Assembly: GCF_004001325.1 (NCBI RefSeq) | Contig: NZ_AP018722.1 | Location: 372,001 to 436,000 of the forward strand | Length of the DNA: 64,000 nt | Origin: Thiomicrorhabdus aquaedulcis | Lineage (GTDB): Bacteria; Pseudomonadota; Gammaproteobacteria; Thiomicrospirales; Thiomicrospiraceae | Reading direction: 5' to 3' | Shown here: in pieces, positions 1 through 64,000 of the stretch | Layout of the letters: every line of letters begins with the position of its first letter | Numbering within the stretch: the stretch's first letter is position 1 | The notes under the pieces: model-generated | What the model was told of the DNA's origin: nothing | What the model saw: only the letters and a program-made list of their open reading frames with translations | Databases searched by the model: none | Made by a program: the position numbers and the translations under genes

Positions 1-55
1 GACTAAGTTAGAAAACTGGCCACCAGCAAGTTTGGTAAGTAAAGAGTCAGCTTAA
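1..55 (+). CDS. rpoA: RNA polymerase alpha subunit, C-terminal end (partial)
   Basis: Reading from base 2 gives the 17-residue tail TKLENWPPASLVSKESA before a TAA at 53-55. The LENWPPAS segment is the hallmark end of the RpoA C-terminal domain, which contacts UP elements and activators. The rest of the gene lies left of the window. rplQ follows 15 bp later, the usual end of the ribosomal alpha operon. Confidence 0.93.
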   Translation, partial: TKLENWPPASLVSKESA

Positions 56-70
56 TATAAGGAAGCTATC

Positions 71-457
71 ATGCGTCATGGTAAATCAGGTCGTAAGTTA
101 AATAGAAACAGCTCACACCGTAAGGCAATGTTTAAAAACATGTCTGCTTCACTTATCGAGCACGAAGTAATTCGTACTACGGTTGCAAAGGCTAAAGAAC
201 TTCGTGGAGTTGCTGAGCCTTTAATTACACTAGCCAAAGAAGATAGTGTACATAACCGTCGTACTGCATTTGCCCGTTTAGGTAATAAAGCAGCAGTTGG
301 TAAATTGTTTCAAGAGTTAGGTCCTCGTTACCAAACTCGTCCAGGTGGATACATTCGCATTTTGAAGTGTGGATCTCGTCCTGGTGATAATGCGCCCATG
401 GCCATTGTTGAGTTAGTTGACCGTCCAGTAGGAAGTTCAGCTGCCGCCGCTGAGTAA
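71..457 (+). CDS. rplQ: 50S ribosomal protein L17
   Basis: The 128-residue product begins [20 protein letters not shown], the invariant L17 N-terminus, and has the usual family length. L17 binds 23S rRNA near the peptide exit tunnel. The ATG is preceded by AAGGAAG. It is the last gene of the rpoA operon and is followed by a strong intrinsic terminator. The short Ala-rich tail (SSAAAAE) is not conserved. Confidence 0.98.
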
Positions 458-466
458 TCAGTGTTT

Positions 467-493
467 AAAAAGCCGGTCTTGACCGGCTTTTTT
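467..493 (+). terminator. Rho-independent terminator after rplQ
   Basis: A 12-bp stem (467-478 with 481-492, core AGCCGGTC/GACCGGCT) closes on a 2-base loop and runs into T residues. It ends the alpha operon and separates it from the TatD gene. Confidence 0.9.
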
Positions 494-516
494 ATGTCTT
501 AATTTTTAGTTTTTTT

Positions 517-1281
517 ATGTCTATAATTGTTGATACTCATTGTCATCTTGATGTGTTTCCCTCCCCAGTTTTTCATCAGCAATCTGCTGAGTTTTTGTCT
601 ATTCATCTCTCACCAATTTTTTTAACAATGGGTGTTTCTCGTTCTAACTGGTTAACAATTTTGCAATTGTCTAACAAATATCCTAATGTTTATGCATCTT
701 TAGGCATTCACCCTTGGTATGTTAACGACGAATCACTGGTTGATTTATTAGAGTTACGCCATTTATTATCACAATATTCAGTGTGTGCTCTAGGTGAGAT
801 TGGCTTGGATTTTTCGGGAGATTATCGGTCAAGTCGAGTTTTGCAGATGGATGTGTTTTCTGAGCAATTAAAGTTAGCAGAGTATTTTAATAAACCCATT
901 TCTGTGCATTGTAACAAGGCTCATAATGAAATGCTTGGGTTGCTTGGTACATACCGTGTTTGTGGTGTTATGCATGGTTTGGGAGCGAGCGTGCCTTTAG
1001 CGCAGCGCTACATTGAACTGGGTTTTAAAATTGGACTAAATGCTGTTTTAATGCGCGCTAATGCGGTGCGCTATCATCAGTTAGTTAGGCATTTTGGATT
1101 AGACTGCTTTGTACTAGAGTCGGATGCTCCAAATGTTCGTTTACCTGGTTGTGATACGAGTCATTTAACCGATATATTTCAGGTAGCCCTTAAAGTAGCA
1201 GAGTTAAAAAACAGGTCAGTTCAAGCGGTTTTACAGCAAACAACGGCGAATGCACGTTGTATTTTTGATTTTATAAAGTAG
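517..1281 (+). CDS. TatD-family metal-dependent hydrolase/DNase
   Basis: The 254-residue protein has the TatD amidohydrolase-fold metal ligands in order: DTHCHLD at the N-terminus (residues 6-12), GEIGLDF near 92, SVHCNKA near 129, a His in MHGLG near 151, and LESDAPN near 200. TatD enzymes are 3'-5' nucleases that act on DNA or RNA and help repair oxidative damage. Because the metal motif starts at residue 6, the start at 517 must be close to correct, although its ribosome site is weak. It is shorter than E. coli TatD and could equally be a YjjV/YcfH-type paralogue, so no symbol is given. tcdA follows 10 bp downstream, probably in the same transcript. Confidence 0.88.
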   Translation: MSIIVDTHCHLDVFPSPVFHQQSAEFLSIHLSPIFLTMGVSRSNWLTILQLSNKYPNVYASLGIHPWYVNDESLVDLLELRHLLSQYSVCALGEIGLDFSGDYRSSRVLQMDVFSEQLKLAEYFNKPISVHCNKAHNEMLGLLGTYRVCGVMHGLGASVPLAQRYIELGFKIGLNAVLMRANAVRYHQLVRHFGLDCFVLESDAPNVRLPGCDTSHLTDIFQVALKVAELKNRSVQAVLQQTTANARCIFDFIK

Positions 1282-1291
1282 GGTTTATTAA

Positions 1292-2050
1292 ATGCTTGAT
1301 CCATTATTTGAACGCAGTGTTCTAGTTTTTAGTGAAGCAGGCCTGGTTAGATTACAAAACTCTCATATTTTGGTGGCAGGCGTGGGTGGTGTAGGTGGTT
1401 TTGTGGTAGAAGCTTTGGCGCGTGCTGGCGTGGGTCGGTTAACCATTGTTGATCATGATTCGGTTTCGGCGTCGAATAAAAATCGCCAAATCATCGCATT
1501 AAACTCAACGCTGGGTATGAATAAGGCTCAGGTTATGGCACAACGCATCGCTGACATTAATCCGGACTGCCAGGTGACTGTAAACACCTCTTTTTTGCGC
1601 CCTGAAGACATGGAGCCTTTGCTGAGCACGGGTTATGATTTTATGGTGGATGCGATTGACAGTTTAAATTGCAAGGTTGCATTGGTTGCGACTGCTGTGA
1701 AACTCAACCAGCCCATTGTTTCGAGTATGGGGGCAGGTCGACGTGTTGACCCCTCTAAAATTCACTTGCTGGACATCTCTAAAACACACGGATGTGCTCT
1801 TGCTCGCAATGTACGCCAGCGGTTAAAAAAACAGGGTATTGAAAAAGGCGTTATGACGGTGTTTTCAAGTGAATTGCCCCAGGCACCTGGCCCTATGGAG
1901 GCTATTGAAGGTGCTCGTGGCCGTGTGGTAAATGGTACGGCCAGTTACATGCCTGGTTTATTTGGTCTTATGTTGGCCGGTCATATTATTAAAACACTTA
2001 CGAGTGACGCTACAGCCACTCAGGCAAAGGTCAAATTAGTTAAACAGTAA
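1292..2050 (+). CDS. tcdA: tRNA threonylcarbamoyladenosine dehydratase
   Basis: A 252-residue E1-like (ThiF/MoeB fold) enzyme with nucleotide loop GVGGVGGFVVEALARAG (about residues 30-46), the DHDSVSASNKNRQ adenylation segment and the MGAGRRVDPSKI segment typical of TcdA (YgdL/CsdL). TcdA uses ATP to cyclise t6A37 to ct6A37 in ANN-decoding tRNAs. It lacks the CxxC zinc pairs of MoeB/ThiF; compare the true MoeB at 62961. It is convergent with the next gene, and the last 15 bp of the two coding regions overlap. Confidence 0.93.
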   Translation: MLDPLFERSVLVFSEAGLVRLQNSHILVAGVGGVGGFVVEALARAGVGRLTIVDHDSVSASNKNRQIIALNSTLGMNKAQVMAQRIADINPDCQVTVNTSFLRPEDMEPLLSTGYDFMVDAIDSLNCKVALVATAVKLNQPIVSSMGAGRRVDPSKIHLLDISKTHGCALARNVRQRLKKQGIEKGVMTVFSSELPQAPGPMEAIEGARGRVVNGTASYMPGLFGLMLAGHIIKTLTSDATATQAKVKLVKQ

Positions 2051-2827
2051 TGGATAGATTCCACCTTGATTAACTAATTTATTGGCGTTTTCAATAACAC
2101 CTGTATTTTGTAAAGTTTGAATTTTTCTTGAAATGACCGGTTGGCTTTGCTCAAACGCCATGCCTGAGGTCAGCTCGGGGTCGTATAAGATGGTTAAAAA
2201 AACATAATCCAGTCCGGTGAGCAGATCAAGTCGGCTGGCGTCATTGGCGACACTTGGTGTGACCCAGTCGGAATCGTTGGGTAAACCCATCATTTGGGTG
2301 GACTCTTCCACCACGCAGGCCGTGAGCAATCCACGGCTAAAGGCGTGGTCCACAGGGATAATAATGTCACCGCTAACGATGTTGTGCTGATTGTCTAGGT
2401 GCAAGGTGCCCATACAATTGCTTTCTCGACTTAGGTTTTTAACGCTGTCGTTGTTGACTTGTTTAATAACGCTGGCGTATTGCGCGTCTTTAAGCAGATG
2501 AATGGTTAGGTTAGCGTTGCCTTCTGTTGGGGCAATGGCGTGCCCGGTGATGCTGGCTAAATGTTTAAAGTGTTCATTAAACAAGGTTTCAACCATGGGA
2601 TTGTTTGGAAGCTCGTGGTATTTAAAGCGGTATAAGATAGGTATTTGCCATTTTAAAATGCGTTTTTCGGTGGTCTTGTATTCATTTTTTAGGGCGATTT
2701 CGTTAAACGCTTTTTGAATATAGCGCGGATTTTGCCAGTCGTTGTGCATGCTGAATGCACTGTTACTGTAAAACGTTAAAAAGGTTATGACCAGGCCTGG
2801 TAAGACTGCAAATAAGATGGATTTCAC
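2036..2827 (-). CDS. Secreted DUF2927-family protein
   Basis: A 263-residue protein with an N-terminal signal peptide (cleavage likely after SNSAFS, about residue 26). It carries the DUF2927 pattern: KW-x-IPI near 60, then CVVEESTQMMGLPNDSD near 170-186 and LDYVFLTILYDPELTSGM near 205-222. The Glu-Glu plus Cys arrangement resembles a zincin-like helix, but catalysis is not established for this family and the role is unknown. Exported, probably periplasmic. A copy of the dispersed 12-mer palindrome sits inside the signal-peptide codons (LPGLV) and a second lies just upstream of the start, so the repeat flanks and invades this gene's 5' end. Confidence 0.75.
   Translation of the reverse strand: MKSILFAVLPGLVITFLTFYSNSAFSMHNDWQNPRYIQKAFNEIALKNEYKTTEKRILKWQIPILYRFKYHELPNNPMVETLFNEHFKHLASITGHAIAPTEGNANLTIHLLKDAQYASVIKQVNNDSVKNLSRESNCMGTLHLDNQHNIVSGDIIIPVDHAFSRGLLTACVVEESTQMMGLPNDSDWVTPSVANDASRLDLLTGLDYVFLTILYDPELTSGMAFEQSQPVISRKIQTLQNTGVIENANKLVNQGGIYPLLFN
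2790..2801. repeat. 12-mer palindrome ACCAGGCCTGGT, copy 1
   Basis: Exact copy inside the signal-peptide codons of the DUF2927 gene (encodes PGLV). Confidence 0.95.
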
Positions 2828-2850
2828 TTTAATTACCTTTTAGGAGTTTG

Positions 2851-2862
2851 ACCAGGCCTGGT
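2851..2862. repeat. 12-mer palindrome ACCAGGCCTGGT, copy 2
   Basis: Exact copy in the 43-bp space between uvrA's 3' end and the DUF2927 start. Confidence 0.95.
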
Positions 2863-2870
2863 TAGATTGA

Positions 2871-5681
2871 TTATTTAAGCAATTTTTTAAGATAGTGCCC
2901 GGTAAACGACTCTGGGTGGTTAGCAATTAACTCTGGTGAGCCGGCGGCCAAAATTTGGCCTCCACCCGAACCGCCTTCTGGACCTAAATCAATGACCCAA
3001 TCGGCGGTTTTAATTACGTCTAAATTGTGTTCAATAATCACAATCGTGTTGCCTTGATCGCGCAAATGCCTAATGACTTTAAGCAACAGCTCAATGTCGT
3101 GAAAATGCAATCCAGTCGTGGGTTCGTCCAAAATGTACAGGGTATTGCCGGTGTCGCGTTTGGACAATTCTTTGGCCAGCTTAACGCGTTGCGCTTCGCC
3201 GCCCGATAAGGTAGTCGCACTTTGCCCCAATTTAATGTACCCCAAACCTACCTCAAGCAACATTTGCAGTTTGCGGGCAATCATCGGAATCGCATCAAAA
3301 AAGGCGCGCGCGTCTTCTACGGTCATCTCTAGGATTTGGTGAATGTTTTTGCCCTTGTACTGCACCTGCAACGTTTCTCGATTGTAGCGTGCGCCATGGC
3401 ACACGTCGCACGGCACATAGACATCGGGTAAAAAATGCATTTCAACTTTCAGTACGCCATCGCCCTGACACGCTTCACAACGCCCGCCTTTAACGTTAAA
3501 ACTAAAACGCCCCGGGGTGTACCCTCGCGTGCGTGATTCGGGCGTGGCCGAGAGCAGTTCGCGGATAGGGGTAAACAGCCCAGTATAGGTGGCCGGGTTA
3601 GAGCGTGGGGTGCGACCGATGGCACTTTGGTCAATGTTGACCGATTTATCAAATAAATCCATGCCCAATACGGCTTCGTGTGGCGCGGGTTCGTGCAGTG
3701 CGCCGTTGAGCATGTTGGCGGCTAATTTTGACAGTGTGCCGTTAATCAGCGTGGATTTTCCTGAGCCGGATACACCCGTTACACAGGTAAGCAGGCCAGC
3801 GGGAATGTGTAAATCGACCTTTTGCAAGTTGTGGCCACTCGCGCCTTTAATGGTGAGCCATTTGTCTTTTTGTGGCTGCAAGCGTTCGCTGGGAACCTCT
3901 ATTTTTCGTGTACCGTTTAAAAACTGTCCGGTGAGTGAATTGGGGTTGTCCATGACCTGTTGTGGTGTGCCTTGCGCCATAATGCGCCCACCATGAATGC
4001 CCGCGCCAGGACCAATGTCCAGCACATAGTCGGCGGCGCGAATGGCGTCTTCATCGTGCTCGACCACAATGACCGTATTGCCTAAATCGCGCAGGTGCAT
4101 CAAGGTGTCCAATAAGCGGTCGTTGTCGCGTTGATGTAACCCAATGGAAGGTTCATCCAGTACATACATCACCCCTACCAGGCCTGCGCCAATTTGGCTG
4201 GCCAAGCGAATGCGCTGGCCTTCGCCGCCCGACAGCGTGTCGGCACTGCGGTTTAAGGTTAAGTAGTTTAGGCCAACGTTGACTAAAAAGGTTAGGCGAT
4301 CGTGCACTTCTTTGGTGATTTTGCTGGCGATTTGGCCTTTAGCACCTTCTAAAGTTAGGGTGCTAAACAGGGTGTGCAAGTCACCCACCGGCAAGCTGGT
4401 GAGTTGTGGCAAGCTGTGGTTGGCGATAAACACATGGCGCGCCACCTCGTTTAAACGCGTGCCACCGCAACTGCTGCACGGTTTGGTGATGCGGTATTTG
4501 TCGAGCTCATCGCGCACGGTTTTACTCTCGGTTTCGGCAAAACGGCGCTCCATATTAGGCAGCACGCCTTCAAAACGCCGCGTGTCGCTGTATTTGCCGT
4601 GTGGCAGTGCAATTTTGTCTTTGCCCGAGCCAAATAAAATGATGTGCTGATGCGCGGTCGATAGGCTTTGCCACGGCGCTTCAATGTCAAAACCATAATG
4701 GTCGGCTAAGGCTTTAAGCAAATCGTAATAATATTTATGGCGACGATCCCAGCCTCTAATCGCGCCGCCGGCCAGACTTAGCTCTGGGTGGGTGATTACG
4801 CGTTCGGGATCAAAACTTTCTTTTACGCCCAAACCATCGCAGGTGGGACACGCGCCGTGCGGGTTGTTAAACGAAAAAATACGCGGTTCGAGCTCGGGCA
4901 CGCTGTAACCGCAGTGCGGACACGAAAATTTTTCTGAGAACATCAACGCAAAATCGTCTTCTTCGTCCATGGGCAATACTTGAGCGATTCCGCCCGCCAA
5001 ACGCAATGCGGTTTCAAACGATTCCGCCAAACGCTGTTTTAAGTCCTCGCGAACTTTAAAGCGATCAATCACCACTTCGATGTCGTGTTTTTTGTTTTTA
5101 TCCAATACCAGCGTGCCGTCTAGGTCGTGCACCACGCCGTCCACACGGGCGCGAATATAACCTTGTGCTTGCAGTTCGTCTAATAATTGGTGGTGCTCGC
5201 CTTTTTTACCGCGGATGATGGGGGCAATCAGCAGACATTTGGTGCCTTCGGGCAGGCTTAATGTGTGGTCAACCATTTGACTGACGGTTTGCGCCTCTAG
5301 GTCACAGCCGTGCGTAGGACAACGTGGCGTGCCGGCGCGGGCAAACAACAGACGCATATAGTCGTAAATTTCGGTGACGGTTCCCACGGTAGAACGCGGA
5401 TTGTGCGAAGTGGATTTTTGTTCAATTGAAATGGCCGGTGACAAACCTTCGATGTGATCGACATCGGGTTTTTCCATAATGGATAAAAATTGGCGCGCAT
5501 AAGCCGACAGAGATTCAACATAACGGCGTTGGCCTTCGGCGTAAATGGTGTCAAACGCCAGTGAGGATTTTCCCGAACCCGACAGGCCGGTAATCACAAT
5601 CAGCTTGTCGCGGGGCAAGGTAACGTCGATGTTCTTTAGGTTATGAGTGCGCGCCCCACGAATAATAATCTCTTCTAACAT
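2871..5681 (-). CDS. uvrA: Excinuclease ABC subunit A
   Basis: The 936-residue protein is full length for UvrA, the damage-recognition ATPase of nucleotide excision repair. It shows two ABC modules: Walker [14 protein letters not shown] near residue 31 and [10 protein letters not shown] near 640, and signatures [12 protein letters not shown] and [12 protein letters not shown]. The zinc modules are CPHC...CPTC (near 255) and CEAC...CDVC (near 740). The divergent yajR-like/ssb pair on the other side of one intervening gene is a variant of the common uvrA-ssb neighbourhood. No clear LexA box was found upstream. An imperfect 12-mer palindrome copy (10/12) occurs at 4187. Confidence 0.98.
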
Positions 5682-5714
5682 GCTGAACCGTCTACTGAAT
5701 GGAATAAAAACCGC

Positions 5715-5723
5715 ATTATACCA
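5715..5723 (-). promoter_or_regulatory. Extended -10 promoter for uvrA
   Basis: On the minus strand the region reads TGGTATAAT (5723 down to 5715), an extended -10 about 35 bp before the uvrA ATG. No convincing -35 is visible, as is usual for extended -10 promoters. Confidence 0.55.
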
Positions 5724-5770
5724 ATATTACAACCATTAAAGGCGTTGCCGGACGTTTGAGCTCGACCGAA

Positions 5771-6541
5771 TCAGTCAAGCAGAAGAATCGTACCGGACAC
5801 TTGCACACCCAGCGTGCTTTTGCCCGACTCTAGCGCGGGCTGTGCGGCGCTTGCAAGGCTCATTTCGGCGCGTGCAAATCTGGGTTGAGGCATAAGTCCG
5901 TCGTTTAATGTGTTGATCTGACTGTGCAAAATGCGCAGGCTTTGCGCGCCAAAGCTTTGGCGAATGAGTTCGGCTTGCTGTTTAAAACGGCTAATCGCCT
6001 GGGTGGTAAATTGCTCAAGCAGCGACTCTGTGCGAGCTTTTGAAACGGTAAACTGCATGGACTGATAAGTGACGTGCGGTTGCAGTTCGCTTAACACTTT
6101 GACCAGGCCTGGTTGATTGTCTAATTCAATGGTTAACGTTTGCTGGCCGTTCCAGTGACTGATAAGATTGTTTTTAGCGTAGGCTGGGTGAATCGAGTAA
6201 TTGGACGTTTGTGCGGTAATGTCTGGGTAGCTTTTTAAAATGTGCAACGCACGCTGCATCGCCGGATTAATGCTGTCGGCGACGGCCTGCGCGCTATCGC
6301 CTTGCGCCACGCGATGAAACTGCACGCTTAAACGGTCGTTATCAACCGACTCGCTGTGGGTCACGGTAAAATCGACTTTGTGGCCAAGCGGCTCGTTGGC
6401 TTGAGCCATTGGTGTATGAAGGAGTGTGGCGATTATAAAAAGGCCAGCAAGCCCTAAGCGCGCGCGAAGCGGCCAGAGATTAAAAAGGACGTTAGGTAAA
6501 AATCGAGTTGAGAATCGGTGTAATAAAACTGTGTGCGTCAT
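5771..6541 (-). CDS. Secreted SIMPL-domain (DUF541) protein
   Basis: The start at 6541 (MTHTVLLHRF) is chosen because AAAGGAG lies just upstream; the frame is open 17 codons further but without such a site. The 256-residue product has a hydrophobic export segment (about residues 29-48, ending MAQANE) and then a SIMPL/DUF541 domain. This domain has the features of the YggE/BP26 family: alternating beta strands, a TSNYSIHPAY segment and a C-terminal VSGTILLLD strand. Family members are periplasmic and linked to oxidative-stress defence, with an unclear biochemical role. The palindrome at 6102 encodes the QPGLV in its middle. Confidence 0.75.
   Translation of the reverse strand: MTHTVLLHRFSTRFLPNVLFNLWPLRARLGLAGLFIIATLLHTPMAQANEPLGHKVDFTVTHSESVDNDRLSVQFHRVAQGDSAQAVADSINPAMQRALHILKSYPDITAQTSNYSIHPAYAKNNLISHWNGQQTLTIELDNQPGLVKVLSELQPHVTYQSMQFTVSKARTESLLEQFTTQAISRFKQQAELIRQSFGAQSLRILHSQINTLNDGLMPQPRFARAEMSLASAAQPALESGKSTLGVQVSGTILLLD
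6102..6113. repeat. 12-mer palindrome ACCAGGCCTGGT, copy 3
   Basis: Exact copy within the SIMPL-domain gene. Confidence 0.95.
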
Positions 6542-6630
6542 GTTTAAAACTCCTTTAAGTCGTGTTGTAAGCCGGTGATAACCATCAGACACTTAATTAT
6601 AGCCCTCACAAAAATAATTCAAATTGATAA

Positions 6631-6639
6631 TGCTATAAT
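6631..6639 (+). promoter_or_regulatory. Extended -10 promoter for the YajR-like gene
   Basis: TGCTATAAT matches an extended -10 (TGnTATAAT), 86 bp upstream of the transporter ATG. The -35 region is AT-rich without a clear hexamer. Confidence 0.6.
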
Positions 6640-6724
6640 CTCTGGTTTAAATTTAAGTGCGTATTTGGCTAAATCCATTGTTATTGGCAAATGGGTTTGG
6701 CTTTTGAACCAAAAGGACCTGTTC

Positions 6725-8110
6725 ATGTCTATCCCACAACCCAACGCTATGAGCCCGCTTGAGCGTCGCGCGACGTTTTCGATAGCCGGCATTTTTTCAA
6801 CGCGAATGCTGGGTCTGTTTATGATTTTTCCGGTGTTTGCGCTGTTTGCCGAAGAAGAATTTAGCAATATTACCGGTCTGCAGATTGGTTTGGCTATGGG
6901 GATTTATGGCTTAACCCAAGCCTTTTTGCAGATTCCGTATGGCATGTTGTCCGATAAATACGGTCGCAAACCGTTAATCATCGTTGGGATGTTTGTGTTT
7001 ATGCTGGGCTCGATTATTTGCGCTTTAGCCAGCTCGATTGAAATGATGATTATTGGCCGTGCTATTCAAGGAATGGGCGCGGTTGCGGCGGTGTTAATGG
7101 CCTCGGTGGGCGATTTGGTGACCGAGCAATTTAGATTGCGCGCCATGTCGATTGTGGGGTTGACCATCGGTTTGTCGTTTACGCTGTCGCTGATGGCCGG
7201 CCCCATCTTGGCCTCGTGGTTTGGCGTGCGCGGGATTTTTTGGGCGATCGCTTTGTTGGCCGTGATTGGTATGGTCGTCACCTGGTTGGGTGTGCCACAA
7301 ATAAAAAACCAAGTGTTTCAACGTGAAGCGCAAACCGACGTGGGTCAATTTAAAGAAATTTTGCAAAACAAACAATTATTACGTTTGGACATGGGCGTGT
7401 TTATTTTGCACGCCATTCTTACGGCCATGTTTGTGGTGGTGCCGCTAACGTTACGTGATTCGGCCGGTTTAGTGGTGATGGACCATTGGCATGTGTATTT
7501 GCCGGTCATGCTGCTGTCGTTTGCGCTGATGGTGCCGTTTATTATTCAGGCCGAAAGCCGTGGCCGTATGAAGCCTGTGTTTGTCGGTGCGGTGCTTACT
7601 TTAGCCTTATCGCAGTTGGGCTTTTTGTTTTTTGGGCAAAGTTTTTGGTCACTGTTTGCGTTACTGCTTATCTTCTTTACGGCGTTTAATTTGCTTGAAG
7701 CCTCACTGCCGTCGTTGGTGGTTAAGCTGTCGCCCGCCGATAAAAAAGGCACGGCCAGTGGTGTTTATTCCACCAGCCAGTTTTTAGGCGCGGCGGTAGG
7801 CGGTGTTTTGGGAGGCTATTTTTATCAGCATTACGGTTATAATGGTGTCTTTGCATTTACCGCACTGATTGGCTTTATGTGGTTTGTAGCCGCTATGAGC
7901 ATGCAAAAACCCTTGCCATTAAGCATCGCTTCGGTCGCCATTGGCGTGGTGCAGCCAGAAGACGTCGCGTTATTAGAACAAAAAATGTTGGCGTTTGACG
8001 GTGTGTACGAAGCGGTAATTCGCGCAGATGAACAGCGCGCCTATTTTAAAGTAGACAGACAAATTATTAATGAAGCGGGTTTGATTCAATACATTGAACA
8101 AAGTCGATAA
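6725..8110 (+). CDS. yajR: YajR-like major facilitator transporter with C-terminal YAM domain
   Basis: The ATG at 6725 follows AAAAGGA; an in-frame extension to 6575 lacks a ribosome site and would add an implausible tail before the first helix. The 461-residue protein has about 12 membrane segments, with the MFS motif GMLSDKYGRKPLIIVG after helix 2 and GRAIQGMGA in helix 4. After the last helix comes a soluble ferredoxin-like tail (about residues 385-461, VALLEQKMLAFDGVYEAVIRADEQRAYFKVD) typical of YajR. The substrate is unknown; the family is grouped with drug/proton antiporters. ssb follows 39 bp later. Confidence 0.88.
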   Translation: MSIPQPNAMSPLERRATFSIAGIFSTRMLGLFMIFPVFALFAEEEFSNITGLQIGLAMGIYGLTQAFLQIPYGMLSDKYGRKPLIIVGMFVFMLGSIICALASSIEMMIIGRAIQGMGAVAAVLMASVGDLVTEQFRLRAMSIVGLTIGLSFTLSLMAGPILASWFGVRGIFWAIALLAVIGMVVTWLGVPQIKNQVFQREAQTDVGQFKEILQNKQLLRLDMGVFILHAILTAMFVVVPLTLRDSAGLVVMDHWHVYLPVMLLSFALMVPFIIQAESRGRMKPVFVGAVLTLALSQLGFLFFGQSFWSLFALLLIFFTAFNLLEASLPSLVVKLSPADKKGTASGVYSTSQFLGAAVGGVLGGYFYQHYGYNGVFAFTALIGFMWFVAAMSMQKPLPLSIASVAIGVVQPEDVALLEQKMLAFDGVYEAVIRADEQRAYFKVDRQIINEAGLIQYIEQSR

Positions 8111-8149
8111 AGTCCCATTACCGGTTTTATAAACGAGAGAGAGAACACG

Positions 8150-8779
8150 ATGCGTGGAGTTAACAAAGTAATTTTAGTCGGCACCTTGGGTGCTGATCCA
8201 GAAGTAAAATACGCCGCCAACGGCAACGCCATTGCCAATTTAAGCGTGGCCACCAGCGAAGAGTGGAACGATAAAGCCACGGGTCAAAAACAGCAAAAAA
8301 CCGAATGGCATCGCATCAGCATTTTTGGCAAGTTGGCCGAGATTGCTGGGCAATACCTTAAAAAAGGTTCGCAAGTCTATTTAGAAGGTAAATTGCAAAC
8401 CCGCAAATGGCAAGATCAAAGTGGCCAAGACCGTTACACCACCGAAGTGGTGTTAAGCGGTTACGAGGGTGTTATGCAAATGCTCGGTGGCAATACCGGT
8501 GGTCGTCAAAGTGATACGGCGTTTGATCAATCTGGTTTTAACCAAGCACCACCGGCCAGACAAGCCGCGCCCATGGGCAATCCAAACGCCGGAAATCAGG
8601 GGATGCAACCGCACTATCAGCAACCCATGCAGCAAGCTCCTATGGGCAATCCAATGAACAATCAAATGGGTCACGCCGGGCAAGGTTTTGGGGGGCAGCC
8701 TGCGCAATCGGCACCACAACCACAGCGCGCACCAGCGTACGCGCCAAATGATTTTGACGATGACGATGTGCCATTCTGA
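8150..8779 (+). CDS. ssb: Single-stranded DNA-binding protein
   Basis: A 209-residue SSB. An N-terminal OB fold (about residues 1-110, [21 protein letters not shown]...) is followed by a long Gln/Pro/Met/Gly-rich linker and the acidic tip DFDDDDVPF that binds RecO, PriA, Exo I and other partners. The linker is somewhat longer than in E. coli SSB (178 aa). SSB coats ssDNA in replication, repair and recombination. It lies directly downstream of the yajR-like gene and ends at a hairpin terminator. Confidence 0.98.
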
Positions 8780-8810
8780 CGTATACTTGATGGTGTGTTG
8801 TTAAATTTCC

Positions 8811-8842
8811 AAAGCCTGCAAATTGCAGGCTTTGCCGTTTTT
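8811..8842 (+). terminator. Terminator after ssb
   Basis: Inverted repeat AAAGCCTGC (from 8811) with GCAGGCTTT (to 8833), then GCCG and five T. The stem is clear; the U tract is offset by four bases. Confidence 0.7.
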
Positions 8843-8875
8843 AGGATGTTCATGTGCAAGGTCTTAAAATAAACT

Positions 8876-10069
8876 TCAAAACAAATTATTGGGTTTGACC
8901 AGGCCTGGTCGAATGAGTATTTTCCAATACAGTGCGATTAATAATGCAAAGCCGGCCATCCAGCTAAATTGACTGAGTTGAATCCATAATAGGGTTTGCT
9001 TGGCAAACAACAGCGGAAAAATCACGCGCAATACCGCCGCCAAGGTCAGTGCGATAAACACCCATTTAAGCTCCAGTGTAAGACCCAGCACACTAAGACT
9101 TGGTGGCTGCAAAATAGAACGTTGTGTGTGTCCAAGGCTTATTCTGGCCAGCATCGCTGAGCACAAAAGCCCAACCCCGCCGGCAGCTAAGGCGTGAATG
9201 GCTAGGCTGGTGCTCAGCCAATTTAAATGGGCAAAGCCTAATAATATAAGACCTAAGGTGATAAACCCATAAGCCAAATGCAGCGGCCATAATAAAATTT
9301 GTGTCCAAATTTTATGCTGGTACCAGCGCACGCCCCGATAGGCAAACAACGCGCTCACGCCCCACGCCAACAGGCTCGTAACCAGAAGGTTGGGCCAAAT
9401 AATCACCGCCAACATAAGCGCTAAAAAACCCAGCATGGCGGCGTTATCCAGCCAGTTCTGCGGTTTAAGGGGTGCTAATTGCAACGATTTTTCGGTAAAA
9501 AACGGTATCATCCGCGCCATCATCGTGAGGTTAATGGCTAAAATGACAAACAGCCCGGCGGTTAGAATGTTGGCCAGCGTGCTTAAATTCGTGCTTGAAG
9601 GCGACATAATCAGCCCATAAAATAGCGCGTTAAGCGTCAGTAATGCGGCAAACAAACCGACCAGGCCTGCTTGTGTCCACAGGCGTTTTTTAATAATAGG
9701 CCAGGCAAACAAGGCCAGTAAACCCGCGTTAAAGCCTAAATCAAACAGTGCAATCCAGCCGATGGGCAAATTTATTAAATAGCCTAAACGTGCTAAACCC
9801 CATAGCGTAAAAATAACCGCCAGCGGCAGGCCTCGCGCCGAGTTCATGCCACTCCAATTAAGAACGGCGGTTAATAAAAAGCCCGTCACAATAGCAAGAG
9901 CATAACCAAAAATCATCTCATGAGCGTGCCAGTCAACCGAGCTTAAACCGGAAAACGCTAGGCTGGGATGGGTAAACTGCCAAGTCCACATAAACATAGC
10001 GACCAGCGCAAACACCGCACCGCCTAAAAAGAAAGGTCTAAAAGCACGTTCAAAGACGGTGTGAAACAT
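8876..10069 (-). CDS. nnrS: NnrS-family heme/copper membrane protein
   Basis: A 397-residue polytopic membrane protein (about 12 hydrophobic helices). It begins MFHTVFERAFRPFFLGGAVF and has the conserved WHAHEMIFGYA segment near residue 47, both diagnostic of NnrS. NnrS is tied to nitric oxide tolerance and controlled by NsrR/NnrR-type regulators. Here it is divergent from an nsrR-like gene with an NsrR-type operator between them, matching that regulon. The ATG has AAGGA upstream. A palindrome copy lies in the last codons (RPGLVKPN), and an 11/12 copy is at 9660. Confidence 0.93.
   Translation of the reverse strand: MFHTVFERAFRPFFLGGAVFALVAMFMWTWQFTHPSLAFSGLSSVDWHAHEMIFGYALAIVTGFLLTAVLNWSGMNSARGLPLAVIFTLWGLARLGYLINLPIGWIALFDLGFNAGLLALFAWPIIKKRLWTQAGLVGLFAALLTLNALFYGLIMSPSSTNLSTLANILTAGLFVILAINLTMMARMIPFFTEKSLQLAPLKPQNWLDNAAMLGFLALMLAVIIWPNLLVTSLLAWGVSALFAYRGVRWYQHKIWTQILLWPLHLAYGFITLGLILLGFAHLNWLSTSLAIHALAAGGVGLLCSAMLARISLGHTQRSILQPPSLSVLGLTLELKWVFIALTLAAVLRVIFPLLFAKQTLLWIQLSQFSWMAGFALLIALYWKILIRPGLVKPNNLF
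8898..8909. repeat. 12-mer palindrome ACCAGGCCTGGT, copy 4
   Basis: Exact copy near the nnrS stop codon. With its flanks it forms the 14-bp palindrome GACCAGGCCTGGTC. Confidence 0.95.
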
Positions 10070-10098
10070 GGTTTTTCCTTAAAAAATTAGAACTATAA

Positions 10099-10121
10099 AA
10101 GATGCATCTTATTTGAATCTT
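10099..10121. promoter_or_regulatory. Probable NsrR operator
   Basis: AAGATGCATCT, one base, then ATTTGAATCTT: an 11-1-11 inverted repeat with 8 of 11 positions symmetric. The left half closely matches the known NsrR half-site AAGATGCATTT. It lies 30 bp upstream of the nnrS ATG and 48 bp upstream of nsrR, so it could control both. Confidence 0.75.
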
Positions 10122-10168
10122 TAGTATTCTGTCAAATCTAGTCTTTAAACGCCGCGTAGGAGGCCGTT

Positions 10169-10611
10169 ATGCAACTGACCAAACAGACCGATTTTGCTTT
10201 TAGAGTCTTAATTTATTTAGGCACCGCGCCCGAGTCGTGGGCGACCATTCAAACCATTGCCAGTGATTTTTCTATTTCAAAGAGTCATCTAATGAAAGTG
10301 GTGCAAAAACTTGTACAGCACGGTTACGTGAGTGCTTTGCGCGGGAAGCATGGCGGCATTAAGTTGGCGCAAGCTCCGAGTCCATTACCTTGCGTGCTGT
10401 TATAGAGCGCATGGAAACCACGCTAGACCCGATAAATTGTTTTGAGCCACCCTGCGTGTTAGGCCAAGGCTGTGCGTTAAAGCGTTTTTTATGGCAGGCC
10501 AATGGGCACTTTTTAACGTATTTAGAACAGGTGACCTTGGCCGATATTTTGCCAAGTATGCGACCGGTTGAATTTTCACTTAACCGATTAACGACGGAGC
10601 GTGTGCTATGA
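10169..10611 (+). pseudogene. nsrR: Rrf2-family NO-sensing repressor NsrR, frame interrupted
   Basis: Two overlapping frames together give one NsrR. The first (10169-10380) carries the winged helix (MQLTKQTDFAFRVLIYLG... VSALRGKHGGIKLAQAPS). The second (from about 10382) carries RAVIERMETTLDP, the three Fe-S cysteines NC-x4-C-x5-C (NCFEPPCVLGQGC) with E. coli NsrR spacing, and LADIL. One base is missing near 10381 (AGTCCATT; one extra T or other base gives PS-x-ITLRAVIERM). With it restored the protein is 147 residues, the normal length. NsrR represses NO-detoxification genes until its cluster is nitrosylated. Since all functional residues survive, a sequencing error is as likely as a true null. 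The ATG follows a perfect AGGAGG. Confidence 0.85.
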
Positions 10612-10658
10612 AATTTTTCAACGATACCCAGCGCGCGGTTGTGCTTCGTTTTTATTAA
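10608..10658 (+). other. Short ORF overlapping nsrR stop; possible gene remnant
   Basis: An ATGA overlap with the nsrR stop opens a 16-codon frame (MKFFNDTQRAVVLRFY) that then stops. The translational coupling suggests a second gene of an nsrR operon whose remainder was lost, or a leader peptide. No family could be recognised in the following 190 bp in any frame. Support is weak. Confidence 0.25.
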
Positions 10659-10849
10659 AACGCCGTGATTAGTTTGACATGACCTTGTTCATTTTAGGGT
10701 GTTTTTAGCCATGAGTATGCTTATTGGCTCAATCTATGCAAGCACAGCGCGCATTATATTCAGGCGCAACAGTGTTACAAAATTGACCAGGCCTGCTACC
10801 GTGCAAGCAAGGTCGCATAAGATTTTAATAATTTAAAGGAACTTTTAAC
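10612..10849. other. Intergenic stretch without a recognisable gene
   Basis: About 240 bp between nsrR and the exporter. It contains an 11/12 palindrome copy (10786-10797) and, near the end, AAAGGAAC, the ribosome site of the next gene. No clear terminator is visible. Confidence 0.5.
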
Positions 10850-11998
10850 ATGATCAAATATTGGCGTATTGGGGTTTCTTTGTTGGGGGTAGGCTTATTG
10901 GCTGTGTTGTTTTACACTCAAATTTTTTTGCCCAAATCTACTTACCAAACAACCCAACCTATTCAACAAGATTTTGACGTGTGGGTGTCGGGCATCGGCA
11001 ACTTAGATGCCCAATTTATTTATCCGCTGGGCTTTCCGGTTACAGGGCGATTATTAGGGGTGTATGCCGACCAAGGGAGTCGGGTTAGCCCTAATCAGTT
11101 ATTGGCGCAATTGGACGATAACGAACTCAATGCCACGTTCAATGAAGCGAAAGCCATCCTAGCCAAAACCAAGTTGGAAACTCAATTTACCCAGCAAGAA
11201 CTTAAAGTGTCTCAAGAACAGTTCGATTTTAACGAACTCACCTTTGAACGTTACAGACAAATGTTAGTCAAAAGCAATGTCTCTAAAGAGCAATTTGACC
11301 AGGCACGCAGTCAAATGTTGCAATCTAAAGTTGCCCTAGAAATGGCCAAAACCCATTTGGAGTTGACCCAACTCGAAAGCCAGCGCGTGCAAAAAAGCCT
11401 AGAAGTCATTCAAGCCAAGTTAGCGTTATTAAAAATGGTTAGTCCGGTTGATGGTATTGTTATAGAACGCCTGGCCGAGGCTGGGCAAACCGTAGGGGCG
11501 GCCCAGACGGTTCTTAATATTTTAGACCCCCAATCTTTGTGGGTAAAAACCTATATTGATGAACGCATCAGCGGCACTTTGGCGGTAGGTCAGATGGCCA
11601 AAATTGTTTTGCGTTCTTTGCCCAATCAAGTGCTTAGCGGACAAGTAAAGCGAGTAGATTTTCAAAGTGACCCGGTCACCCTAGAGCGTGTGGTGTATAT
11701 TGGGTTTGACCAACCTTTAAAACAGGCGTTTTTAAAAGAACAAGCCAAGGTGCAAATTCTTACCCACACGCTGCCAAAAGTGGCTACTTTACCCAACACC
11801 ACCTTAAGTTACTACCAAGGAACACAAGGCATTTGGTGGGTGCAACGCAACAAAGCACAATTTTCTGCCATCGAGTTTTTAGCCGCCAATGATCATCAAT
11901 TTGCTTTTAATGCCCAGCTGCCCGCTGATGCGCAAGTTATAAAACCTGATAAAAGTAAAAAGCCACTGTATAACGGCGCCAATGTTTACCATGATTAA
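10850..11998 (+). CDS. HlyD/MacA-like membrane fusion protein of an ABC exporter
   Basis: The 382-residue protein has an N-terminal membrane anchor (residues 7-26), a biotinyl-lipoyl-like half (VTGRLLGVYADQGSRVSPNQLLAQLD, about residues 64-90) and a long alpha-helical hairpin (about 95-195). The second lipoyl half (MVSPVDGIVIERLAEAGQTV, about 200-220) and beta-barrel segments follow. This is the order of periplasmic adaptors that link an inner-membrane exporter to TolC. The last codons overlap the permease start. The permease and ATPase downstream show it belongs to a DevBCA/MacAB-type system; the cargo is unknown. AAAGGAAC precedes the ATG. Confidence 0.88.
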   Translation: MIKYWRIGVSLLGVGLLAVLFYTQIFLPKSTYQTTQPIQQDFDVWVSGIGNLDAQFIYPLGFPVTGRLLGVYADQGSRVSPNQLLAQLDDNELNATFNEAKAILAKTKLETQFTQQELKVSQEQFDFNELTFERYRQMLVKSNVSKEQFDQARSQMLQSKVALEMAKTHLELTQLESQRVQKSLEVIQAKLALLKMVSPVDGIVIERLAEAGQTVGAAQTVLNILDPQSLWVKTYIDERISGTLAVGQMAKIVLRSLPNQVLSGQVKRVDFQSDPVTLERVVYIGFDQPLKQAFLKEQAKVQILTHTLPKVATLPNTTLSYYQGTQGIWWVQRNKAQFSAIEFLAANDHQFAFNAQLPADAQVIKPDKSKKPLYNGANVYHD

Positions 11999-13139
11999 TC
12001 TCGCCTACAAAGACATTCAACACACGCTAAGCAAATTTTTGGTCACGGCGATGGGCGTAGGCATGTTGTTGGGCATTGTGCTCATTATGATTGGGGTTTA
12101 TCGTGGCATGGTGGAAGATGCACGCATTTTACTCAACGACATTCACGCCGATTTATGGATTGTGCAGCAAGACACGCTGGGGCCATTTGCCGAATCTTCA
12201 AGGCTGTATCGTGATCTTGAGGACTCTTTAAAAGCGCTAGAAGGCATCGATAAAACGGCGGCACTCACGTTTCAAAACCTGCAAGTTTTTGACAGCCAAC
12301 AAAAAGCCGTTCGAGTTCTAGCGGTTGGCTATGACCCGATGGGCGACTATCCCATCATCAATCCTAGCCGCTTAATAGAAGGCCGTTCACTGCACGCGCA
12401 ACATTATGAAATGGTAGTGACTGATACAACAGGTTTAAAGTTGGGTGAAAAAATAGCCATCGGTCGAGAAATTTATAGCGTGGTGGGCTTGACGCAAGGA
12501 ACCGTGTCTTCCAGTGGCGACCCTATTATTTATGTGAGCTTAAAAGATGCGCAACAAATGCAATTTTCATATTCCAACCCCCAAATCCGCGCCGATAGAG
12601 CACGCGGTGTTCAGGACAAAACGCCACAATTGGTCAATACGATTGTTGCCAGTTTAAAGCCTGGTTATTTACCGGATGCGGTCATTCATTTTATACAAGG
12701 TTGGAAATACCTCACCGTTTACAGCCACGAACAACAAAGCCTAATCTTAAGCCGCAATGTGATCGAACGCTCTTCTAAACAAATAGGACTCTTTACCTTA
12801 ATATTAGTGGTGGTGAGTGGCATTATCATCGGTCTGATTATCTATACCATGACCTTGGAAAAAATGAAAGAAATTGCCATTATGAAACTCATCGGCATTC
12901 CTAACTATCAAATTATTAAGATGATTATGCAAGAAACCCTTATTTTAGGCACACTCGCTTTTGCTTTTGGCAATCTGTTTGCCTATTTGATTCACGGCAA
13001 TTTCCCCAAAAAAGTCCTGTTACTTTGGCCAGATGCATTTATGTTGTTGAGCGTGATTTTAACCGCGTCTTTATTAGCCTCTTTGGTTGGCGTGTATAAA
13101 GTAGTCAAAGCCGATCCTTCAACGGCTATTGGTGGTTAA
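11991..13139 (+). CDS. FtsX/MacB-like ABC transporter permease
   Basis: Start taken at 11991 (MINLAYKDIQHTLSKF), 8 bp inside the adaptor gene; an alternative ATG is at 11982. The protein has one helix at the N-terminus (about residues 15-36), a large extracytoplasmic domain (about 40-260) and three helices at the C-terminus. EKMKEIAIMKLIGIPNYQI, the FtsX-domain coupling segment, lies between the second and third helix. This four-helix layout defines the DevC/MacB permease class, which drives periplasmic adaptor-TolC export by mechanotransmission. It overlaps upstream and is separated by 1 bp from the ATPase, so the three genes are one operon. Confidence 0.88.
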   Translation: MINLAYKDIQHTLSKFLVTAMGVGMLLGIVLIMIGVYRGMVEDARILLNDIHADLWIVQQDTLGPFAESSRLYRDLEDSLKALEGIDKTAALTFQNLQVFDSQQKAVRVLAVGYDPMGDYPIINPSRLIEGRSLHAQHYEMVVTDTTGLKLGEKIAIGREIYSVVGLTQGTVSSSGDPIIYVSLKDAQQMQFSYSNPQIRADRARGVQDKTPQLVNTIVASLKPGYLPDAVIHFIQGWKYLTVYSHEQQSLILSRNVIERSSKQIGLFTLILVVVSGIIIGLIIYTMTLEKMKEIAIMKLIGIPNYQIIKMIMQETLILGTLAFAFGNLFAYLIHGNFPKKVLLLWPDAFMLLSVILTASLLASLVGVYKVVKADPSTAIGG

Positions 13140-13140
13140 G

Positions 13141-13845
13141 ATGATAAATACCCGCATTAAGATCGAAAACCTTTACAAACATTTTGGCGAGGGTGATAAT
13201 CGTAGCGACATTATTAAGGGCGCCAATTTTTCGGTTGATCAAGGTGAGTTGGTGGCTTTGGTTGCCCCCAGTGGCGCAGGTAAAAGCACCCTTTTGATGA
13301 TGATTGGCTGCGTGCTTGAACCCAGCAGCGGTCAAATTTGGCTGGGCGAAGAAAAGGTGTTTGACAACCGCTGGCTCACACGCAACACCCGCGCCATTCG
13401 CCGCGAAAAAATTGGCTTTATTTTTCAAGCGCACTATCTCATCCCCTTTTTAAATGTGTTGGACAATGTGCGCCTGCTGCCACTTAATAATCATGAAGAT
13501 GAGGCCATCGTTACCCAAAGAAGCATCGACCTTCTCAACTATTTAGGGCTGGGCGACAAACTACACGCCCAATCCAGCGATTTGTCGGGTGGGCAAAACC
13601 AACGAGTGGCCATTGCCCGGGCGCTCGCAAACCAACCACAAATCATTTTGGCCGACGAACCTACTGCCGCCCTAGATTTTGAACGCGCCCTCAGTGTAGT
13701 GCAACTGTTAAAACAACTGGCCAAAGAACAAGCCGTGGCGATTATTATGGTCACCCACGATGACCGCCTGCTGCCTTATTGCGATAGAGTGCTCAAAATT
13801 GTAGACGGTTTGGTAGAATCGCATGCAAACCTATCCCTTGCCTGA
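13141..13845 (+). CDS. LolD/MacB-type ABC transporter ATPase
   Basis: A 234-residue nucleotide-binding protein starting at the ATG 13141, one base after the permease stop. Motifs: Walker A APSGAGKST (residues 42-50, with Ala in place of the usual first Gly), Q-loop FIFQAHYLIP, signature LSGGQNQRVAIARAL, Walker B IILADEPTAALD and switch VTHDDR. It belongs to the LolD/DevA/MacB-NBD branch. It energises the upstream FtsX-type permease. The exported molecule cannot be told from sequence. Confidence 0.92.
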   Translation: MINTRIKIENLYKHFGEGDNRSDIIKGANFSVDQGELVALVAPSGAGKSTLLMMIGCVLEPSSGQIWLGEEKVFDNRWLTRNTRAIRREKIGFIFQAHYLIPFLNVLDNVRLLPLNNHEDEAIVTQRSIDLLNYLGLGDKLHAQSSDLSGGQNQRVAIARALANQPQIILADEPTAALDFERALSVVQLLKQLAKEQAVAIIMVTHDDRLLPYCDRVLKIVDGLVESHANLSLA

Positions 13846-13990
13846 CCGTTAATGCGAGCGCCGTTAACTCGTGCAAAGGCCTCAATCAATAGCTTTGATT
13901 TTAGAGAGTGTGATGAGAAAGGTTTTTACCATTGCATCAAGTTTACATTTTTGGTTTGATGGGGGTGTTTTTGATGTTTACAAACAAAAA

Positions 13991-14030
13991 CGGCCAAGTC
14001 CATTGGTCTTGCGCTCGATGGACTTGGCCG
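13991..14030 (-). terminator. Terminator after the Spy-like gene
   Basis: A 13-bp perfect stem (13991-14003 with 14018-14030, CGGCCAAGTCCAT/ATGGACTTGGCCG) with a 14-base loop. On the minus strand it is followed by TTTTTG. It lies 24 bp past the stop of the minus-strand gene. Confidence 0.85.
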
Positions 14031-14053
14031 TTGCGGGCAGGGCTTATGTACGA

Positions 14054-14554
14054 TTATTTATCCGCAATGCGCTCTTGCATTTTGGTGCGCATTGCTGGGT
14101 ACACTTCTTTGATTAATTTAGTGTATTGCTCTTCGGTTAAGAGCTTTTTCATAAACTGGTGGCAGGCCATTTTGCCTTCCATGATTTTAGCGCGCAACTC
14201 AGCAATTTCGGCGTGACGTACTTTCATTGCGGCTAAGTCTTCACCGGCTAAAGCAGCGTCGTGTGCAGCGGCTTCTAGTTTAATGATTTTTTCGATGACC
14301 ATTTTGCCCTTAGCGGCTTTGTCATCTCTAAACGCAGTCAATTTAGTGCACTGTTCAGCGGTTAAGCTCAGTGCTTCTTGGTTCATCATTACGACTGGAA
14401 TAAAGTTTGGCATGTAGTTGCTGTGAAGGTTGGCGCGAATCGATTCAATTTTAGGCTGAACTTTTTCACACGTTGCACCAGCTTCAGCAGCATGGCTGAT
14501 AGCGGGAGAGAGCGTTAAGCTTGTTAAGGCGGCAACTAATAATATTTTATGCAT
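14054..14554 (-). CDS. Periplasmic Spy/CpxP-like LTXXQ protein
   Basis: A 166-residue protein with a clean signal peptide (cleavage after ISHA, about residue 21), followed by an all-helical, charged mature region. Two LTXXQ motifs are visible, LTAEQ at 64-68 and LTEEQ at 139-143, the signature of the Spy/CpxP/CnrX superfamily. Members are periplasmic chaperones or stress/metal sensors. Two or three cysteines in the mature part (CEKV, EQCTKL, MACHQ) are unusual for Spy and could form a disulfide or bind metal. Single gene with its own terminator. Confidence 0.75.
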   Translation of the reverse strand: MHKILLVAALTSLTLSPAISHAAEAGATCEKVQPKIESIRANLHSNYMPNFIPVVMMNQEALSLTAEQCTKLTAFRDDKAAKGKMVIEKIIKLEAAAHDAALAGEDLAAMKVRHAEIAELRAKIMEGKMACHQFMKKLLTEEQYTKLIKEVYPAMRTKMQERIADK

Positions 14555-14831
14555 GATTTTATCCTTATAAATTATATGGTTAATGAGTGGTTTTTATTCA
14601 CTCTTGGTAAACATACTAGCATAAAATTCGTCATCATCAAATAAACTTATATTGGCATTTAATTAACTTGGTGTATTTATACCAGGCCTGGTGAGGTTTA
14701 TTTGTTTAAGCTTATTAAGATTTTGGTGGTTGTGTCGATACGTTATAAACACAGGGTTTATAACGCGGTTTGGTTATTTGAGATGCGATGTAAGGGCATT
14801 TGTAAATGATGGTTTAGAGTAGGAGGCTTAA
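14555..14831. other. Intergenic region with a palindrome copy
   Basis: AT-rich divergent promoter region between the Spy-like gene and the gene at 14832. It holds the exact 12-mer at 14681 and ends in AGGAGG. No ORF is recognisable. Confidence 0.5.
14681..14692. repeat. 12-mer palindrome ACCAGGCCTGGT, copy 5
   Basis: Exact copy, intergenic. Confidence 0.95.
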
Positions 14832-15451
14832 ATGAAAAGCACCAAGCCAGTTTCACCAGCGGTAAAGTATTTTTTACCCAATTAGAAAAGCGTTCGGATG
14901 AGCTTATGCTCGATTCGGCACATCAAAAAGAGCGCCTTCAAGAGGTGCCATTTGACGATGTTGAAGTTTTTTTGCGCCAGATTATGACGCAAAACATTTT
15001 TATTCACACGGTGGGTGTTAACGGCAAGCACGAGTCAACCATTTTGGCCAAGGCAGTTTTTAGCATGAATAAGGTGGTGCGACTTTATTACAGCACCAGT
15101 TTTGACGAAACCCAATCGGGATTTATTAGAATTAGACCCGACGTAGAGCAACAATTAATTGTGGTGGAGCGCTTGCACGGTTACCGCAGCACGCCAGAGA
15201 TTTTGTACGCCAGTCACGAGCAAGCACACGTTATTAGGTATGTGGTGCGTTGGTTGTTGCGGCGTATAGATTGGAGCAAAACTAAGTTGACTAATTTGGA
15301 TTTGTATAAGCGTTATATAGAACAAGAGCAAGAAGAGTATTTAGCAAAAATAGCTCAAGAAGAGTTGGCGCGCCAGGAGGCCGAAGTGGCCCAAGTGATA
15401 AAAAAACACGCCAAACAACTGCCAAAAAGAATCGTAGCGCCGCATCTGTAA
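14832..15451 (+). pseudogene. Unknown conserved-looking protein, frame broken near its start
   Basis: The only good initiation site is the ATG at 14832 behind AGGAGGCTTAA, but that frame stops after 17 codons. One more A in the AAAA run at 14835-14838 gives MKKHQASFTSGKVFF... running into the long frame that ends at 15451, a 206-residue protein. As printed, only an internal ATG at 14906 without a good ribosome site is available. The protein is soluble, with a beta-rich middle (TILAKAVFSMNKVVRLYYS, RIRPDVEQQLIVVERL) and a C-terminal charged helix rich in Glu/Lys (EQEQEEYLAKIAQEEL). I do not recognise the family. It is convergent with ispB. Confidence 0.6.
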
Positions 15452-15469
15452 CAACGGTTTTAACGTTGA

Positions 15470-16435
15470 TTAATGCGTGCGATTCACCGCCAAATCGGCC
15501 AAGGCCAATAAAGCGGTTTTAATGGGGCTGGGTTGTAAATCGTTTAAAGCCTGCTTAGACAATGTGGCTTCGTGTTGGGCGCGTTGCAAGGTGAACGCAA
15601 TTGCACCAGAGCGTTTAATAATATCGGTAACTTCACTTAATAGCGCAACCCCTTCAGTTTCAATGGCGCGACGCACAATGGCTTTGTCTTCGGCGCTGCC
15701 GTTTTCGAGCACAAAAATAATGGGTAAAGTAGGCTTGCCTTCGGCTAAGTCATCACCAATATTTTTGCCTAACTCTTCTTCGTTGGCGGTGTAATCTAAG
15801 GCGTCGTCCACTAATTGAAACGCCGCGCCTAAATGGCGACCATAGTCTATAAATGCCGATTCTAGTTGTGGCTGATTAGCCAGAATAGGCCCCATTTGGG
15901 TAGCCGCTTCAAACAGCTTGGCGGTTTTGCGGTGAATCACTTCCATGTAGCGCGCCTGAGTGGTGTCGGCATCGTGGCAATTAAGCAGTTGCAAGACTTC
16001 CCCTTCGGCAATCACGTTAGTGGCTTGCGACATCACTTGCATAATGCGCAATAGACCTGGTTCAACCATCATTTCGAACGAACGTGAATACAAAAAGTCA
16101 CCCACCAGTACGCTGGCAGCATTGCCCCAGACTTCGTTGGCAGTTTTATTGCCACGGCGAGTGTCTGATTCGTCCACCACGTCGTCGTGCAAAAGGGTTG
16201 AGGTGTGAATAAACTCGATAACGGCGGCCATAAGAGTATGGTGCGAGCCTTGATAACCGCAGGCGCGCGCGCACAGCAAAACCAATAATGGACGTAAGCG
16301 TTTACCGCCACTGTTAATAATGTAGTGGCCAATTTGGTTAATGAGCACCACGTCCGACGACAGACGTTGGAGGATGAGTTGGTCAACAGCGTCAATATCG
16401 TCTTGAACTAACGCACGGATTTCAGATAACGTCAT
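15470..16435 (-). CDS. ispB: Octaprenyl diphosphate synthase
   Basis: Start at 16435 (MTLSEIRALVQDDIDAVD) by alignment with the E. coli IspB N-terminus; the frame is open to 16474 with alternative starts. The 321-residue trans-prenyltransferase has the first Asp-rich motif LLHDDVVDESD and the second FQLVDDALDY, plus GGKRLRPLL near residue 43. It elongates farnesyl diphosphate with isopentenyl units to make the ubiquinone side chain; the chain length (C40) is inferred from the orthologue. It is divergent from rplU, the standard gammaproteobacterial arrangement. Confidence 0.95.
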   Translation of the reverse strand: MTLSEIRALVQDDIDAVDQLILQRLSSDVVLINQIGHYIINSGGKRLRPLLVLLCARACGYQGSHHTLMAAVIEFIHTSTLLHDDVVDESDTRRGNKTANEVWGNAASVLVGDFLYSRSFEMMVEPGLLRIMQVMSQATNVIAEGEVLQLLNCHDADTTQARYMEVIHRKTAKLFEAATQMGPILANQPQLESAFIDYGRHLGAAFQLVDDALDYTANEEELGKNIGDDLAEGKPTLPIIFVLENGSAEDKAIVRRAIETEGVALLSEVTDIIKRSGAIAFTLQRAQHEATLSKQALNDLQPSPIKTALLALADLAVNRTH

Positions 16436-16581
16436 AGGCTTTTGGCCAGTTGGCCGACTCATAGATAATGGCAAGGCGGCTATTTTAGTATGAATGCAGG
16501 ACGCATACTAGGTTTTGGATGGTGTGGATTGGGGTTTTTTATTTAGACACGCAATTATTTACGCTTTTTTGATAAATAATT

Positions 16582-16610
16582 TTGACCTATTTTTAAAAAG
16601 TCTATATAAT
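16582..16610 (+). promoter_or_regulatory. Sigma-70 promoter of rplU-rpmA
   Basis: TTGACC (16582-16587), 17-bp spacer, TATAAT (16605-16610). It is followed by a roughly 50-base leader to the rplU ATG, where an L21-type autogenous leader could reside. Confidence 0.85.
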
Positions 16611-16668
16611 TTCGCCTTTGCCATTATTGGCTAGTTAACCAGAATTTTTAGAATCCGGGAGAAGTTCC

Positions 16669-16983
16669 ATGTACGCGGTAATCAAAACCGGTGGTAAGCA
16701 GTATCGAGTTCGCGAAGGTCAAGTATTACGCATTGAATCTCTGAATGTAGAAGCAGGCGATGCAGTTGAATTTGACGAAGTATTGATGGTGGGTGAAGGC
16801 GCTGACATTAAAGTTGGTATGCCTTTTGTTGAAGGTGCAAAAGTTGCAGCAACCGTTGAATCAAACGGTCGTGGCAAAAAAGTAACCATCATCAAGTTCC
16901 GTCGTCGTAAGAACAGATCTAAAACTAAGCAAGGCCACCGTCAGAACTATACTGAAGTTAAAATCGGCAAGATTTCAGCTTAA
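16669..16983 (+). CDS. rplU: 50S ribosomal protein L21
   Basis: The 104-residue protein [20 protein letters not shown]... with [19 protein letters not shown] near residue 80 is textbook L21, of normal length. It binds 23S rRNA domain I together with L20. GGGAGAAG precedes the ATG. It is cotranscribed with rpmA, 67 bp downstream. Confidence 0.98.
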
Positions 16984-17050
16984 TTAATTTGAACGTAAAC
17001 AGGCGTTGCTTCTGAGTAGGGGGCAGCACTGTTAATAAAAGGACTATACC

Positions 17051-17308
17051 ATGGCTCATAAAAAGGCAGCAGGTAGTACTAGAAACGGTCGTGACTCCAA
17101 TGCAAAACGTTTAGGTGTTAAAGCGTTTGGTGGTCAAGAAGTTTCAGCGGGTAGCATCATTGTTCGTCAACGTGGAACTAAATTTCACGCGGGTGTAAAC
17201 GTTGGTCGCGGTAAAGACGATACCTTATTTGCAAAAGCGGCTGGTCAAGTTGCTTTTGTTAAAAAAGGTAAGCCATTACGTACCTTCGTCACAATTGTTT
17301 CTGAATAA
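17051..17308 (+). CDS. rpmA: 50S ribosomal protein L27
   Basis: The 85-residue product begins [20 protein letters not shown]. The N-terminal AHKKAAGST tail reaches the peptidyl-transferase centre. Normal length, no N-terminal processing extension. The terminator follows directly. Confidence 0.98.
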
Positions 17309-17327
17309 TTCAGGTTCAATTTGAATG

Positions 17328-17356
17328 AAAACGCCCCGCATTGACGGGGCGTTTTT
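17328..17356 (+). terminator. Rho-independent terminator after rpmA
   Basis: AAAACGCCCCG (17328-17338) pairs with CGGGGCGTTTT (17345-17355) around a 6-base loop, with a T run. Ends the rplU-rpmA unit. Confidence 0.92.
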
Positions 17357-17686
17357 GTATGCGTTATTCCCATAACCAGGCCTGGTGAGTTTAAAAATCG
17401 TTTAAAAACCCTTTAAATAGGTTTTTAATACGGTTAAATACGCATAGGTTTGGGTGGTTTTCTGGCTCGAATGTTTCATGAATTTGTGCTGAGATTGCGC
17501 AGAGCATTGGTTTCAAAAGGAAATTTTCGAAGGCGTGCCGTATCCATGATTACGGCCAACTGAGAAAATATTTTTTGTGGAATCAAGGAGCAAGCAAGAT
17601 CGGTCAATTTTGTGAAATATTCGGGCTAAAGTTAGGGTATTTAATTTGCCCCGTTTCACGTTTTAAACTCAAAAAAAGGAAGTAAC
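17357..17686. other. Intergenic stretch, no intact gene
   Basis: 330 bp between the rpmA terminator and obgE. It contains the exact palindrome at 17375, AT-rich direct TTTAAA-type repeats (17391-17430) and a short frame reading FEGVPY near 17530. That frame resembles the small ORF at 24760 and may be debris of the same element. The obgE promoter should lie in 17600-17660 but no clear hexamers stand out. Confidence 0.45.
17375..17386. repeat. 12-mer palindrome ACCAGGCCTGGT, copy 6
   Basis: Exact copy 19 bp after the rpmA terminator. Confidence 0.95.
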
Positions 17687-18760
17687 ATGCAATTTGTAGA
17701 TGAAGCCCCTATCCGTGTCGAAGCCGGTCGCGGCGGTAACGGCGTGGTTAGTTTTCGCCGTGAAAAATACATTCCTTTTGGTGGGCCAAACGGCGGTGAC
17801 GGGGGCGATGGCGGCAGTATCTATTTAATTGCCGACCGTAACGTAAATACGTTGGTTGATTTTAGATACATCAAACATTACAGCGCGCAAAATGGCCATT
17901 CGGGCATGGGACAGCAAAAGTCGGGTTGCGCGGGTGAAGACTTGGTGATCCGCGTGCCCGTAGGCACCAAAATTACCGATGTGGACGCCGATGAGGTGTT
18001 GGGCGATTTGACCGAACACGGTCAAACCCTTTTGGTGGCTCAAGGCGGCCGTCACGGTTTAGGCAATATTCACTTTAAGAGCAGTAAAAACCGTACACCG
18101 CGCCAATGCACGTCTGGAGAAGACGGCGACGATCGCAATTTATTGCTTGAGTTGATTGTTTTGGCCGATGTGGGTCTATTGGGTATGCCCAATGCCGGTA
18201 AGTCGAGTTTAATCAGTGCCGTTTCGGCGGCACGTCCTAAAGTGGCTAACTATCCGTTTACCACTTTGTACCCCAATTTGGGGGTGGTGCGCGTGTCACC
18301 AGAGTCGAGTTTTGTAATTGCCGACATTCCTGGCTTGATTGAAGGCGCGTCCGAAGGCGCTGGTTTAGGCATTCAGTTTTTAAAGCATTTATCGCGTACA
18401 GGCTTGTTGCTGCACGTGGTGGACATCGTGCCCGAAGACGCCTCTGACCCGGCACAAAATATTGTAATTATTCAAAAAGAACTCGAAAAATACAGTGACG
18501 AGTTATTGGATAAAGAGCGCTGGTTGGTGCTTAATAAAATCGACTTATTGCCAGAAGACGAAGCGCGTGCGCTGTGCGAGCGTATTGTAAGTGACATTAA
18601 GTGGCAAGGTCCGGTGTATCAAGTATCAGCCGCACAACGTCAAGGCACGCTTAAATTGGTGCAAGACATTGCCTATGCGTTAGAGCGCAACCGCAAAGTG
18701 GACGACGAAGAAGAGCCGATGCGTGCCAGCGTGCCGGTAGATGAAGATTTTGATTTTTAA
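17687..18760 (+). CDS. obgE: GTPase ObgE/CgtA
   Basis: A 357-residue protein with a Gly-rich Obg fold (residues 1-158, e.g. [15 protein letters not shown]) and a GTPase domain. G1 is GMPNAGKSS (about 166-174), then TTLYPNLG (switch I), DIPGLIEGA (G3) and NKIDLL (G4). It ends in a short acidic tail ([19 protein letters not shown]). Obg associates with the 50S subunit, the stringent response and chromosome partition. AAAAAGGAAG precedes the ATG. rplU-rpmA-obgE is the classic order, here with a terminator before obgE. proB starts 20 bp after. Confidence 0.97.
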
Positions 18761-18780
18761 AGTGCGGGCGGCAAGACAGG

Positions 18781-19905
18781 ATGAATCGTTCACAATTAAA
18801 GCAAACTAAACGCTGGGTGGTTAAGCTGGGCAGTGCCCTGTTAACCGACGACGGTCAAGGGTTAAATTTAGACGCGCTTGAGTTATGGGTGGCGCAAATT
18901 GTTGAGCTGCAACAACACGGTGTTGAAGTGGTGATTGTCTCTTCGGGTTCGGTGGCCGAAGGCATGCAACGTTTGGGTTGGTCGGCGCGTCCTTCGGCGC
19001 TTAACGAGTTACAAGCCGCCGCCGCTGTGGGGCAGATGGGCTTAATTCAGGCCTACGAATCTAAGTTTGCCAAATACGGCATTCGCACCGCACAAATTTT
19101 AATGACGCACGACGATTTATCCAATCGCAAACGCTATTTAAACGTTAAAAACACCATTCAAACCTTATTAGAATACCGAGTGGTTCCCATTATTAATGAG
19201 AACGACACGGTGGTAACCGACGAAATTCGCTTTGGCGACAACGACACCTTAGCGGCGTTAACCGCCAACTTAATTGCAGCGGATATTTTGGTTATCTTGA
19301 CCGATCAGCAAGGTTTGTACGACGACAATCCACGTCAAAATCCCAACGCCAAGCTGATTATGGAGGCGCAAGTCAGTCGCAAAGACATTGAGGCGATGGC
19401 CAGTCCAGAAGGCGGTGCATTGGGCAAAGGCGGCATGTACACCAAAGTGATGGCCGCTAAGCGCGCGGCGCGTTCGGGTACAGCCACGTTAATTGCTTCG
19501 GGACGCGAACCGGCCATTTTGCCCAAATTGTTTTCGGGACAAGCCTTTGGTACGTTGTTAATTCCTGATTTAGAGCCGTTAACTGCACGCCAGCAATGGT
19601 TGGCCGGACATTTGCAAGCCAAAGGCACGCTGGTGTTGGACGACGGTGCGGTGGCCATGTTGCAAACCTCGGGTAAAAGTTTATTGCCCATTGGCGTTAA
19701 ATCGCAAATTGGACAGTTTCAGCGCGGTGAGATGGTGGTGTGCTGTGACTTGCAAGGCCGCGAAGTGGCGCGCGGTTTGGTGAATTATCCCGCCAACGAA
19801 TCGCAAAAAATCTTAGGTAAATTGAGCTCACAAATTGAAGCCATTTTGGGCTACATAGACGATGAGTCGTTAATTCACCGTGATAATTTAGTGCTGTCTG
19901 AATAG
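18781..19905 (+). CDS. proB: Glutamate 5-kinase
   Basis: The 374-residue enzyme phosphorylates glutamate in the first committed step of proline synthesis. The kinase domain shows [13 protein letters not shown] (residues 13-25), [26 protein letters not shown] and GTGGMxTK-like [15 protein letters not shown]-terminal PUA domain (about residues 280-365, [13 protein letters not shown]...) is present as in E. coli ProB. It is likely cotranscribed with obgE, as in related gammaproteobacteria. Confidence 0.97.
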
Positions 19906-19922
19906 CGCGTTTCTATCTTGTA

Positions 19923-19954
19923 ACCAGACCTGGTCAATTCCTACCAGGCCTGGT
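19923..19954 (+). terminator. Paired palindromes forming a hairpin after proB
   Basis: An 11/12 copy (ACCAGACCTGGT, 19923-19934) and an exact copy (19943-19954) of the 12-mer are 8 bp apart. Each is self-complementary, so together they can fold as a 12-bp stem with one mismatch and an 8-base loop, placed 18 bp after the proB stop. T-rich sequence follows at a short distance. A terminator role is inferred from position. Confidence 0.5.
19943..19954. repeat. 12-mer palindrome ACCAGGCCTGGT, copy 7
   Basis: Exact copy; the partner of the variant copy at 19923. Confidence 0.95.
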
Positions 19955-20020
19955 TAACGTCTTTTATACGCTGTTTTTGCGTCAAAAACCTTGAATATTG
20001 TTCTGTATGTCTATATTGAG

Positions 20021-20048
20021 TTGACTTGAATGCGCAGATGGCTAAAAT
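20021..20048 (+). promoter_or_regulatory. Promoter of groESL
   Basis: TTGACT (20021-20026), 16-bp spacer, TAAAAT (20043-20048). Predicted transcription starts within the CIRCE element that begins at 20051. Confidence 0.7.
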
Positions 20049-20050
20049 TG

Positions 20051-20077
20051 TTAGCACTCTGCTATGACGAGTGCTAA
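20051..20077. promoter_or_regulatory. CIRCE element (HrcA operator)
   Basis: TTAGCACTC, nine bases, GAGTGCTAA: a perfect match to the CIRCE consensus. HrcA, which is not in this window, binds CIRCE to repress chaperone genes. It overlaps the predicted start site 70 bp upstream of groES, so groESL here should be HrcA-controlled rather than purely sigma-32 driven as in E. coli. Confidence 0.97.
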
Positions 20078-20146
20078 ACCCGTCTGGCGTTCCCAAAATT
20101 TATTATCCAATTATTTATTTCAATGACTGTTAATAGGAGACACCTG

Positions 20147-20437
20147 ATGAACATTAAACCTTTGCAAGATCGCGTCGTAATTCGCCAAGTTGAAGAGGCT
20201 AAAGAGTCCTCTGGCGGTATTTTGTTACCGGGTTCTGCACAACAAAAGCAGACTATTGGCGAAGTGGTTGCGACCGGCCCAGGTAAAGTGGCTGACAATG
20301 GCACGATTATTCCAATGACCGTTAAGGTAGGCGATAAAGTTCTTTTTGGCCAATACTCTGGTCAAGAAGTAAAAGACGATGCCGGCAAGCCTTTAATGGT
20401 GATGCGTGAAGATGACATTATTGGCATCGTGGGATAA
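20147..20437 (+). CDS. groES: Co-chaperonin GroES
   Basis: Start at 20147 (MNIKPLQDRVVIRQVEEA) behind TAGGAGAC; an upstream in-frame start at 20123 would overlap the leader. The 96-residue lid protein has the mobile loop EAKESSGGILLPGSAQQK (about residues 16-33) that docks on GroEL. groEL follows 66 bp later. Confidence 0.98.
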   Translation: MNIKPLQDRVVIRQVEEAKESSGGILLPGSAQQKQTIGEVVATGPGKVADNGTIIPMTVKVGDKVLFGQYSGQEVKDDAGKPLMVMREDDIIGIVG

Positions 20438-22132
<1,695 letters not shown>

Positions 22133-22250
22133 TTTGCTGTTATAGGGTGCAAATCCTATGCGCATTACACACGCACGCTGTGTTTAAAATGTATTTAAGC
22201 GTTGTTTAAAAGCTGTTTAAAAGCTGTTTAAATTCTTAAATCCGGCACAA

Positions 22251-22282
22251 AAAAATCCCGCACTGGTTGCGGGATTTTTTTT
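22251..22282. terminator. Bidirectional terminator between groEL and ectC
   Basis: AAAAATCCCGCA (22251-22262) pairs with TGCGGGATTTTT (22268-22279). The A tract on the left and T tract on the right allow termination of both convergent transcripts. Confidence 0.9.
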
Positions 22283-22363
22283 GTCTGCGAATGCGTTAAT
22301 AGAACACTTTGTCCGTTTGCATATGTAGGGTGCCAACCCATGTATTGCACCCGTGCTCAGTTT

Positions 22364-22762
22364 TTATTCAGTCAAAGCGATTGCATAAGAGCCATCTTTG
22401 TCGTGGGTTTCCTGACCCGTAACGGGCGGGTTGAACACGCACACCATGCGCATGCCAACGCCCTTGTTGGCCTTTAAAATGTGAGCATCATGTTCATTAA
22501 GTGCATACACTGTGCCTTCACGTATGGGATGCGTTAGGCCATTTTTTTTCTCTACAATCTCACCTTCACCGGCAATACAATACACTGCCTCCAAATGGTT
22601 TTTATAGCATAGATGCAATGCTTCACCGGGTTTAATCAAGGTGTCGTGCAACGAAAATCCCATGCCCTCTTTTGCCAGTAATAAACGTCGGCTGTTCCAT
22701 TGCGCTGACTCCACGTCTGCACTTGTGCCAATAACATCATCGTATAGGTTTTTAACAATCAT
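22364..22762 (-). CDS. ectC: L-ectoine synthase
   Basis: A 132-residue cupin enzyme that cyclises N-gamma-acetyl-diaminobutyrate to ectoine. The expected iron ligands are present: Glu58 in NHLEAVY, Tyr86 in GTVYALNEHD, His94. The substrate-binding motifs QWNSRRLLLAKEGMGFS and VCVFNPP are intact. The start codon overlaps the ectB stop (ATGA), implying translational coupling. No ectD hydroxylase gene follows, so the product is probably ectoine rather than hydroxyectoine as far as this locus shows. Confidence 0.97.
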   Translation of the reverse strand: MIVKNLYDDVIGTSADVESAQWNSRRLLLAKEGMGFSLHDTLIKPGEALHLCYKNHLEAVYCIAGEGEIVEKKNGLTHPIREGTVYALNEHDAHILKANKGVGMRMVCVFNPPVTGQETHDKDGSYAIALTE

Positions 22763-24057
22763 AAAGAGACTCCTGCTTGAGGTGATTGTGCTTGTAAGCG
22801 ACGTTTTTCTAATACCTGTGCCGTAGCATGTTCTAAGACATCAAAGCCCTCATTAATTAAGGCTTCGGTGATGATTAAGGGGCCTAAAAACTTAATAACA
22901 TCGCCGCTTGCGCCGGCGGTTTCAATAACCAAGCCGTCTAAAAAGGCTTGCGCGCAAATCTCGCTGGTAAGACTGGCATCTTTAAATTCGGCACCCCAAA
23001 TCATGCCATGCCCACGTATTTCACGAATGTGCGGAGCAAAGCTCAACGCTAAATTTTGCATACGCTGTTCAACCAGGCGTGATTTTTCTTTAATTTGTTG
23101 AGAAAAGGTCTTATCAGACCAGTAGTGATTAATGGCAACCGTTGCAGCCACAAAGGCCAAATTATTGCCTCTAAAAGTCCCTGAGTGTTCTCCTGGACAC
23201 CATTTGTCGAGTTCAGGTTTAAGCAATACCAGCGACATAGGGTGGCCGCCGCCAATCGATTTAGAAAGCGTGATAATGTCGGGTTGAATATTGGCTCTTT
23301 CAAAGCTAAAAAAGTCACCAGAACGCCCGTTACCTACTTGAATTTCATCGGCTATTAGCAAAATGTCAAAGTCATCACAAATCTTACGCAGTGCTTGGAG
23401 CCATTGCGGGCCGGCGACATTAATGCCCCCTTCGGCCTGGATGGTTTCGAGCACAATCGCAGCAGGCAATTCGGTTCCGCTCGAATCATCGCTTAAAATT
23501 TTGTGCAGATAGGCAATCGTGTCTACTTTATCGCCTAAATAATTATGAAAAGGCACCTGGGTTGTGTAGCCAGGCACGCCATAACTTTCATCGTGGTAAT
23601 AACGGTTGCCGGTAATGCTCAGTGATCCCATTGACATGCCATGAAAACCATTTGTAAATGAGATGACTTGTTTACGCCCCTTAACTTTACGGGCAATTTT
23701 TAGAGCGGTTTCAATGGCGTTGGTGCCAGTTGGTCCAACAAATTGCAGTTTGTATTCGAGGTTTCTGGGCTTAAGAATGTGGTTTACAAAACCTTCAATA
23801 AACGAACGTTTGGCAATGGTTCCCATATCCAGCGCATGACCAATGCCGTTGTGTTGCAAATATTCAATAACCGCGTCATTGATAAGAGGGTTATTGTGGC
23901 CATAATTTAGCGCGCCCGCACCGGCAAAAAAATCAATATAACGTTTACCCGATTCGTCCCATATTTCGGCCATTGTAGAGGTGGCAAAAATGGTTGGAAA
24001 AGAACGGATGTAACCGCGAACTTCAGATTCGTATTCGTTAAAAATAGACAATGACAT
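22759..24057 (-). CDS. ectB: Diaminobutyrate--2-oxoglutarate aminotransferase
   Basis: A 432-residue class-III PLP aminotransferase. It starts MSLSIFNEYESEVRGYIRSFPTIF, the EctB signature, with the PLP-lysine motif TLSKSIGGGHPMS (about residues 260-272) and DEIQVGNGRSG upstream of it. It converts aspartate semialdehyde to L-2,4-diaminobutyrate. It lies between ectA (12 bp before) and ectC (4-bp overlap) in the canonical ABC order. Confidence 0.97.
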   Translation of the reverse strand: MSLSIFNEYESEVRGYIRSFPTIFATSTMAEIWDESGKRYIDFFAGAGALNYGHNNPLINDAVIEYLQHNGIGHALDMGTIAKRSFIEGFVNHILKPRNLEYKLQFVGPTGTNAIETALKIARKVKGRKQVISFTNGFHGMSMGSLSITGNRYYHDESYGVPGYTTQVPFHNYLGDKVDTIAYLHKILSDDSSGTELPAAIVLETIQAEGGINVAGPQWLQALRKICDDFDILLIADEIQVGNGRSGDFFSFERANIQPDIITLSKSIGGGHPMSLVLLKPELDKWCPGEHSGTFRGNNLAFVAATVAINHYWSDKTFSQQIKEKSRLVEQRMQNLALSFAPHIREIRGHGMIWGAEFKDASLTSEICAQAFLDGLVIETAGASGDVIKFLGPLIITEALINEGFDVLEHATAQVLEKRRLQAQSPQAGVSL

Positions 24058-24069
24058 AAGGAGATTCCT

Positions 24070-24657
24070 TTAAGAAAAGTTACCCAAAAGTGAGGTAACT
24101 AACGGTTGATGGGTTGGCGAGGAAAGGATATAAAGCGTTTCGGCTTCATGGGTGTGTTCACCAAAGTGCGAGCGTTCAATAAAAGGCTCGGTGGTTAAAT
24201 GCAGATTGTGCGCATGAGCCAACCAAGCAAACAAACCCTGCGAAGCCTTGTTGGAATCACTGATGGTGCAAGTTAGTTGGGTAATGCCGGCAAATCGGTT
24301 GGTTGCATTGGTTGTATTGCTGACACCAAGTGGTGCTGTACAAAAGAGTTGCTGTAATAGGGCATTAAGCAGAGCTTTAGCTAGCCCTTGGCCGCGCATA
24401 GACTGTGCCACAGCAACTTGCCAAACAAACAGGGTTGTTGGGTTGTTGGGTTGAATATAAGCCGAAACAAAGCCAACTACCTGTTTGTTTTTCAATGCCA
24501 CCATGCACGTATCGGCAAAGTGCGACGCTTGCAGTAAATACAAATAGTGTGAGTTTAAATCCAATGGCGTGCACGATTGAATCAATTGGTAAATGGCCGC
24601 GCCATCGTTCAAAACGGGTGGTCTAAAATGAATCTGTGGATGCGTGTTGTGAGTCAT
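24070..24657 (-). CDS. ectA: L-2,4-diaminobutyrate N-acetyltransferase
   Basis: The 195-residue GNAT protein has FRPPVLNDGAAIYQLIQ, the LDLNSHYLYLL substrate segment and the acetyl-CoA loop RGQGLAKALL (about 97-106). It acetylates the gamma amino group of diaminobutyrate, the first ectoine-specific step. TAGGAG precedes the ATG. It is the first gene of ectABC. No ask_ect or EctR gene is adjacent, so osmotic control must come from elsewhere. A TTGCCT-5-AGGCAA inverted repeat lies 62 bp upstream. Confidence 0.95.
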   Translation of the reverse strand: MTHNTHPQIHFRPPVLNDGAAIYQLIQSCTPLDLNSHYLYLLQASHFADTCMVALKNKQVVGFVSAYIQPNNPTTLFVWQVAVAQSMRGQGLAKALLNALLQQLFCTAPLGVSNTTNATNRFAGITQLTCTISDSNKASQGLFAWLAHAHNLHLTTEPFIERSHFGEHTHEAETLYILSSPTHQPLVTSLLGNFS

Positions 24658-24718
24658 GTTCTCCTACAAAAAATTCAGTGAGTGTTTACTAAGATGGAGA
24701 GTTTTACGGTGCGGTTCA

Positions 24719-24735
24719 TTGCCTAAAACAGGCAA
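24719..24735. promoter_or_regulatory. Inverted repeat upstream of ectA, possible operator
   Basis: TTGCCT-AAAAC-AGGCAA, perfect 6-bp arms, 62 bp before the ectA ATG. The position suits a regulator site. It does not resemble the EctR1 sites I know. Confidence 0.35.
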
Positions 24736-24759
24736 AAAGCAATATTGATATATGATTGA

Positions 24760-24864
24760 ATGAAGAATCCAAAGGTGTCGCGTAATAAGTTCTTTGAGGG
24801 CGTGCCGTTTGAATACATTAGACCAGCCATAATCAAGAAAAGAGGGGCGTTTAAACGCAAGTAA
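24760..24864 (+). CDS. Small ORF, 34 residues, unknown
   Basis: ATG at 24760 to TAA at 24862 encodes a basic peptide beginning MKNPKVSRNKFFEGVPFEYI and ending KKRGAFKRK. No ribosome site is obvious. The FEGVPF segment and the bases GGCGTGCCGT recur near 17530 in another intergenic region, so this may be a fragment of a repeated or mobile element rather than a gene. Confidence 0.25.
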   Translation: MKNPKVSRNKFFEGVPFEYIRPAIIKKRGAFKRK

Positions 24865-25166
24865 CGGGGAATGTTCTACTGCTAAAAAAAAGATAAAAAA
24901 CCTTTGTGGTTGAGTTGATTCTTTTAAAGCATAACAAAAATAAATTTATTTATCAACATGTTAGCTAATATTCTTGTTATTTAGACTGCTAAAGAGTGGT
25001 TTTAAGAAAGGCTTTAAACCCTTTAAAAGCGCCTATAATTAAAGGGTTGGCAGTCATTAAAGCGTGGGTGGTTTGCCGGCTTAATACAAGGCGTAAATAA
25101 GACGTGATTGTGTAATTAAATGTGTTTTGATTGGGTGTTTTTTACTAAGCAGTCTTTATAAAAGCA

Positions 25167-25220
25167 AATATTTTCAGCCGTAAATTGACCAGGCCTGGTC
25201 AGTTGACTGTTGAAAATATT
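25167..25220. repeat. 54-bp imperfect palindrome around a 12-mer copy
   Basis: AATATTTTCA (25167-25176) and TGAAAATATT (25211-25220) are perfect inverted arms placed exactly symmetrically about the 14-bp core GACCAGGCCTGGTC (25187-25200). Six of ten positions in the two linker segments also match. It could fold into a long hairpin or bind a dimeric protein. Confidence 0.8.
25188..25199. repeat. 12-mer palindrome ACCAGGCCTGGT, copy 8
   Basis: Exact copy at the centre of the 54-bp palindrome. Confidence 0.95.
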
Positions 25221-25309
25221 GGCACGTATAAGTTCAGGTATTTTAAATAAGGTTTACGGTTTAGCGGGCGCGGCAGGGCTATTAAAAAATAAAATGCCGG
25301 TACAAAGGA

Positions 25310-25338
25310 TTGACAAGGCTTTAAGGGCTGGGTATATT
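25310..25338 (+). promoter_or_regulatory. Strong sigma-70 promoter antisense to the repressor gene
   Basis: TTGACA (25310-25315), 17-bp spacer, TATATT (25333-25338): near-consensus and pointing right. The next feature is the 3' end of the minus-strand repressor gene, and the first plus-strand gene is the BLUF gene at 25855. The transcript would therefore start about 510 bp upstream of BLUF and be antisense to the repressor. Confidence 0.75.
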
Positions 25339-25361
25339 ATGTACCAATTTGATACATAATT
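25337..25361. promoter_or_regulatory. Operator-like 12-1-12 inverted repeat
   Basis: ATTATGTACCAA, one base, TTGATACATAAT: only one of 12 paired positions is asymmetric. It overlaps the -10 and predicted start of the promoter at 25310, the usual place for a repressor site. The neighbouring CI-like protein is the obvious candidate ligand, but that is inference. Confidence 0.7.
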
Positions 25362-25395
25362 AATCTAATTGTCTTATTCAGAGTGTTAATTTGAG

Positions 25396-25797
25396 TTAAT
25401 CCGCTTTAGGTTTTACCGTGGGTTTATTGTTTTTAGCAATTTCAAGTAATTGATTGTACGTTACTTCGTCAATTTTATTGCTCTGATCGGCAAGTAAAAT
25501 ATCGCTTAAAATCGCGTGAAGTTGCTCATGTTTATCAGGAAGCATTTCTTTAGACCCAGAGAATTCTGGTGGGTCTAAAAAGCTATGGTCAATGTCTAAC
25601 CAAAACTCAGAAATGCAAAAGCAGCGTTCAATATGTCTAGCCAGCCTTTCACCAATGTTTCGAGTAGGGTTTTTGCCCACAAAACGACTGACTTGCGTTG
25701 GGCTTCGTTCAATTTGGCGAGCAAACTCCATCATAGAGCCTGCATGTTCAACCAACAAAACACAGCTTTGTCGGCGAATTTCGTGAATGTTTTTCAT
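25396..25797 (-). CDS. CI/Cro-like helix-turn-helix repressor
   Basis: The 133-residue protein has an XRE-type DNA-binding region in its first 70 residues. FARQIERSPTQVSRFVGKNPTRNIGERLARHIERCF, ending SEFWLDID, matches the RNIG-x-KLARKIE-x-WLD pattern of phage CI-like repressor N-termini. The remaining 60 residues are acidic and helical and lack the Ser/Lys dyad of a LexA/CI protease domain. A prediction follows: binding, not self-cleavage. It is divergent from the BLUF gene with only 57 bp between starts, and a strong operator-bearing promoter fires antisense into its 3' end. Confidence 0.75.
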   Translation of the reverse strand: MKNIHEIRRQSCVLLVEHAGSMMEFARQIERSPTQVSRFVGKNPTRNIGERLARHIERCFCISEFWLDIDHSFLDPPEFSGSKEMLPDKHEQLHAILSDILLADQSNKIDEVTYNQLLEIAKNNKPTVKPKAD

Positions 25798-25854
25798 ATT
25801 TAGTGCAATATTAAAGAGAGACGTTTGAAATTACATCTGCAGGTGGTGAATTAA

Positions 25855-26301
25855 GTGATAAATGACCTTATAGAAATTGCCTATACCAGTAGAACGGTTA
25901 AAGCATTACCGTTGGAACAATTAAATTGTATTCTTAAAGAGGCACGTGAATTTAACGTAGCTAATAATATTACCGGATTATTGTTATATAAAGATGGCTC
26001 GTTTTTTCAAGTGATTGAAGGCACGGCTCAAACAGTTGAAATATTATATCAGAATATTCAACGCGATTTACGCCACAAAAATGTACGAACGTTGTATCAA
26101 AAACCGTTAATGGTCAGAAACTTTACAGATTGGGCGATGCTGTTTCATGATATTTCGAGTTTTGAGGCCGACGGGATTACGCCTGTTGTGAATAATATGC
26201 ATGGTTACTTACCATTCGATTGTCCTGAAACGTCGTTAGATCAATGGGTCAAACCCAGCGTTGCACGAGTGCTGATTGAAGCATTTAGGCATCACGCTTA
26301 A
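25855..26301 (+). CDS. BLUF-domain blue-light photoreceptor
   Basis: A 148-residue FAD-binding BLUF protein with a GTG start (GTGATAAATGAC) behind AGGTGG. The flavin-site residues are visible: Tyr10 in AYTS, Asn in NNITGLLLYKDGSFFQVIEG (about residues 37-56) with its Gln in FFQ, and the Trp/Met segment FTDWAMLFHD (about residues 90-100). Blue light rearranges the Gln hydrogen bonds and signals to a partner. It is a stand-alone, PixD/BlsA-like form without an attached effector. The CheB/CheR-PAS and GGDEF-EAL genes follow in the same direction, suggesting light input into c-di-GMP output. Confidence 0.92.
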   Translation: MINDLIEIAYTSRTVKALPLEQLNCILKEAREFNVANNITGLLLYKDGSFFQVIEGTAQTVEILYQNIQRDLRHKNVRTLYQKPLMVRNFTDWAMLFHDISSFEADGITPVVNNMHGYLPFDCPETSLDQWVKPSVARVLIEAFRHHA

Positions 26302-26354
26302 CGATGTGTTGCCCCAATGACTTTGATGGCAGAGTGGTTTTTTAAGGAAGGGCA

Positions 26355-29315
26355 ATGAAACGACCAGGTAAAAAAATTGAACAGAACGAAATGGGCTCAG
26401 AAACGTTTTTGGGTTATGTGGTGGGAATCGGTGCTTCAGCCGGCGGATTAGAAGCCTTAGAACGCTTTTTTTCGACGTGTCCTTACGATTCAGGTTTAGC
26501 GTTTGTGGTGGTGCAACATTTATCACCAGACCATAAAAGCATGATGGCCGATTTATTATCACGATACACTAAAATGCCTATTCATCTGGTCGAGCATGGT
26601 ATGTTAATACGCGCCAATTGCGTGTATTTAATTCCGGCTGGTACCTTAATGAGAATTGTAAATCATCATTTTCAACTCACACCAAAATCACCGCACATTT
26701 TTACGCTGCCCATCGACATCTTTTTAAATTCATTGTCTGAAAATTATCACGCGCACGCTATTGGCGTAATTTTGTCGGGTACTGGTTCAGATGGTACTCG
26801 TGGGGCTTACGCGATTAATGACGAGGGTGGATTTTTATTAGCCCAAGAACCTGCCTCTGCTAAGTTTGATGGCATGCCCAACAGTGTGATTGCAACAGGC
26901 CTGGTAGATGAGATTTTACCGGCCGAAGCCTTGGCCGCGCGCATTATCGCCCATACCATCAACCCACAAAAAAAGGTTGCCTTGCCCATTGCGGCCATTA
27001 ATGAAAGACCCTTTGACGAAGATTCGGCATTAGAAATGATTTTTCAACGCCTTGCCCAGTCAGGTGGTGTGGATTTTCACGATTATAAAATGGCCACAGT
27101 CTCGCGCCGTTTAGAGCGCAGAATGCAGGTTAAACGCATCGCTAATGTTCAAGATTACGCCCTGTTACTAGAAGAAGACTCTGTTGAAGTTGCTAATTTG
27201 CGTAGGGAGTTGTTTATTCCTGTCACCAGCTTTTTTAGAGATACGTTAGCGTTTGCTGAGTTGTCTAAAGTGGCTGTGCACAACATCGTTTTAAAAGTCC
27301 CTGCGGGCGAAACGATTCGAGTTTGGTCAGCGGGTGTTGCTACGGGTGAAGAGGTTTATTCGATTGCTATGCTGTTTATGGAGGCGTTTGAGCAGGAAAA
27401 ACGTTGGCCTAATTTAAAAATATTTGCAACCGACGCTAACCCGCTTATTTTAGAAATGGCCGCCGCAGGACAGTACCCAGAATCGATTGCCGCCGAATTG
27501 ACTCCGGAACGCTTAGAGCGGTTTTTTTATAAAACGGGGTCGTCATTTACCATTAAGCCTGAGTTAAGACAATGCGTTGTCTTTGCGCGCCATAATTTGC
27601 TGGTAGACCCTCCGTTTACGCGCATGGATTTAGTTTCTTGCCGCAATACCTTAATTTACTTTAAAGCCGAAGCCCAAGTTAAAGCATTGCACCGATTGCA
27701 GTATGCCACCAAGGCAGAAGGCTATTTATTTTTAGGGTCTAGTGAGTCTTTGGGGGGAATGAACAAAAGTTTTACCACCTTAAGCAATAAATATAAATTA
27801 TTTCAGAGAAATCAAGCTAGCCTGCCTTTTGTGCTCGAGGCTAATATTGGTGAAAATAGTTTATATCTTCCACAAGTGGTTAAACGCAATAAAAGCAACT
27901 TAAGAACGCGGGTTTTAAATGACATTTCACTGATAGATGAGTCTACGGCAAGTTTGTTAAAAGCCTATGCACCACCGTCTATTTTGGTGAATGAACGCCA
28001 TGAAGTCATTCATATTTTTGGCGACTTGCAATCGTATTTAAAGTTGCGTGAAGGTTCGGCCAGCTTAGACATTAATCGTGTTTTGCCCGAGGTGCTGGTG
28101 TCGGTCGTGTCGGCTTTGCTGTACAAAGCCTTTAAGGATAAAACCACGCTTTATTCTGATATGGTAACGTTAAAAGCCAATGACCAATCACAACGAACGT
28201 TACGGCTTTGCGTAAGGCCGGTACACATTGAGTCAGATGATCGATATGCGCTGGTGGTGTTTGAAGAACAAATGTCCAAATCGGCCATAGATTTTAAAGT
28301 GGTTGATATTGACGCTCAAACCAGTGAGCGCATAGAGGTTTTACAGCTAGCCTTAGCGGCCACGCGTGAGAGTCTTCAGGCTACGATTGAAGAGTTAGAA
28401 ACTTCTAACGAAGAGTTGCAAGCCACCAACGAAGAGTTGATGGCCTCTAATGAAGAGCTTCAAAGCTCTAATGAAGAGCTCCAGTCGGTTAATGAAGAAA
28501 TGAATACGGTGAATGCTGAGTTTCAAGAAAAAGTTTTGCGCCTTAATCAAGCAAATGCCGATTTAGACAGTATGGCTAAAGCGGTGGGCGTGGCCACTAT
28601 TTTTGTAGATCCGCAATTGCAAATAACGCGTTTTACCGCCGATGTAGTGGGTTTGTTTAAATTACGCGACACCGACATTGGGCGGCCATTAAGCGATATT
28701 AGGCACACGTTGCACGACACTGATTTAACCCATTATTTTGAAACCACGCTCAAAACCGGACGGGTGTTTGAGCAAGAAGTGAGCAGTGAAAACGGCCACA
28801 CTTATTTGCTTAGAATTTTGCCTTACCATGTGCCTTCATCTCATCTTCCTGGCGCAGTAGCCACCTTTACCGATGTAAGTGCCATACAAGACAAGTTGCG
28901 CCTACAAGCCATATTAAACGCCTTACCTGAGCATTTGGCGGTCTTGGCTCACGATGGCAGCATTGCCATGGTGAATGAAGCATGGCGTCGTTTTGCCAAA
29001 GCCAACGGCGACCCACTTTTATTGCATTCGGCTGAGGGCAGTAACTATTTAGAAGCCTGTCAGATTTTAGACGAGTCGGCTCAAACATCTTCTAATAAAG
29101 GGGACGATAATTCCGACCTTGTTTCTGCCCAAAAAGCCTATTTTGGGGTTAAAGGCGTTTTAGAAGGTCGACTTGCCTTTTTTAGCCACAAATATCCATG
29201 CCATAGCCCAACCGAAAAACGCTGGTTTGTCATGAATGTAGCGCCCATTTTAGGTCAGTACGAATACGGCGTGGTGGTGAGTCACAACAATATTACAGCT
29301 TGGGTTGATGAATAA
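26355..29315 (+). CDS. CheB-CheR-PAS fusion signalling protein
   Basis: A 986-residue cytoplasmic fusion. An N-terminal CheB methylesterase domain without a receiver (about residues 18-200) has its catalytic triad: Ser28 in GIGASAGG, the His in VVQHLSPDH and the Asp in SGTGSDGTRG. The CheR methyltransferase domain (about 225-490) has SAM loop VWSAGVATGEEVYSIAM, with Val in place of the usual Cys. A PAS-like segment and a coiled coil of repeated SNEELQ/TNEEL units (about 680-725) follow, then two PAS domains to the end. AAGGAAG precedes the ATG. The product starts 53 bp after BLUF and overlaps the next gene. Such fusions are sensory adaptors; true receptor methylation is unproven. Confidence 0.9.
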   Translation: MKRPGKKIEQNEMGSETFLGYVVGIGASAGGLEALERFFSTCPYDSGLAFVVVQHLSPDHKSMMADLLSRYTKMPIHLVEHGMLIRANCVYLIPAGTLMRIVNHHFQLTPKSPHIFTLPIDIFLNSLSENYHAHAIGVILSGTGSDGTRGAYAINDEGGFLLAQEPASAKFDGMPNSVIATGLVDEILPAEALAARIIAHTINPQKKVALPIAAINERPFDEDSALEMIFQRLAQSGGVDFHDYKMATVSRRLERRMQVKRIANVQDYALLLEEDSVEVANLRRELFIPVTSFFRDTLAFAELSKVAVHNIVLKVPAGETIRVWSAGVATGEEVYSIAMLFMEAFEQEKRWPNLKIFATDANPLILEMAAAGQYPESIAAELTPERLERFFYKTGSSFTIKPELRQCVVFARHNLLVDPPFTRMDLVSCRNTLIYFKAEAQVKALHRLQYATKAEGYLFLGSSESLGGMNKSFTTLSNKYKLFQRNQASLPFVLEANIGENSLYLPQVVKRNKSNLRTRVLNDISLIDESTASLLKAYAPPSILVNERHEVIHIFGDLQSYLKLREGSASLDINRVLPEVLVSVVSALLYKAFKDKTTLYSDMVTLKANDQSQRTLRLCVRPVHIESDDRYALVVFEEQMSKSAIDFKVVDIDAQTSERIEVLQLALAATRESLQATIEELETSNEELQATNEELMASNEELQSSNEELQSVNEEMNTVNAEFQEKVLRLNQANADLDSMAKAVGVATIFVDPQLQITRFTADVVGLFKLRDTDIGRPLSDIRHTLHDTDLTHYFETTLKTGRVFEQEVSSENGHTYLLRILPYHVPSSHLPGAVATFTDVSAIQDKLRLQAILNALPEHLAVLAHDGSIAMVNEAWRRFAKANGDPLLLHSAEGSNYLEACQILDESAQTSSNKGDDNSDLVSAQKAYFGVKGVLEGRLAFFSHKYPCHSPTEKRWFVMNVAPILGQYEYGVVVSHNNITAWVDE

Positions 29316-31965
29316 TCTCATGAGTGAACGTTTAAACAATCAACCGGATCCAAGCCACAATACACTTACTGAGCAAGAACGCTCTTCGTTGCGTGAAAAA
29401 GCCTTGCAGGCATTGTCTAACGGCGATTTGCAATTGCAGGGCATTACCCAAATACAACAGGCTACATTAGACAGTGTGTTTGAAGAGTTGCGAATTTATC
29501 AAGCCGAATTAGAAATTCAAAATCAAACATTACGCTTAGCGCAAACTCAACTGCAATTAAGTCAAACACTGTATCAAATGCTGTTTGAATCATTGCCCAT
29601 GGCAGCCCTGGTGTTAAATTCAATGGGGGTGATTGTTCAGGTTAATAATGAAGCCATGCGGTTGCTGGTATTGTCCCAACGTCGGCACTTGGTTAATCAC
29701 TCTATTTATCGTTATATAGCGCAAGAAGGCGCTAGCTGGCTGGCGCATCGGCTAACTCAGGGGCACACACACACCATATCAGAGCAGCAAATGGAGGTCT
29801 ATACCGCACAAGGCACCCAGTTGGTGGCCGCCCATTTGGTTCGATTGCCTATTGATTCTATGCAAGCGCAATCGGAGCATAAATTTATAATTTTGCTGGC
29901 CGATTTAAGCCTAGAAGTTGCTAAACAAGAGCAATGGCAATTGTTTGAATCCATTATTAACAACAGCCCAACTTTAATTTACGCATTTGACCGCGAGGGG
30001 CAATGCATTTTAGCCAATAACAAAATGGTTGAGCAGATGGGTTTAAGCGACACGTCTGAAATCATAGGAAAAAATAGAGTCGATATCATTAACTCACAAG
30101 ATGCCAATGTGCATTTTGAAAATGACGGCTTGGTCTTTTCAACCGGACACTCTATTGGTTTTGAAGAAGGTTTTTTACATCAAGAACATCAGCGCTATTA
30201 TCTAAGCAATAAGTTTCCCCTCAAAAATCTTAATAATGAAATTTATGCAGTCGCGGGTATTTCGTTAGACATTACCGAACAGCGAATGAGTGAAATTCGT
30301 TTAAAAATTGCCTTACAGGTTTTTTCACAGGGGCAGGAAGGTATTTTAATATGCGATCATAATCAGCAAATACTGTCGGTTAACCATGCGTTTGAGGCGA
30401 TTACTGGCTTTAGTGAAATTGAAATGATAGGCAAAAATCCACGAATTTTAGCCTCTGGCAAACACCCTTTGTCTTTTTACCAATCCTTGTGGCAGTCACT
30501 TTTATCTGACGGTAAGTGGTCGGGTGAGATATGGAACCGACGCAAAAGTGGCGATGTTTACCCGCAGTTTTTAACCATTAGTTTGGTGTACGATTCGTTT
30601 GGCCAAGTTACACATTATTTAGGTGTTTTTAGCGACATTACTGCGCGCAAAGCCGCCGAAGAAGAGATTCAATATTTAGCCTTTTACGACTCTCTCACCG
30701 GCACGGCCAATCGGTTTTTATTGCGCGAGCGTGTAGAGCAAAAAATAAGAGAGGCTGATCGCAACGAATTAGAATTTGCTATTTTGTACATTGATTTAGA
30801 CCACTTTAAAGAAATCAACGACGTTTACGGTCACGATGCTGGGGACGCATTACTTAAAAAAGTCACGTCCAGAATTTTGGATCAAATTCGCAAACAAGAC
30901 ACATTAAGCCGTATTGGAGGTGATGAGTTTGTGTTAATGCTGGATGAAATTAACAGCACGCAAGCTCTTTACACAGCACAAAAAATTGTATCACTTTTGG
31001 TTGCTCCTTATTTTATTGACGGCTTAGAAATGAATATTTCAGCGTCCATTGGTTTGGCTATTTATCCCGAACATGCGCAAGACTTTGACTCATTGCTAAA
31101 ATATTCGGACGTGGCGATGTATCAATCTAAAACCAATGGCCGCAATAGTTGCACGGTCTTTGAAAATTGGATGATTAAAACCTCGCAAGAGTTTATTACC
31201 ATCGATGTAGCGTTGCGTAACGCCATATTGGCACAGCAATTACAATTGGTTTTTCAGCCGCAAATTTCGTTTGTAACCCAGCAAGTTGAAGGTTTCGAGG
31301 CTCTGTTGCGCTGGACGCATCCCGATTTAGGTGAAGTGTCGCCAGCGATTTTTATTCCCATTGCCGAAAAGTCCGATTTAATTGTTGAGATTTCTGACTG
31401 GGTCATTCAAAAAAGTTTAGACACCTTGAGCCACCTTCAATCAGAAGGTTTTATTGCGCCTTGTATTAGCGTAAATATTTCTGCGCGTGAGTTTATTCAC
31501 CCCAACTTTGTGGGGCGAATTAAAAGGCACTTGGAGCGATACCCCACTTTAAAACCGGCCTGTTTAGAGCTTGAGTTAACAGAAAGGGTTGCTATACACG
31601 AGCCCGAAAAAGTAAGGAATATTTTTGAGCAACTCAATGCAATGGGGGTTTTACTGGCTTTAGACGATTTTGGTACAGATTATTCTTCGCTTAACACGCT
31701 TAAAAATTTGCCACTGCAAAGGTTAAAAATTGACATGTCTTTTGTTAAAGGCGTTATCGACCATCATCAAGACGCGAGCGTGTGTCACGCCATTATTGCC
31801 ATGGCAAAAGCACTCAAGCTTAATACGGTGGTAGAAGGCGTGGAGACACTTGAGCAGGCCAACTTTTTTAAACAAGCGGGTGCAAACACGGCACAAGGTT
31901 ATTGGTTTGCCAAGCCTATGCACATTCAAGCGCTAAAAAATTGGTTACAAGCGCGTAATCAGTAG
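29308..31965 (+). CDS. PAS-GGDEF-EAL cyclic-di-GMP turnover protein
   Basis: Start taken at the ATG 29308, overlapping the upstream stop by 8 bp; MSERLNNQ at 29320 is an alternative. The 885-residue protein carries a short coiled coil, three PAS domains (about 70-190, 210-330, 335-450), a GGDEF domain with RIGGDEF and an upstream RKQD inhibitory site, and an EAL domain. The EAL domain has EGFEALLRW, SVNISAREF, ELELTERV, LALDDFGTDYSSL, LKIDMSFVKG and EGVETLEQ, so all metal and catalytic residues look intact. Both diguanylate cyclase and phosphodiesterase activities are possible. No membrane segment is present. Confidence 0.93.
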   Translation: MNNLMSERLNNQPDPSHNTLTEQERSSLREKALQALSNGDLQLQGITQIQQATLDSVFEELRIYQAELEIQNQTLRLAQTQLQLSQTLYQMLFESLPMAALVLNSMGVIVQVNNEAMRLLVLSQRRHLVNHSIYRYIAQEGASWLAHRLTQGHTHTISEQQMEVYTAQGTQLVAAHLVRLPIDSMQAQSEHKFIILLADLSLEVAKQEQWQLFESIINNSPTLIYAFDREGQCILANNKMVEQMGLSDTSEIIGKNRVDIINSQDANVHFENDGLVFSTGHSIGFEEGFLHQEHQRYYLSNKFPLKNLNNEIYAVAGISLDITEQRMSEIRLKIALQVFSQGQEGILICDHNQQILSVNHAFEAITGFSEIEMIGKNPRILASGKHPLSFYQSLWQSLLSDGKWSGEIWNRRKSGDVYPQFLTISLVYDSFGQVTHYLGVFSDITARKAAEEEIQYLAFYDSLTGTANRFLLRERVEQKIREADRNELEFAILYIDLDHFKEINDVYGHDAGDALLKKVTSRILDQIRKQDTLSRIGGDEFVLMLDEINSTQALYTAQKIVSLLVAPYFIDGLEMNISASIGLAIYPEHAQDFDSLLKYSDVAMYQSKTNGRNSCTVFENWMIKTSQEFITIDVALRNAILAQQLQLVFQPQISFVTQQVEGFEALLRWTHPDLGEVSPAIFIPIAEKSDLIVEISDWVIQKSLDTLSHLQSEGFIAPCISVNISAREFIHPNFVGRIKRHLERYPTLKPACLELELTERVAIHEPEKVRNIFEQLNAMGVLLALDDFGTDYSSLNTLKNLPLQRLKIDMSFVKGVIDHHQDASVCHAIIAMAKALKLNTVVEGVETLEQANFFKQAGANTAQGYWFAKPMHIQALKNWLQARNQ

Positions 31966-32045
31966 TAAGCGTTTGCGCGTTTGTTGTATTGCTCTTAACA
32001 AGGCGGGTGGTTAAATATAGTGCTTTTAAAATTGTCGTAAACCTT

Positions 32046-32051
32046 TATAAT
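32046..32051 (+). promoter_or_regulatory. -10 element for tRNA-Arg
   Basis: TATAAT ends 16 bp before the mature tRNA 5' end. The -35 region is poor (CTTTTA at 17-bp spacing). Confidence 0.55.
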
Positions 32052-32067
32052 ACGGCATTCTTACTAT

Positions 32068-32144
32068 GCGCTTGTAGCTCAGCTGGATAGAGCGTCCCCC
32101 TCCGGAGGGGAAGGCCGGGGGTTCAAATCCTCTCAAGCGCACCA
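32068..32144 (+). tRNA. tRNA-Arg (anticodon CCG)
   Basis: A 77-nt cloverleaf: acceptor GCGCTTG/CAAGCGC with encoded CCA, D arm GCTC...GAGC, anticodon stem TCCCC/GGGGA with loop CTCCGGA (anticodon CCG at positions 34-36), and T loop TTCAAAT on a wobble-containing stem. It reads CGG codons. Confidence 0.96.
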
Positions 32145-32208
32145 TCTTTGTACCTTCTTTGTTTTTCTTATTTTAATCGTTTTTTATTCGTCCATTCACT
32201 CGCGCTCA

Positions 32209-32228
32209 TGCAAAGGTCTCATCATTGC
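32209..32228. repeat. 20-bp direct repeat, copy A
   Basis: TGCAAAGGTCTCATCATTGC, identical to 34787-34806. It lies between the tRNA and hemH. Function unknown. Confidence 0.85.
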
Positions 32229-32353
32229 GGTGCTGTCCGTTTTTATGTTTGATGACGATTCTTAGAGTTTGAACCACTTGTTATCGTTTGTTGTGGTTTA
32301 TTGTGGCTTGCTGTGACTTGTTTGGACTGGGCTAGAATTAACCACAGTTTGTG

Positions 32354-32382
32354 AATAAAGGCCTTTTTACAAAGGCCTTATT
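32354..32382. terminator. Hairpin between tRNA-Arg and hemH
   Basis: AATAAAGGCCTTT and AAAGGCCTTATT form a 12-bp stem with one bulged A and a short loop, 18 bp beyond the hemH stop. The T tracts are weak, so this is a possible terminator for either strand. Confidence 0.5.
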
Positions 32383-32400
32383 CGTTATAGGCTACGCTGT

Positions 32401-33519
32401 TTAAAAAGGACAACCCATGGCTTGGGCGTTTTGCTTAACGGTGTCGCGTTCTGCTTGATCTTGTGCGGCGTTAAAGCCGTCACGCTCGTACCAGCCGTGG
32501 GTGTGTTGCAGAATAAGTTCGGCCAGCGCATCGGCGTGATCAGGGCGGTCGTTTAGGCATTTAATGTAGCTAAATTTTTCGCCGCCCGATTCCATAAAAT
32601 ACTCGTGGTTTTCTTCGCCAATTTCTTCAATGGTTTCTAAACAGTCGGCCGAAAACCCAGGGCAAATAACCTGAATATCTTTAATGCCCAGGCCTGGTAA
32701 GGCTTTCATGGTGGCATCGGTGTAGGGTTTAATCCACTCTTCGCGGCCAAAAATAGACTGAAATGTCACTTTGTATTGTTCTTTGCTCAAGCCCAATTCT
32801 TGCGCTAATAAGCGCGAGGTAACGTGGCAATCGCAATGATATGGGTCGCCGTTGTCCAAATAACGCTGTGGCACGCCATGATACGACATCACCAATAATT
32901 GCGGTTGACCATGAATGGCTTGGTGCTCACGAATGCTGGCGGCCAAGGCTTTGATGTAGCTGGGTGCGCGGTGGTATTGGTTGATAAAACGCATTTCGGG
33001 AATCCAGCGCCATTTTTGCAACTCGGTCGTGACCGCATCAAAGGTCGATGCCGTGGTAGCACCAGCGTATTGCGGATACAGTGGCAGCACAATAATACGC
33101 TCACAGCCTTTGGCTTGCAGGGCTTGCAACGCGCTGGCAATGGATGGATTGCCATAACGCATGCCCAGTTCAAATTCTACCGGGCCTTTAAAGTGAGGGC
33201 GTACGCGCTGGGCAATTGCCTCAACTTGGCGCTTGGCAATGTTTAATAATGGCGCACCTTCGCCTTCACTGTCCCATACAGAGGCATAGGCCTCAGCTGA
33301 TTTAGCGGGGCGGGTGTTTAAAATAATCCCGTTTAAAATTAATTTCCATAACCAGCGTGCTGGCGGCGGCTCAACCACGCGCGTGTCGGATAAAAACTCT
33401 TTTAAATAGCGTTTTAACGCCGCTTTGGTGGGGGCGTCTGGCGTGCCTAAGTTGGTGATAAGCACGCCGGTTGCACTGGCCGAACCATGTTGGTAGTTGG
33501 TGTAAGATTGATAGAGCAA
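32401..33519 (-). CDS. hemH: Ferrochelatase
   Basis: A 372-residue enzyme that inserts Fe2+ into protoporphyrin IX, the last step of heme synthesis. It has VLITNLGTPDAPT at the N-terminus, the catalytic His in VMSYHGVPQRYL (about residue 210), and Glu residues in ETIEEIGEENHEYF (about 290). The start is a TTG (TTGCTCTAT) behind GGGAG, with no in-frame ATG before the conserved region. Peripheral membrane protein. It carries an 11/12 palindrome copy at 32687. Divergent from argC. Confidence 0.95.
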   Translation of the reverse strand: MLYQSYTNYQHGSASATGVLITNLGTPDAPTKAALKRYLKEFLSDTRVVEPPPARWLWKLILNGIILNTRPAKSAEAYASVWDSEGEGAPLLNIAKRQVEAIAQRVRPHFKGPVEFELGMRYGNPSIASALQALQAKGCERIIVLPLYPQYAGATTASTFDAVTTELQKWRWIPEMRFINQYHRAPSYIKALAASIREHQAIHGQPQLLVMSYHGVPQRYLDNGDPYHCDCHVTSRLLAQELGLSKEQYKVTFQSIFGREEWIKPYTDATMKALPGLGIKDIQVICPGFSADCLETIEEIGEENHEYFMESGGEKFSYIKCLNDRPDHADALAELILQHTHGWYERDGFNAAQDQAERDTVKQNAQAMGCPF

Positions 33520-33728
33520 AACGACTCTCCCGAGTTTGAGTGTTAATGAGGCTTAAAAGGTAAACCGAAGATAAACCGAATATAAACCAAACGTTTGATT
33601 GGGTTGTGTGCAAGCCGCACGAAAATTTAAAAATTTATTTTACAGACTCTATCGGTTTAAAACAGAGTTTTTAACTGGGTTTTTGGTTAAAATGACGTCT
33701 CTTAAATTTACACTAAAGGAACCACGTC

Positions 33729-34784
33729 ATGGGAAGCTCGTCGCATAAAATTCAAGTTGGCATTGTGGGTGGCACCGGATACACCGGGGTTGAGTTATTG
33801 CGTTTATTGGCCAATCATCCTTATGCCGAGGTGATGGCCATTACCTCGCGCAGCGAAGTGGGATTAAAGGTCGCTGATCTGTTTCCTAATTTACGTGGTT
33901 TTTACGATTTGGCATTCTCCGAGCCAAGTTTAGCGGTGTTAACCCAATGTGACGTGGTGTTTTTTGCCACACCACACGGAGTGGCCATGAGCATGACGCC
34001 CGATTTATTAGCCGCCGGCGTACGCGTAATTGACTTGGCTGCCGACTTTAGAATTGACGATTTAAACGTTTGGGAAACCTGGTACGGCATGGCGCATACC
34101 TGCCCCGAAGTGATGAGCGAGGTGGTGTATGGCTTGCCCGAGATAAATCGTGACAAAATCGAAACGGCACGAGTTGTAGCCAACCCGGGTTGTTATCCTA
34201 CCGCCGTGCAGTTGGGCTTTATGCCATTGTTAAAAGCCGGTTTAATTGACATTGACCATCTGGTGGCCGATGCTAAGTCGGGCATCAGCGGAGCAGGGCG
34301 CGGAGCCAAAGTGGACTCGTTAGCGGCCGAAACCAGCGAAGGTTTTAAAGCCTATGGCATTAACGGTCATCGTCATCTGCCCGAAATTAGACAAGGTTTA
34401 AACTTAATGGTGGATGCCAATGTTAACATCACTTTTGTGCCGCACTTAATTCCGACCATTCGCGGCATCGAGGCGACTTTGTACGGCAAGTTAACGCGCA
34501 ATGTTTCACAGCAAGATTTACAAACTTTGTTTGAAGACGCTTACGCGCAAGAGCCGTTTGTGGATGTGATGCCAGCCAATAGTTTTCCCGATACGCGGAT
34601 GGTAAAAGGCTCTAATATGTGCCGCATGGCGGTGTATCGTCCACAGGGTGGCGATGTGGTGGTGGTAACCTCGGTTATTGATAACCTGGTAAAAGGTGCG
34701 TCAGGTCAAGCCATTCAAAACATGAACATTATGTTTGGGTTAGATGAAACCGCTGGGTTGCACGTGGTGGCGTTGTTGCCGTAA
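33729..34784 (+). CDS. argC: N-acetyl-gamma-glutamyl-phosphate reductase
   Basis: The 351-residue enzyme has the NADP-binding [17 protein letters not shown] (about 12-28), the catalytic Cys in [10 protein letters not shown] (about 150-159) and HRHLPEI near 218. It performs the third step of arginine biosynthesis. AAAGGAACC precedes the ATG. No other arg genes are near. Confidence 0.97.
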
Positions 34785-34786
34785 CG

Positions 34787-34806
34787 TGCAAAGGTCTCAT
34801 CATTGC
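34787..34806. repeat. 20-bp direct repeat, copy B
   Basis: Identical to 32209-32228; begins 2 bp after the argC stop codon. Confidence 0.85.
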
Positions 34807-34827
34807 AATAAGGTTTTTTGATATACT

Positions 34828-34839
34828 ACCAGGCCTGGT
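34828..34839. repeat. 12-mer palindrome ACCAGGCCTGGT, copy 9
   Basis: Exact copy between argC and erpA. It is the first exact copy after a 9.6-kb gap. Confidence 0.95.
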
Positions 34840-34938
34840 CAATGTCTATTAGTTGTGTAAGGGGCTATTAAGCCTCTTGCATCAAATGACCAATAACCAC
34901 CGAGTTTTTCCCCTTAGTTAATACAAAGGATGCAGAAA

Positions 34939-35280
34939 ATGTCAGATATTCCAACGCCGTTAACCTTTACCAATGCCGCGGCCTCTAAGGTCAGTGGGTT
35001 AATTGAAGACGAACAAAACCCCAATTTAAAATTGCGTGTGTACATTACCGGTGGCGGTTGCTCGGGCTTTTCATACGGCTTTACGTTTGATGAAACTCAA
35101 AACGACGACGATACCATTGTGCAAAAAGAGGGGGTGACGTTATTGGTCGATTCCATGAGTTTTCAATATTTAGTCGGTGCCAAAATTGACTATTTAGAAG
35201 ATTTGCAAGGGGCTCGTTTTGTGATTGAAAACCCCAACGCCTCCACTACCTGTGGTTGCGGCTCGTCGTTTAGCGTTTAA
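34939..35280 (+). CDS. erpA: A-type iron-sulfur carrier ErpA
   Basis: Start at 34939 ([18 protein letters not shown]) behind AAAGGA; another ATG lies 9 bp earlier. The 113-residue protein has the three A-type cluster cysteines: Cys in GGGCSGFSY and the pair in TTCGCGSSF. The N-terminus resembles ErpA more than IscA. It delivers Fe-S clusters to apo-enzymes, including isoprenoid and respiratory targets. Citrate synthase begins within about 20 bp. Confidence 0.9.
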
Positions 35281-35285
35281 GTTTA

Positions 35286-36482
35286 GTGAGTTTGTCTATG
35301 CAGTATATTCCAGGGTTAGCCGGCGTTCCGGCCACAGAATCGCAAATTTCGTTTATTGACGGCGAAAAAGGTCTGTTGACCTATCGTGGCTACGATATTC
35401 AGGCATTAGCCGAGCATTCGTCGTTTGAAGAAACTACGCTATTATTGCTGTTTGGACACTTGCCCACCGCTGAAGAGTTGGCCAATTTTGATCATAAATT
35501 GCGTCAAAATCGTCGGGTAAAATACAATATTCGTGAAATTATGAAAAACCTGCCGCCCACAACGCACCCTATGCACATGCTGCAAGTGGTGGTGGCCAGT
35601 TTAGCCAGTTTTTACCCTAGTACCGAATACATGAAAGGCGCGACCGAAAACCAAGATTACATTAACGATGTAACGGTTAAAATCATCGCCCACATGGGTA
35701 CTTTGGTGGCCATGTGGGAACACATTCGCAACGGTTACGACCCTATTGAACCGCGTAAAGATTTAACCTACGCCGAAAACTTTTTATACATGGTGAACGG
35801 TCAAGAACCCGACAAAGATTGGGCTCGGTTGTTAGACGCCATTTTAATTTTGCACGCCGAACACACCATTAACGCCTCAACCTTTACCACGATGGTAACG
35901 GGTTCAACATTGGCTAATCCGTGTTCGGTTATTTCGTCGGCAATCGCTTCGTTGTCGGGACCATTGCACGGTGGCGCTAATCAAAAAGTCATTGAAATGC
36001 TGGATAAAATAGGCACGCCTGAAAACGTTCGACCTTACATTGAAGAGCGTTTGGCTAAAAAGTTAGTGATTTGGGGTATGGGACATCGCGAATACAAAAC
36101 CAAAGACCCGCGCGCAACCATTTTGCAAAAGTTGTCTAGCGAGTTGCTCAAAGATCGTTCGGCCAAACTAAGCGTGGCGTTTGAAACAGCGCTCGAAGTA
36201 GAGCGTGTTTGTGAAGAGTTATTGGGGCACAAAGGTGTTTATCCCAATGTCGATTTTTATTCGGGTATTTTGTACAAAGAGATGGGGTTTGACCCTGGAT
36301 TGTTTACGCCTATTTTTGCCGTAGCGCGTTCAGCCGGCTGGATGGCTCACTGGCGCGAGCAGTTGCAAAACAATAAGATTTTTAGACCCACGCAAATTTA
36401 CACGGGTTGTGAGCAGGCGCAATATGTGCCAGTAGAGCAACGTGGTAGCGACCACGAACGTGAGAAAATGCCACAAGTTTAG
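35286..36482 (+). CDS. gltA: Citrate synthase
   Basis: A 398-residue citrate synthase, the entry enzyme of the TCA cycle. The frame opens at a GTG (35286), and an ATG at 35298 (MQYIPGLAGVPA) is an equally good start. Catalytic segments: SGPLHGGANQ (His), GMGHREYKTKDPRA (His) and PNVDFYSGILY (Asp). It is shorter than the 427-residue hexameric NADH-regulated type of E. coli and so looks like the dimeric short type; 2-methylcitrate synthase is an alternative but no prp genes are near. No strong ribosome site is visible. It is probably cotranscribed with erpA. Confidence 0.9.
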   Translation: MSLSMQYIPGLAGVPATESQISFIDGEKGLLTYRGYDIQALAEHSSFEETTLLLLFGHLPTAEELANFDHKLRQNRRVKYNIREIMKNLPPTTHPMHMLQVVVASLASFYPSTEYMKGATENQDYINDVTVKIIAHMGTLVAMWEHIRNGYDPIEPRKDLTYAENFLYMVNGQEPDKDWARLLDAILILHAEHTINASTFTTMVTGSTLANPCSVISSAIASLSGPLHGGANQKVIEMLDKIGTPENVRPYIEERLAKKLVIWGMGHREYKTKDPRATILQKLSSELLKDRSAKLSVAFETALEVERVCEELLGHKGVYPNVDFYSGILYKEMGFDPGLFTPIFAVARSAGWMAHWREQLQNNKIFRPTQIYTGCEQAQYVPVEQRGSDHEREKMPQV

Positions 36483-36507
36483 AGCTGTTTTTATAATATG
36501 AGTTTGC

Positions 36508-36545
36508 AAAGCCTCGCACCAATCTTTTGATGCGGGGCTTTTTTG
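36508..36545 (+). terminator. Terminator after citrate synthase
   Basis: AAAGCCTCGCA pairs with TGCGGGGCTTT (one G-T wobble), then TTTTGTTTTT. Confidence 0.88.
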
Positions 36546-36561
36546 TTTTTAAGGTATTTGC

Positions 36562-37779
36562 TTAGGCCATCCACACTCCGCCCAAAATTACATCGCGTGT
36601 GGCTCCGGTTACGGCTGATAACGCCACGGGTTTATGTTCGATTCGTTGTTTGGCTAGCCAAGCGCACATCATAGCTTCGATCGCGTGTGGGTTTATGTGG
36701 CAAGTCTGCGAGCTGCTTACGCTAAAAAAGGGCAGATGGTGCTGCAATCGCTGCATTAAATGACCATTAAACGCACCGCCACCGCACACCCAAACCAGGC
36801 AAGGGTTTAATTTGGATAAAGTCGCCGCTGGCGCGAGAGTATGCTGCTCATAGGTTTTTAAAATACTTTGGGCGATGCTTTGTGCGGTAAGTTCACACAA
36901 TGTACATAAAACAGTGTGTGCATTTAGGTCTTCTAAAGCGTGTTGTTTTAGTGTTTGATTTAACCAGGCCTGGTTAAATACGTCTCGTCCTGTGCTTTTG
37001 GGGGCGGGTTGGCTAAAGTAAGAATGGTTAAGCAGCGCGCTTAACAGCGTGGCGTTTATCGTGCCTTGTGCGGCCAATTGTCCATTGCTGTCATAGGGTT
37101 GGTTAAAATGATGTTGGCATATTTCATCCATTAACGCGTTGCCAGGGCCAGTGTCAAACCCCAGCACTAAGCCGTTAGCCGGTAAAAAACTGATGTTGGC
37201 AATGCCGCCAATATTAACCACAAAATAATCGTCTTGGATTGAGCCAGACGCCTCTTTTTGCAGGCCTTTAGCCGCAAACAGCGGTTGGTGAAACGCCGGC
37301 GCAAACGGTGCGCCTTGACCCCCTACCGCCATGTCGTCCATTCTAAAATCGGCTACGGTGGTAATGCCTAAGGTTTTGGCAATGAGTGCGGGGTGGCCAA
37401 TTTGCAAACTCATGGGCATGTCTGGAGCGTGAAAAATGGTTTGCCCATGACTGCCTAAAGCGCAAATTTGCTGAGCTTTAAAGCCGCTGTGAGTTAATAA
37501 TGCGTGGGCACTGGCAATAAAGGCCTGAGCTACTGCAACCGATAGCTGGCTTAACTGAGCAAGCGCAATGTTGGGATGGTTGTTTAAATCAATTAAAGTT
37601 TGCTTAAGGTCACTTGGCAGTGGTTGACTGTGAAAGTCGATGAGTTCAATGGTGTTGCCTTCAAATTTAACCAGTGCTGCGTCAACCGCGTCGGCACTGG
37701 TACCCGACATAAGTCCAATGTAGTATTGGGCTTTATGTGCGGTGTTGCATGGGGTTAAAGACGCAGAGTGACGAGGCAT
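36562..37779 (-). CDS. anmK: Anhydro-N-acetylmuramic acid kinase
   Basis: A 405-residue sugar kinase of peptidoglycan recycling that converts anhMurNAc to MurNAc-6-phosphate. YIGLMSGTSADAVDAALV (about residues 20-37) is the AnmK phosphate loop, followed by GSHGQTIFH, NIGGIANISFL, GFDTGPGNALMDE and VCGGGAFNGHLM. The first 15 residues precede the conserved start and are not diagnostic. It abuts the M23 peptidase gene upstream with no gap, a frequent pairing. The palindrome at 36963 encodes the NQAW in VFNQAWLNQ. Confidence 0.96.
   Translation of the reverse strand: MPRHSASLTPCNTAHKAQYYIGLMSGTSADAVDAALVKFEGNTIELIDFHSQPLPSDLKQTLIDLNNHPNIALAQLSQLSVAVAQAFIASAHALLTHSGFKAQQICALGSHGQTIFHAPDMPMSLQIGHPALIAKTLGITTVADFRMDDMAVGGQGAPFAPAFHQPLFAAKGLQKEASGSIQDDYFVVNIGGIANISFLPANGLVLGFDTGPGNALMDEICQHHFNQPYDSNGQLAAQGTINATLLSALLNHSYFSQPAPKSTGRDVFNQAWLNQTLKQHALEDLNAHTVLCTLCELTAQSIAQSILKTYEQHTLAPAATLSKLNPCLVWVCGGGAFNGHLMQRLQHHLPFFSVSSSQTCHINPHAIEAMMCAWLAKQRIEHKPVALSAVTGATRDVILGGVWMA
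36963..36974. repeat. 12-mer palindrome ACCAGGCCTGGT, copy 10
   Basis: Exact copy in anmK; flanks extend it to the perfect 16-mer TAACCAGGCCTGGTTA (36961-36976). Confidence 0.95.
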
Positions 37780-39102
37780 TTATTCGAAATTTTGTACAAG
37801 ATGGGTTTTGGCATCGGTGCGGTCTAATTGCGACAACAAAAACTTTGCTTGCTTGGTAAAGCTGGCGTGATATTTTTTGTCTAAAGGAACGTCACCAGGA
37901 AATTTCATGTTAAGTGGGTCAACGTGCACATCGTTAATTCTAAATTCGTAATGCAAATGCGGCCCTGTGGCCAGGCCTGTTTGGCCTAAATATCCCAAAA
38001 TATCGCCCTGTTTAATGGTGGAGCCTTGTTTAAAATTACCAAATTTAGACAGGTGACCGTACAGGGTTAAATATTTACCCGCGTGCTGAATTTTAACGTG
38101 ATTGCCATAGCCTTTGCCCCAGCCAGCAAACACCACTTTACCATTGCCGGTGGCGCGAATAGGCGTACCAATGGGGCCGCCGTAATCGACACCGCGATGC
38201 GCACGCCACTCTTTAAGCACTGGATGAAAGCGTTTTGGATTAAATTTTGAGGTGATGCGAACGTAGTCAACAGGGCTGCGTAAAAACGCCTTTTTAAGGT
38301 TTTTACCCTCTTCATTGTAATAGCCAATCAGTTGGTTTTTGGCGTCACGCTGAATAAAGGCGTTGTGGCGGGTTTGGCGGTTGTTGGTGGTGATTTGTGC
38401 CGCCAAAATATCGCCATCGCCAATGTATTGGTTTTTAAGGTAGCGTGTTTCGTAAATGACTTTAAACGTGTCGCCTTCACGCAACTCGCGCGAAAAGTCG
38501 ATGTCCCAACCAAATAAATCCGACAAGCTCATAATGCTTTTGGCGCTTAAACCGGCGTTTTGCGCGTCTACGTAAAACGAATTATTAATGGTGCCGTAAG
38601 CGGTTTGAGTGCGAATTTCAACGTTGGATTTTTTCTCATCAATGCTGTAACCGGTGTCGGTTTTAATTAATTCATAGCTCAGTAGCTGAGTTTTGGGGTA
38701 AAGAATTTTTTGTAAGGTGTCGTTTTGATCAACCCACACCACTAGCTCATCCCCTACATTTAAGTTGGTAAGCAGATGACCGTCTTTTAAGGTGCTAATG
38801 TTATGAGTGGTGTTGGCCGAAATTTTTAGGCTATTAAGAGCGGTTCCCAAGGATTCATTTTTGCCAATTTTAATGTGATGTTTAACCCAACCTGCTGGTC
38901 GGTTGGAGGGCGCTGGTTTGGTTTGCTTCTGGATTGGTGCGTCGTTGTTAACGTTGGGCAAAGGCAACTCTTGACGTTCTGGCAAGTTGGCCACAGAAAC
39001 AGTGGGCAGGGTTGCGGCAATAAGCAGAGCGCTAACCACCATTGTTAACCCAGCAAATTTTACGAATTTAATCATTTTGGTTGGGGCTATTGAGCTTTTC
39101 AT
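37780..39102 (-). CDS. M23-family murein endopeptidase with LysM-like region
   Basis: A 440-residue MepM-like protein with an N-terminal membrane anchor or signal (residues 12-34). A LysM/OapA-like binding region (about 70-130, WVKHHIKIGKNESLGTALN) and a beta-rich middle follow. The M23 LytM domain (about 285-400) has zinc ligands HRGVDYGGPIGTPI (His, Asp) and HLHYEF (His). It cuts peptidoglycan cross-links in the periplasm during growth. The stop abuts the anmK start, linking cleavage and recycling in one operon. An incomplete palindrome copy lies at 37970. Confidence 0.9.
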   Translation of the reverse strand: MKSSIAPTKMIKFVKFAGLTMVVSALLIAATLPTVSVANLPERQELPLPNVNNDAPIQKQTKPAPSNRPAGWVKHHIKIGKNESLGTALNSLKISANTTHNISTLKDGHLLTNLNVGDELVVWVDQNDTLQKILYPKTQLLSYELIKTDTGYSIDEKKSNVEIRTQTAYGTINNSFYVDAQNAGLSAKSIMSLSDLFGWDIDFSRELREGDTFKVIYETRYLKNQYIGDGDILAAQITTNNRQTRHNAFIQRDAKNQLIGYYNEEGKNLKKAFLRSPVDYVRITSKFNPKRFHPVLKEWRAHRGVDYGGPIGTPIRATGNGKVVFAGWGKGYGNHVKIQHAGKYLTLYGHLSKFGNFKQGSTIKQGDILGYLGQTGLATGPHLHYEFRINDVHVDPLNMKFPGDVPLDKKYHASFTKQAKFLLSQLDRTDAKTHLVQNFE

Positions 39103-39257
39103 AATAAAACCAGGGTTTCTAAATTTGGTGCATTATACAGAAAATACGCGCACTGTTGAGTGACAACGTCCAATTAATGCGCGCCAAAGTCGTTTGGCTT
39201 GTTGCGCTAATGCTCTATTTTATAGGGTACTTTAGTGTGTTATTCATAGGTTTGCGC

Positions 39258-39479
39258 TTAAGCTTCAATAAGTATTCGCACCCCAAAATCGGTCGATTCG
39301 GCGCTTACAATTGTTCGTTTGTTTACCCGGCACCAAGCGGTAATGTCGCTAAGTGCGCCTGAGTCAGTGCATTCAATACAAACCACTTCACCAGGCCTGG
39401 TTAAACGAATTTGTTGTTGTAGTTTAATGACCGGCATCGGACATTTTAAGCCCCTCGCATTGACTAAATGTTGAAACAT
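39258..39479 (-). CDS. tusA: TusA/SirA-like sulfur carrier protein
   Basis: A 73-residue TusA-family protein with the active-site CPxP motif in NARGLKCPMPVIKL (Cys13 in that segment). It takes persulfide sulfur and passes it on for tRNA thiolation, molybdopterin synthesis or, in sulfur oxidisers, to DsrE-type partners. The family has several functional subtypes and sequence alone does not decide between them. The palindrome at 39390 encodes LTRPG in a surface turn. AGGAG-like bases precede the ATG. Monocistronic. Confidence 0.85.
   Translation of the reverse strand: MFQHLVNARGLKCPMPVIKLQQQIRLTRPGEVVCIECTDSGALSDITAWCRVNKRTIVSAESTDFGVRILIEA
39390..39401. repeat. 12-mer palindrome ACCAGGCCTGGT, copy 11
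   Basis: Exact copy inside tusA. Confidence 0.95.
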
Positions 39480-39516
39480 CTTTAAGACTCCTAATTAACA
39501 CACTCACAAAATACGC

Positions 39517-39522
39517 TATAAT
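39517..39522 (+). promoter_or_regulatory. -10 element of glyQS
   Basis: TATAAT, 30 bp before the glyQ GTG; -35 not clear. Confidence 0.5.
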
Positions 39523-39552
39523 TGCTGCCATTTTATTTTAGAGGATAAGCAC

Positions 39553-40476
39553 GTGTCGGCAACAGCAGCAACGGATATTCGCACCTTTCAGGGCATGATT
39601 CAATCCCTACAAGCCTTTTGGGCGGCGCAAGGGTGTGTGGTGATGCAACCTTACGACAATGAAATGGGGGCGGGCACGTTTCACCCGTCCACCTTCTTGC
39701 GCTCAATTGGCCCTGAGCCATGGCGTGCCGCGTACGTGCAGCCTTGCCGCCGACCCACCGACGGTCGTTACGGCGAAAACCCCAACCGTTTACAGCATTA
39801 TTATCAATTTCAAGTCATGCTTAAACCGTCGCCCGACAACATTCAAGAACTGTATTTACAGTCGTTAGAAATGTTGGGCATTGACCCACTCGAACACGAC
39901 ATTCGTTTTGTAGAAGACAACTGGGAATCGCCGACGTTGGGCGCGTGGGGCTTGGGTTGGGAGGTCTGGCTTAACGGCATGGAAGTCACCCAATTTACCT
40001 ATTTTCAGCAGGTGGGCGGCCTAGAATGTCGTCCCATTACGGGCGAGATTACCTACGGTTTAGAGCGCATTGCCATGTATTTGCAAGGGGTCAACAGCGT
40101 ATACGATTTAACCTGGGTAAACGGGCCAGACGGTAAAGTCACCTACGGCGATGTGTTTCACCAAAACGAAGTGGAGATGTCCACCTACAACTTTGAAAAA
40201 GCCGATACCGCCATTTTGTTTAGAACCTTTGATGAATGCGAACAGATTTTTGCCCAGTTGGTTGAAGCCAAATTGCCGTTGCCCGCTTACGAGCAAGTGC
40301 TTAAGGCCTCGCACGCTTTTAATATGTTAGACGCACGTCATGCCATCAGTGTGACCGAACGTGCACGCTTTATTGGACGCGTGCGCACCATGGCCAGACA
40401 AATTGCTCAATCGTATTATGAAGGCCGCGAAGCCTTAGGCTTTCCGCTGGTAAAAAGCGCACAGGAGGCTCAATAA
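39553..40476 (+). CDS. glyQ: Glycyl-tRNA synthetase alpha chain
   Basis: The 307-residue class-II catalytic subunit of the bacterial alpha2beta2 GlyRS. It has [38 protein letters not shown] (about 10-47), [23 protein letters not shown] (motif 2 region) and [11 protein letters not shown] (motif 3). The start is a GTG behind AGAGGATAA. The stop overlaps the glyS ATG by one base. Confidence 0.98.
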
Positions 40477-42548
40477 TGACCGCACAAACCGATGTTTTTT
40501 TAGTTGAAATTGGTACCGAAGAACTGCCCCCCAAAGCCCTTAAAACCCTGGCGCAAGCCTTTAGTGACGGCATTGTAGCCGGCCTGCGTGATGCGCAACT
40601 ATCGTTTGGCGCGGTTAAATGGTATGGCGCACCACGTCGTTTGGCGGTGCAAATTGAAGGGTTACAAACTCAGCAAGCCAATACGGTAGTAGAACGTAAA
40701 GGCCCGGCCAAAAAAGCGGCATTTGATGCCAGTGGCCAACCCAGCAAAGCGCTGGAAGGTTTTGCGCGTGGCTTGGGTATTGGTGTGAATGAGTTAATTG
40801 AAATTGATACCGATAAAGGCATTTGGATGGCCTACAACGTGCAACAAATCGGCCAGTCGGCTGTGGCGTTGTTGCCCGATATTGTTAACCAGTCGTTGGC
40901 CAAATTGCCCATTCCAAAGCGCATGCGCTGGGGCAGTTCGGACGTTGAATTTGTGCGTCCAGTGCATTGGGTCTTGATGTTATTGGGCAATCATATTATT
41001 CCGGCCACCGTATTGGGCCATGCCGCCAGCAACACCACGCGGGGGCATCGTTTTCATGCGCCCAGCGCGTTGGTAATCGCGCACCCGCACGACTACGCCA
41101 GCACCTTGCGTACGCAAGGTTTTGTCGAGGCCGATTTTGAATTACGCGCCGCTAAAATTCGCCAACAAGTTGAGCAAGTCGCCCAGCAAGCTGGTGGTGA
41201 AGCGGTGATTGAAGACGCTTTGTTGGACGAAGTTACCGCGTTAAACGAATGGCCAGTGGCGTTGGTGGGCGATTTTGACGAGCAGTTTTTAAGCGTGCCA
41301 GCCGAAGCGTTAATCTCGGCGATGGCGGGACATCAAAAATATTTTCACATGCTGGACACAAACGGCAAACTGATGGCCAAGTTTATTACCGTGAGTAATA
41401 TTCAAAGCACCAACCCGCACGCGGTGCGTTCGGGCAATGAACGGGTGATTCGTCCACGTTTAGCGGATGCTAAATTCTTTTGGGATCAAGATCGTAAACA
41501 CCCGCTCGACGACTTGTTGCCACGGTTAAAAACCGTGGTGTTTCAGCAAAAGTTGGGTACTTTGTACGACAAAGTAGAGCGTTTGGCCTGCTTAGCGGTC
41601 AAAATTGGTCGGCCTTTAGGGGTAGACGCCGCCTTATGTGAACGCGCGGCGCGGTTGTCAAAGTGCGATTTAATGAGTGAAATGGTGGGTGAATTTCCAG
41701 AGCTGCAAGGGGTGATGGGACGCTATTACGCCACCGCACAAAACGAACACCCCAGCGTGGCCGAGGCGATTGATGCGCAATATCAACCGCGTTTTGCCGG
41801 CGACGCACTGCCGCAATCGGCGGTGGCGCAAGCCTTGGCTATTGCCGATAAAATAGACACCATTACCGGTATTTATGGCGTAGGCCAGTTGCCCACGGGC
41901 GACAAAGACCCGTTTGCATTGCGTCGTGCGGCCTTGGGTTGTTTGCGCATTATGATTGAAAACAACCTCGATTTAGATTTACGCCTGTTGATTCAATACG
42001 GTCTTGAATCGCACCCTCAGGTTGAAAGCAGCGATATTTTAATTAATGATATTTACGATTTTATGGTGGGGCGTTTACGCGCCTATTACGCCGATCAAGG
42101 CATCAGTGCCGAGCAGTTTGAAGCGGTACGCGTGTGTCGACCCGCGCACCCCATTGATTTTGCCAAACGCATTGAGGCCATTAAAGCGTTTAGTCAAATG
42201 GACGGCGCGGCCAGTTTAAGTGCGGCCAATAAGCGCATTAGCAATCTGCTTAAAAAGGTCGAAGGCACTGTGCCGCACACCATTGACGAACACTTGTTTA
42301 GCGAACCGGCCGAAACCGCACTGTGGCATGCGCTTGACGCGTTGCGCGAAACCGTTAGCAATCAAATTGCTGGACGCGATTATCAAGCGGCGATGGCGTC
42401 TTTATCGACGATTCGCGGTGAAGTCGATGCGTTTTTTGACGACGTCATGGTCATGAGCGACGACTTAGCGGTACGCAACAACCGTTTGGCGTTGCTCAAT
42501 CAAATTTACCAACTGTTTTTACAAGTCGCCGACATCTCTCGCTTGTAA
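40476..42548 (+). CDS. glyS: Glycyl-tRNA synthetase beta chain
   Basis: A 690-residue beta subunit (tRNA binding), starting [22 protein letters not shown], the standard N-terminus, with [11 protein letters not shown] and [24 protein letters not shown]-like segments and an HD-type middle domain. Near-identical length to E. coli GlyS (689). Coupled to glyQ; AGGAGG lies before its ATG. Confidence 0.98.
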   Translation: [690 protein letters not shown]

Positions 42549-42620
42549 TCGGGCGCTTGTAATGGGCGGCCGTTGGGTTGAAGTTGAGTTAAAGTTGGTT
42601 AAGTCTGGCTAAAGTTAGTA

Positions 42621-42654
42621 ACACACATTCCCGTTTAGCGGGAATTTGTGTTTT
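42621..42654 (+). terminator. Terminator after glyS
   Basis: ACACACATTCCCG and CGGGAATTTGTGT form a 13-bp stem with one mismatch and a 5-base loop, followed by TTTT. Confidence 0.85.
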
Positions 42655-42694
42655 AAAACCATTAAACTTTATTCAATCATGCAAAGCTATCAAG

Positions 42695-43255
42695 GTGTTC
42701 AGCGTGCAAAAAATCATTGTGTTAGACCGCGACGGCGTCATTAACTACGATGCCGACGAGTTTATTAAAAGTGCCGATGAATGGCGGCCTTTGCCCGGCA
42801 GTTTAGAGGCAATTGCGCGCTTAAAGTCGCATGGCTGGTGGGTCGCGGTGGCCACCAATCAATCGGGTATAAAGCGTGGCTATTATTCACGTCACACCTT
42901 AAGCGCCATGCATCAAAAAATGCAAGCAGGCCTGGTAAGTTTGGGCGTTAAAGGGGGTCAGGGTGTGGATTGGGTGAGTTATTCACCCTATTTAACCCAC
43001 GACCATTCGCCCTCGCGCAAACCAGGCCTGGGCATGTTGCAGGCCATTGAACAACGTTTTGGTTTGAGTTTGGCGGGTGCGCCCATGGTGGGCGACACTT
43101 TGGCCGATGTGCAAGCGGCCTTGGGCAAAGCCATGCAGCCTGTTTTGGTTAAAACCGGCAAAGGTCAGCGCACCTTGCAAACCCAGCACCCACTTTTACA
43201 GCAAGTAACGGTGTTTGATGACTTATACACGGCGGTAGAGGATATTTTAAAATGA
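42695..43255 (+). CDS. gmhB: GmhB-like HAD phosphatase
   Basis: A 186-residue HAD phosphatase of the D,D-heptose 1,7-bisphosphate family (LPS core heptose synthesis). It has VLDRDGVINYD (nucleophile), ATNQSGIKRGYYS (motif 2) and RKPGLGML plus MVGDTLADVQAA (motifs 3/4). The start is GTG at 42695 or GTG at 42704. Oddity: the zinc loop usually written CPH...CxCRKP here reads YSPYLTHDHSPSRKP, so the zinc cysteines are missing. The glyS-gmhB-plsC order is conserved in gammaproteobacteria. Two 11/12 palindrome copies lie within it (42925 and 43021). Confidence 0.85.
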   Translation: MFSVQKIIVLDRDGVINYDADEFIKSADEWRPLPGSLEAIARLKSHGWWVAVATNQSGIKRGYYSRHTLSAMHQKMQAGLVSLGVKGGQGVDWVSYSPYLTHDHSPSRKPGLGMLQAIEQRFGLSLAGAPMVGDTLADVQAALGKAMQPVLVKTGKGQRTLQTQHPLLQQVTVFDDLYTAVEDILK

Positions 43256-43991
43256 AAATAATTTGGTTTATGCGTTCGGTGTTATTTGCCTTAGGGCAGG
43301 GCGTTAGTTTGGTGTTGTTTTCGGTGTTAGGCCAGCTTACCCGGCCGTTTTCGTTTGCGACGCGGTATCAATTTATGCACTATTGGGCCAAGTTTTGCCT
43401 GTTTTGGTTGCGCATAACATGCGGGGTGCGCTACGAGGTGCATGGGGCAGAACACATTCAAACTGAGCAAGCTGGCTTAATCCTTGCTAGACATGAATCG
43501 GCTTGGGAAACCTTGGCGTTTCAGGCGATTTTTCCGCGTCACGCTTACGTGCTTAAAAAGAGCTGCTTAAGATTCCTTTTTTTGGCTGGGGTATGGCATT
43601 GCTTAATCCCATTGCCATTGACCGTGGAGCGGGTCGTCAAGCGTTAAACCAGCTTATTAATGAAGGCAAACAACGTCTTAATGCAGGCGATTGGGTAGTG
43701 GTGTTTCCCGAAGGCACGCGCATGCCGCCAGGTGAGCTGGGTAAGGTGAATATTGGTGGCGCTATGTTGGCCAGCAAAGCCCACGCGCCGGTGTATTTGG
43801 TGGCGCACAATGCCGGACGCTTTTGGCCTAAAAATCGGTTTATAAAACGCCCTGGCACCATTACGGTGGTGATCAGTCCGCCGCTGGACGTAAGCACTAT
43901 GTCGGTTGCAAACATTAATCAACACGTTGAACAGTGGTTAGAAGAACATCTTAACCTGAGTGCAAACCGCACCAAGACAGGAGGTTTTTAA
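43252..43991 (+). pseudogene. plsC: PlsC-like 1-acylglycerol-3-phosphate acyltransferase, frame interrupted
   Basis: Two frames together encode one acyltransferase. The first holds the N-terminal helix and ARHESAWETLAF (an HX4E version of the HX4D motif). The second, from about 43562, holds GMALLNPIAIDRG, the FPEGTR motif and PVYLVAHNAG. One base is missing in or beside the A5 run at 43555-43559; an added base reads KKELLKIPFFGWGMALLNP and gives 246 residues, the usual size. It makes phosphatidic acid at the inner membrane. The ATG overlaps the gmhB stop. All motifs remain, so an undercalled homopolymer is the simplest reading. Confidence 0.85.
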
Positions 43992-44039
43992 CCGGGTTTA
44001 ACGTATAAACCCAACAAAATAACCCAACAGAAGAGTGCT

Positions 44040-44867
44040 ATGAGCAAACTTGCCACCGTGTTAGGGGTGATGATTGGTCTGATTATTTTAATCTTGAGCA
44101 TGATTGACTACCAGCAAGGCCAATTTATTTACGCCTTTTTTAACTGGCAAGGCCTGGCTTTGGTGTTGGGCGGTACACTGGCGGCTATTTTTATAAACTA
44201 CCCCATGCGCCAAGTGGGGTGTGTGTTTAGCGGTTTTATTAAGGTGTTTGCCAGCGAACCGGCACGCAGTGATGACGTCATTGAAGAAATTGTGCACTTA
44301 AGCCACATTAGCAAACAAAAAGGCCTGTTGGCCATCGAACATCAAATTGATTCTATCCAAGACCGTTTTTTACGGTTTTCGCTCACCGAAATGCTCATTT
44401 ACAACGACGCCGAAATGCTCAAGCAGAGTTTAGAAAATCGCCTAATAAACATGCGCTTACGTCATTTGGGTTGCCAAGAAGTGTATGGCAATATGGCCAG
44501 TTACGCCCCTGCATTTGGCATGATGGGTACGGTCATGGGGCTTATTATTATGATGACCACGCAGGTGGGTGGCGGTGACGCTTCGCCCTACGGTACGGCG
44601 CAAAGTAACGACATGCTGGGCAGTTTATTAAACGGCATGGGGTTAGCGTTGGTGACCACGTTTTATGGCGTGTTGTTTTCAAATCTGGTTTTTTTGCCCA
44701 TTGCCGGCAAACTCAAAGTGTTGTCTGACGCCGAAGTGTTGCGTAACGAGATTATTATTCACGGGGTGATGGGGCTTAAAAAGACCGAATCACCGTTGCT
44801 GATTAAAGAGCAATTATTGGCCTTTGTAAACGAAAAAACCAAGCTCCGATTGGAATCGCTAAGATAG
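44040..44867 (+). CDS. MotA/PomA-like proton-channel subunit (non-flagellar context)
   Basis: A 275-residue MotA/ExbB-family protein: two N-terminal helices (about 5-25 and 33-52), a cytoplasmic segment (about 60-150), and two C-terminal helices (about 158-178 and 195-220). The conserved Pro lies in YAPAFGMMGTVMGLIIMM. It resembles PomA/MotA in length and order. The next two genes are both MotB-like (one with and one without the channel Asp), a 1 A : 2 B gene arrangement. No flagellar genes flank it. It may be a stator or a PMF-driven envelope motor. Confidence 0.85.
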   Translation: MSKLATVLGVMIGLIILILSMIDYQQGQFIYAFFNWQGLALVLGGTLAAIFINYPMRQVGCVFSGFIKVFASEPARSDDVIEEIVHLSHISKQKGLLAIEHQIDSIQDRFLRFSLTEMLIYNDAEMLKQSLENRLINMRLRHLGCQEVYGNMASYAPAFGMMGTVMGLIIMMTTQVGGGDASPYGTAQSNDMLGSLLNGMGLALVTTFYGVLFSNLVFLPIAGKLKVLSDAEVLRNEIIIHGVMGLKKTESPLLIKEQLLAFVNEKTKLRLESLR

Positions 44868-44915
44868 TTAATCTTGGATAGTTTAATTTTGAATAGTTTA
44901 AAAGAGGAGTTTGTT

Positions 44916-45742
44916 ATGTCACTGCTCTTACTGGCGCGGCTAACGCAAAAAAAGACCGCGGTAAACTCACCAGGCCTGGTCAATAATCCAACCGACAACG
45001 CCGCCGAGCTGCAACGCATTAAACGTGAACGTCTGTGGCTGTTTACCTACATTGCGCTGTTTACCTCGTTGCTGGCGTTTTTTATTTTGATTATTTCCCT
45101 GATTGAGCTTGAAGGCTCTACCCCCAAACGCAACTACCAAAAATTGGTCAATATTTTGCATCAAGAATCGCTCCGCTATCAACAACAAGAGGGTCTGGGT
45201 TGGTTAAACATCGAAAACACCTTAACCAGCGGAATTCGTTATACCTTGCCCGCCAATCTCATTGTCAATACGCTGTTATTTGACTCGGCCAGCGCCCAAA
45301 TTAATCCCAGGTATACTCCCTACATTCGCAGTTTAAGCGACTTGTTGAGCGCCATGCAATTAGAGCAGTTTTCAACGCAGCATCAAAAACTCATTAAAGG
45401 CATTGAAGCGGCTGGCTACCAATTTAAAATTTTTATTCGCATCGAAGGGCACACCGACTCCAATCCCTTAGCGCCCACGGCACGCTTTAAAATAACGTCG
45501 AGCTAAGCACCTTTAGAGCCTACGCCATGATGGATTTACTGGCTACTTACACCGGGTTGCCCAAAACCTACTTTGCCATTGCCGGCTACGGCAGTTTTAG
45601 GCCCATTATGGCCGACCCCACCGACGGCTTAAACCGTCGGGTAGAAGTGTATTTATTGCCGCAATTGGTGTTAAAAGACCCCATGCCCGCTCCCGGTCAA
45701 GTGTTGCGTGAACCGGACACCGCACAGAGTTTTTTGCCATGA
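44916..45742 (+). pseudogene. MotB-like OmpA-domain protein B1 lacking the channel Asp; frame interrupted
   Basis: The ATG at 44916 follows AGAGGAG. One base is missing in the A4 run at 45489-45492: restored, the frame continues FKNNVELSTFRAYAMMDLL and yields 275 residues. There is one helix at about residues 40-62 (WLFTYIALFTSLLAFFILII) and a periplasmic OmpA/MotB peptidoglycan-binding domain (IEGHTDSNP... GYGSFRP... LNRRVEVYL). Aligned with B2 from the shared Trp, the channel Asp position is Ala47, so it cannot carry the proton itself. The palindrome at 44969 encodes SPGLV in its cytoplasmic tail. It sits between the A subunit and B2. Confidence 0.8.
44969..44980. repeat. 12-mer palindrome ACCAGGCCTGGT, copy 12
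   Basis: Exact copy in the first codons of the B1 gene. Confidence 0.95.
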
Positions 45743-45766
45743 GGGTTGCACGATGAAGGTTTTGCC

Positions 45767-46450
45767 ATGAGTTTAACAATGGAACGCGCAAAATCGTCGT
45801 GGTTGCTGTCGTTTGGCGATGTGGTGACCTTGCTGATTACCTTTTTTATTATGATGATTGCGCTTAATAAAGGCGAAATCTCAAAGTTACAGCGCTGGGT
45901 AGACGACCAAGTCACCGCATCGTATGAGCACGTGCAAGCCCAAATGGCGCAAACGCCATTGCAAATGGTGCAGGTGTACCGCAATGCGCGGGGGATTGTG
46001 CTGGTGATTAATCAGCCCGATGCCTTTATTTCCGGCGGGTTTGAACCATCGGCCGCCCTGCAAAGTGAACTCATGGCACTGGGGCAAGTATTGCCCACCA
46101 TTCCGCTGTTTGCGCTTAACAGCCAAGCGCAAAGCCGCGAGGTGATTGAGCACGCAAAAAGCGATGGTTTGGTGATGCGTATTGAGGTCAATGTCGAAGG
46201 TCACACCGACAACGACGCGATTGATCCACGTTCGAGCCTTAGAAATAACTGGTTTTTAAGCACCCTGCGGGCGCAAAGCGTTATGCAAACGCTGCACAGC
46301 GCCAGCGGCTTGCCGTCGCAACTGTTTTCGGTGGCCGGGTATGGCGAACATCAACCCATCGACAGCAATCAAACCGTGCAAGGCAAAGCCAATAATAGAC
46401 GAGTAGAAGTGTTAATTACCGCCAGTTTTCAAAAACAAGATGCGCCTTAG
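45767..46450 (+). CDS. MotB-like OmpA-domain protein B2 with channel Asp
   Basis: Start at 45767 (MSLTMERAKSSWLLSFGDVV) behind GAAGG; the frame opens earlier at a TTG. The 227-residue protein has one helix (about 12-34) with the proton-binding Asp18 in SFGDVVTLLITFF, and an OmpA/MotB domain (VEGHTDNDA... RSSLRNNWFLSTLRAQSVMQ... GYGEHQPIDSN... NNRRVEVLI). It begins 24 bp after B1. Together with the MotA-like protein it could form a rotary complex; in known A5B2 motors the two B chains are identical, so a B1/B2 heterodimer would be novel. Confidence 0.85.
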   Translation: MSLTMERAKSSWLLSFGDVVTLLITFFIMMIALNKGEISKLQRWVDDQVTASYEHVQAQMAQTPLQMVQVYRNARGIVLVINQPDAFISGGFEPSAALQSELMALGQVLPTIPLFALNSQAQSREVIEHAKSDGLVMRIEVNVEGHTDNDAIDPRSSLRNNWFLSTLRAQSVMQTLHSASGLPSQLFSVAGYGEHQPIDSNQTVQGKANNRRVEVLITASFQKQDAP

Positions 46451-46479
46451 AGCGTTGCTTGGTGTTTAGGGGGGGCTGT

Positions 46480-47286
46480 CTAAGGTAAGCGCCAATCAAT
46501 CGGTGTTTGCCCATGCGCCAGTAAAGCAGCGTTAACAGCCGAAAAAGGTTTGCTCCCAAAAAAACCACGATACGCCGACAGGGGCGAAGGGTGAGGGCTC
46601 ATAATCATCGTGTGTTTGGCTTCGTCAATTAACGCCGCCTTTTTTTGTGCGTAGGCACCCCACAACACAAACACGCAATGTGGGCTGTGCTGGTTTACCG
46701 CGCTCATCACCGCATCGGTAAACGCTTCCCAACCTTGATTTTGATGCGAGTTGGTTCGTCCCGCCTCAACGGTTAAGACGGCATTAATCAATAATACCCC
46801 TTGTTGCGCCCAAGGTTGCAAACAGCCGTTATGACGATTATCAACGCCTAAATCACCCAACAATTCTTTATTAATATTAACCAGCGACTTTGGCAAAGGT
46901 TTAACCCTTGGCTGTACCGAAAAACACAAACCGTGCGCGTGGCCGGGCGTGGGGTAAGGGTCTTGCCCCAAAATAACCACCTTGACTTGGTTAAGCGGTG
47001 TGGTGTTTAGGGCATTAAACCAGTGTTCAGCGGGGGGCAGAATGGTCTTGCCTGATTGCTGTTGAGCGTGTAAAAACGCCACTAATTGTGTCCAATAAGC
47101 TTGGTTAAATTCGGCTGACAGTGCGTTTAACCAACTGGCCTCTAACGGCGGTGTTTTACGCCATAACTTAGGTTGCAGAGTTGGCGCTGCTTGTGTTGGC
47201 TGGACATTGTTTTCAAACTCTAAAGTTTGTTGTGGGTGTAAGGTCATTTTGGGTAATTCGGTTCTAAAAACATCGTTGGAGTGCAC
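46480..47286 (-). CDS. ung: Uracil-DNA glycosylase
   Basis: A 268-residue UDG with the catalytic GQDPYPTPGHAHGLCFS (Asp general base), LLINAVLTVEAG, and the HPSPLSAYRGFFGSKPFS minor-groove loop (His). It excises uracil from DNA. The N-terminal 45 residues are long and unconserved. The GTG at 47286 is the outermost start, and the ATG at 47247 (MTLHPQQ) is a plausible alternative. Divergent from parE with a palindrome copy between. Confidence 0.95.
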   Translation of the reverse strand: MHSNDVFRTELPKMTLHPQQTLEFENNVQPTQAAPTLQPKLWRKTPPLEASWLNALSAEFNQAYWTQLVAFLHAQQQSGKTILPPAEHWFNALNTTPLNQVKVVILGQDPYPTPGHAHGLCFSVQPRVKPLPKSLVNINKELLGDLGVDNRHNGCLQPWAQQGVLLINAVLTVEAGRTNSHQNQGWEAFTDAVMSAVNQHSPHCVFVLWGAYAQKKAALIDEAKHTMIMSPHPSPLSAYRGFFGSKPFSAVNAALLAHGQTPIDWRLP

Positions 47287-47309
47287 TTTAATGGTTTATG
47301 GTGGCTTTT

Positions 47310-47321
47310 ACCAGGCCTGGT
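47310..47321. repeat. 12-mer palindrome ACCAGGCCTGGT, copy 13
   Basis: Exact copy between ung and parE. Confidence 0.95.
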
Positions 47322-47402
47322 CAAGGCGCGCATTCGAGCGTTCAATGTGCTATGATTTTGCGTCATTACAATCGCCACATTTTATCACTAGGAGTCTTCA
47401 CG

Positions 47403-49283
47403 GTGAGTGAAAACTACAATGCCCAAGAAATAGAAGTGTTAACGGGATTAGACCCCGTTCGTAAGCGCCCTGGTATGTACACCGACACCACGCGCCCTAA
47501 TCATTTGGCGCAAGAAGTCATCGACAACAGCGTAGACGAAGCCATAGCCGGTCACGCCAACGAAATTACCGTTACCCATTACGCCGATGGATCGATGAGT
47601 GTGCTGGACAATGGCCGCGGTATGCCGGTAGACATTCACCCCGAAGAAGGCGTGTCGGGGGTTGAGGTAATTATGACGCGCCTGCACGCCGGTGGTAAGT
47701 TTTCTAATAAAGCCTATCAGTTTTCGGGTGGGCTGCACGGCGTGGGTATTTCGGTGGTTAATGCCCTGTCCAAACGGGTTGAAGTGCAAATTAAACGCCA
47801 AGGGCAAGTGCATTGCATCGCGTTTGCAAATGGCGAGGTGGTTGAGCCCTTAACCATAACCGGTAAAGTAGGCAAAAAAAATACCGGCACGTTTGTGCGC
47901 TTTTGGCCTGACGCGGCATTTTTTGATACTCCCAAATACGCGCTGGGCAAACTTAAGCATTTATTACGCGCCAAAGCAGTGTTAAGCCCAGGTTTAAGCG
48001 TCACGTTTATTGACGAGGTTAGTCAAGAAACCACGCAATGGTTTTACGAAAACGGCTTGCAAGACTATTTAAACGATGCCCTTAACGGGTTAGAACGTGT
48101 TCCTGCAGACGGCTTTATGGGTGAAAGTCATGCACCCAATGAAGGCGTGGCCTGGGCGATTACTTGGTTGGTTGAACCCAGTGAAACCTTAATGGAAAGT
48201 TACGTTAATTTAATACCTACGCCACAAGGCGGCACGCACGTCAATGGCTTGCGCGCCGGGGCGACCGACGCGATTAGAGAGTTTTGCGAGTTTAGAAATT
48301 TGATTCCGCGCGGGGTAAAAATCACCCCCGAAGACGCCTGGCAAAACGTCGCTTTTGTGCTGTCGGCCAAAGTGCGCGAGCCGCAATTTGTGGGGCAAAC
48401 CAAAGAGCGTTTGTCGTCGCGTGAATGTGTGCCGTTTATTTCGGGCGTGGTTAAAGACGCGCTGAGTTTGTGGTTAAACCAACACACCGACGTGGCCGAA
48501 AAAATTGCCGATTTGGTGATTCAAAACGCCACCAATCGTTCGCGTAAATCTAAAAAAGTCACGCGTAAAAAAATCACCTCGGGTCCAGCGTTGCCCGGTA
48601 AATTAGCCGACTGCACCGAAAACGATTTAACCCGCACCGAGCTGTTTTTGGTTGAGGGCGATTCGGCGGGTGGGTCGGCCAAACAAGCGCGCGATAAAAA
48701 TTTTCAGGCCATTATGCCGTTGCGCGGCAAAATTTTAAACACCTGGGAGGTCGAATCCATTGACGTTTTGGCCTCGCAAGAAATTCACGATATTAGCGTG
48801 GCGATTGGGGTTGATCCGGGGTCGGACGATTTAAGCGGTTTGCGCTACGGTAAAATTTGTATTTTGGCCGACGCCGATTCGGACGGTTTGCACATTGCCA
48901 CGTTAATTTGCGCGCTGTTTGTAAAACACTTTTCTAAATTGGTCGAGATGGGGCACATTTGTGTGGCCATGCCGCCGTTGTATCGAATTGACGTGGGCAA
49001 ACGGGTGTTTTACGCGCTGGACGAAGCTGAACGCCAAGGCATTTTGGACCGCATTATGGCCGAAAAAATGCCCGGTAAAGTTGGGGTAACGCGGTTTAAA
49101 GGTTTGGGTGAAATGAATCCAAGTCAACTGCGTGAAACCACCATGTTACCCGAAACCCGCCGTTTGGTGCGCTTGCAACTGGGCTTGCACGAAAATGAAA
49201 TTATGGACATGCTCTTGGCCAAAAAACGCGCCCCAGACCGAAAAATTTGGCTTGAAGACAAGGGAGATTTAGCCGATGTTTAA
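47403..49283 (+). CDS. parE: DNA topoisomerase IV subunit B
   Basis: GTG start at 47403 (VSENYNAQEIEVLTGLDPVRKRPGMY) behind AGGAGTC; the open frame extends 35 codons upstream but that part is unlike ParE. The 626-residue ATPase subunit has the GHKL site (EVIDNSVDEAIAGHA, LDNGRGMPVDIH, SGGLHGVGISVVNALS) and Toprim motifs (LVEGDSAGGSAKQARD, DADSDGLHI). It decatenates daughter chromosomes together with ParC, encoded at 58865. The downstream gene overlaps its stop by 8 bp. Confidence 0.97.
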   Translation: MSENYNAQEIEVLTGLDPVRKRPGMYTDTTRPNHLAQEVIDNSVDEAIAGHANEITVTHYADGSMSVLDNGRGMPVDIHPEEGVSGVEVIMTRLHAGGKFSNKAYQFSGGLHGVGISVVNALSKRVEVQIKRQGQVHCIAFANGEVVEPLTITGKVGKKNTGTFVRFWPDAAFFDTPKYALGKLKHLLRAKAVLSPGLSVTFIDEVSQETTQWFYENGLQDYLNDALNGLERVPADGFMGESHAPNEGVAWAITWLVEPSETLMESYVNLIPTPQGGTHVNGLRAGATDAIREFCEFRNLIPRGVKITPEDAWQNVAFVLSAKVREPQFVGQTKERLSSRECVPFISGVVKDALSLWLNQHTDVAEKIADLVIQNATNRSRKSKKVTRKKITSGPALPGKLADCTENDLTRTELFLVEGDSAGGSAKQARDKNFQAIMPLRGKILNTWEVESIDVLASQEIHDISVAIGVDPGSDDLSGLRYGKICILADADSDGLHIATLICALFVKHFSKLVEMGHICVAMPPLYRIDVGKRVFYALDEAERQGILDRIMAEKMPGKVGVTRFKGLGEMNPSQLRETTMLPETRRLVRLQLGLHENEIMDMLLAKKRAPDRKIWLEDKGDLADV

Positions 49284-49854
49284 GTTTAAAAAAATGGCGA
49301 GCGTCTGGGCAGTCACACTCTGTACAACTGCGCCGGCTCTTTGGGCGGCGCAAACCCAAAGTATGCAAGATTACCATTTAAGCGTTTACCACGGGGCGCA
49401 AGAACAAGTAAGTGACATAGAGTTGTTTACCAAAATGCCCAATAAAGAGGTGTTTTTTGGCGTGAGCTGCAGCGAAATGTCGCCATTTGTAATGGTGCAA
49501 ATGGTGTTGCTAAACGATGCGGTGCTGTTAGAGTCGCCACGGCTATTAAGCGTAAGCTATAAAATTGACGGGGTGGTGCAAGCCATTGCCTTGCAAGGCA
49601 TTGTGACGGTGGTGGATACGGCCGAAGAGTACTCTAACAAAGTGCGTTTTGAGTTAGCAACCGGCAACGCCAAGCTAAAACTGGCCAATTTGCAACAGAT
49701 GCAAGCGCACTACAACCAATTGCTCGATGCATTGCAGAACGGCCAGCAAATCGATATTCGCCTTGAACATAAATCAATTGGCGTGCGCGATTATGTGTTT
49801 TCGTTAAACGGCTTAAAACCACTGTTAGCGCCGTATACAGAGGTGTGTAAGTAA
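49276..49854 (+). CDS. Hypothetical secreted protein
   Basis: A 192-residue protein with a signal peptide (cleavage near PALWA-AQ, about residue 25) and a beta-rich mature part. I do not recognise a family. Two cysteines (about 66 and the penultimate residue) could pair. Its start overlaps the parE stop (ATG at 49276 inside parE), so it is translationally coupled to parE. A strong terminator follows. Confidence 0.6.
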   Translation: MFKFKKMASVWAVTLCTTAPALWAAQTQSMQDYHLSVYHGAQEQVSDIELFTKMPNKEVFFGVSCSEMSPFVMVQMVLLNDAVLLESPRLLSVSYKIDGVVQAIALQGIVTVVDTAEEYSNKVRFELATGNAKLKLANLQQMQAHYNQLLDALQNGQQIDIRLEHKSIGVRDYVFSLNGLKPLLAPYTEVCK

Positions 49855-49886
49855 GCGAAATACACCCATTAAGCCAGTCGCCGTGC

Positions 49887-49923
49887 AAAAAAAAAGCCCT
49901 ATCACTTGATGGGGCTTTTTTTT
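49887..49923 (+). terminator. Terminator after the parE operon
   Basis: AAAAAGCCC-T-ATCA and TGAT-G-GGGCTTTTT pair through one T-G wobble around a 2-base loop, with eight or more T after the stem. Confidence 0.92.
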
Positions 49924-49929
49924 GGGTTG

Positions 49930-49941
49930 ACCAGGCCTGGT
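49930..49941. repeat. 12-mer palindrome ACCAGGCCTGGT, copy 14
   Basis: Exact copy just after the terminator. Confidence 0.95.
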
Positions 49942-49961
49942 TACTTTGTTTTATACGACAT

Positions 49962-50008
49962 GCCGTGCCACAATTTCCGTCATGCCGTGCTACGACACGG
50001 CATCTGCG
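49962..50008. repeat. REP-like hairpin element
   Basis: ATGCCGTG (49982-49989) and CACGGCAT (49996-50003) form a perfect hairpin, preceded 20 bp earlier by another CATGCCGTG copy. The CGTCATGCCGTGC...GACACGGCATCTGCG layout resembles the dispersed CGTCATTCCCGC...GCGGGAATCT-type intergenic palindromes of many proteobacteria. Confidence 0.5.
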
Positions 50009-50081
50009 CGTATTGTTTGCAGTAAATTTAAACCTACCAGGCCTAATAGGTTTAAAACTGTTTAAAACTGTTTAAAACGCG

Positions 50082-52507
50082 TTAAAACTCACTCCATTCA
50101 TTGGCGTTGGCATTATTTTTTACGGATGGTTGTACGCTGATTGCACTCTTTGTTTGAGCACGTGGCATGCTAACCGCTGGCTTTACGCTTACTGGGGGTG
50201 TTGCATGTGCGGTTTTGGCTTTGGCAGGCACAGATTTTGCCGGCATTGATTTATGAGCCGATTGTGCCGATGCCGATGCTTTAGACGGTGTTGCCGCACT
50301 TTGAGCGTGTGCGCCCAATTTAAAATGCGCTACTAAATTAGATTGCTCTTGGGTTAGCGTGTTCATGTTTGCAGTAGTGGCCGATAATTGTTCAACCAAC
50401 GCCGCATTTTGCTGTGTCATTTCATCAAGTTGGTTAACCGCAATGTTAATTTGCGAAATACCTTTTGACTGTTCGGTGGTGCTGGTAGACACATCTTCCA
50501 TTAAGGTTTCTACTTGTTTTATTTTTTCGACCATGCCTTCAAACACCGTATTGGTTTTTTGTACCAAGTCGGTTCCTTGATTGATTTGGTTGGTGGTGGC
50601 TGAGATTAAGATTGAAATGTCTTTTGCTGCGTCGGCCGATTTTTGAGCTAAACTGCGAACTTCTGATGCTACGACCGCAAAACCACGGCCATGCTCACCC
50701 GCGCGTGCGGCTTCTACCGCGGCGTTAAGCGCCAGTAGGTTGGTTTGAAAGGCGATGCTGTTAATAACGCTGGTGATTTCACCAATTTTTTGACTCGACT
50801 GACTAATGTCTGTCATGGCGTTTAAAGTTTGATTCATCACCGCAATACCTTCTTCGGCTTCAACCGCGGCGGTGTGCGCCAAACGGTTGGCTTTGTCGGT
50901 GTGCTCGTTTGAGTGTTGTACCGTCGCGGTTATTTCTTCCATGCTGGCGGCGGTTTCTTCTAGTGAAGCCGCTTGTTGTTGAGTACGTTGGGCTAAGTCA
51001 TCGGTTGCAAAAGCAATTTCGCTCGACATGGTGTTAACTGTTTGTGCGCTGTGTTTAATGTGTCCCAATGTTTCTTCTATGTTGCTCATGGCAGTATTAG
51101 CCGACGATTGCATGGCCAGTAATTGGCCTTGGTATTGACCTTCTAGTCGTTGAGTCAAATCACCTTGGCTCATGAGCAACAACATTTGACTGAGTTTATG
51201 ATTGGTCTGTTCTGTGTTGCTTAACAACTGGTTGATGGAGTTGGATAATGTTTCTTCAAAGCCGTGCAATTGCTCAGTGTTAATGCGCCCAGTCAGCACG
51301 CCTAACGAGGCTTGCGCCACAATGTCCTCAATATTGGCTTCAACGGCCAACTGCGCGGTCATGTCTTTCCACTCTATAACCGTACCAATGCGCGTACCGT
51401 CGTTGGCCATAATGGGGTCAATAATTAAATCTAAGGTAGCTTGGCCAAATTGCATGCGGGTTTTATGGGTGCTGCTTAAGTTGTCTAAAAATCAAACGCT
51501 TGATTAGGCAGGTTAAATAATTCTATGTTTTGGCGTACGATCGACTCGGGATTAAAGCTGGGTACCGCACTTTGTAGCTGGGGAGTTATGCGAGTAAATA
51601 AGGTTTGTAATGAGTGGTTAACAAAAATAATACTGCGAAATCGGTCAATCACCATAACGCTCGACGAAGCGGCATCGAGTGCACTTTGGATGCGTTTAGC
51701 GTTGTTAAGTGCAGCCGTTACATCGTCTAAGTCGGCGCCTAGTTTAATTTGCATGCATTTTAAACGACCCATAATTTTGGCGGTTAAGGTGTTGCCTACG
51801 GCGTTAATATTGTTGTTAAACTTGCCTTCCGAAATGTTGGTTATATGGCTCGACAGCAATGATAAATGTTGGTTATGTTTATAAAGACTTACTAAAATAA
51901 GTGTCACCAATCCCACGTCAATGGCGTCTATCACCAAGGAGGGGATTATGTTGAACACGCTGGGAAATAGTGAGGGAAGCACTGCACTGGCCAATATTAA
52001 TAGGGCGCTGATAGAGATGATTATGTTTAAGTCAACGTTGTTAAAAAGATTGAATCGATTGGTTGCTTGGGCAATTTCACCATTTTTAAGGCTTAATTTG
52101 CCTTGGCTAATGGCCACATAGACTTTTTCGGCTTGGGCAATTTGTTGCGCGGTGGCCGCGACGCGAGTCGACATGAAACCAGCCATGGCGCCATTTTCAA
52201 AAATGGGTGTGGCGTTGGCGACTACCCAGTAATGGTCACCATTTTTGCGGCGGTTTTTAACCACTTGCGACCACGGTTTGCCGCTTTCTAAGGTTTGCCA
52301 AAAATCTTTAAACACCGCTTCGGGTACGTCGGGATGGCGCAAAATATTATGTGGTTGGCCTACCAGTTCGCGCCATTCGTAGCCACTGGCTTCAATAAAC
52401 GATTCGTTGGCGGCCACAATACTGCCGCGCAAATCGGTGCGCGACACAATGGTCGAACCTGGCGGAATAATATAAGCTTTTTGAGTGACGTGTCCGTTAT
52501 CGCGCAT
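50082..52507 (-). pseudogene. PAS-containing methyl-accepting chemotaxis protein, frame interrupted
   Basis: Two frames form one receptor. The N-terminal part (52507 to about 51488) has an Aer-like PAS domain (TIVSRTDLRGSIVAANESFIEASGYEWRELVGQPHNILRHPD), two hydrophobic helices (about residues 160-205), a HAMP-like region and a second PAS. The C-terminal part has the rest of that PAS and the signalling domain with hairpin tip [33 protein letters not shown]. The minus strand lacks one T in a run (A5 on plus, 51487-51491); with it the frame reads [19 protein letters not shown] and the protein is 808 residues. The Pro/Ala/Lys-rich tail is disordered. An aerotaxis-type redox sensor is plausible. 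Confidence 0.88.
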
Positions 52508-53138
52508 AGTAAATTCCTTTAATTAAAACTGGGCTTAATCACACGCAAACATGTCTTTAAGAGCTTTTTAGTGTACTTTGAGGGTGTTTGTGAACTTTAA
52601 GCTGTATTAATAACCGCATAATTTGTACAGTATTTTTGTATAGTTTTTTATTTTAAATCATCTTAACAGCCAATTTTAATACGTCAAGTTGCCTGGCTTA
52701 CTTAAATGTAAAAGAGTCTAACAGGTTGAAATTGCATTAATTTTGCACTGTTTTTGTATACGATTTGTATATTTAATGTCTGTTAATGTTTTAAGGTGCG
52801 CTAAAAACGCATTTAAAAAATAGCGTGTTTATTGGCCAGCCAACCGTTTTTTTGTGATGTTAAAAAATCGTAAATGCCCCTGCATTAGGCTAAAACATGC
52901 TTTAAACAACAGATTGCGTTAAGCAAAGTCAACATTAAGCATGGGCGGTGTTGTGAGCGGAGGCTTGCAAAGATATCCAGTCATTACGTATTGGATATTA
53001 GCAGAAGCGGAAATGGTTTTTTCTGACGCTTTCTGACGTTTAAGAAAATTTAATTAAGTGAGACCTCTGCGGGCGTGAATTATTGGCTTTAATCCGACAG
53101 GCTATACGGGCCAGCAGAGGCCTCTAAAAAGCGTTGTT
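52508..53138. other. 631-bp AT-rich intergenic region
   Basis: No gene found. The right-hand part of the receptor promoter region is very AT-rich. Notable pieces: ATATCCA/TGGATAT inverted repeat (52973-52998), a doubled TTTCTGACG (53019-53038) and a long-range inverted repeat (53060-53124) near the kinase gene's 3' end. Confidence 0.5.
53060..53124 (-). terminator. Long-loop inverted repeat after the histidine kinase gene
   Basis: GAGACCTCTGC (53060-53070) and GCAGAGGCCTC (53114-53124) are complementary except at one position and enclose 43 bases. The structure starts 15 bp past the kinase stop. It might be a terminator or a structured 3' UTR; no U tract is present. Confidence 0.35.
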
Positions 53139-55073
53139 TTAGGTAGGCCAAGAAACGGGGATGTTAAGTTTTATTAACGTGCCGTCTTTTTGGGGTTCTA
53201 TTTTAAGAGAGCCGTCAGCACCGTCAATTAAATCTTTAGCTACCGTTAAGCCCAGACCCAGGCCTTGTAAGTGCATCACATTTTGACCCCGTTCAAAGGG
53301 TTTTGGTGACAACAATGCGGGATCAAATCCGATGCCCCAATCACGCACTTCAATGACGGCGGTATTTTGAAAACACTCTAAAGTAATATGGCATTCGCAC
53401 GCCGAATACTTTAGTGCATTTTGCACAATAAGTTGTACCGCCATAATCAAAGGCTCAATAGGGCCTTTAATCGTGGCGTTGGTGTAATTGGGGTTTGCGA
53501 AAGTGGTTGTTTGATGGGTGATGGAACTGGTGCTGGCTATGTCGGTAGTGCGATTGTGCCAATTTACACGCTGTGCATCACCTTGCTCATTAAACTGTGA
53601 TTGCACCATACGCCAAAAATCAACCACCAAAAACGTGGTTTGATTTTGATGCGTTGCACAGTGTTCTTTAGAAAGACACACGTCCACGATTTGCCGCATG
53701 CGTTGGATGGCTTTACTTTGTTTTTGCAGTTGCGATTGCTGCTGGGTATGACTGGCAGGCAAGTCTTCCTGCATGTTGCGTACTGTTACATCCATTATGG
53801 CCAGTGGATTCATTAACTCATGCGACAAAAGATTCATGAATGTAGTGCGTTTTTTAACTTCTTCTTGCAACTGTCGTGCCTGAATTTCAAAACACCGACG
53901 CAGTTGTTTTTCTTGAAACGTTTGTACCATCAATCCCATCAAAAACAACAGAACGGGTAAAATTAACGCAAAAATTACGCTGTTTTCTGTCCAAAAATTA
54001 ACCGGAAGTAGGCCGTGTAACATGCTTAACCGTGTCATTAACGCCATTATCGTGAGCACAAAGGCCACGATATACACGTTAGCCATTGGTTCACGTTTTC
54101 TTATCCACACAGCGGTTATGACCAAACTTAGCATAATCATTGAACCCAAAAAATGCGAAATGGGTATTGACCAGCGGTATTGCTCTAAAGAAACGGCGAT
54201 GACCGACCATATTGCGGCCAAAATGGCCAGTGTAATTTGGGTGTAGTACACGTATTTAATATGCTGGCGTATTTTTAATAATGCATTACTGACCAACACA
54301 AAAAACACCATTGTCCAGCCTTGTGCTAGGGTTATAAAGGCATCGCTTAAATGCATTGGCCACAACACATTGGACCAGCCATGCACAATGGTCATGACCA
54401 CCGTGATGGTGGTGGTAAATCCTGCGTAATACAAGAACGACCATTCTTTAAAAATTACAGCATTGATTAACGCCATGCACAAGGCTATAAATATGAGTGC
54501 GGCTATTAAAGAAGATGCCAGCAATATGGTGAGCTCATGGCGCTCAAACTCGTCTTTAGCAATTAAATCCATTGAGGCGTTTAAGGTATTTTGTGAGGTT
54601 AAACGCACGTAAACGGTGCGAGCTTTTTGAGGGTTAAGTGGGATGGCAATGGTGGGCAAACGTTGACTAACGGATTGAGAGTGATGCGCAGATTGATCGC
54701 CACCTTGCCAATGGGTTAGCTGTCCATCATCTTCTTGCCAATACGCATCAATGGTGTCGTGATACGGTGCATTAAAGCGTAATAACCAGGCCTGGTCAGG
54801 ACTTACACAGGCTTGCGGCGGTTGCAATTGTAGCTTAATCCAAATAGCGGCTTGGCTCATTCCAAACGAAAAATCACCGTTTGCTGGTTTAAAAACCTGC
54901 CTGGTTGCCTCACTAAAAGAAGTGTGTTTATTCGCATCAATCCAAACCTCCATATTGTGAGCCAAGTTTATTTTTTGCAGGCAATGGGCTTGACTTGCTA
55001 AAGCCGACGGTACTAACATCCATAAAAAATTCCACACTATAAACTGGATGACAACATTTTTGATTTTTAGCAT
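53139..55073 (-). CDS. 7TM-DISM sensor histidine kinase
   Basis: A 644-residue membrane kinase: signal segment (residues 5-26), periplasmic 7TMR-DISM extracellular domain type 2 (about 35-175, with the FGMSQAAIWIKLQL signature), and seven transmembrane helices (about 185-385). A short coiled coil and HisKA domain follow, with the phospho-acceptor His in LLSHELMNPLA. The ATPase domain has the N box QNALKYS, G1 DWGIGFD and G2 GLGLGLTVAKDL. A response-regulator gene starts only 15 bp away in the opposite direction and is the likely partner. The palindrome at 54785 encodes DQAW in the sensor domain. Confidence 0.92.
   Translation of the reverse strand: MLKIKNVVIQFIVWNFLWMLVPSALASQAHCLQKINLAHNMEVWIDANKHTSFSEATRQVFKPANGDFSFGMSQAAIWIKLQLQPPQACVSPDQAWLLRFNAPYHDTIDAYWQEDDGQLTHWQGGDQSAHHSQSVSQRLPTIAIPLNPQKARTVYVRLTSQNTLNASMDLIAKDEFERHELTILLASSLIAALIFIALCMALINAVIFKEWSFLYYAGFTTTITVVMTIVHGWSNVLWPMHLSDAFITLAQGWTMVFFVLVSNALLKIRQHIKYVYYTQITLAILAAIWSVIAVSLEQYRWSIPISHFLGSMIMLSLVITAVWIRKREPMANVYIVAFVLTIMALMTRLSMLHGLLPVNFWTENSVIFALILPVLLFLMGLMVQTFQEKQLRRCFEIQARQLQEEVKKRTTFMNLLSHELMNPLAIMDVTVRNMQEDLPASHTQQQSQLQKQSKAIQRMRQIVDVCLSKEHCATHQNQTTFLVVDFWRMVQSQFNEQGDAQRVNWHNRTTDIASTSSITHQTTTFANPNYTNATIKGPIEPLIMAVQLIVQNALKYSACECHITLECFQNTAVIEVRDWGIGFDPALLSPKPFERGQNVMHLQGLGLGLTVAKDLIDGADGSLKIEPQKDGTLIKLNIPVSWPT
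54785..54796. repeat. 12-mer palindrome ACCAGGCCTGGT, copy 15
   Basis: Exact copy within the kinase sensor domain codons. Confidence 0.95.
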
Positions 55074-55088
55074 GGGCTAACCTTAAAT

Positions 55089-55771
55089 ATGAATATTTTA
55101 TTTCTTGAAGATGAGCCCGATTTAGCTGAGCAAATTCAGTATTTTCTGCAAAAACGGGGTTATTGCATTACCTGGGTGCAAACCCTTGCACAAACCCACG
55201 AATATCTTAAAAACCAGACGTTTGGGGTATTGTTATTAGATCGCCTTGTATCCGATGGCGACAGTGTACAACACCTAAAAGTTTACGTGCTTTACACGCA
55301 GGTTCCATTATAGTGCTTAGCGCCTTGGGGCAAACCCCTAACCGAATTGAAGGCTATGAAGCTGGGGTAAATCACTATTTTGCCAAACCCGTAAACTTGG
55401 ATGAACTGGTGGTGGTTTTAAAAAACCATTTACAACAGCATTTACAACAACAAAATCCTGTCAATATGCCAGTTTATGGCGCTCAATCAGAAGGTTGGCG
55501 ACTTGATTTTAAACAACTCTATTGCCCAAACCAACGCTCTATTATGCTGTCGAGCCGAGAAAAACGTATTTTAGGCATTTTGATGAGCCAGCCAGGAAAA
55601 ATCGTCAACAAAAAAGAGTTATTAGAAGCACTAGAAATTGAAGATGACACGTATGACTACCGACGCATGGATTCGATGCTTTATCGCTTACGTAAAAAAG
55701 CCGGGCAGGTGTGCCCTGACAAGTTTCCGTTAGAAACGGTGCATTCTCTTGGGTATTCTTGGGTGGATTGA
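55089..55771 (+). pseudogene. OmpR-type response regulator, frame interrupted
   Basis: The first frame gives the receiver start (MNILFLEDEPDLAEQ with the acidic pair, and the phospho-Asp in VLLLDRLVSDGD). The second gives the receiver end (VLSALGQTPNRIEGYEAGVNHYFAKPVNLDEL) and a winged-helix output (SSREKRILGILMSQPGKIVNKKELLEAL... MDSMLYRLRKKAG... VHSLGYSWVD). One A is missing in the A4 run at 55277-55280; adding it reads HLKSLRALHAGSIIVLSALG and gives 227 residues, the normal OmpR size. It is head-to-head with the kinase gene, with 15 bp between the start codons and no obvious ribosome site. Confidence 0.87.
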
Positions 55772-55820
55772 AGCGCTAAAATCCTTGCAACGCAGCGCAC
55801 CCATTATGCGGGTGTGTTGG

Positions 55821-56162
55821 CTAAAACCGTTTGCCCATTTCGCTTAAACGCGTTTTGTAGTCTATAAAGTCTTCAATACTTTTTTGCACTTGAACGCTGG
55901 GGCTGTCAAACTCAATGGTAAGGTACACGCCTTGTTCGGTATTGTGGCGATGCGTGACCACGCCCAATAAATTGAGCGTAGTAAAGTATTGAAATGCAGG
56001 AATTTCAAATTCGAGTTCTAACTCGGTGCCTATTTGCGCACTTCGTGGACTGTTAACCCCTACGGCGTGTTTAGACAAACTAACCAGAGTTGCCATGGCG
56101 GTGCCATTTTTACCGATGAGTTTAATTTGGCGCTGAGTTTTAACGTGAGTAATTTTAGCCAT
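55821..56162 (-). CDS. Degenerate PilZ-like domain protein
   Basis: A 113-residue small beta-barrel-type protein. The order KTQRQIKLIGKNGTAMATLVSLSKHAVGVNSP, then GTELELEFEIPAFQYFTTLNLLGVVTHR and a C-terminal helix, follows PilZ folds. The RxxxR and D/NxSxxG c-di-GMP motifs are poor (QRQIKL; SLSKHAVG), so it may not bind the nucleotide. It lies 86 bp after another PilZ gene on the same strand, with an 18-bp perfect palindrome between. Confidence 0.6.
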   Translation of the reverse strand: MAKITHVKTQRQIKLIGKNGTAMATLVSLSKHAVGVNSPRSAQIGTELELEFEIPAFQYFTTLNLLGVVTHRHNTEQGVYLTIEFDSPSVQVQKSIEDFIDYKTRLSEMGKRF

Positions 56163-56177
56163 ATTAAGTCTTTGTGT

Positions 56178-56195
56178 GAGACCTTTAAAGGTCTC
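56178..56195. repeat. 18-bp perfect palindrome between PilZ genes
   Basis: GAGACCTTTAAAGGTCTC, 15 bp upstream of the 55821 gene's ATG. It could be an operator or a small hairpin. A related inverted pair, AGGTCT-5-AGACCT, lies upstream of the other PilZ gene (about 56635-56651). Confidence 0.75.
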
Positions 56196-56248
56196 TGTGT
56201 ACGAGATTAACCATTTTTGGCCTTAGAGCCATTCGTGCAAAGGCGACA

Positions 56249-56605
56249 TTATGCGCCAAGCCGATGGTGATAGCCCATAAAACCCCTAATGATTAGGGCT
56301 TGATGCGCGGTCATTTCATTAAACACAATGCCCATTAAATATAGGTTTTGAGTTTTGGTGGTGTGAACCACTTCGCCCTGTAAGCATAATGGGTGTTCTT
56401 GTTCGTAGTCGGGCAGCGAAAATGAAACGCTAAGCGATTGACCGGCTGGCAAAGCACTGGGGCACAACACACCCATACCGCAAGACGAAAGATCGAGCAT
56501 TTTGGCGCTGAGCGGTTGCGCTGCAGCTTGCATTTGCACAGGACGATTGATGGATACGCGGTTTTCGCATCGTTGATTGACTGTCGTATTAAACGTGTTG
56601 GTCAT
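56249..56605 (-). CDS. PilZ-domain protein
   Basis: A 118-residue single-domain PilZ protein. CENRVSINRPVQMQ near residue 14 approximates the RxxxR loop and MLDLSSCGMGVLCP supplies the D-x-S-x-x-G motif. It probably binds c-di-GMP and would be one of the effectors for turnover enzymes such as the GGDEF-EAL protein at 29308. Paired with the degenerate PilZ gene downstream. Confidence 0.8.
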   Translation of the reverse strand: MTNTFNTTVNQRCENRVSINRPVQMQAAAQPLSAKMLDLSSCGMGVLCPSALPAGQSLSVSFSLPDYEQEHPLCLQGEVVHTTKTQNLYLMGIVFNEMTAHQALIIRGFMGYHHRLGA

Positions 56606-56708
56606 GGTGAGCTCATTATGCGACGTTAAATAAAAGGTCTCATACAGACCTCAAAATAAAATAATAAAACAAAAGTTAAAACAAAAATTAAAACAAAAGT
56701 TAAAAATG

Positions 56709-58217
56709 CTACGACGAACAGCTTAATGCCAAACCTTTTTGGCCTTTTTGTGACGGTGGTGCGCTGTAAGCTTTAAGGGCGTCGCACACGCTAAACGGCT
56801 CGCGCAGTGCATGCACCCATTGCGTCAGTGGGGCATAATCTTTACGTTGCGCGGCCTCAATGATTTCTTGGGCAATGTAATTGCGTAACACCAGTTGCGG
56901 GGTGTTGGTGTTTATAAGCGCCACTCGTTGTGTTTCAAATTGAGTAGGGTTTAGCGCAGTGTGTAACAAATTATTCTGCGCAGCTTCTTGGTTTGCATGC
57001 TCTAACGCCAGGCGCGCTTGGTAACGCGTTGCCCATTGTTGCCAGGCCTGGCTGTCGCCGACAAACTCGGTAAATGGGTTTGATTGGCAGTGCCTTTGTT
57101 CTACGTTAAAGTACACTAATTTATTAAAAAATACATGAAAATCTAACGACGATTGTTCTAATAAGATTAACGTGTCGGCTACAAAATGTTTGTCTTGGGG
57201 CAATGAGTTGGCCAGGCCAAGTTTGGCGCATAGCCCACTTAAATAGGCTTGATTATAAGTGTTAATGTACAGTTCGGCGGCGTGCTGGGCATCGGCTTCG
57301 CTAATAACATGCGCAAACGCGCTAATAAGCACTTGGCAGTTCCACAGCCCCATACTGGGTTGCTGGCTGTAAGCGTAGCGTCCTTGGGTATCTGAGTGAT
57401 TGCACACATAATGCAGTTGGCAGTCGTCTAAAAATGCGTAGGGGCCAAAGTCAAAGGTTTCACCCGCCACAGACATGTTGTCGGTGTTCATAACACCATG
57501 GCAAAACCCCACCTTTTGCCATAAGGCAATCATTTGGGCGGTGCGACTAACAATGGTGTTAAGCAACTGCGCATAGCGTTCAGGCTCGGGTAAGGTGGCT
57601 AGGTCTGGGTAAACGGTTTGAATGACGTAATTGGCCAACGCTTTAAATGACACTACGTCGTTTTGTTGCGCCAGCCATTCAAAATGCCCAAAACGTATAT
57701 GGGTTTTTGCCACGCGCAAATACGTGGCGCGCGGCTCTAATCCATCACGGCGCACGTTTTCAAGGCCGTGGCACAGTGCCAAGCAACGCGTGGTAGGCAC
57801 GCCCAAAGCGTGCAAGGCTTCGCCAATTAAATATTCTCTAACCGCCGAACGTAACACGGCGCGACCGTCACCCTGTCTTGAAAACGGTGTTTGTCCAGAA
57901 CCTTTTAAATGCACGTCCCAGGCCTGGTCATGTGCATCGTTTACTTGCCCCAACAACACGCCACGCCCGTCACCTAATTGTGGGTTGTAATACCCAAATT
58001 GATGGCCGGTGTATTTTTGTGCAATGGGTGTCCAGCCATCAGGAAACGCCACGCCGCAGGTGATGTCAAGCCATTGTTGCGCGCTAAAGTTTAGCCCCAG
58101 TTGGTGCGCTAAGGGTTGATTGCAGTGCACTAAATCGGCCTCAAGCATAGGCTGGGGTTTTACCGCGCGGTAAAAGTGATTGGGCAGGTTTAAATAGGCG
58201 TTATAAAATTGAGTCAT
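56709..58217 (-). CDS. selO: Protein adenylyltransferase SelO
   Basis: The 502-residue pseudokinase-fold enzyme (YdiU/UPF0061) has YTGHQFGYYNPQLGDGRGVLLGQV, DVHLKGSGQTPFSRQGDGRAVLRSAVREYL (nucleotide-binding region) and GVMNTDNMSVAGETFDFGPYAFLD (catalytic/metal segment). It AMPylates proteins on Ser/Thr/Tyr in redox homeostasis. The tail ends CSS: the Cys stands where some SelO proteins have selenocysteine, so it is the Cys form. Length is slightly above E. coli YdiU. It is divergent from the HMA-domain gene. Near-palindromes lie at 57042 and 57917. Confidence 0.96.
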   Translation of the reverse strand: MTQFYNAYLNLPNHFYRAVKPQPMLEADLVHCNQPLAHQLGLNFSAQQWLDITCGVAFPDGWTPIAQKYTGHQFGYYNPQLGDGRGVLLGQVNDAHDQAWDVHLKGSGQTPFSRQGDGRAVLRSAVREYLIGEALHALGVPTTRCLALCHGLENVRRDGLEPRATYLRVAKTHIRFGHFEWLAQQNDVVSFKALANYVIQTVYPDLATLPEPERYAQLLNTIVSRTAQMIALWQKVGFCHGVMNTDNMSVAGETFDFGPYAFLDDCQLHYVCNHSDTQGRYAYSQQPSMGLWNCQVLISAFAHVISEADAQHAAELYINTYNQAYLSGLCAKLGLANSLPQDKHFVADTLILLEQSSLDFHVFFNKLVYFNVEQRHCQSNPFTEFVGDSQAWQQWATRYQARLALEHANQEAAQNNLLHTALNPTQFETQRVALINTNTPQLVLRNYIAQEIIEAAQRKDYAPLTQWVHALREPFSVCDALKAYSAPPSQKGQKGLALSCSS

Positions 58218-58417
58218 GGGCAGTTTGGGTGGCTTAAGATTCTTAAAAATAGTTCGTCAGTTTACTGCAAAACTCAGTAAAGGGTTAAAAATAACGTCTT
58301 CCAATCAACCCATTGATGAGCGCGCTTTGGCTTATAAAGTTACTTAAAAGCAGGGGCGAGTGTGGTAAATTAGTGACCTTATTTTTTACGCTGGTGAACG
58401 GCGCAAAGGGCACAAAA

Positions 58418-58774
58418 ATGACAACACAAAACACATTATCAACGCAGGTTTTTACCCATCACAAGGTGGTCGAGGTGTTAGTCGAAAATCTAAAATGCGG
58501 CGGTTGTGCCAGTCATATTGTAAAAAAGCTGAGTGCATTGCCCAACGTAAGTGACGTGAGTGTTGAACCCACCGCCCATGCCGTGCAGTTTAGCTTAAGC
58601 GGCGATTCGGACGAGGGTATGGCGCTGACATTGCAACACGTGTTGCAACAGTTGACCGCGCTGGGCTATCCCCCCGAAGGCACGTTGGACGGAATGTTGG
58701 CGGTGGGGGCTAAAGCCAAATCGTATGTGTCGTGCGCGTTGGGCAAAATAAGTCCGGGTGATAAACCAACGTGA
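58418..58774 (+). CDS. Heavy-metal-associated (HMA) domain protein
   Basis: Start at 58418 behind AAAGGG; the frame is open to 58313 without a ribosome site. The 118-residue protein has one HMA ferredoxin-like fold. VEVLVENLKCGGCASHIVKKLSALPNVSDVSVE carries the CxxC metal site (CGGC), of Cu+/Zn2+ chaperone type. A second pair of cysteines is absent and the C-terminal 25 residues are unusual. No transporter is adjacent. The last codons (KPT-stop) lie inside a 13-bp tandem repeat array. Confidence 0.8.
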   Translation: MTTQNTLSTQVFTHHKVVEVLVENLKCGGCASHIVKKLSALPNVSDVSVEPTAHAVQFSLSGDSDEGMALTLQHVLQQLTALGYPPEGTLDGMLAVGAKAKSYVSCALGKISPGDKPT

Positions 58775-58825
58775 TACATCAACGTGATAAAGCAACGCAA
58801 TAAAGCAACGCAATAAAGCAATCGC
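58761..58825. repeat. 13-bp tandem repeat array
   Basis: Five head-to-tail units of a 13-mer. The central two (58787-58799, 58800-58812) are identical, ATAAAGCAACGCA; the outer ones (58761, 58774, 58813) differ at one to four positions. The array starts in the last codons of the HMA gene and runs toward parC. Confidence 0.85.
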
Positions 58826-58864
58826 GTCCAAAACGCTCAAAAATCGTACATTAAGGAACCCAGC

Positions 58865-61159
58865 ATGAGCCAGCAAACGATTAATTACGAAGGCATCGAA
58901 CAGCGCAGTGTGGCCGAATTTGCCGAAAAAGCGTATTTAGATTACGCCATGTACGTTATTTTGGATCGCGCCTTGCCGCACATTGGTGACGGTTTAAAAC
59001 CGGTGCAACGCCGCATTATTTACGCCATGTCCGAGCTGGGGCTTAAATCGACCTCTAAACACAAAAAGTCGGCGCGTACTGTCGGCGATGTGCTGGGTAA
59101 ATTTCACCCGCACGGTGACAGCGCGTGTTACGAGGCGATGGTGTTGATGGCGCAAGATTTTTCGTTTCGCTATCCGTTGGTGGACGGCCAAGGCAACTGG
59201 GGGTCCATGGACGATCCTAAATCGTTTGCGGCGATGCGTTACACCGAAGCACGCTTGTCTAAATTTAGCCAATTATTACTCGAAGAAGCCGACTTGGGCA
59301 CGGTGGATTGGACGCCCAACTTTGACGGCTCGTTAGACGAGCCTTTGGTGTTGCCCGCACGCGTGCCACACGTATTGCTTAACGGCACGTCGGGGATTGC
59401 GGTGGGTATGGCCACCGACATTCCGCCACACAATTTACGCGAAGTGGTTAACGGTTGTGTGGCGCTATTGGACAACCCAAAACTGAGCCTAAGCGAGTTG
59501 GTTGAGATTATTCCCGCACCCGATTACCCCAACACCGCGCACATTATTACCCCCAAAGCCGATTTGCTTAAATTGTACGAAACCGGTCACGGCTCGATTC
59601 GACAGCGCGCCCATTTTACCGTTGAAGACGGCGTAAACGTGGTGATTAATGCCTTGCCGTATCAGGTGTCTGGGTCTAAATTACTTGAGCAAATTGCCGG
59701 CCAAATGCGCGCCAAAAAATTGCCGATGGTGGTCGATTTACGCGATGAATCCGATCACGAAAACGCCGTGCGCTTGGTGATTGAGCTGCGCTCGCGCCGG
59801 GTGGACGTTGAAACCGCCATGTTGCATCTGTTTGCCACCACCGATTTAGAAAAAAGCTATCGCGCCAACTTTAACGTCATTGGTTTAAACGGTCGGCCGC
59901 AGGTTAAAAATTTGCACACCATGCTAAGCGAATGGTTGGTGTACCGAGTTGAAACCGTGCGCCGTCGCTTGCAATATCGGTTAGACAAAGTGCTGGCGCG
60001 GTTGCATATTTTGGACGGGATGTTGATTGCGTTTTTAAACATTGACGAAGTCATTGCCATTATTAGAGAAGAAGACAAACCCAAACCCGCGCTTATGGCG
60101 CGTTTTGGGTTAAGCGATATTCAAGCCGAGGCGGTGTTGGAATTAAAGTTGCGCCACCTTGCGCGTTTAGAAGAGATGAAAATTCGCACCGAACAGGCCG
60201 AATTAGAAGCCGAGCGTAAACGCTTAGAGCTTACCTTGGGCAGCGAAACCCGTCTAAAAACCTTGGTTAAAAAAGAGCTGCTGCAAGACGCGCAAGACTA
60301 TGGCGACGAGCGCAAATCGCCGTTAATAGAAGGGCGTGCCGCGCAGGCCATGAGCGAGCAAGATTTATTGCCCTCCGAAGCGGTGACCGTGGTGTTGTCG
60401 GCCAATGGCTGGGTGCGCGCGGCTCGTGGGTTAGACATGGACGGCAAAACCATGAGCTACAAAGCCGGCGACGATTTTTGTGCCCAGGCCTGCGGCCAAA
60501 GTAGACAGATGACAGTATTTTTAGACTCTACCGGACGCGCGTACGCCTTGCCCGCGCACAGCTTGCCGTCGGCACGCAGTCATGGTGAGCCGCTAACCGG
60601 ACGTTTAAGCCCGCCGCCGGGCGCACAATTTACCCAGGTATTAATGGGGCAGCCCAGTGATCTTGTGTTAATGGCAAGCAGCGCTGGATATGGTTTTGTG
60701 ACGCCGTTAGAAAGTTTGTTTTCTAAAAATAAGGCCGGAAAAACAATTTTAAGTTTAACTGACGATGCGACCGTGTTAACGCCTGCCACAGTAAAAGAGG
60801 GCGATTGGATTGTGGTGGTCAGTGACGAGCCTAGAATGTTGGTGTTTAACGCAACCGAGTTGCCCATGTTAAGCAAAGGCAAGGGCAATAAACTCATGCT
60901 GTTGCCCAAAACAGCCAAATTAAATGCGGTGTTTGCCTTTGCGCCCGGTTCTAAATTGTTGTTGTGTGCCGACGGTTACGAAAAAATATTTAGCACCAGC
61001 GCCATTGAAGAAGCCATGGCCAGTCGCGCTAAAAAGGGTGTTGTGTTGCCAAGAACGCTTAAAAATGTCACGCATGTAAAGGTGTTGGACACCCAGCCGC
61101 TTAAGGATGTTAAAGAGTTAAAAGAGGACAAAGACAGTTCACCAGGCCTGGTTGATTAA
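58865..61159 (+). CDS. parC: DNA topoisomerase IV subunit A
   Basis: A 764-residue ParC with the winged-helix breakage region, catalytic Tyr126 in [10 protein letters not shown], and quinolone-region sequence [11 protein letters not shown] with the unmutated Ser and Glu. It has the tower domain, coiled coil and a divergent C-terminal beta-pinwheel without a GyrA box, which separates it from GyrA. AAGGAACC precedes the ATG. It decatenates chromosomes with ParE. The palindrome at 61141 supplies the last sense codons (SSPGLVD). Confidence 0.97.
61141..61152. repeat. 12-mer palindrome ACCAGGCCTGGT, copy 16
   Basis: Exact copy at the very 3' end of parC. Confidence 0.95.
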
Positions 61160-61188
61160 TGAATGTTTTGTGCGTTGTGCTAAAAGTG

Positions 61189-61231
61189 GCTGTTGTAGTT
61201 GGTATAACAGTTGCTTAACTACAGCAACAGC
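61189..61231. repeat. Hairpin between parC and motA
   Basis: GCTGTTGTAGTT and AACTACAGCAACAGC pair with a 3-base bulge. No U tract follows. It is either an attenuated terminator or a motA leader structure. Confidence 0.4.
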
Positions 61232-61321
61232 AGACCTGGGTGTGTATAAATGCTCATTCATTCCATTATGGGTCAATTTCTTGGCACGGTCTGTAAAACC
61301 TATAAACAAAAGTGATGCGCT

Positions 61322-62164
61322 ATGTTTGCAAAACCGTTAGGAATTCTATTAATCACCGTCAGCTTTTTTGGTGGCTTTATGCTCATGGGCGGCAATTTAA
61401 TGTCGTTATGGCATCCGTCCGAATTGGTGGTGATATTGGGCATTGCGTTAGGAACGTTTTTGGCCTCGACCCCCACCTATGTGTGGATGCGAACCCTTGA
61501 TTTTTTAGGGCGTTATTTTGCTGGTGAGCGAGTCTCAAAAAAGTTGTATGCCGACACCTTGGGGTTGCTAGAAGAGTTGGCGCGCTTGTCGCGTTCGGCC
61601 GGTGTTTTGGCGCTTGAAAAACATTTGGTGAGTCCCGAAAGCAGCCCCATTTTTATGCACTACACTCGGGTGCTTAAACACAAAGATTTAAAAAAGTTTA
61701 TTGTTGATAACTTCTCGTATTTACTGCTTAACCCGCCGCAAAGTCAAAACTTTGAGCACCATTTAGAAGACCAAATTCACGACATTTACAACTCAATGAT
61801 GGAAGTGCCCCGCTCGGTGGGCAAGGTGGCGGATTGGTTGCCTGGCTTTGGGATTGTCGCCGCCGTGTTGGGGGTGATATTAACCATGGAGTTATTGGGG
61901 GGTGACATGGACGTGGCCAAGATTGGTACGGCCATTGGCGCGGCCCTGGTGGGCACGCTCACCGGTGTGTTTTTTGCCTTTGCGGTGTTAGCGCCTTTTG
62001 TGCACGCCATTGAGGTGATGATTCGGCAAGATCGTTCATTGTTTGAAATGTCGGCTGCTTTTATGGCCGCTTACGCCAATGGCGTGTCGCCCAACTTAGC
62101 AGTTGAGATTGGTCGTCAGCGTATTCCACCCGAGTTTGAAGTGCCGCGCGAGGAGTCGGTTTAA
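61322..62164 (+). CDS. motA: Flagellar motor stator protein MotA
   Basis: A 280-residue proton-type MotA with four helices (about 7-27, 34-52, 172-192, 203-225) and a cytoplasmic loop holding the charged residues that push FliG. The helix-3 Pro lies in DWLPGFGIVAAVLGVILTM. Motifs and length match the MotA/LafT group. No ribosome site is strong. motB follows at once. It is distinct from the MotA-like protein at 44040. Confidence 0.9.
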   Translation: MFAKPLGILLITVSFFGGFMLMGGNLMSLWHPSELVVILGIALGTFLASTPTYVWMRTLDFLGRYFAGERVSKKLYADTLGLLEELARLSRSAGVLALEKHLVSPESSPIFMHYTRVLKHKDLKKFIVDNFSYLLLNPPQSQNFEHHLEDQIHDIYNSMMEVPRSVGKVADWLPGFGIVAAVLGVILTMELLGGDMDVAKIGTAIGAALVGTLTGVFFAFAVLAPFVHAIEVMIRQDRSLFEMSAAFMAAYANGVSPNLAVEIGRQRIPPEFEVPREESV

Positions 62165-62165
62165 C

Positions 62166-62921
62166 ATGTCACGGCGCGGCGGCGGGCACGACGAAGGCGG
62201 TGCGCACGGCGGCTCATGGAAAATTGCGCTGGCCGATTTAATGACCGTCTTGATGGTGTTTTTTTTGGTGATGTGGCTCATGGCGGTGGTTGACCCCAAA
62301 GAGCGCGAAGCCTTTGTAAACAGTTTGGCCGGCAAACCGCCCATAGGAGCCGAAATTCAAGACGACAAATTATTGCCACCGCAAACCGAAATTGTTCAGC
62401 TTGATTTAAAACCGCCCGCGTCTGCTAAAGAGATTGAAGAGGCGTTTAAAGGCACTAATCCCAAAGACATTGATATTGAAGACGGCGTTGACTTTACCAA
62501 GATTACCTTGCGCTCGGACAGCTTTTTTGAAAGTGGCCGTGCCACCATCAGCGATAAAACCCGTGAACAATTAGAGACTTTGGGCGAAACCCTAAGCGGT
62601 CGTGGACAGGTCATGATTATTACCGGTTTTACCGACAATTTGCCCATTAGCAACTTTCAGTTTCCATCTAACTGGGAACTTTCGGCCGCGCGTGCGGCTA
62701 TGGTGGCACGAGTGTTTGTCGATTTGGGAGTGGATAAAAACCTGATTGCCATTCAGGGCAAAGCCGACAACGAAGAGGTCGCACCCAATGAAACCGCCTA
62801 CGGCCGGTCTTTAAACCGTCGGGTGGTGATTGAAATTGATAAACGCACGCCTTCAGCCAATGCTCAAAAAGCGACAATAAATCTTAACCCTTCTTTGACC
62901 AGGCCTGGTCAAACACAATAA
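62166..62921 (+). CDS. motB: Flagellar motor stator protein MotB
   Basis: ATG at 62166, one base after the motA stop, with GAGGAG inside motA's end. The 251-residue protein has a Gly-rich N-tail, one helix with the essential Asp24 in ALADLMTVLMVFFLVMWL, a plug segment and an OmpA/MotB domain (GFTDNLPI... NWELSAARAAMVARVF... YGRSLNRRVVIEI). The Asp and the FFLVMWL context indicate a proton channel. The palindrome at 62898 encodes the terminal TRPGQ. Confidence 0.93.
   Translation: MSRRGGGHDEGGAHGGSWKIALADLMTVLMVFFLVMWLMAVVDPKEREAFVNSLAGKPPIGAEIQDDKLLPPQTEIVQLDLKPPASAKEIEEAFKGTNPKDIDIEDGVDFTKITLRSDSFFESGRATISDKTREQLETLGETLSGRGQVMIITGFTDNLPISNFQFPSNWELSAARAAMVARVFVDLGVDKNLIAIQGKADNEEVAPNETAYGRSLNRRVVIEIDKRTPSANAQKATINLNPSLTRPGQTQ
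62894..62913. repeat. 20-bp perfect palindrome containing 12-mer copy 17
   Basis: TTTGACCAGGCCTGGTCAAA. The exact 12-mer is 62898-62909. It spans the last codons of motB and could also act as a 3' hairpin. Confidence 0.95.
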
Positions 62922-62960
62922 CTCTAGTTTTTACACACGACCTTTTACACGCTAAACAGC

Positions 62961-63722
62961 TTAAGAACACACGCCGCATGCGGGGTCGGGTTTTAGGTTT
63001 AGGGTGCGAATGTGCAGGGTGTAGGCGTCTATTATCATAAGTTTGCCGTGCAACGTCGGCAAGTTGAGCAGGGCTTTAACCGCTTCGATGGCTTGCATAC
63101 TGCCCACCATGCCCACAACGGGCGACAATACACCGCTTTGTGAACAGCTCAGTTCGCCATTACTTGCCTCACTGTACAAACACTGGTAGCAAGGGCCGTT
63201 TGCTTGTCTAAAATCGTAGGTGCTTAATTGACCTTCCCACCGAATCGCCGCACCCGACACCAAAGGTACTTTGGCGGCAAAGCACGCGCGGTTAAGCGCA
63301 AAACGGGCGGCAAAATTGTCGGTGCAATCCAGCACCACATCGGCCTGTTTTACCAAATCGAGCACCTGCGCTTCGGTTAAGGTTTGGGCGACGGTGTCTA
63401 TGGTGATATGGTGATTAAGTTGAGTTAAATTGGCTTTGGCCGAATCGACTTTGGCCTGACCAATATTGGCTTCACGGTGCACAATTTGGCGTTGTAAATT
63501 GGAGTCGTCTACCACGTCAAAATCGACCAGGGTTAAATGACCTACGCCGGCGGCGGCTAAATACAGCGCCACGGGCGAGCCTAAGCCGCCTAAGCCAAAA
63601 ATGACCGCGTGCGATTGCGCTAGGGTAAGTTGGCCGGCGTAGTCGATTTGGGGCAGTAAAATTTGCCGACTGTAACGCGACAGTTCGGCGTCGTTGAGTT
63701 CGGTTTTTGTGTGATCGGTCAT
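62961..63722 (-). CDS. moeB: Molybdopterin-synthase adenylyltransferase MoeB-like
   Basis: Start at 63722 (MTDHTKTELNDAELSRYSRQILLPQID) behind GGAG. The 253-residue E1-like enzyme has GLGGLGSPVALYLAAAGVGHLTLVDFD (ATP loop), DNLQRQ-like SNLQRQIVH, DCTDNFAARFALN, and zinc pairs CYQC and CGVC. It adenylates the C-terminal Gly of MoaD for molybdopterin synthesis. ThiF is the main alternative. The adjacent prmC favours MoeB, as prmC-moeB is a common order. Confidence 0.85.
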   Translation of the reverse strand: MTDHTKTELNDAELSRYSRQILLPQIDYAGQLTLAQSHAVIFGLGGLGSPVALYLAAAGVGHLTLVDFDVVDDSNLQRQIVHREANIGQAKVDSAKANLTQLNHHITIDTVAQTLTEAQVLDLVKQADVVLDCTDNFAARFALNRACFAAKVPLVSGAAIRWEGQLSTYDFRQANGPCYQCLYSEASNGELSCSQSGVLSPVVGMVGSMQAIEAVKALLNLPTLHGKLMIIDAYTLHIRTLNLKPDPACGVCS

Positions 63723-63743
63723 GTAAAACACTCCAAATGTAAA

Positions 63744-63775
63744 GCGGTCTTTGACCAGGCCTGGTCAAAGACCGC
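63744..63775. repeat. 32-bp perfect palindrome containing 12-mer copy 18
   Basis: Positions 63744-63759 are the exact reverse complement of 63760-63775. The core is the 12-mer at 63754-63765, and the outer arms are GCGGTCTTTG/CAAAGACCGC. It fills most of the 60-bp space between prmC and moeB. Confidence 0.97.
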
Positions 63776-63782
63776 AGTGAAT

Positions 63783-64000
63783 TTAACTGGGTTTTAACGC
63801 TGCGGTAATGCGCGGTTGTTGACCCAAGTCGTGGTAAAGCGTCACCGCCGCATAACCGCGTGCGTGCAGTAACGCCGCCACCGCATCGGCTTGGTTGTAT
63901 CCGTGTTCTATTAGCAGATGGCCTTGCGGTTTTAAATGCGACCAGGCCTGGTTAATAATAATTTTAATGTCGTCTAAACCGTCTTGCCCTGCCACCAAGG
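63783..64000 (-). CDS. prmC: Release factor glutamine methyltransferase, C-terminal part (partial)
   Basis: The last 71 or so residues of PrmC (HemK): LVAGQDGLDDIKIIINQAW, LLIEHGYNQADAVAALLHARGY and DLGQQPRITAAL are the family's C-terminal segments. PrmC methylates the GGQ glutamine of RF1/RF2. The catalytic NPPY motif lies outside the window. The palindrome at 63941 encodes NQAWSH. Confidence 0.93.
   Translation of the reverse strand, partial: LVAGQDGLDDIKIIINQAWSHLKPQGHLLIEHGYNQADAVAALLHARGYAAVTLYHDLGQQPRITAALKPS
63941..63952. repeat. 12-mer palindrome ACCAGGCCTGGT, copy 19
   Basis: Exact copy inside prmC. Confidence 0.95.

Follow-up and report, generated by a model that had tools for sequence, protein, structure and literature searches.

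Thiomicrorhabdus aquaedulcis carries a three-gene unit that encodes one MotA/PomA-type stator subunit (A) followed by two unequal MotB-type subunits, the first of which (B1) lacks the channel aspartate that the second (B2) carries. The arrangement is conserved and under selection in a family of related genomes and recurs in distant bacteria, mostly within flagellar operons. Read most simply, the pattern probably reflects a heterodimer of B1 and B2 with a single ion site, and we lean, if only slightly, towards the trio encoding an ion-driven 5:2 stator of the MotA/PomA type with such a heterodimer as its axle. In the window, i.e., the 64,000-nucleotide stretch of DNA that was analyzed, the relevant features are:

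43252..43991, + strand: plsC-like acyltransferase, split by a frame change; directly upstream, belongs to the conserved neighbourhood but not to the motor
44040..44867, + strand: A subunit, 275 aa, MotA/PomA-type (MotP/PomA-like); Pfam MotA_ExbB, 69 bits
44916..45506, + strand: N-terminal 196 aa of the B1 subunit that can be read in frame, with an Asp-less transmembrane helix and the beginning of the OmpA domain
45054..45056, + strand: Ala47 of B1, which occupies the channel Asp site by sequence, alignments and profile alignment to 6ysl
45491..45742, + strand: remaining part of the B1 OmpA domain, read in a different frame after a shift at an A-run; relatives have it intact
45767..46450, + strand: B2 subunit of 227 aa, with Asp in its transmembrane helix and an OmpA domain at residues 140-211 (Pfam)
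45818..45820, + strand: B2 residue 18 (Asp), predicted ion-binding site by sequence and conservation in relatives
46480..47286, - strand: ung (uracil-DNA glycosylase), downstream flank; Pfam UDG, 67.7 bits; conserved order
61322..62921, + strand: ordinary motA-motB pair with one Asp-bearing B, a further stator encoded in this genome

A, B1 and B2 form one unit. An earlier note on this DNA had read the three genes at these positions, Ala47 in B1 opposite Asp18 in B2, and the ordinary pair at 61.3 kb, all of which were recovered here. Residue numbers count from ATG codons at 44916 (B1) and 45767 (B2); the open frame of B1 begins at a TTG at 44874.

Both A and B2 match known stator proteins. B2 matches the Pfam models MotB_plug (35.6 bits) and OmpA (45.4 bits), and its relatives in the PDB are MotB, PomB, and MotS. 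A aligns to solved MotA and PomA chains, with the channel Thr residues located in GMMGTVMGL and LVTTFYG; its score against the NCBIfam model MotP, 161.6 bits, is under the cut-off of 394. With PomAB, MotPS, and MotAB (A5B2; PDB 8bri, 6ysl, 9lu9 and others) the trio shares the A sequence, the channel Thr, the B transmembrane helix and the OmpA domain, but these systems have a single kind of B with Asp and two equal ion sites. The same division appears for the FIT group, which comprises the MotAB/PomAB flagellar stators (PMC12505986): the trio has a MotA/PomA-type A with channel Thr, and each of its B subunits combines a transmembrane helix with an OmpA-type domain, yet it lacks Asp in one of its B subunits in nearly all genomes (see below), and for this reason we class it, on sequence grounds, as a variant of the MotA/PomA-type stator rather than an ordinary member. 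Membership in the Zorya defence systems was considered and rejected. B1 and B2 score on PADLOC ZorB models via MotB/OmpA similarity, as does the ordinary motB at 62 kb; among the trio proteins scanned only the B proteins score, while A, which is of the MotA/PomA type, matches no PADLOC model.

B1 was found in 45 of the 62 family genomes, which are at the same time all the genomes of the order in the set. For residue counts, B1 and B2 rows were assigned by BLAST beforehand, and partial second copies of B1 (G073x) and B2 (G079x), which have no letters at the Asp site, were excluded from the respective counts. B2 has the channel Asp in the window and in all 44 relatives with letters at the site, whereas 43 of 45 B1 proteins lack it and carry Ala (17), Ser (15), Gly (10) or Thr (1) instead, a choice of residues too narrow to be chance. 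Profile alignment of the B1 rows to the solved MotB 6ysl places this site opposite the Asp of PYADILTLL. The rule that the earlier note put up for testing, Asp always in B2 and never in B1, holds for every B2 but fails for two B1 proteins. These exceptions (G078 and G080), of the kind the note had named as evidence against its reading, are nested among Asp-less relatives and represent one secondary regain; they also carry A31, V33, and T39. Gene conversion from B2 to B1 was considered as the source of this Asp, but the transmembrane DNA of the two genes, viewed side by side, shows no obvious copying. Separate occurrence of B1 and B2, the other counter-indication named in the note, was seen in none of the 44 loci read: B2 adjoins B1 downstream in every one. 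The two genes overlap by 4 nt in 32 of these 44 loci when the first possible start is used, which suggests coupled translation. A further difference concerns position 31 of E. coli MotB, described as part of the dimer interface, where the A31I exchange renders E. coli non-motile (PMC10659934). Here, 43 of 45 B1 proteins have Ile or Val, as opposed to Gly or Ala in 44 of 44 B2 proteins. Large residues at position 31 also occur in some ordinary single-B proteins with Asp (L195).

In the window copy, the frame of B1 is broken: it stays open until 45506, and the remainder of the OmpA domain resumes in another frame. MotB_plug reaches 22.3 bits on this fragment, against a cut-off of 24, and 24.3 bits with the frame neighbours included. 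The adjacent plsC is likewise split (43252-43647 and 43593-43991), and since both breaks fall at short A-runs, an assembly error is the likely cause of both. In relatives, B1 is intact at about 240-300 aa. Among 11 pairs compared, seven were usable and gave dN/dS values of 0.04-0.17, similar to those of B2; of the other four, one was zero (identical B1 proteins) and three were not computable due to saturated synonymous sites. Purifying selection thus acts on B1. Its transmembrane helix has invariant L52, L53, A54, and F56 in an alignment of 21 rows, MotB_plug matches B1 in the window and in three of the distant trios, and an AlphaFold model of B1 from a relative (L035, nine-row) resembles PomB, MotB, and MotS in its long N-terminal helix and its OmpA-type domain. 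That B1 is merely a decaying pseudogene or a sequencing error, as the broken window copy might suggest, is hardly credible in view of these intact, selected relatives and of the same Asp pattern in distant lineages, and for the family this explanation is refuted.

The three-gene order, for which the earlier note had proposed a search in other genomes, was found in the family and in at least seven distant loci with an Asp-less B1 and an Asp-bearing B2. Six of these seven lie in flagellar operons: five are directly upstream of FliL-FliM, and the sixth, at the end of a contig, follows a FliI-type ATPase and FlgD. This does not support reading trios of this kind as foreign to flagella. Their hosts are several Myxococcota, Desulfobacterales, and related genomes, in which the trio is probably the flagellar stator, judging by gene context. 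In three of these genomes (G181, G427, and G428), all with FliG, PF13677 matches only the two B genes of the trio, and no further flagellar stator is apparent. G430 has a second trio in a flagellar operon, whose B1 (L236) carries Asp, so that both B subunits have it; together with G078 and G080 this indicates that absence of Asp is not obligatory. The trees are compatible with one as well as with several origins of Asp-less B1 proteins: a single origin of all of them has p-AU values of 0.35 in the A tree, 0.66 in the B tree, and 0.41 in the B tree without the transmembrane part.

T. aquaedulcis has the trio as its third stator, encoded away from the flagellar cluster. The gene order of its lipid/LPS flanks is conserved in the family, in agreement with the neighbourhood described in the earlier note. 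This setting nevertheless says little on function, since the trio stays together elsewhere in G058 and G060, and also in G032, where the end of A is cut by the contig; a lipid/LPS role guessed from the neighbours was rejected on this ground. Those neighbours of the trio that could be named by Pfam or gene order are housekeeping genes. Further MotB genes are present in family genomes among the matches listed, and the trio is thus not needed for flagella there. Small FliG-like proteins (in G000 at 2.009 Mb) were considered as a special rotor and discarded, since family genomes show such weak matches whether or not they carry the trio, and three trio-bearing g2 genomes have a single FliG match each.

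In the motor that we propose, a ring of five A subunits, as expected from the family, would surround an axle to which B2 contributes the only ion-binding Asp. B1 would act as a structural, peptidoglycan-anchoring partner with a small neutral residue at its site, and both OmpA domains would tie the axle to the cell wall. Ion entry via B2 alone would yield one stroke per A subunit, i.e., steps of about 72 degrees and five ions per turn, in contrast to the 36 degrees and ten ions per turn of an alternating two-site cycle. In the window's family, the trio is an additional stator, which most likely works on the same flagellum in certain circumstances.

An alternative, albeit an unlikely one, is that B1 and B2 do not mix but form two homodimeric stators sharing one A ring: an active A5(B2)2, and an inactive or regulatory A5(B1)2 in competition with it for A or for sites on the peptidoglycan. 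Separate stators of this kind give the same gene pattern. In Aquifex, moreover, each MotB fitted with the E. coli periplasmic part is reported to work with the one MotA alone (PMC4525482). Homodimers are, however, difficult to reconcile with the residues at the dimer-interface position of B1, with genes that are adjacent and mostly overlapping, and with G181, G427, and G428, where PF13677 finds no other MotB-type gene, so that some of the B protein would be idle. We consider it somewhat less likely still that B1 stays outside the axle and, bound to peptidoglycan, regulates an ordinary A5(B2)2 stator as an accessory protein, comparable to periplasmic helpers of other motors. Such a role would suit a protein with an OmpA-type domain but no catalytic residue; it sits less well with a transmembrane helix that keeps the MotB pattern and that, in 43 of 45 proteins, has a small residue where the Asp would be, and the regain of Asp along with A31, V33, and T39 in two genomes fits a channel-lining helix.

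A heterodimer is compatible with another alternative, which we regard as plausible though not as the preferred one: in the window's family, the trio may be a separate cell-envelope motor, derived from flagellar-type stators and acting on an unknown partner. In T. aquaedulcis, the trio lies about 430 kb from a flagellar cluster with its own MotA-MotB-FliL-FliM, and at the family loci read, those flanking genes that match window proteins have housekeeping or chemoreceptor functions. The residues of A that contact FliG (R90 and E98 in E. coli numbering) speak for both sides. The Arg is replaced in all 19 family A proteins sampled (Lys 7, His 5, Gln 4, and Leu, Phe, and Tyr 1 each), compared with Arg in 7 of 7 and Glu in 6 of 7 distant trios and Arg in 33 and Glu in 39 of 53 single-B rows; A also groups, at a support of only 80, with 15 single-B rows that likewise lack this Arg, 14 of them from the window's class. 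Conversely, the Glu is kept in 19 of 19, with a basic residue at the Arg position or the following one in 17 of 19. Absence of the Arg weakens the argument for flagellar coupling in the family. Further points against an envelope motor are the flagellar setting of the distant kin and a single genome, G035: alone among the 62 of the family it has no FliG match, and it also lacks FlhA, any MotB_plug protein, and the trio.

The closest precedent for the trio is motA-motB1-motB2 of the flagellated Aquifex aeolicus (PMC4525482, PMC4987623), likewise a stator locus with one motA and then two motB genes. As described there, the periplasmic parts of MotB1 and MotB2 are very different (23% identity), while their N-terminal and transmembrane regions are 97% identical; because only residue 20 differs in this part (Gly/Ser), both presumably carry the channel Asp. 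Unlike this pair, B1 and B2 of the trio differ throughout, and B1 lacks Asp. AglRQS, the Myxococcus gliding motor, also combines one A-type with two B-type subunits, for which the available account states that formation of hetero- or homodimers is unknown (PMC9389320). Both of its B subunits, however, are reported to have the conserved Asp and TolR-like peptidoglycan-binding domains, and its function is gliding, not flagellar; with an OmpA domain in B2, an OmpA-type fold in the modelled B1 of a relative and no Asp in B1, the trio is not of the AglRQS type. No other precedents were noticed in the freely accessible literature that was searched. For Bdellovibrio-type stators, the passages at hand describe motAB pairs and mention no second B (PMC11323537).

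A caution follows for stator surveys: one whose stated method takes only the gene that follows motA for the B subunit (PMC12505986) would pick the Asp-less B at these loci. Single-site heterodimeric stators may be stable and widespread, a one-stroke form of the two-stroke 5:2 motor: in some Myxococcota and their relatives they would be the sole stator powering flagella, and in sulfur bacteria of the Thiomicrospira type they would have been recruited as a third stator or for an envelope motor. On this broader proposition, belief and doubt are nearly balanced, with doubt slightly ahead. On a one-site motor, step size, ions per turn, and torque could readily be tested; its B chains would be distinguishable, which would help in labelling the axle, and the B1 proteins that regained Asp would supply a natural reversal as built-in comparison. 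Published models of the stator cycle have two equivalent B sites alternate (PMC9175137), with a reported step of 36 degrees (PMC10659934). The presence of the trio in distant bacteria questions the rule of two identical ion sites per motor; if the heterodimer is real, a natural one-site motor is maintained by selection, and alternation would be unneeded or a new coupling scheme would be required.

In the window (G000:C1:372001-436000), the trio comprises a MotA-like subunit (A) and two MotB-like axle subunits (B1 and B2), encoded in this order:

44040-44867, plus strand: A subunit, Pfam MotA_ExbB
from 44916, plus strand: B1 subunit, Pfam MotB_plug
45767-46450, plus strand: B2 subunit, Pfam MotB_plug and OmpA

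Re-reading the sequence bore out both residues that the earlier note had assigned to the channel ion-binding position (henceforth Asp site), Ala47 in B1 and Asp18 in B2. MotB_plug scores 22.3 bits on the B1 fragment and 24.3 bits with its neighbours in frame, against a cut-off of 24. A frame change near 45.49 kb breaks this B1, whose OmpA domain runs on in another frame to 45742; B1 is full-length in relatives. The upstream gene, presumably plsC (43252-43991), is also split by a frame change and forms a single frame in most relatives. Since both breaks lie at short runs of the base A and plsC is split as well, an assembly error is the likely cause. The plsC split, of the same kind and about 2 kb upstream of the B1 break, suggests indel errors in the assembly.

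A profile built from 21 B1 rows gave strong matches (at least 228 bits) in 45 of the 62 family genomes and six of seven genera, and the broken copy still scores 270 bits. Within the window's genus the search left 14 of 32 genomes without a B1 match, and it also found none in G034, G035 and G059; several of these genomes are incomplete. Across 369 evenly sampled genomes of the class, no match outside the family reached E 1e-40. Close B1 proteins, among the matches listed, belong to Thiomicrospira sp. WB1, Hydrogenovibrio sp. SC-1, Thiomicrorhabdus sp. 6S3-12 and a Thiotrichales MAG. The three-gene order, which the earlier note had proposed to seek elsewhere, recurs: B2 follows B1 in 44 family loci, overlapping it by 4 nt in 32 when the first possible start is taken, and in 43 of these 44 genomes A lies upstream of B1. 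The contig of G032 starts within the operon; G073 has its A-B1 junction on one contig and its B1-B2 junction on another. The trio usually stands in the order glyQ-glyS-gmhB-plsC-A-B1-B2-(chemoreceptor)-ung-parE; it is located elsewhere in G058 and G060 (and in G032, where it is cut). Pfam supports glyQ, glyS and ung, and the parE product is matched to topoisomerase subunits of the DNA gyrase B type; gmhB, plsC and parE are presumed as the more specific names.

The proposed rule that B2 always carries the Asp and B1 never does held without exception for B2 (44/44 rows) but not for B1, where 45 rows (44 relatives and the window) have Ala in 17, Ser in 15, Gly in 10, Thr in one and Asp in two. 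In a quick tree with transmembrane columns left out, the two Asp-bearing B1 (G078 and G080) group together within their genus, next to the Asp-less B1 of G079 (one change, support 100), and because of this placement their Asp is best read as a single regain. Both also have B2-like residues at positions 31, 33 and 39 (A, V and T; E. coli numbering). Position 31 is reported to lie at the MotB dimer interface, with A31I non-motile in E. coli (PMC10659934). It is I or V in 43 of 45 B1 and G or A in all 44 B2; in a mixed B1:B2 dimer, a large residue would face a small one here. Some ordinary single-B proteins have a large residue at this position too (L195). B1 dN/dS is 0.04-0.17 in 7 of 11 genome pairs, a rough figure since some dS values exceed 1, and B2 is similar; the remaining pairs gave zero in one (identical B1) and no computable value in three (synonymous sites saturated).

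Two B genes behind one A gene have precedents. Aquifex likewise has motA followed by motB1 and motB2, whose N-terminal and transmembrane regions are described as 97% identical (PMC4525482). AglRQS also has two B subunits, but Asp is reported for both and the dimer composition is stated as unknown, whereas B1 of the trio mostly lacks Asp (PMC9389320). A 2025 survey of MotAB took the gene following A as B, and its available sections mention no second B (PMC12505986). The open-access literature covered, mostly titles and abstracts, yielded no stator with an Asp-less second B.

In two sets of 110 and 43 loci, which included many incomplete operons, some repeats and some loci from the family itself, we found A, an Asp-less B1 (A or S at the site) and an Asp-bearing B2 at seven distant places, six of them in flagellar operons.

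Distant trios and their surroundings
L040, genome G427: FliH and FliI-type ATPase before; FliL-FliM after
L050, genome G428 (Myxococcales): FlgE before; FliL-FliM-FliO after
L066, genome G429: contig start before; FliL-FliM-FliN-FliP after
L069, genome G430 (Bdellovibrionales): the exception, with LpxK among its neighbours
L202/L221, genome G181: FliF, FliG and FlgE before; FliL-FliM after
L241/L286, genome G431: FliI-type ATPase and FlgD before; contig end after
L268/L287, genome G598: FliL-FliM-FliP after

FliG was found in all five of these genomes searched (G181, G427-G430). At E 0.001, PF13677, a model that may miss divergent MotB, finds the trio's two B genes and no others in G181 (99% complete), G427 and G428; it has one extra match in G429 and four matches in G430 (two from the first trio, one from the second, one other). 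Tandem B pairs with Asp in both occur at L236 (second trio of G430), L255, L264 and probably L243. The 26 other loci of L194-L220 have A and one Asp-bearing B, with no second B within 1.5 kb on either side. G430 carries two trios: L288, in a flagellar operon, where both B have Asp, and L069, beside LpxK, where B1 lacks it. L255 (G472) and L264 (G593), from the phylum of G428, encode A-B-B with Asp in both B and an A without the FliG-contact Arg and Glu. In the alignment, the NRR motif common to OmpA-type domains is missing from the C-terminal part of B2 in L050 (5650-6393), and the two B domains of this trio may divide the anchoring work.

In the window's genome, the ordinary motAB noted apart from the trio lies at 61.3 kb of the window, and a MotA-MotB-FliL-FliM set lies at 854-858 kb of the contig with FliG (848 kb) and FlhA (862 kb) nearby, which makes the trio a third stator set. 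An ordinary pair thus occupies the slot upstream of FliL-FliM where most distant trios sit. FliG matches occur in 61 of 62 family genomes, although those of G007, G010, G072 and G074 are all weak. Of these four, G072 and G074 do have FlhA; in G007 and G010 (88% and 86% complete) it was not found. The one genome without a FliG match, the complete G035, also lacks FlhA, any MotB_plug protein and the trio. With FliG nearly universal, correlation cannot link the trio to flagella. The window's genome also encodes two adjacent small proteins (162 and 171 aa) that weakly resemble FliG_C (G000:C1:2008720-2009546; L283 5694-6778, minus strand); similar pairs of weak matches occur in many family genomes, and G075, G081 and G082 have such a match no more than about 1 kb from a MotB gene.

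A aligns with solved MotA and PomA and keeps two Thr-containing motifs opposite those of PomA, presumably with a role in the channel. Of the charges named as rotor contacts in E. coli MotA, R90 and E98 (PMC4525482), 19 sampled family rows keep Glu in all and Arg in none, with a basic residue at the Arg position or the next one in 17. Distant-trio A have Arg in 7/7 and Glu in 6/7, and among 53 single-B rows 33 have Arg and 39 have Glu. In a quick tree of 82 A rows, the family forms a single clade (support 100) whose link to 15 single-B rows, 14 of them from the window's class, is weak (support 80); the seven distant trios group with three single-B rows (support 87). The A tree does not reject a common clade for all the Asp-less trios (p-AU 0.35), and the B trees likewise fit one origin or several. 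Beside single-B MotA/MotB pairs grouping near the window's A, L279 (G176, 8197-9441) and L280 (G164, 4949-6301) encode a protein with cyclic-nucleotide-binding and FliG C-terminal domains; such a stator may turn a FliG-like rotor of its own that is not part of the flagellum.

An AlphaFold model of the L035 B1 (nine rows, single chain, mean pLDDT 83.6) has a long N-terminal helix and an OmpA-type domain, its best solved matches being the periplasmic domains of PomB, MotB and MotS. Probably a ring of A surrounds a B1:B2 axle in which B2 carries the one ion site and B1 puts a small neutral residue in the second place. In the published cycle, as described, two B sites alternate for half a period each (PMC9175137); with a single site, the ring would move one whole A subunit per ion. 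On sequence alone, the single site fits a gear change that spends fewer ions on each turn as well as it fits a weaker motor. In the window's family the trio may serve the flagellum as an accessory stator or drive another envelope partner, at nearly even odds that lean slightly towards the flagellum.
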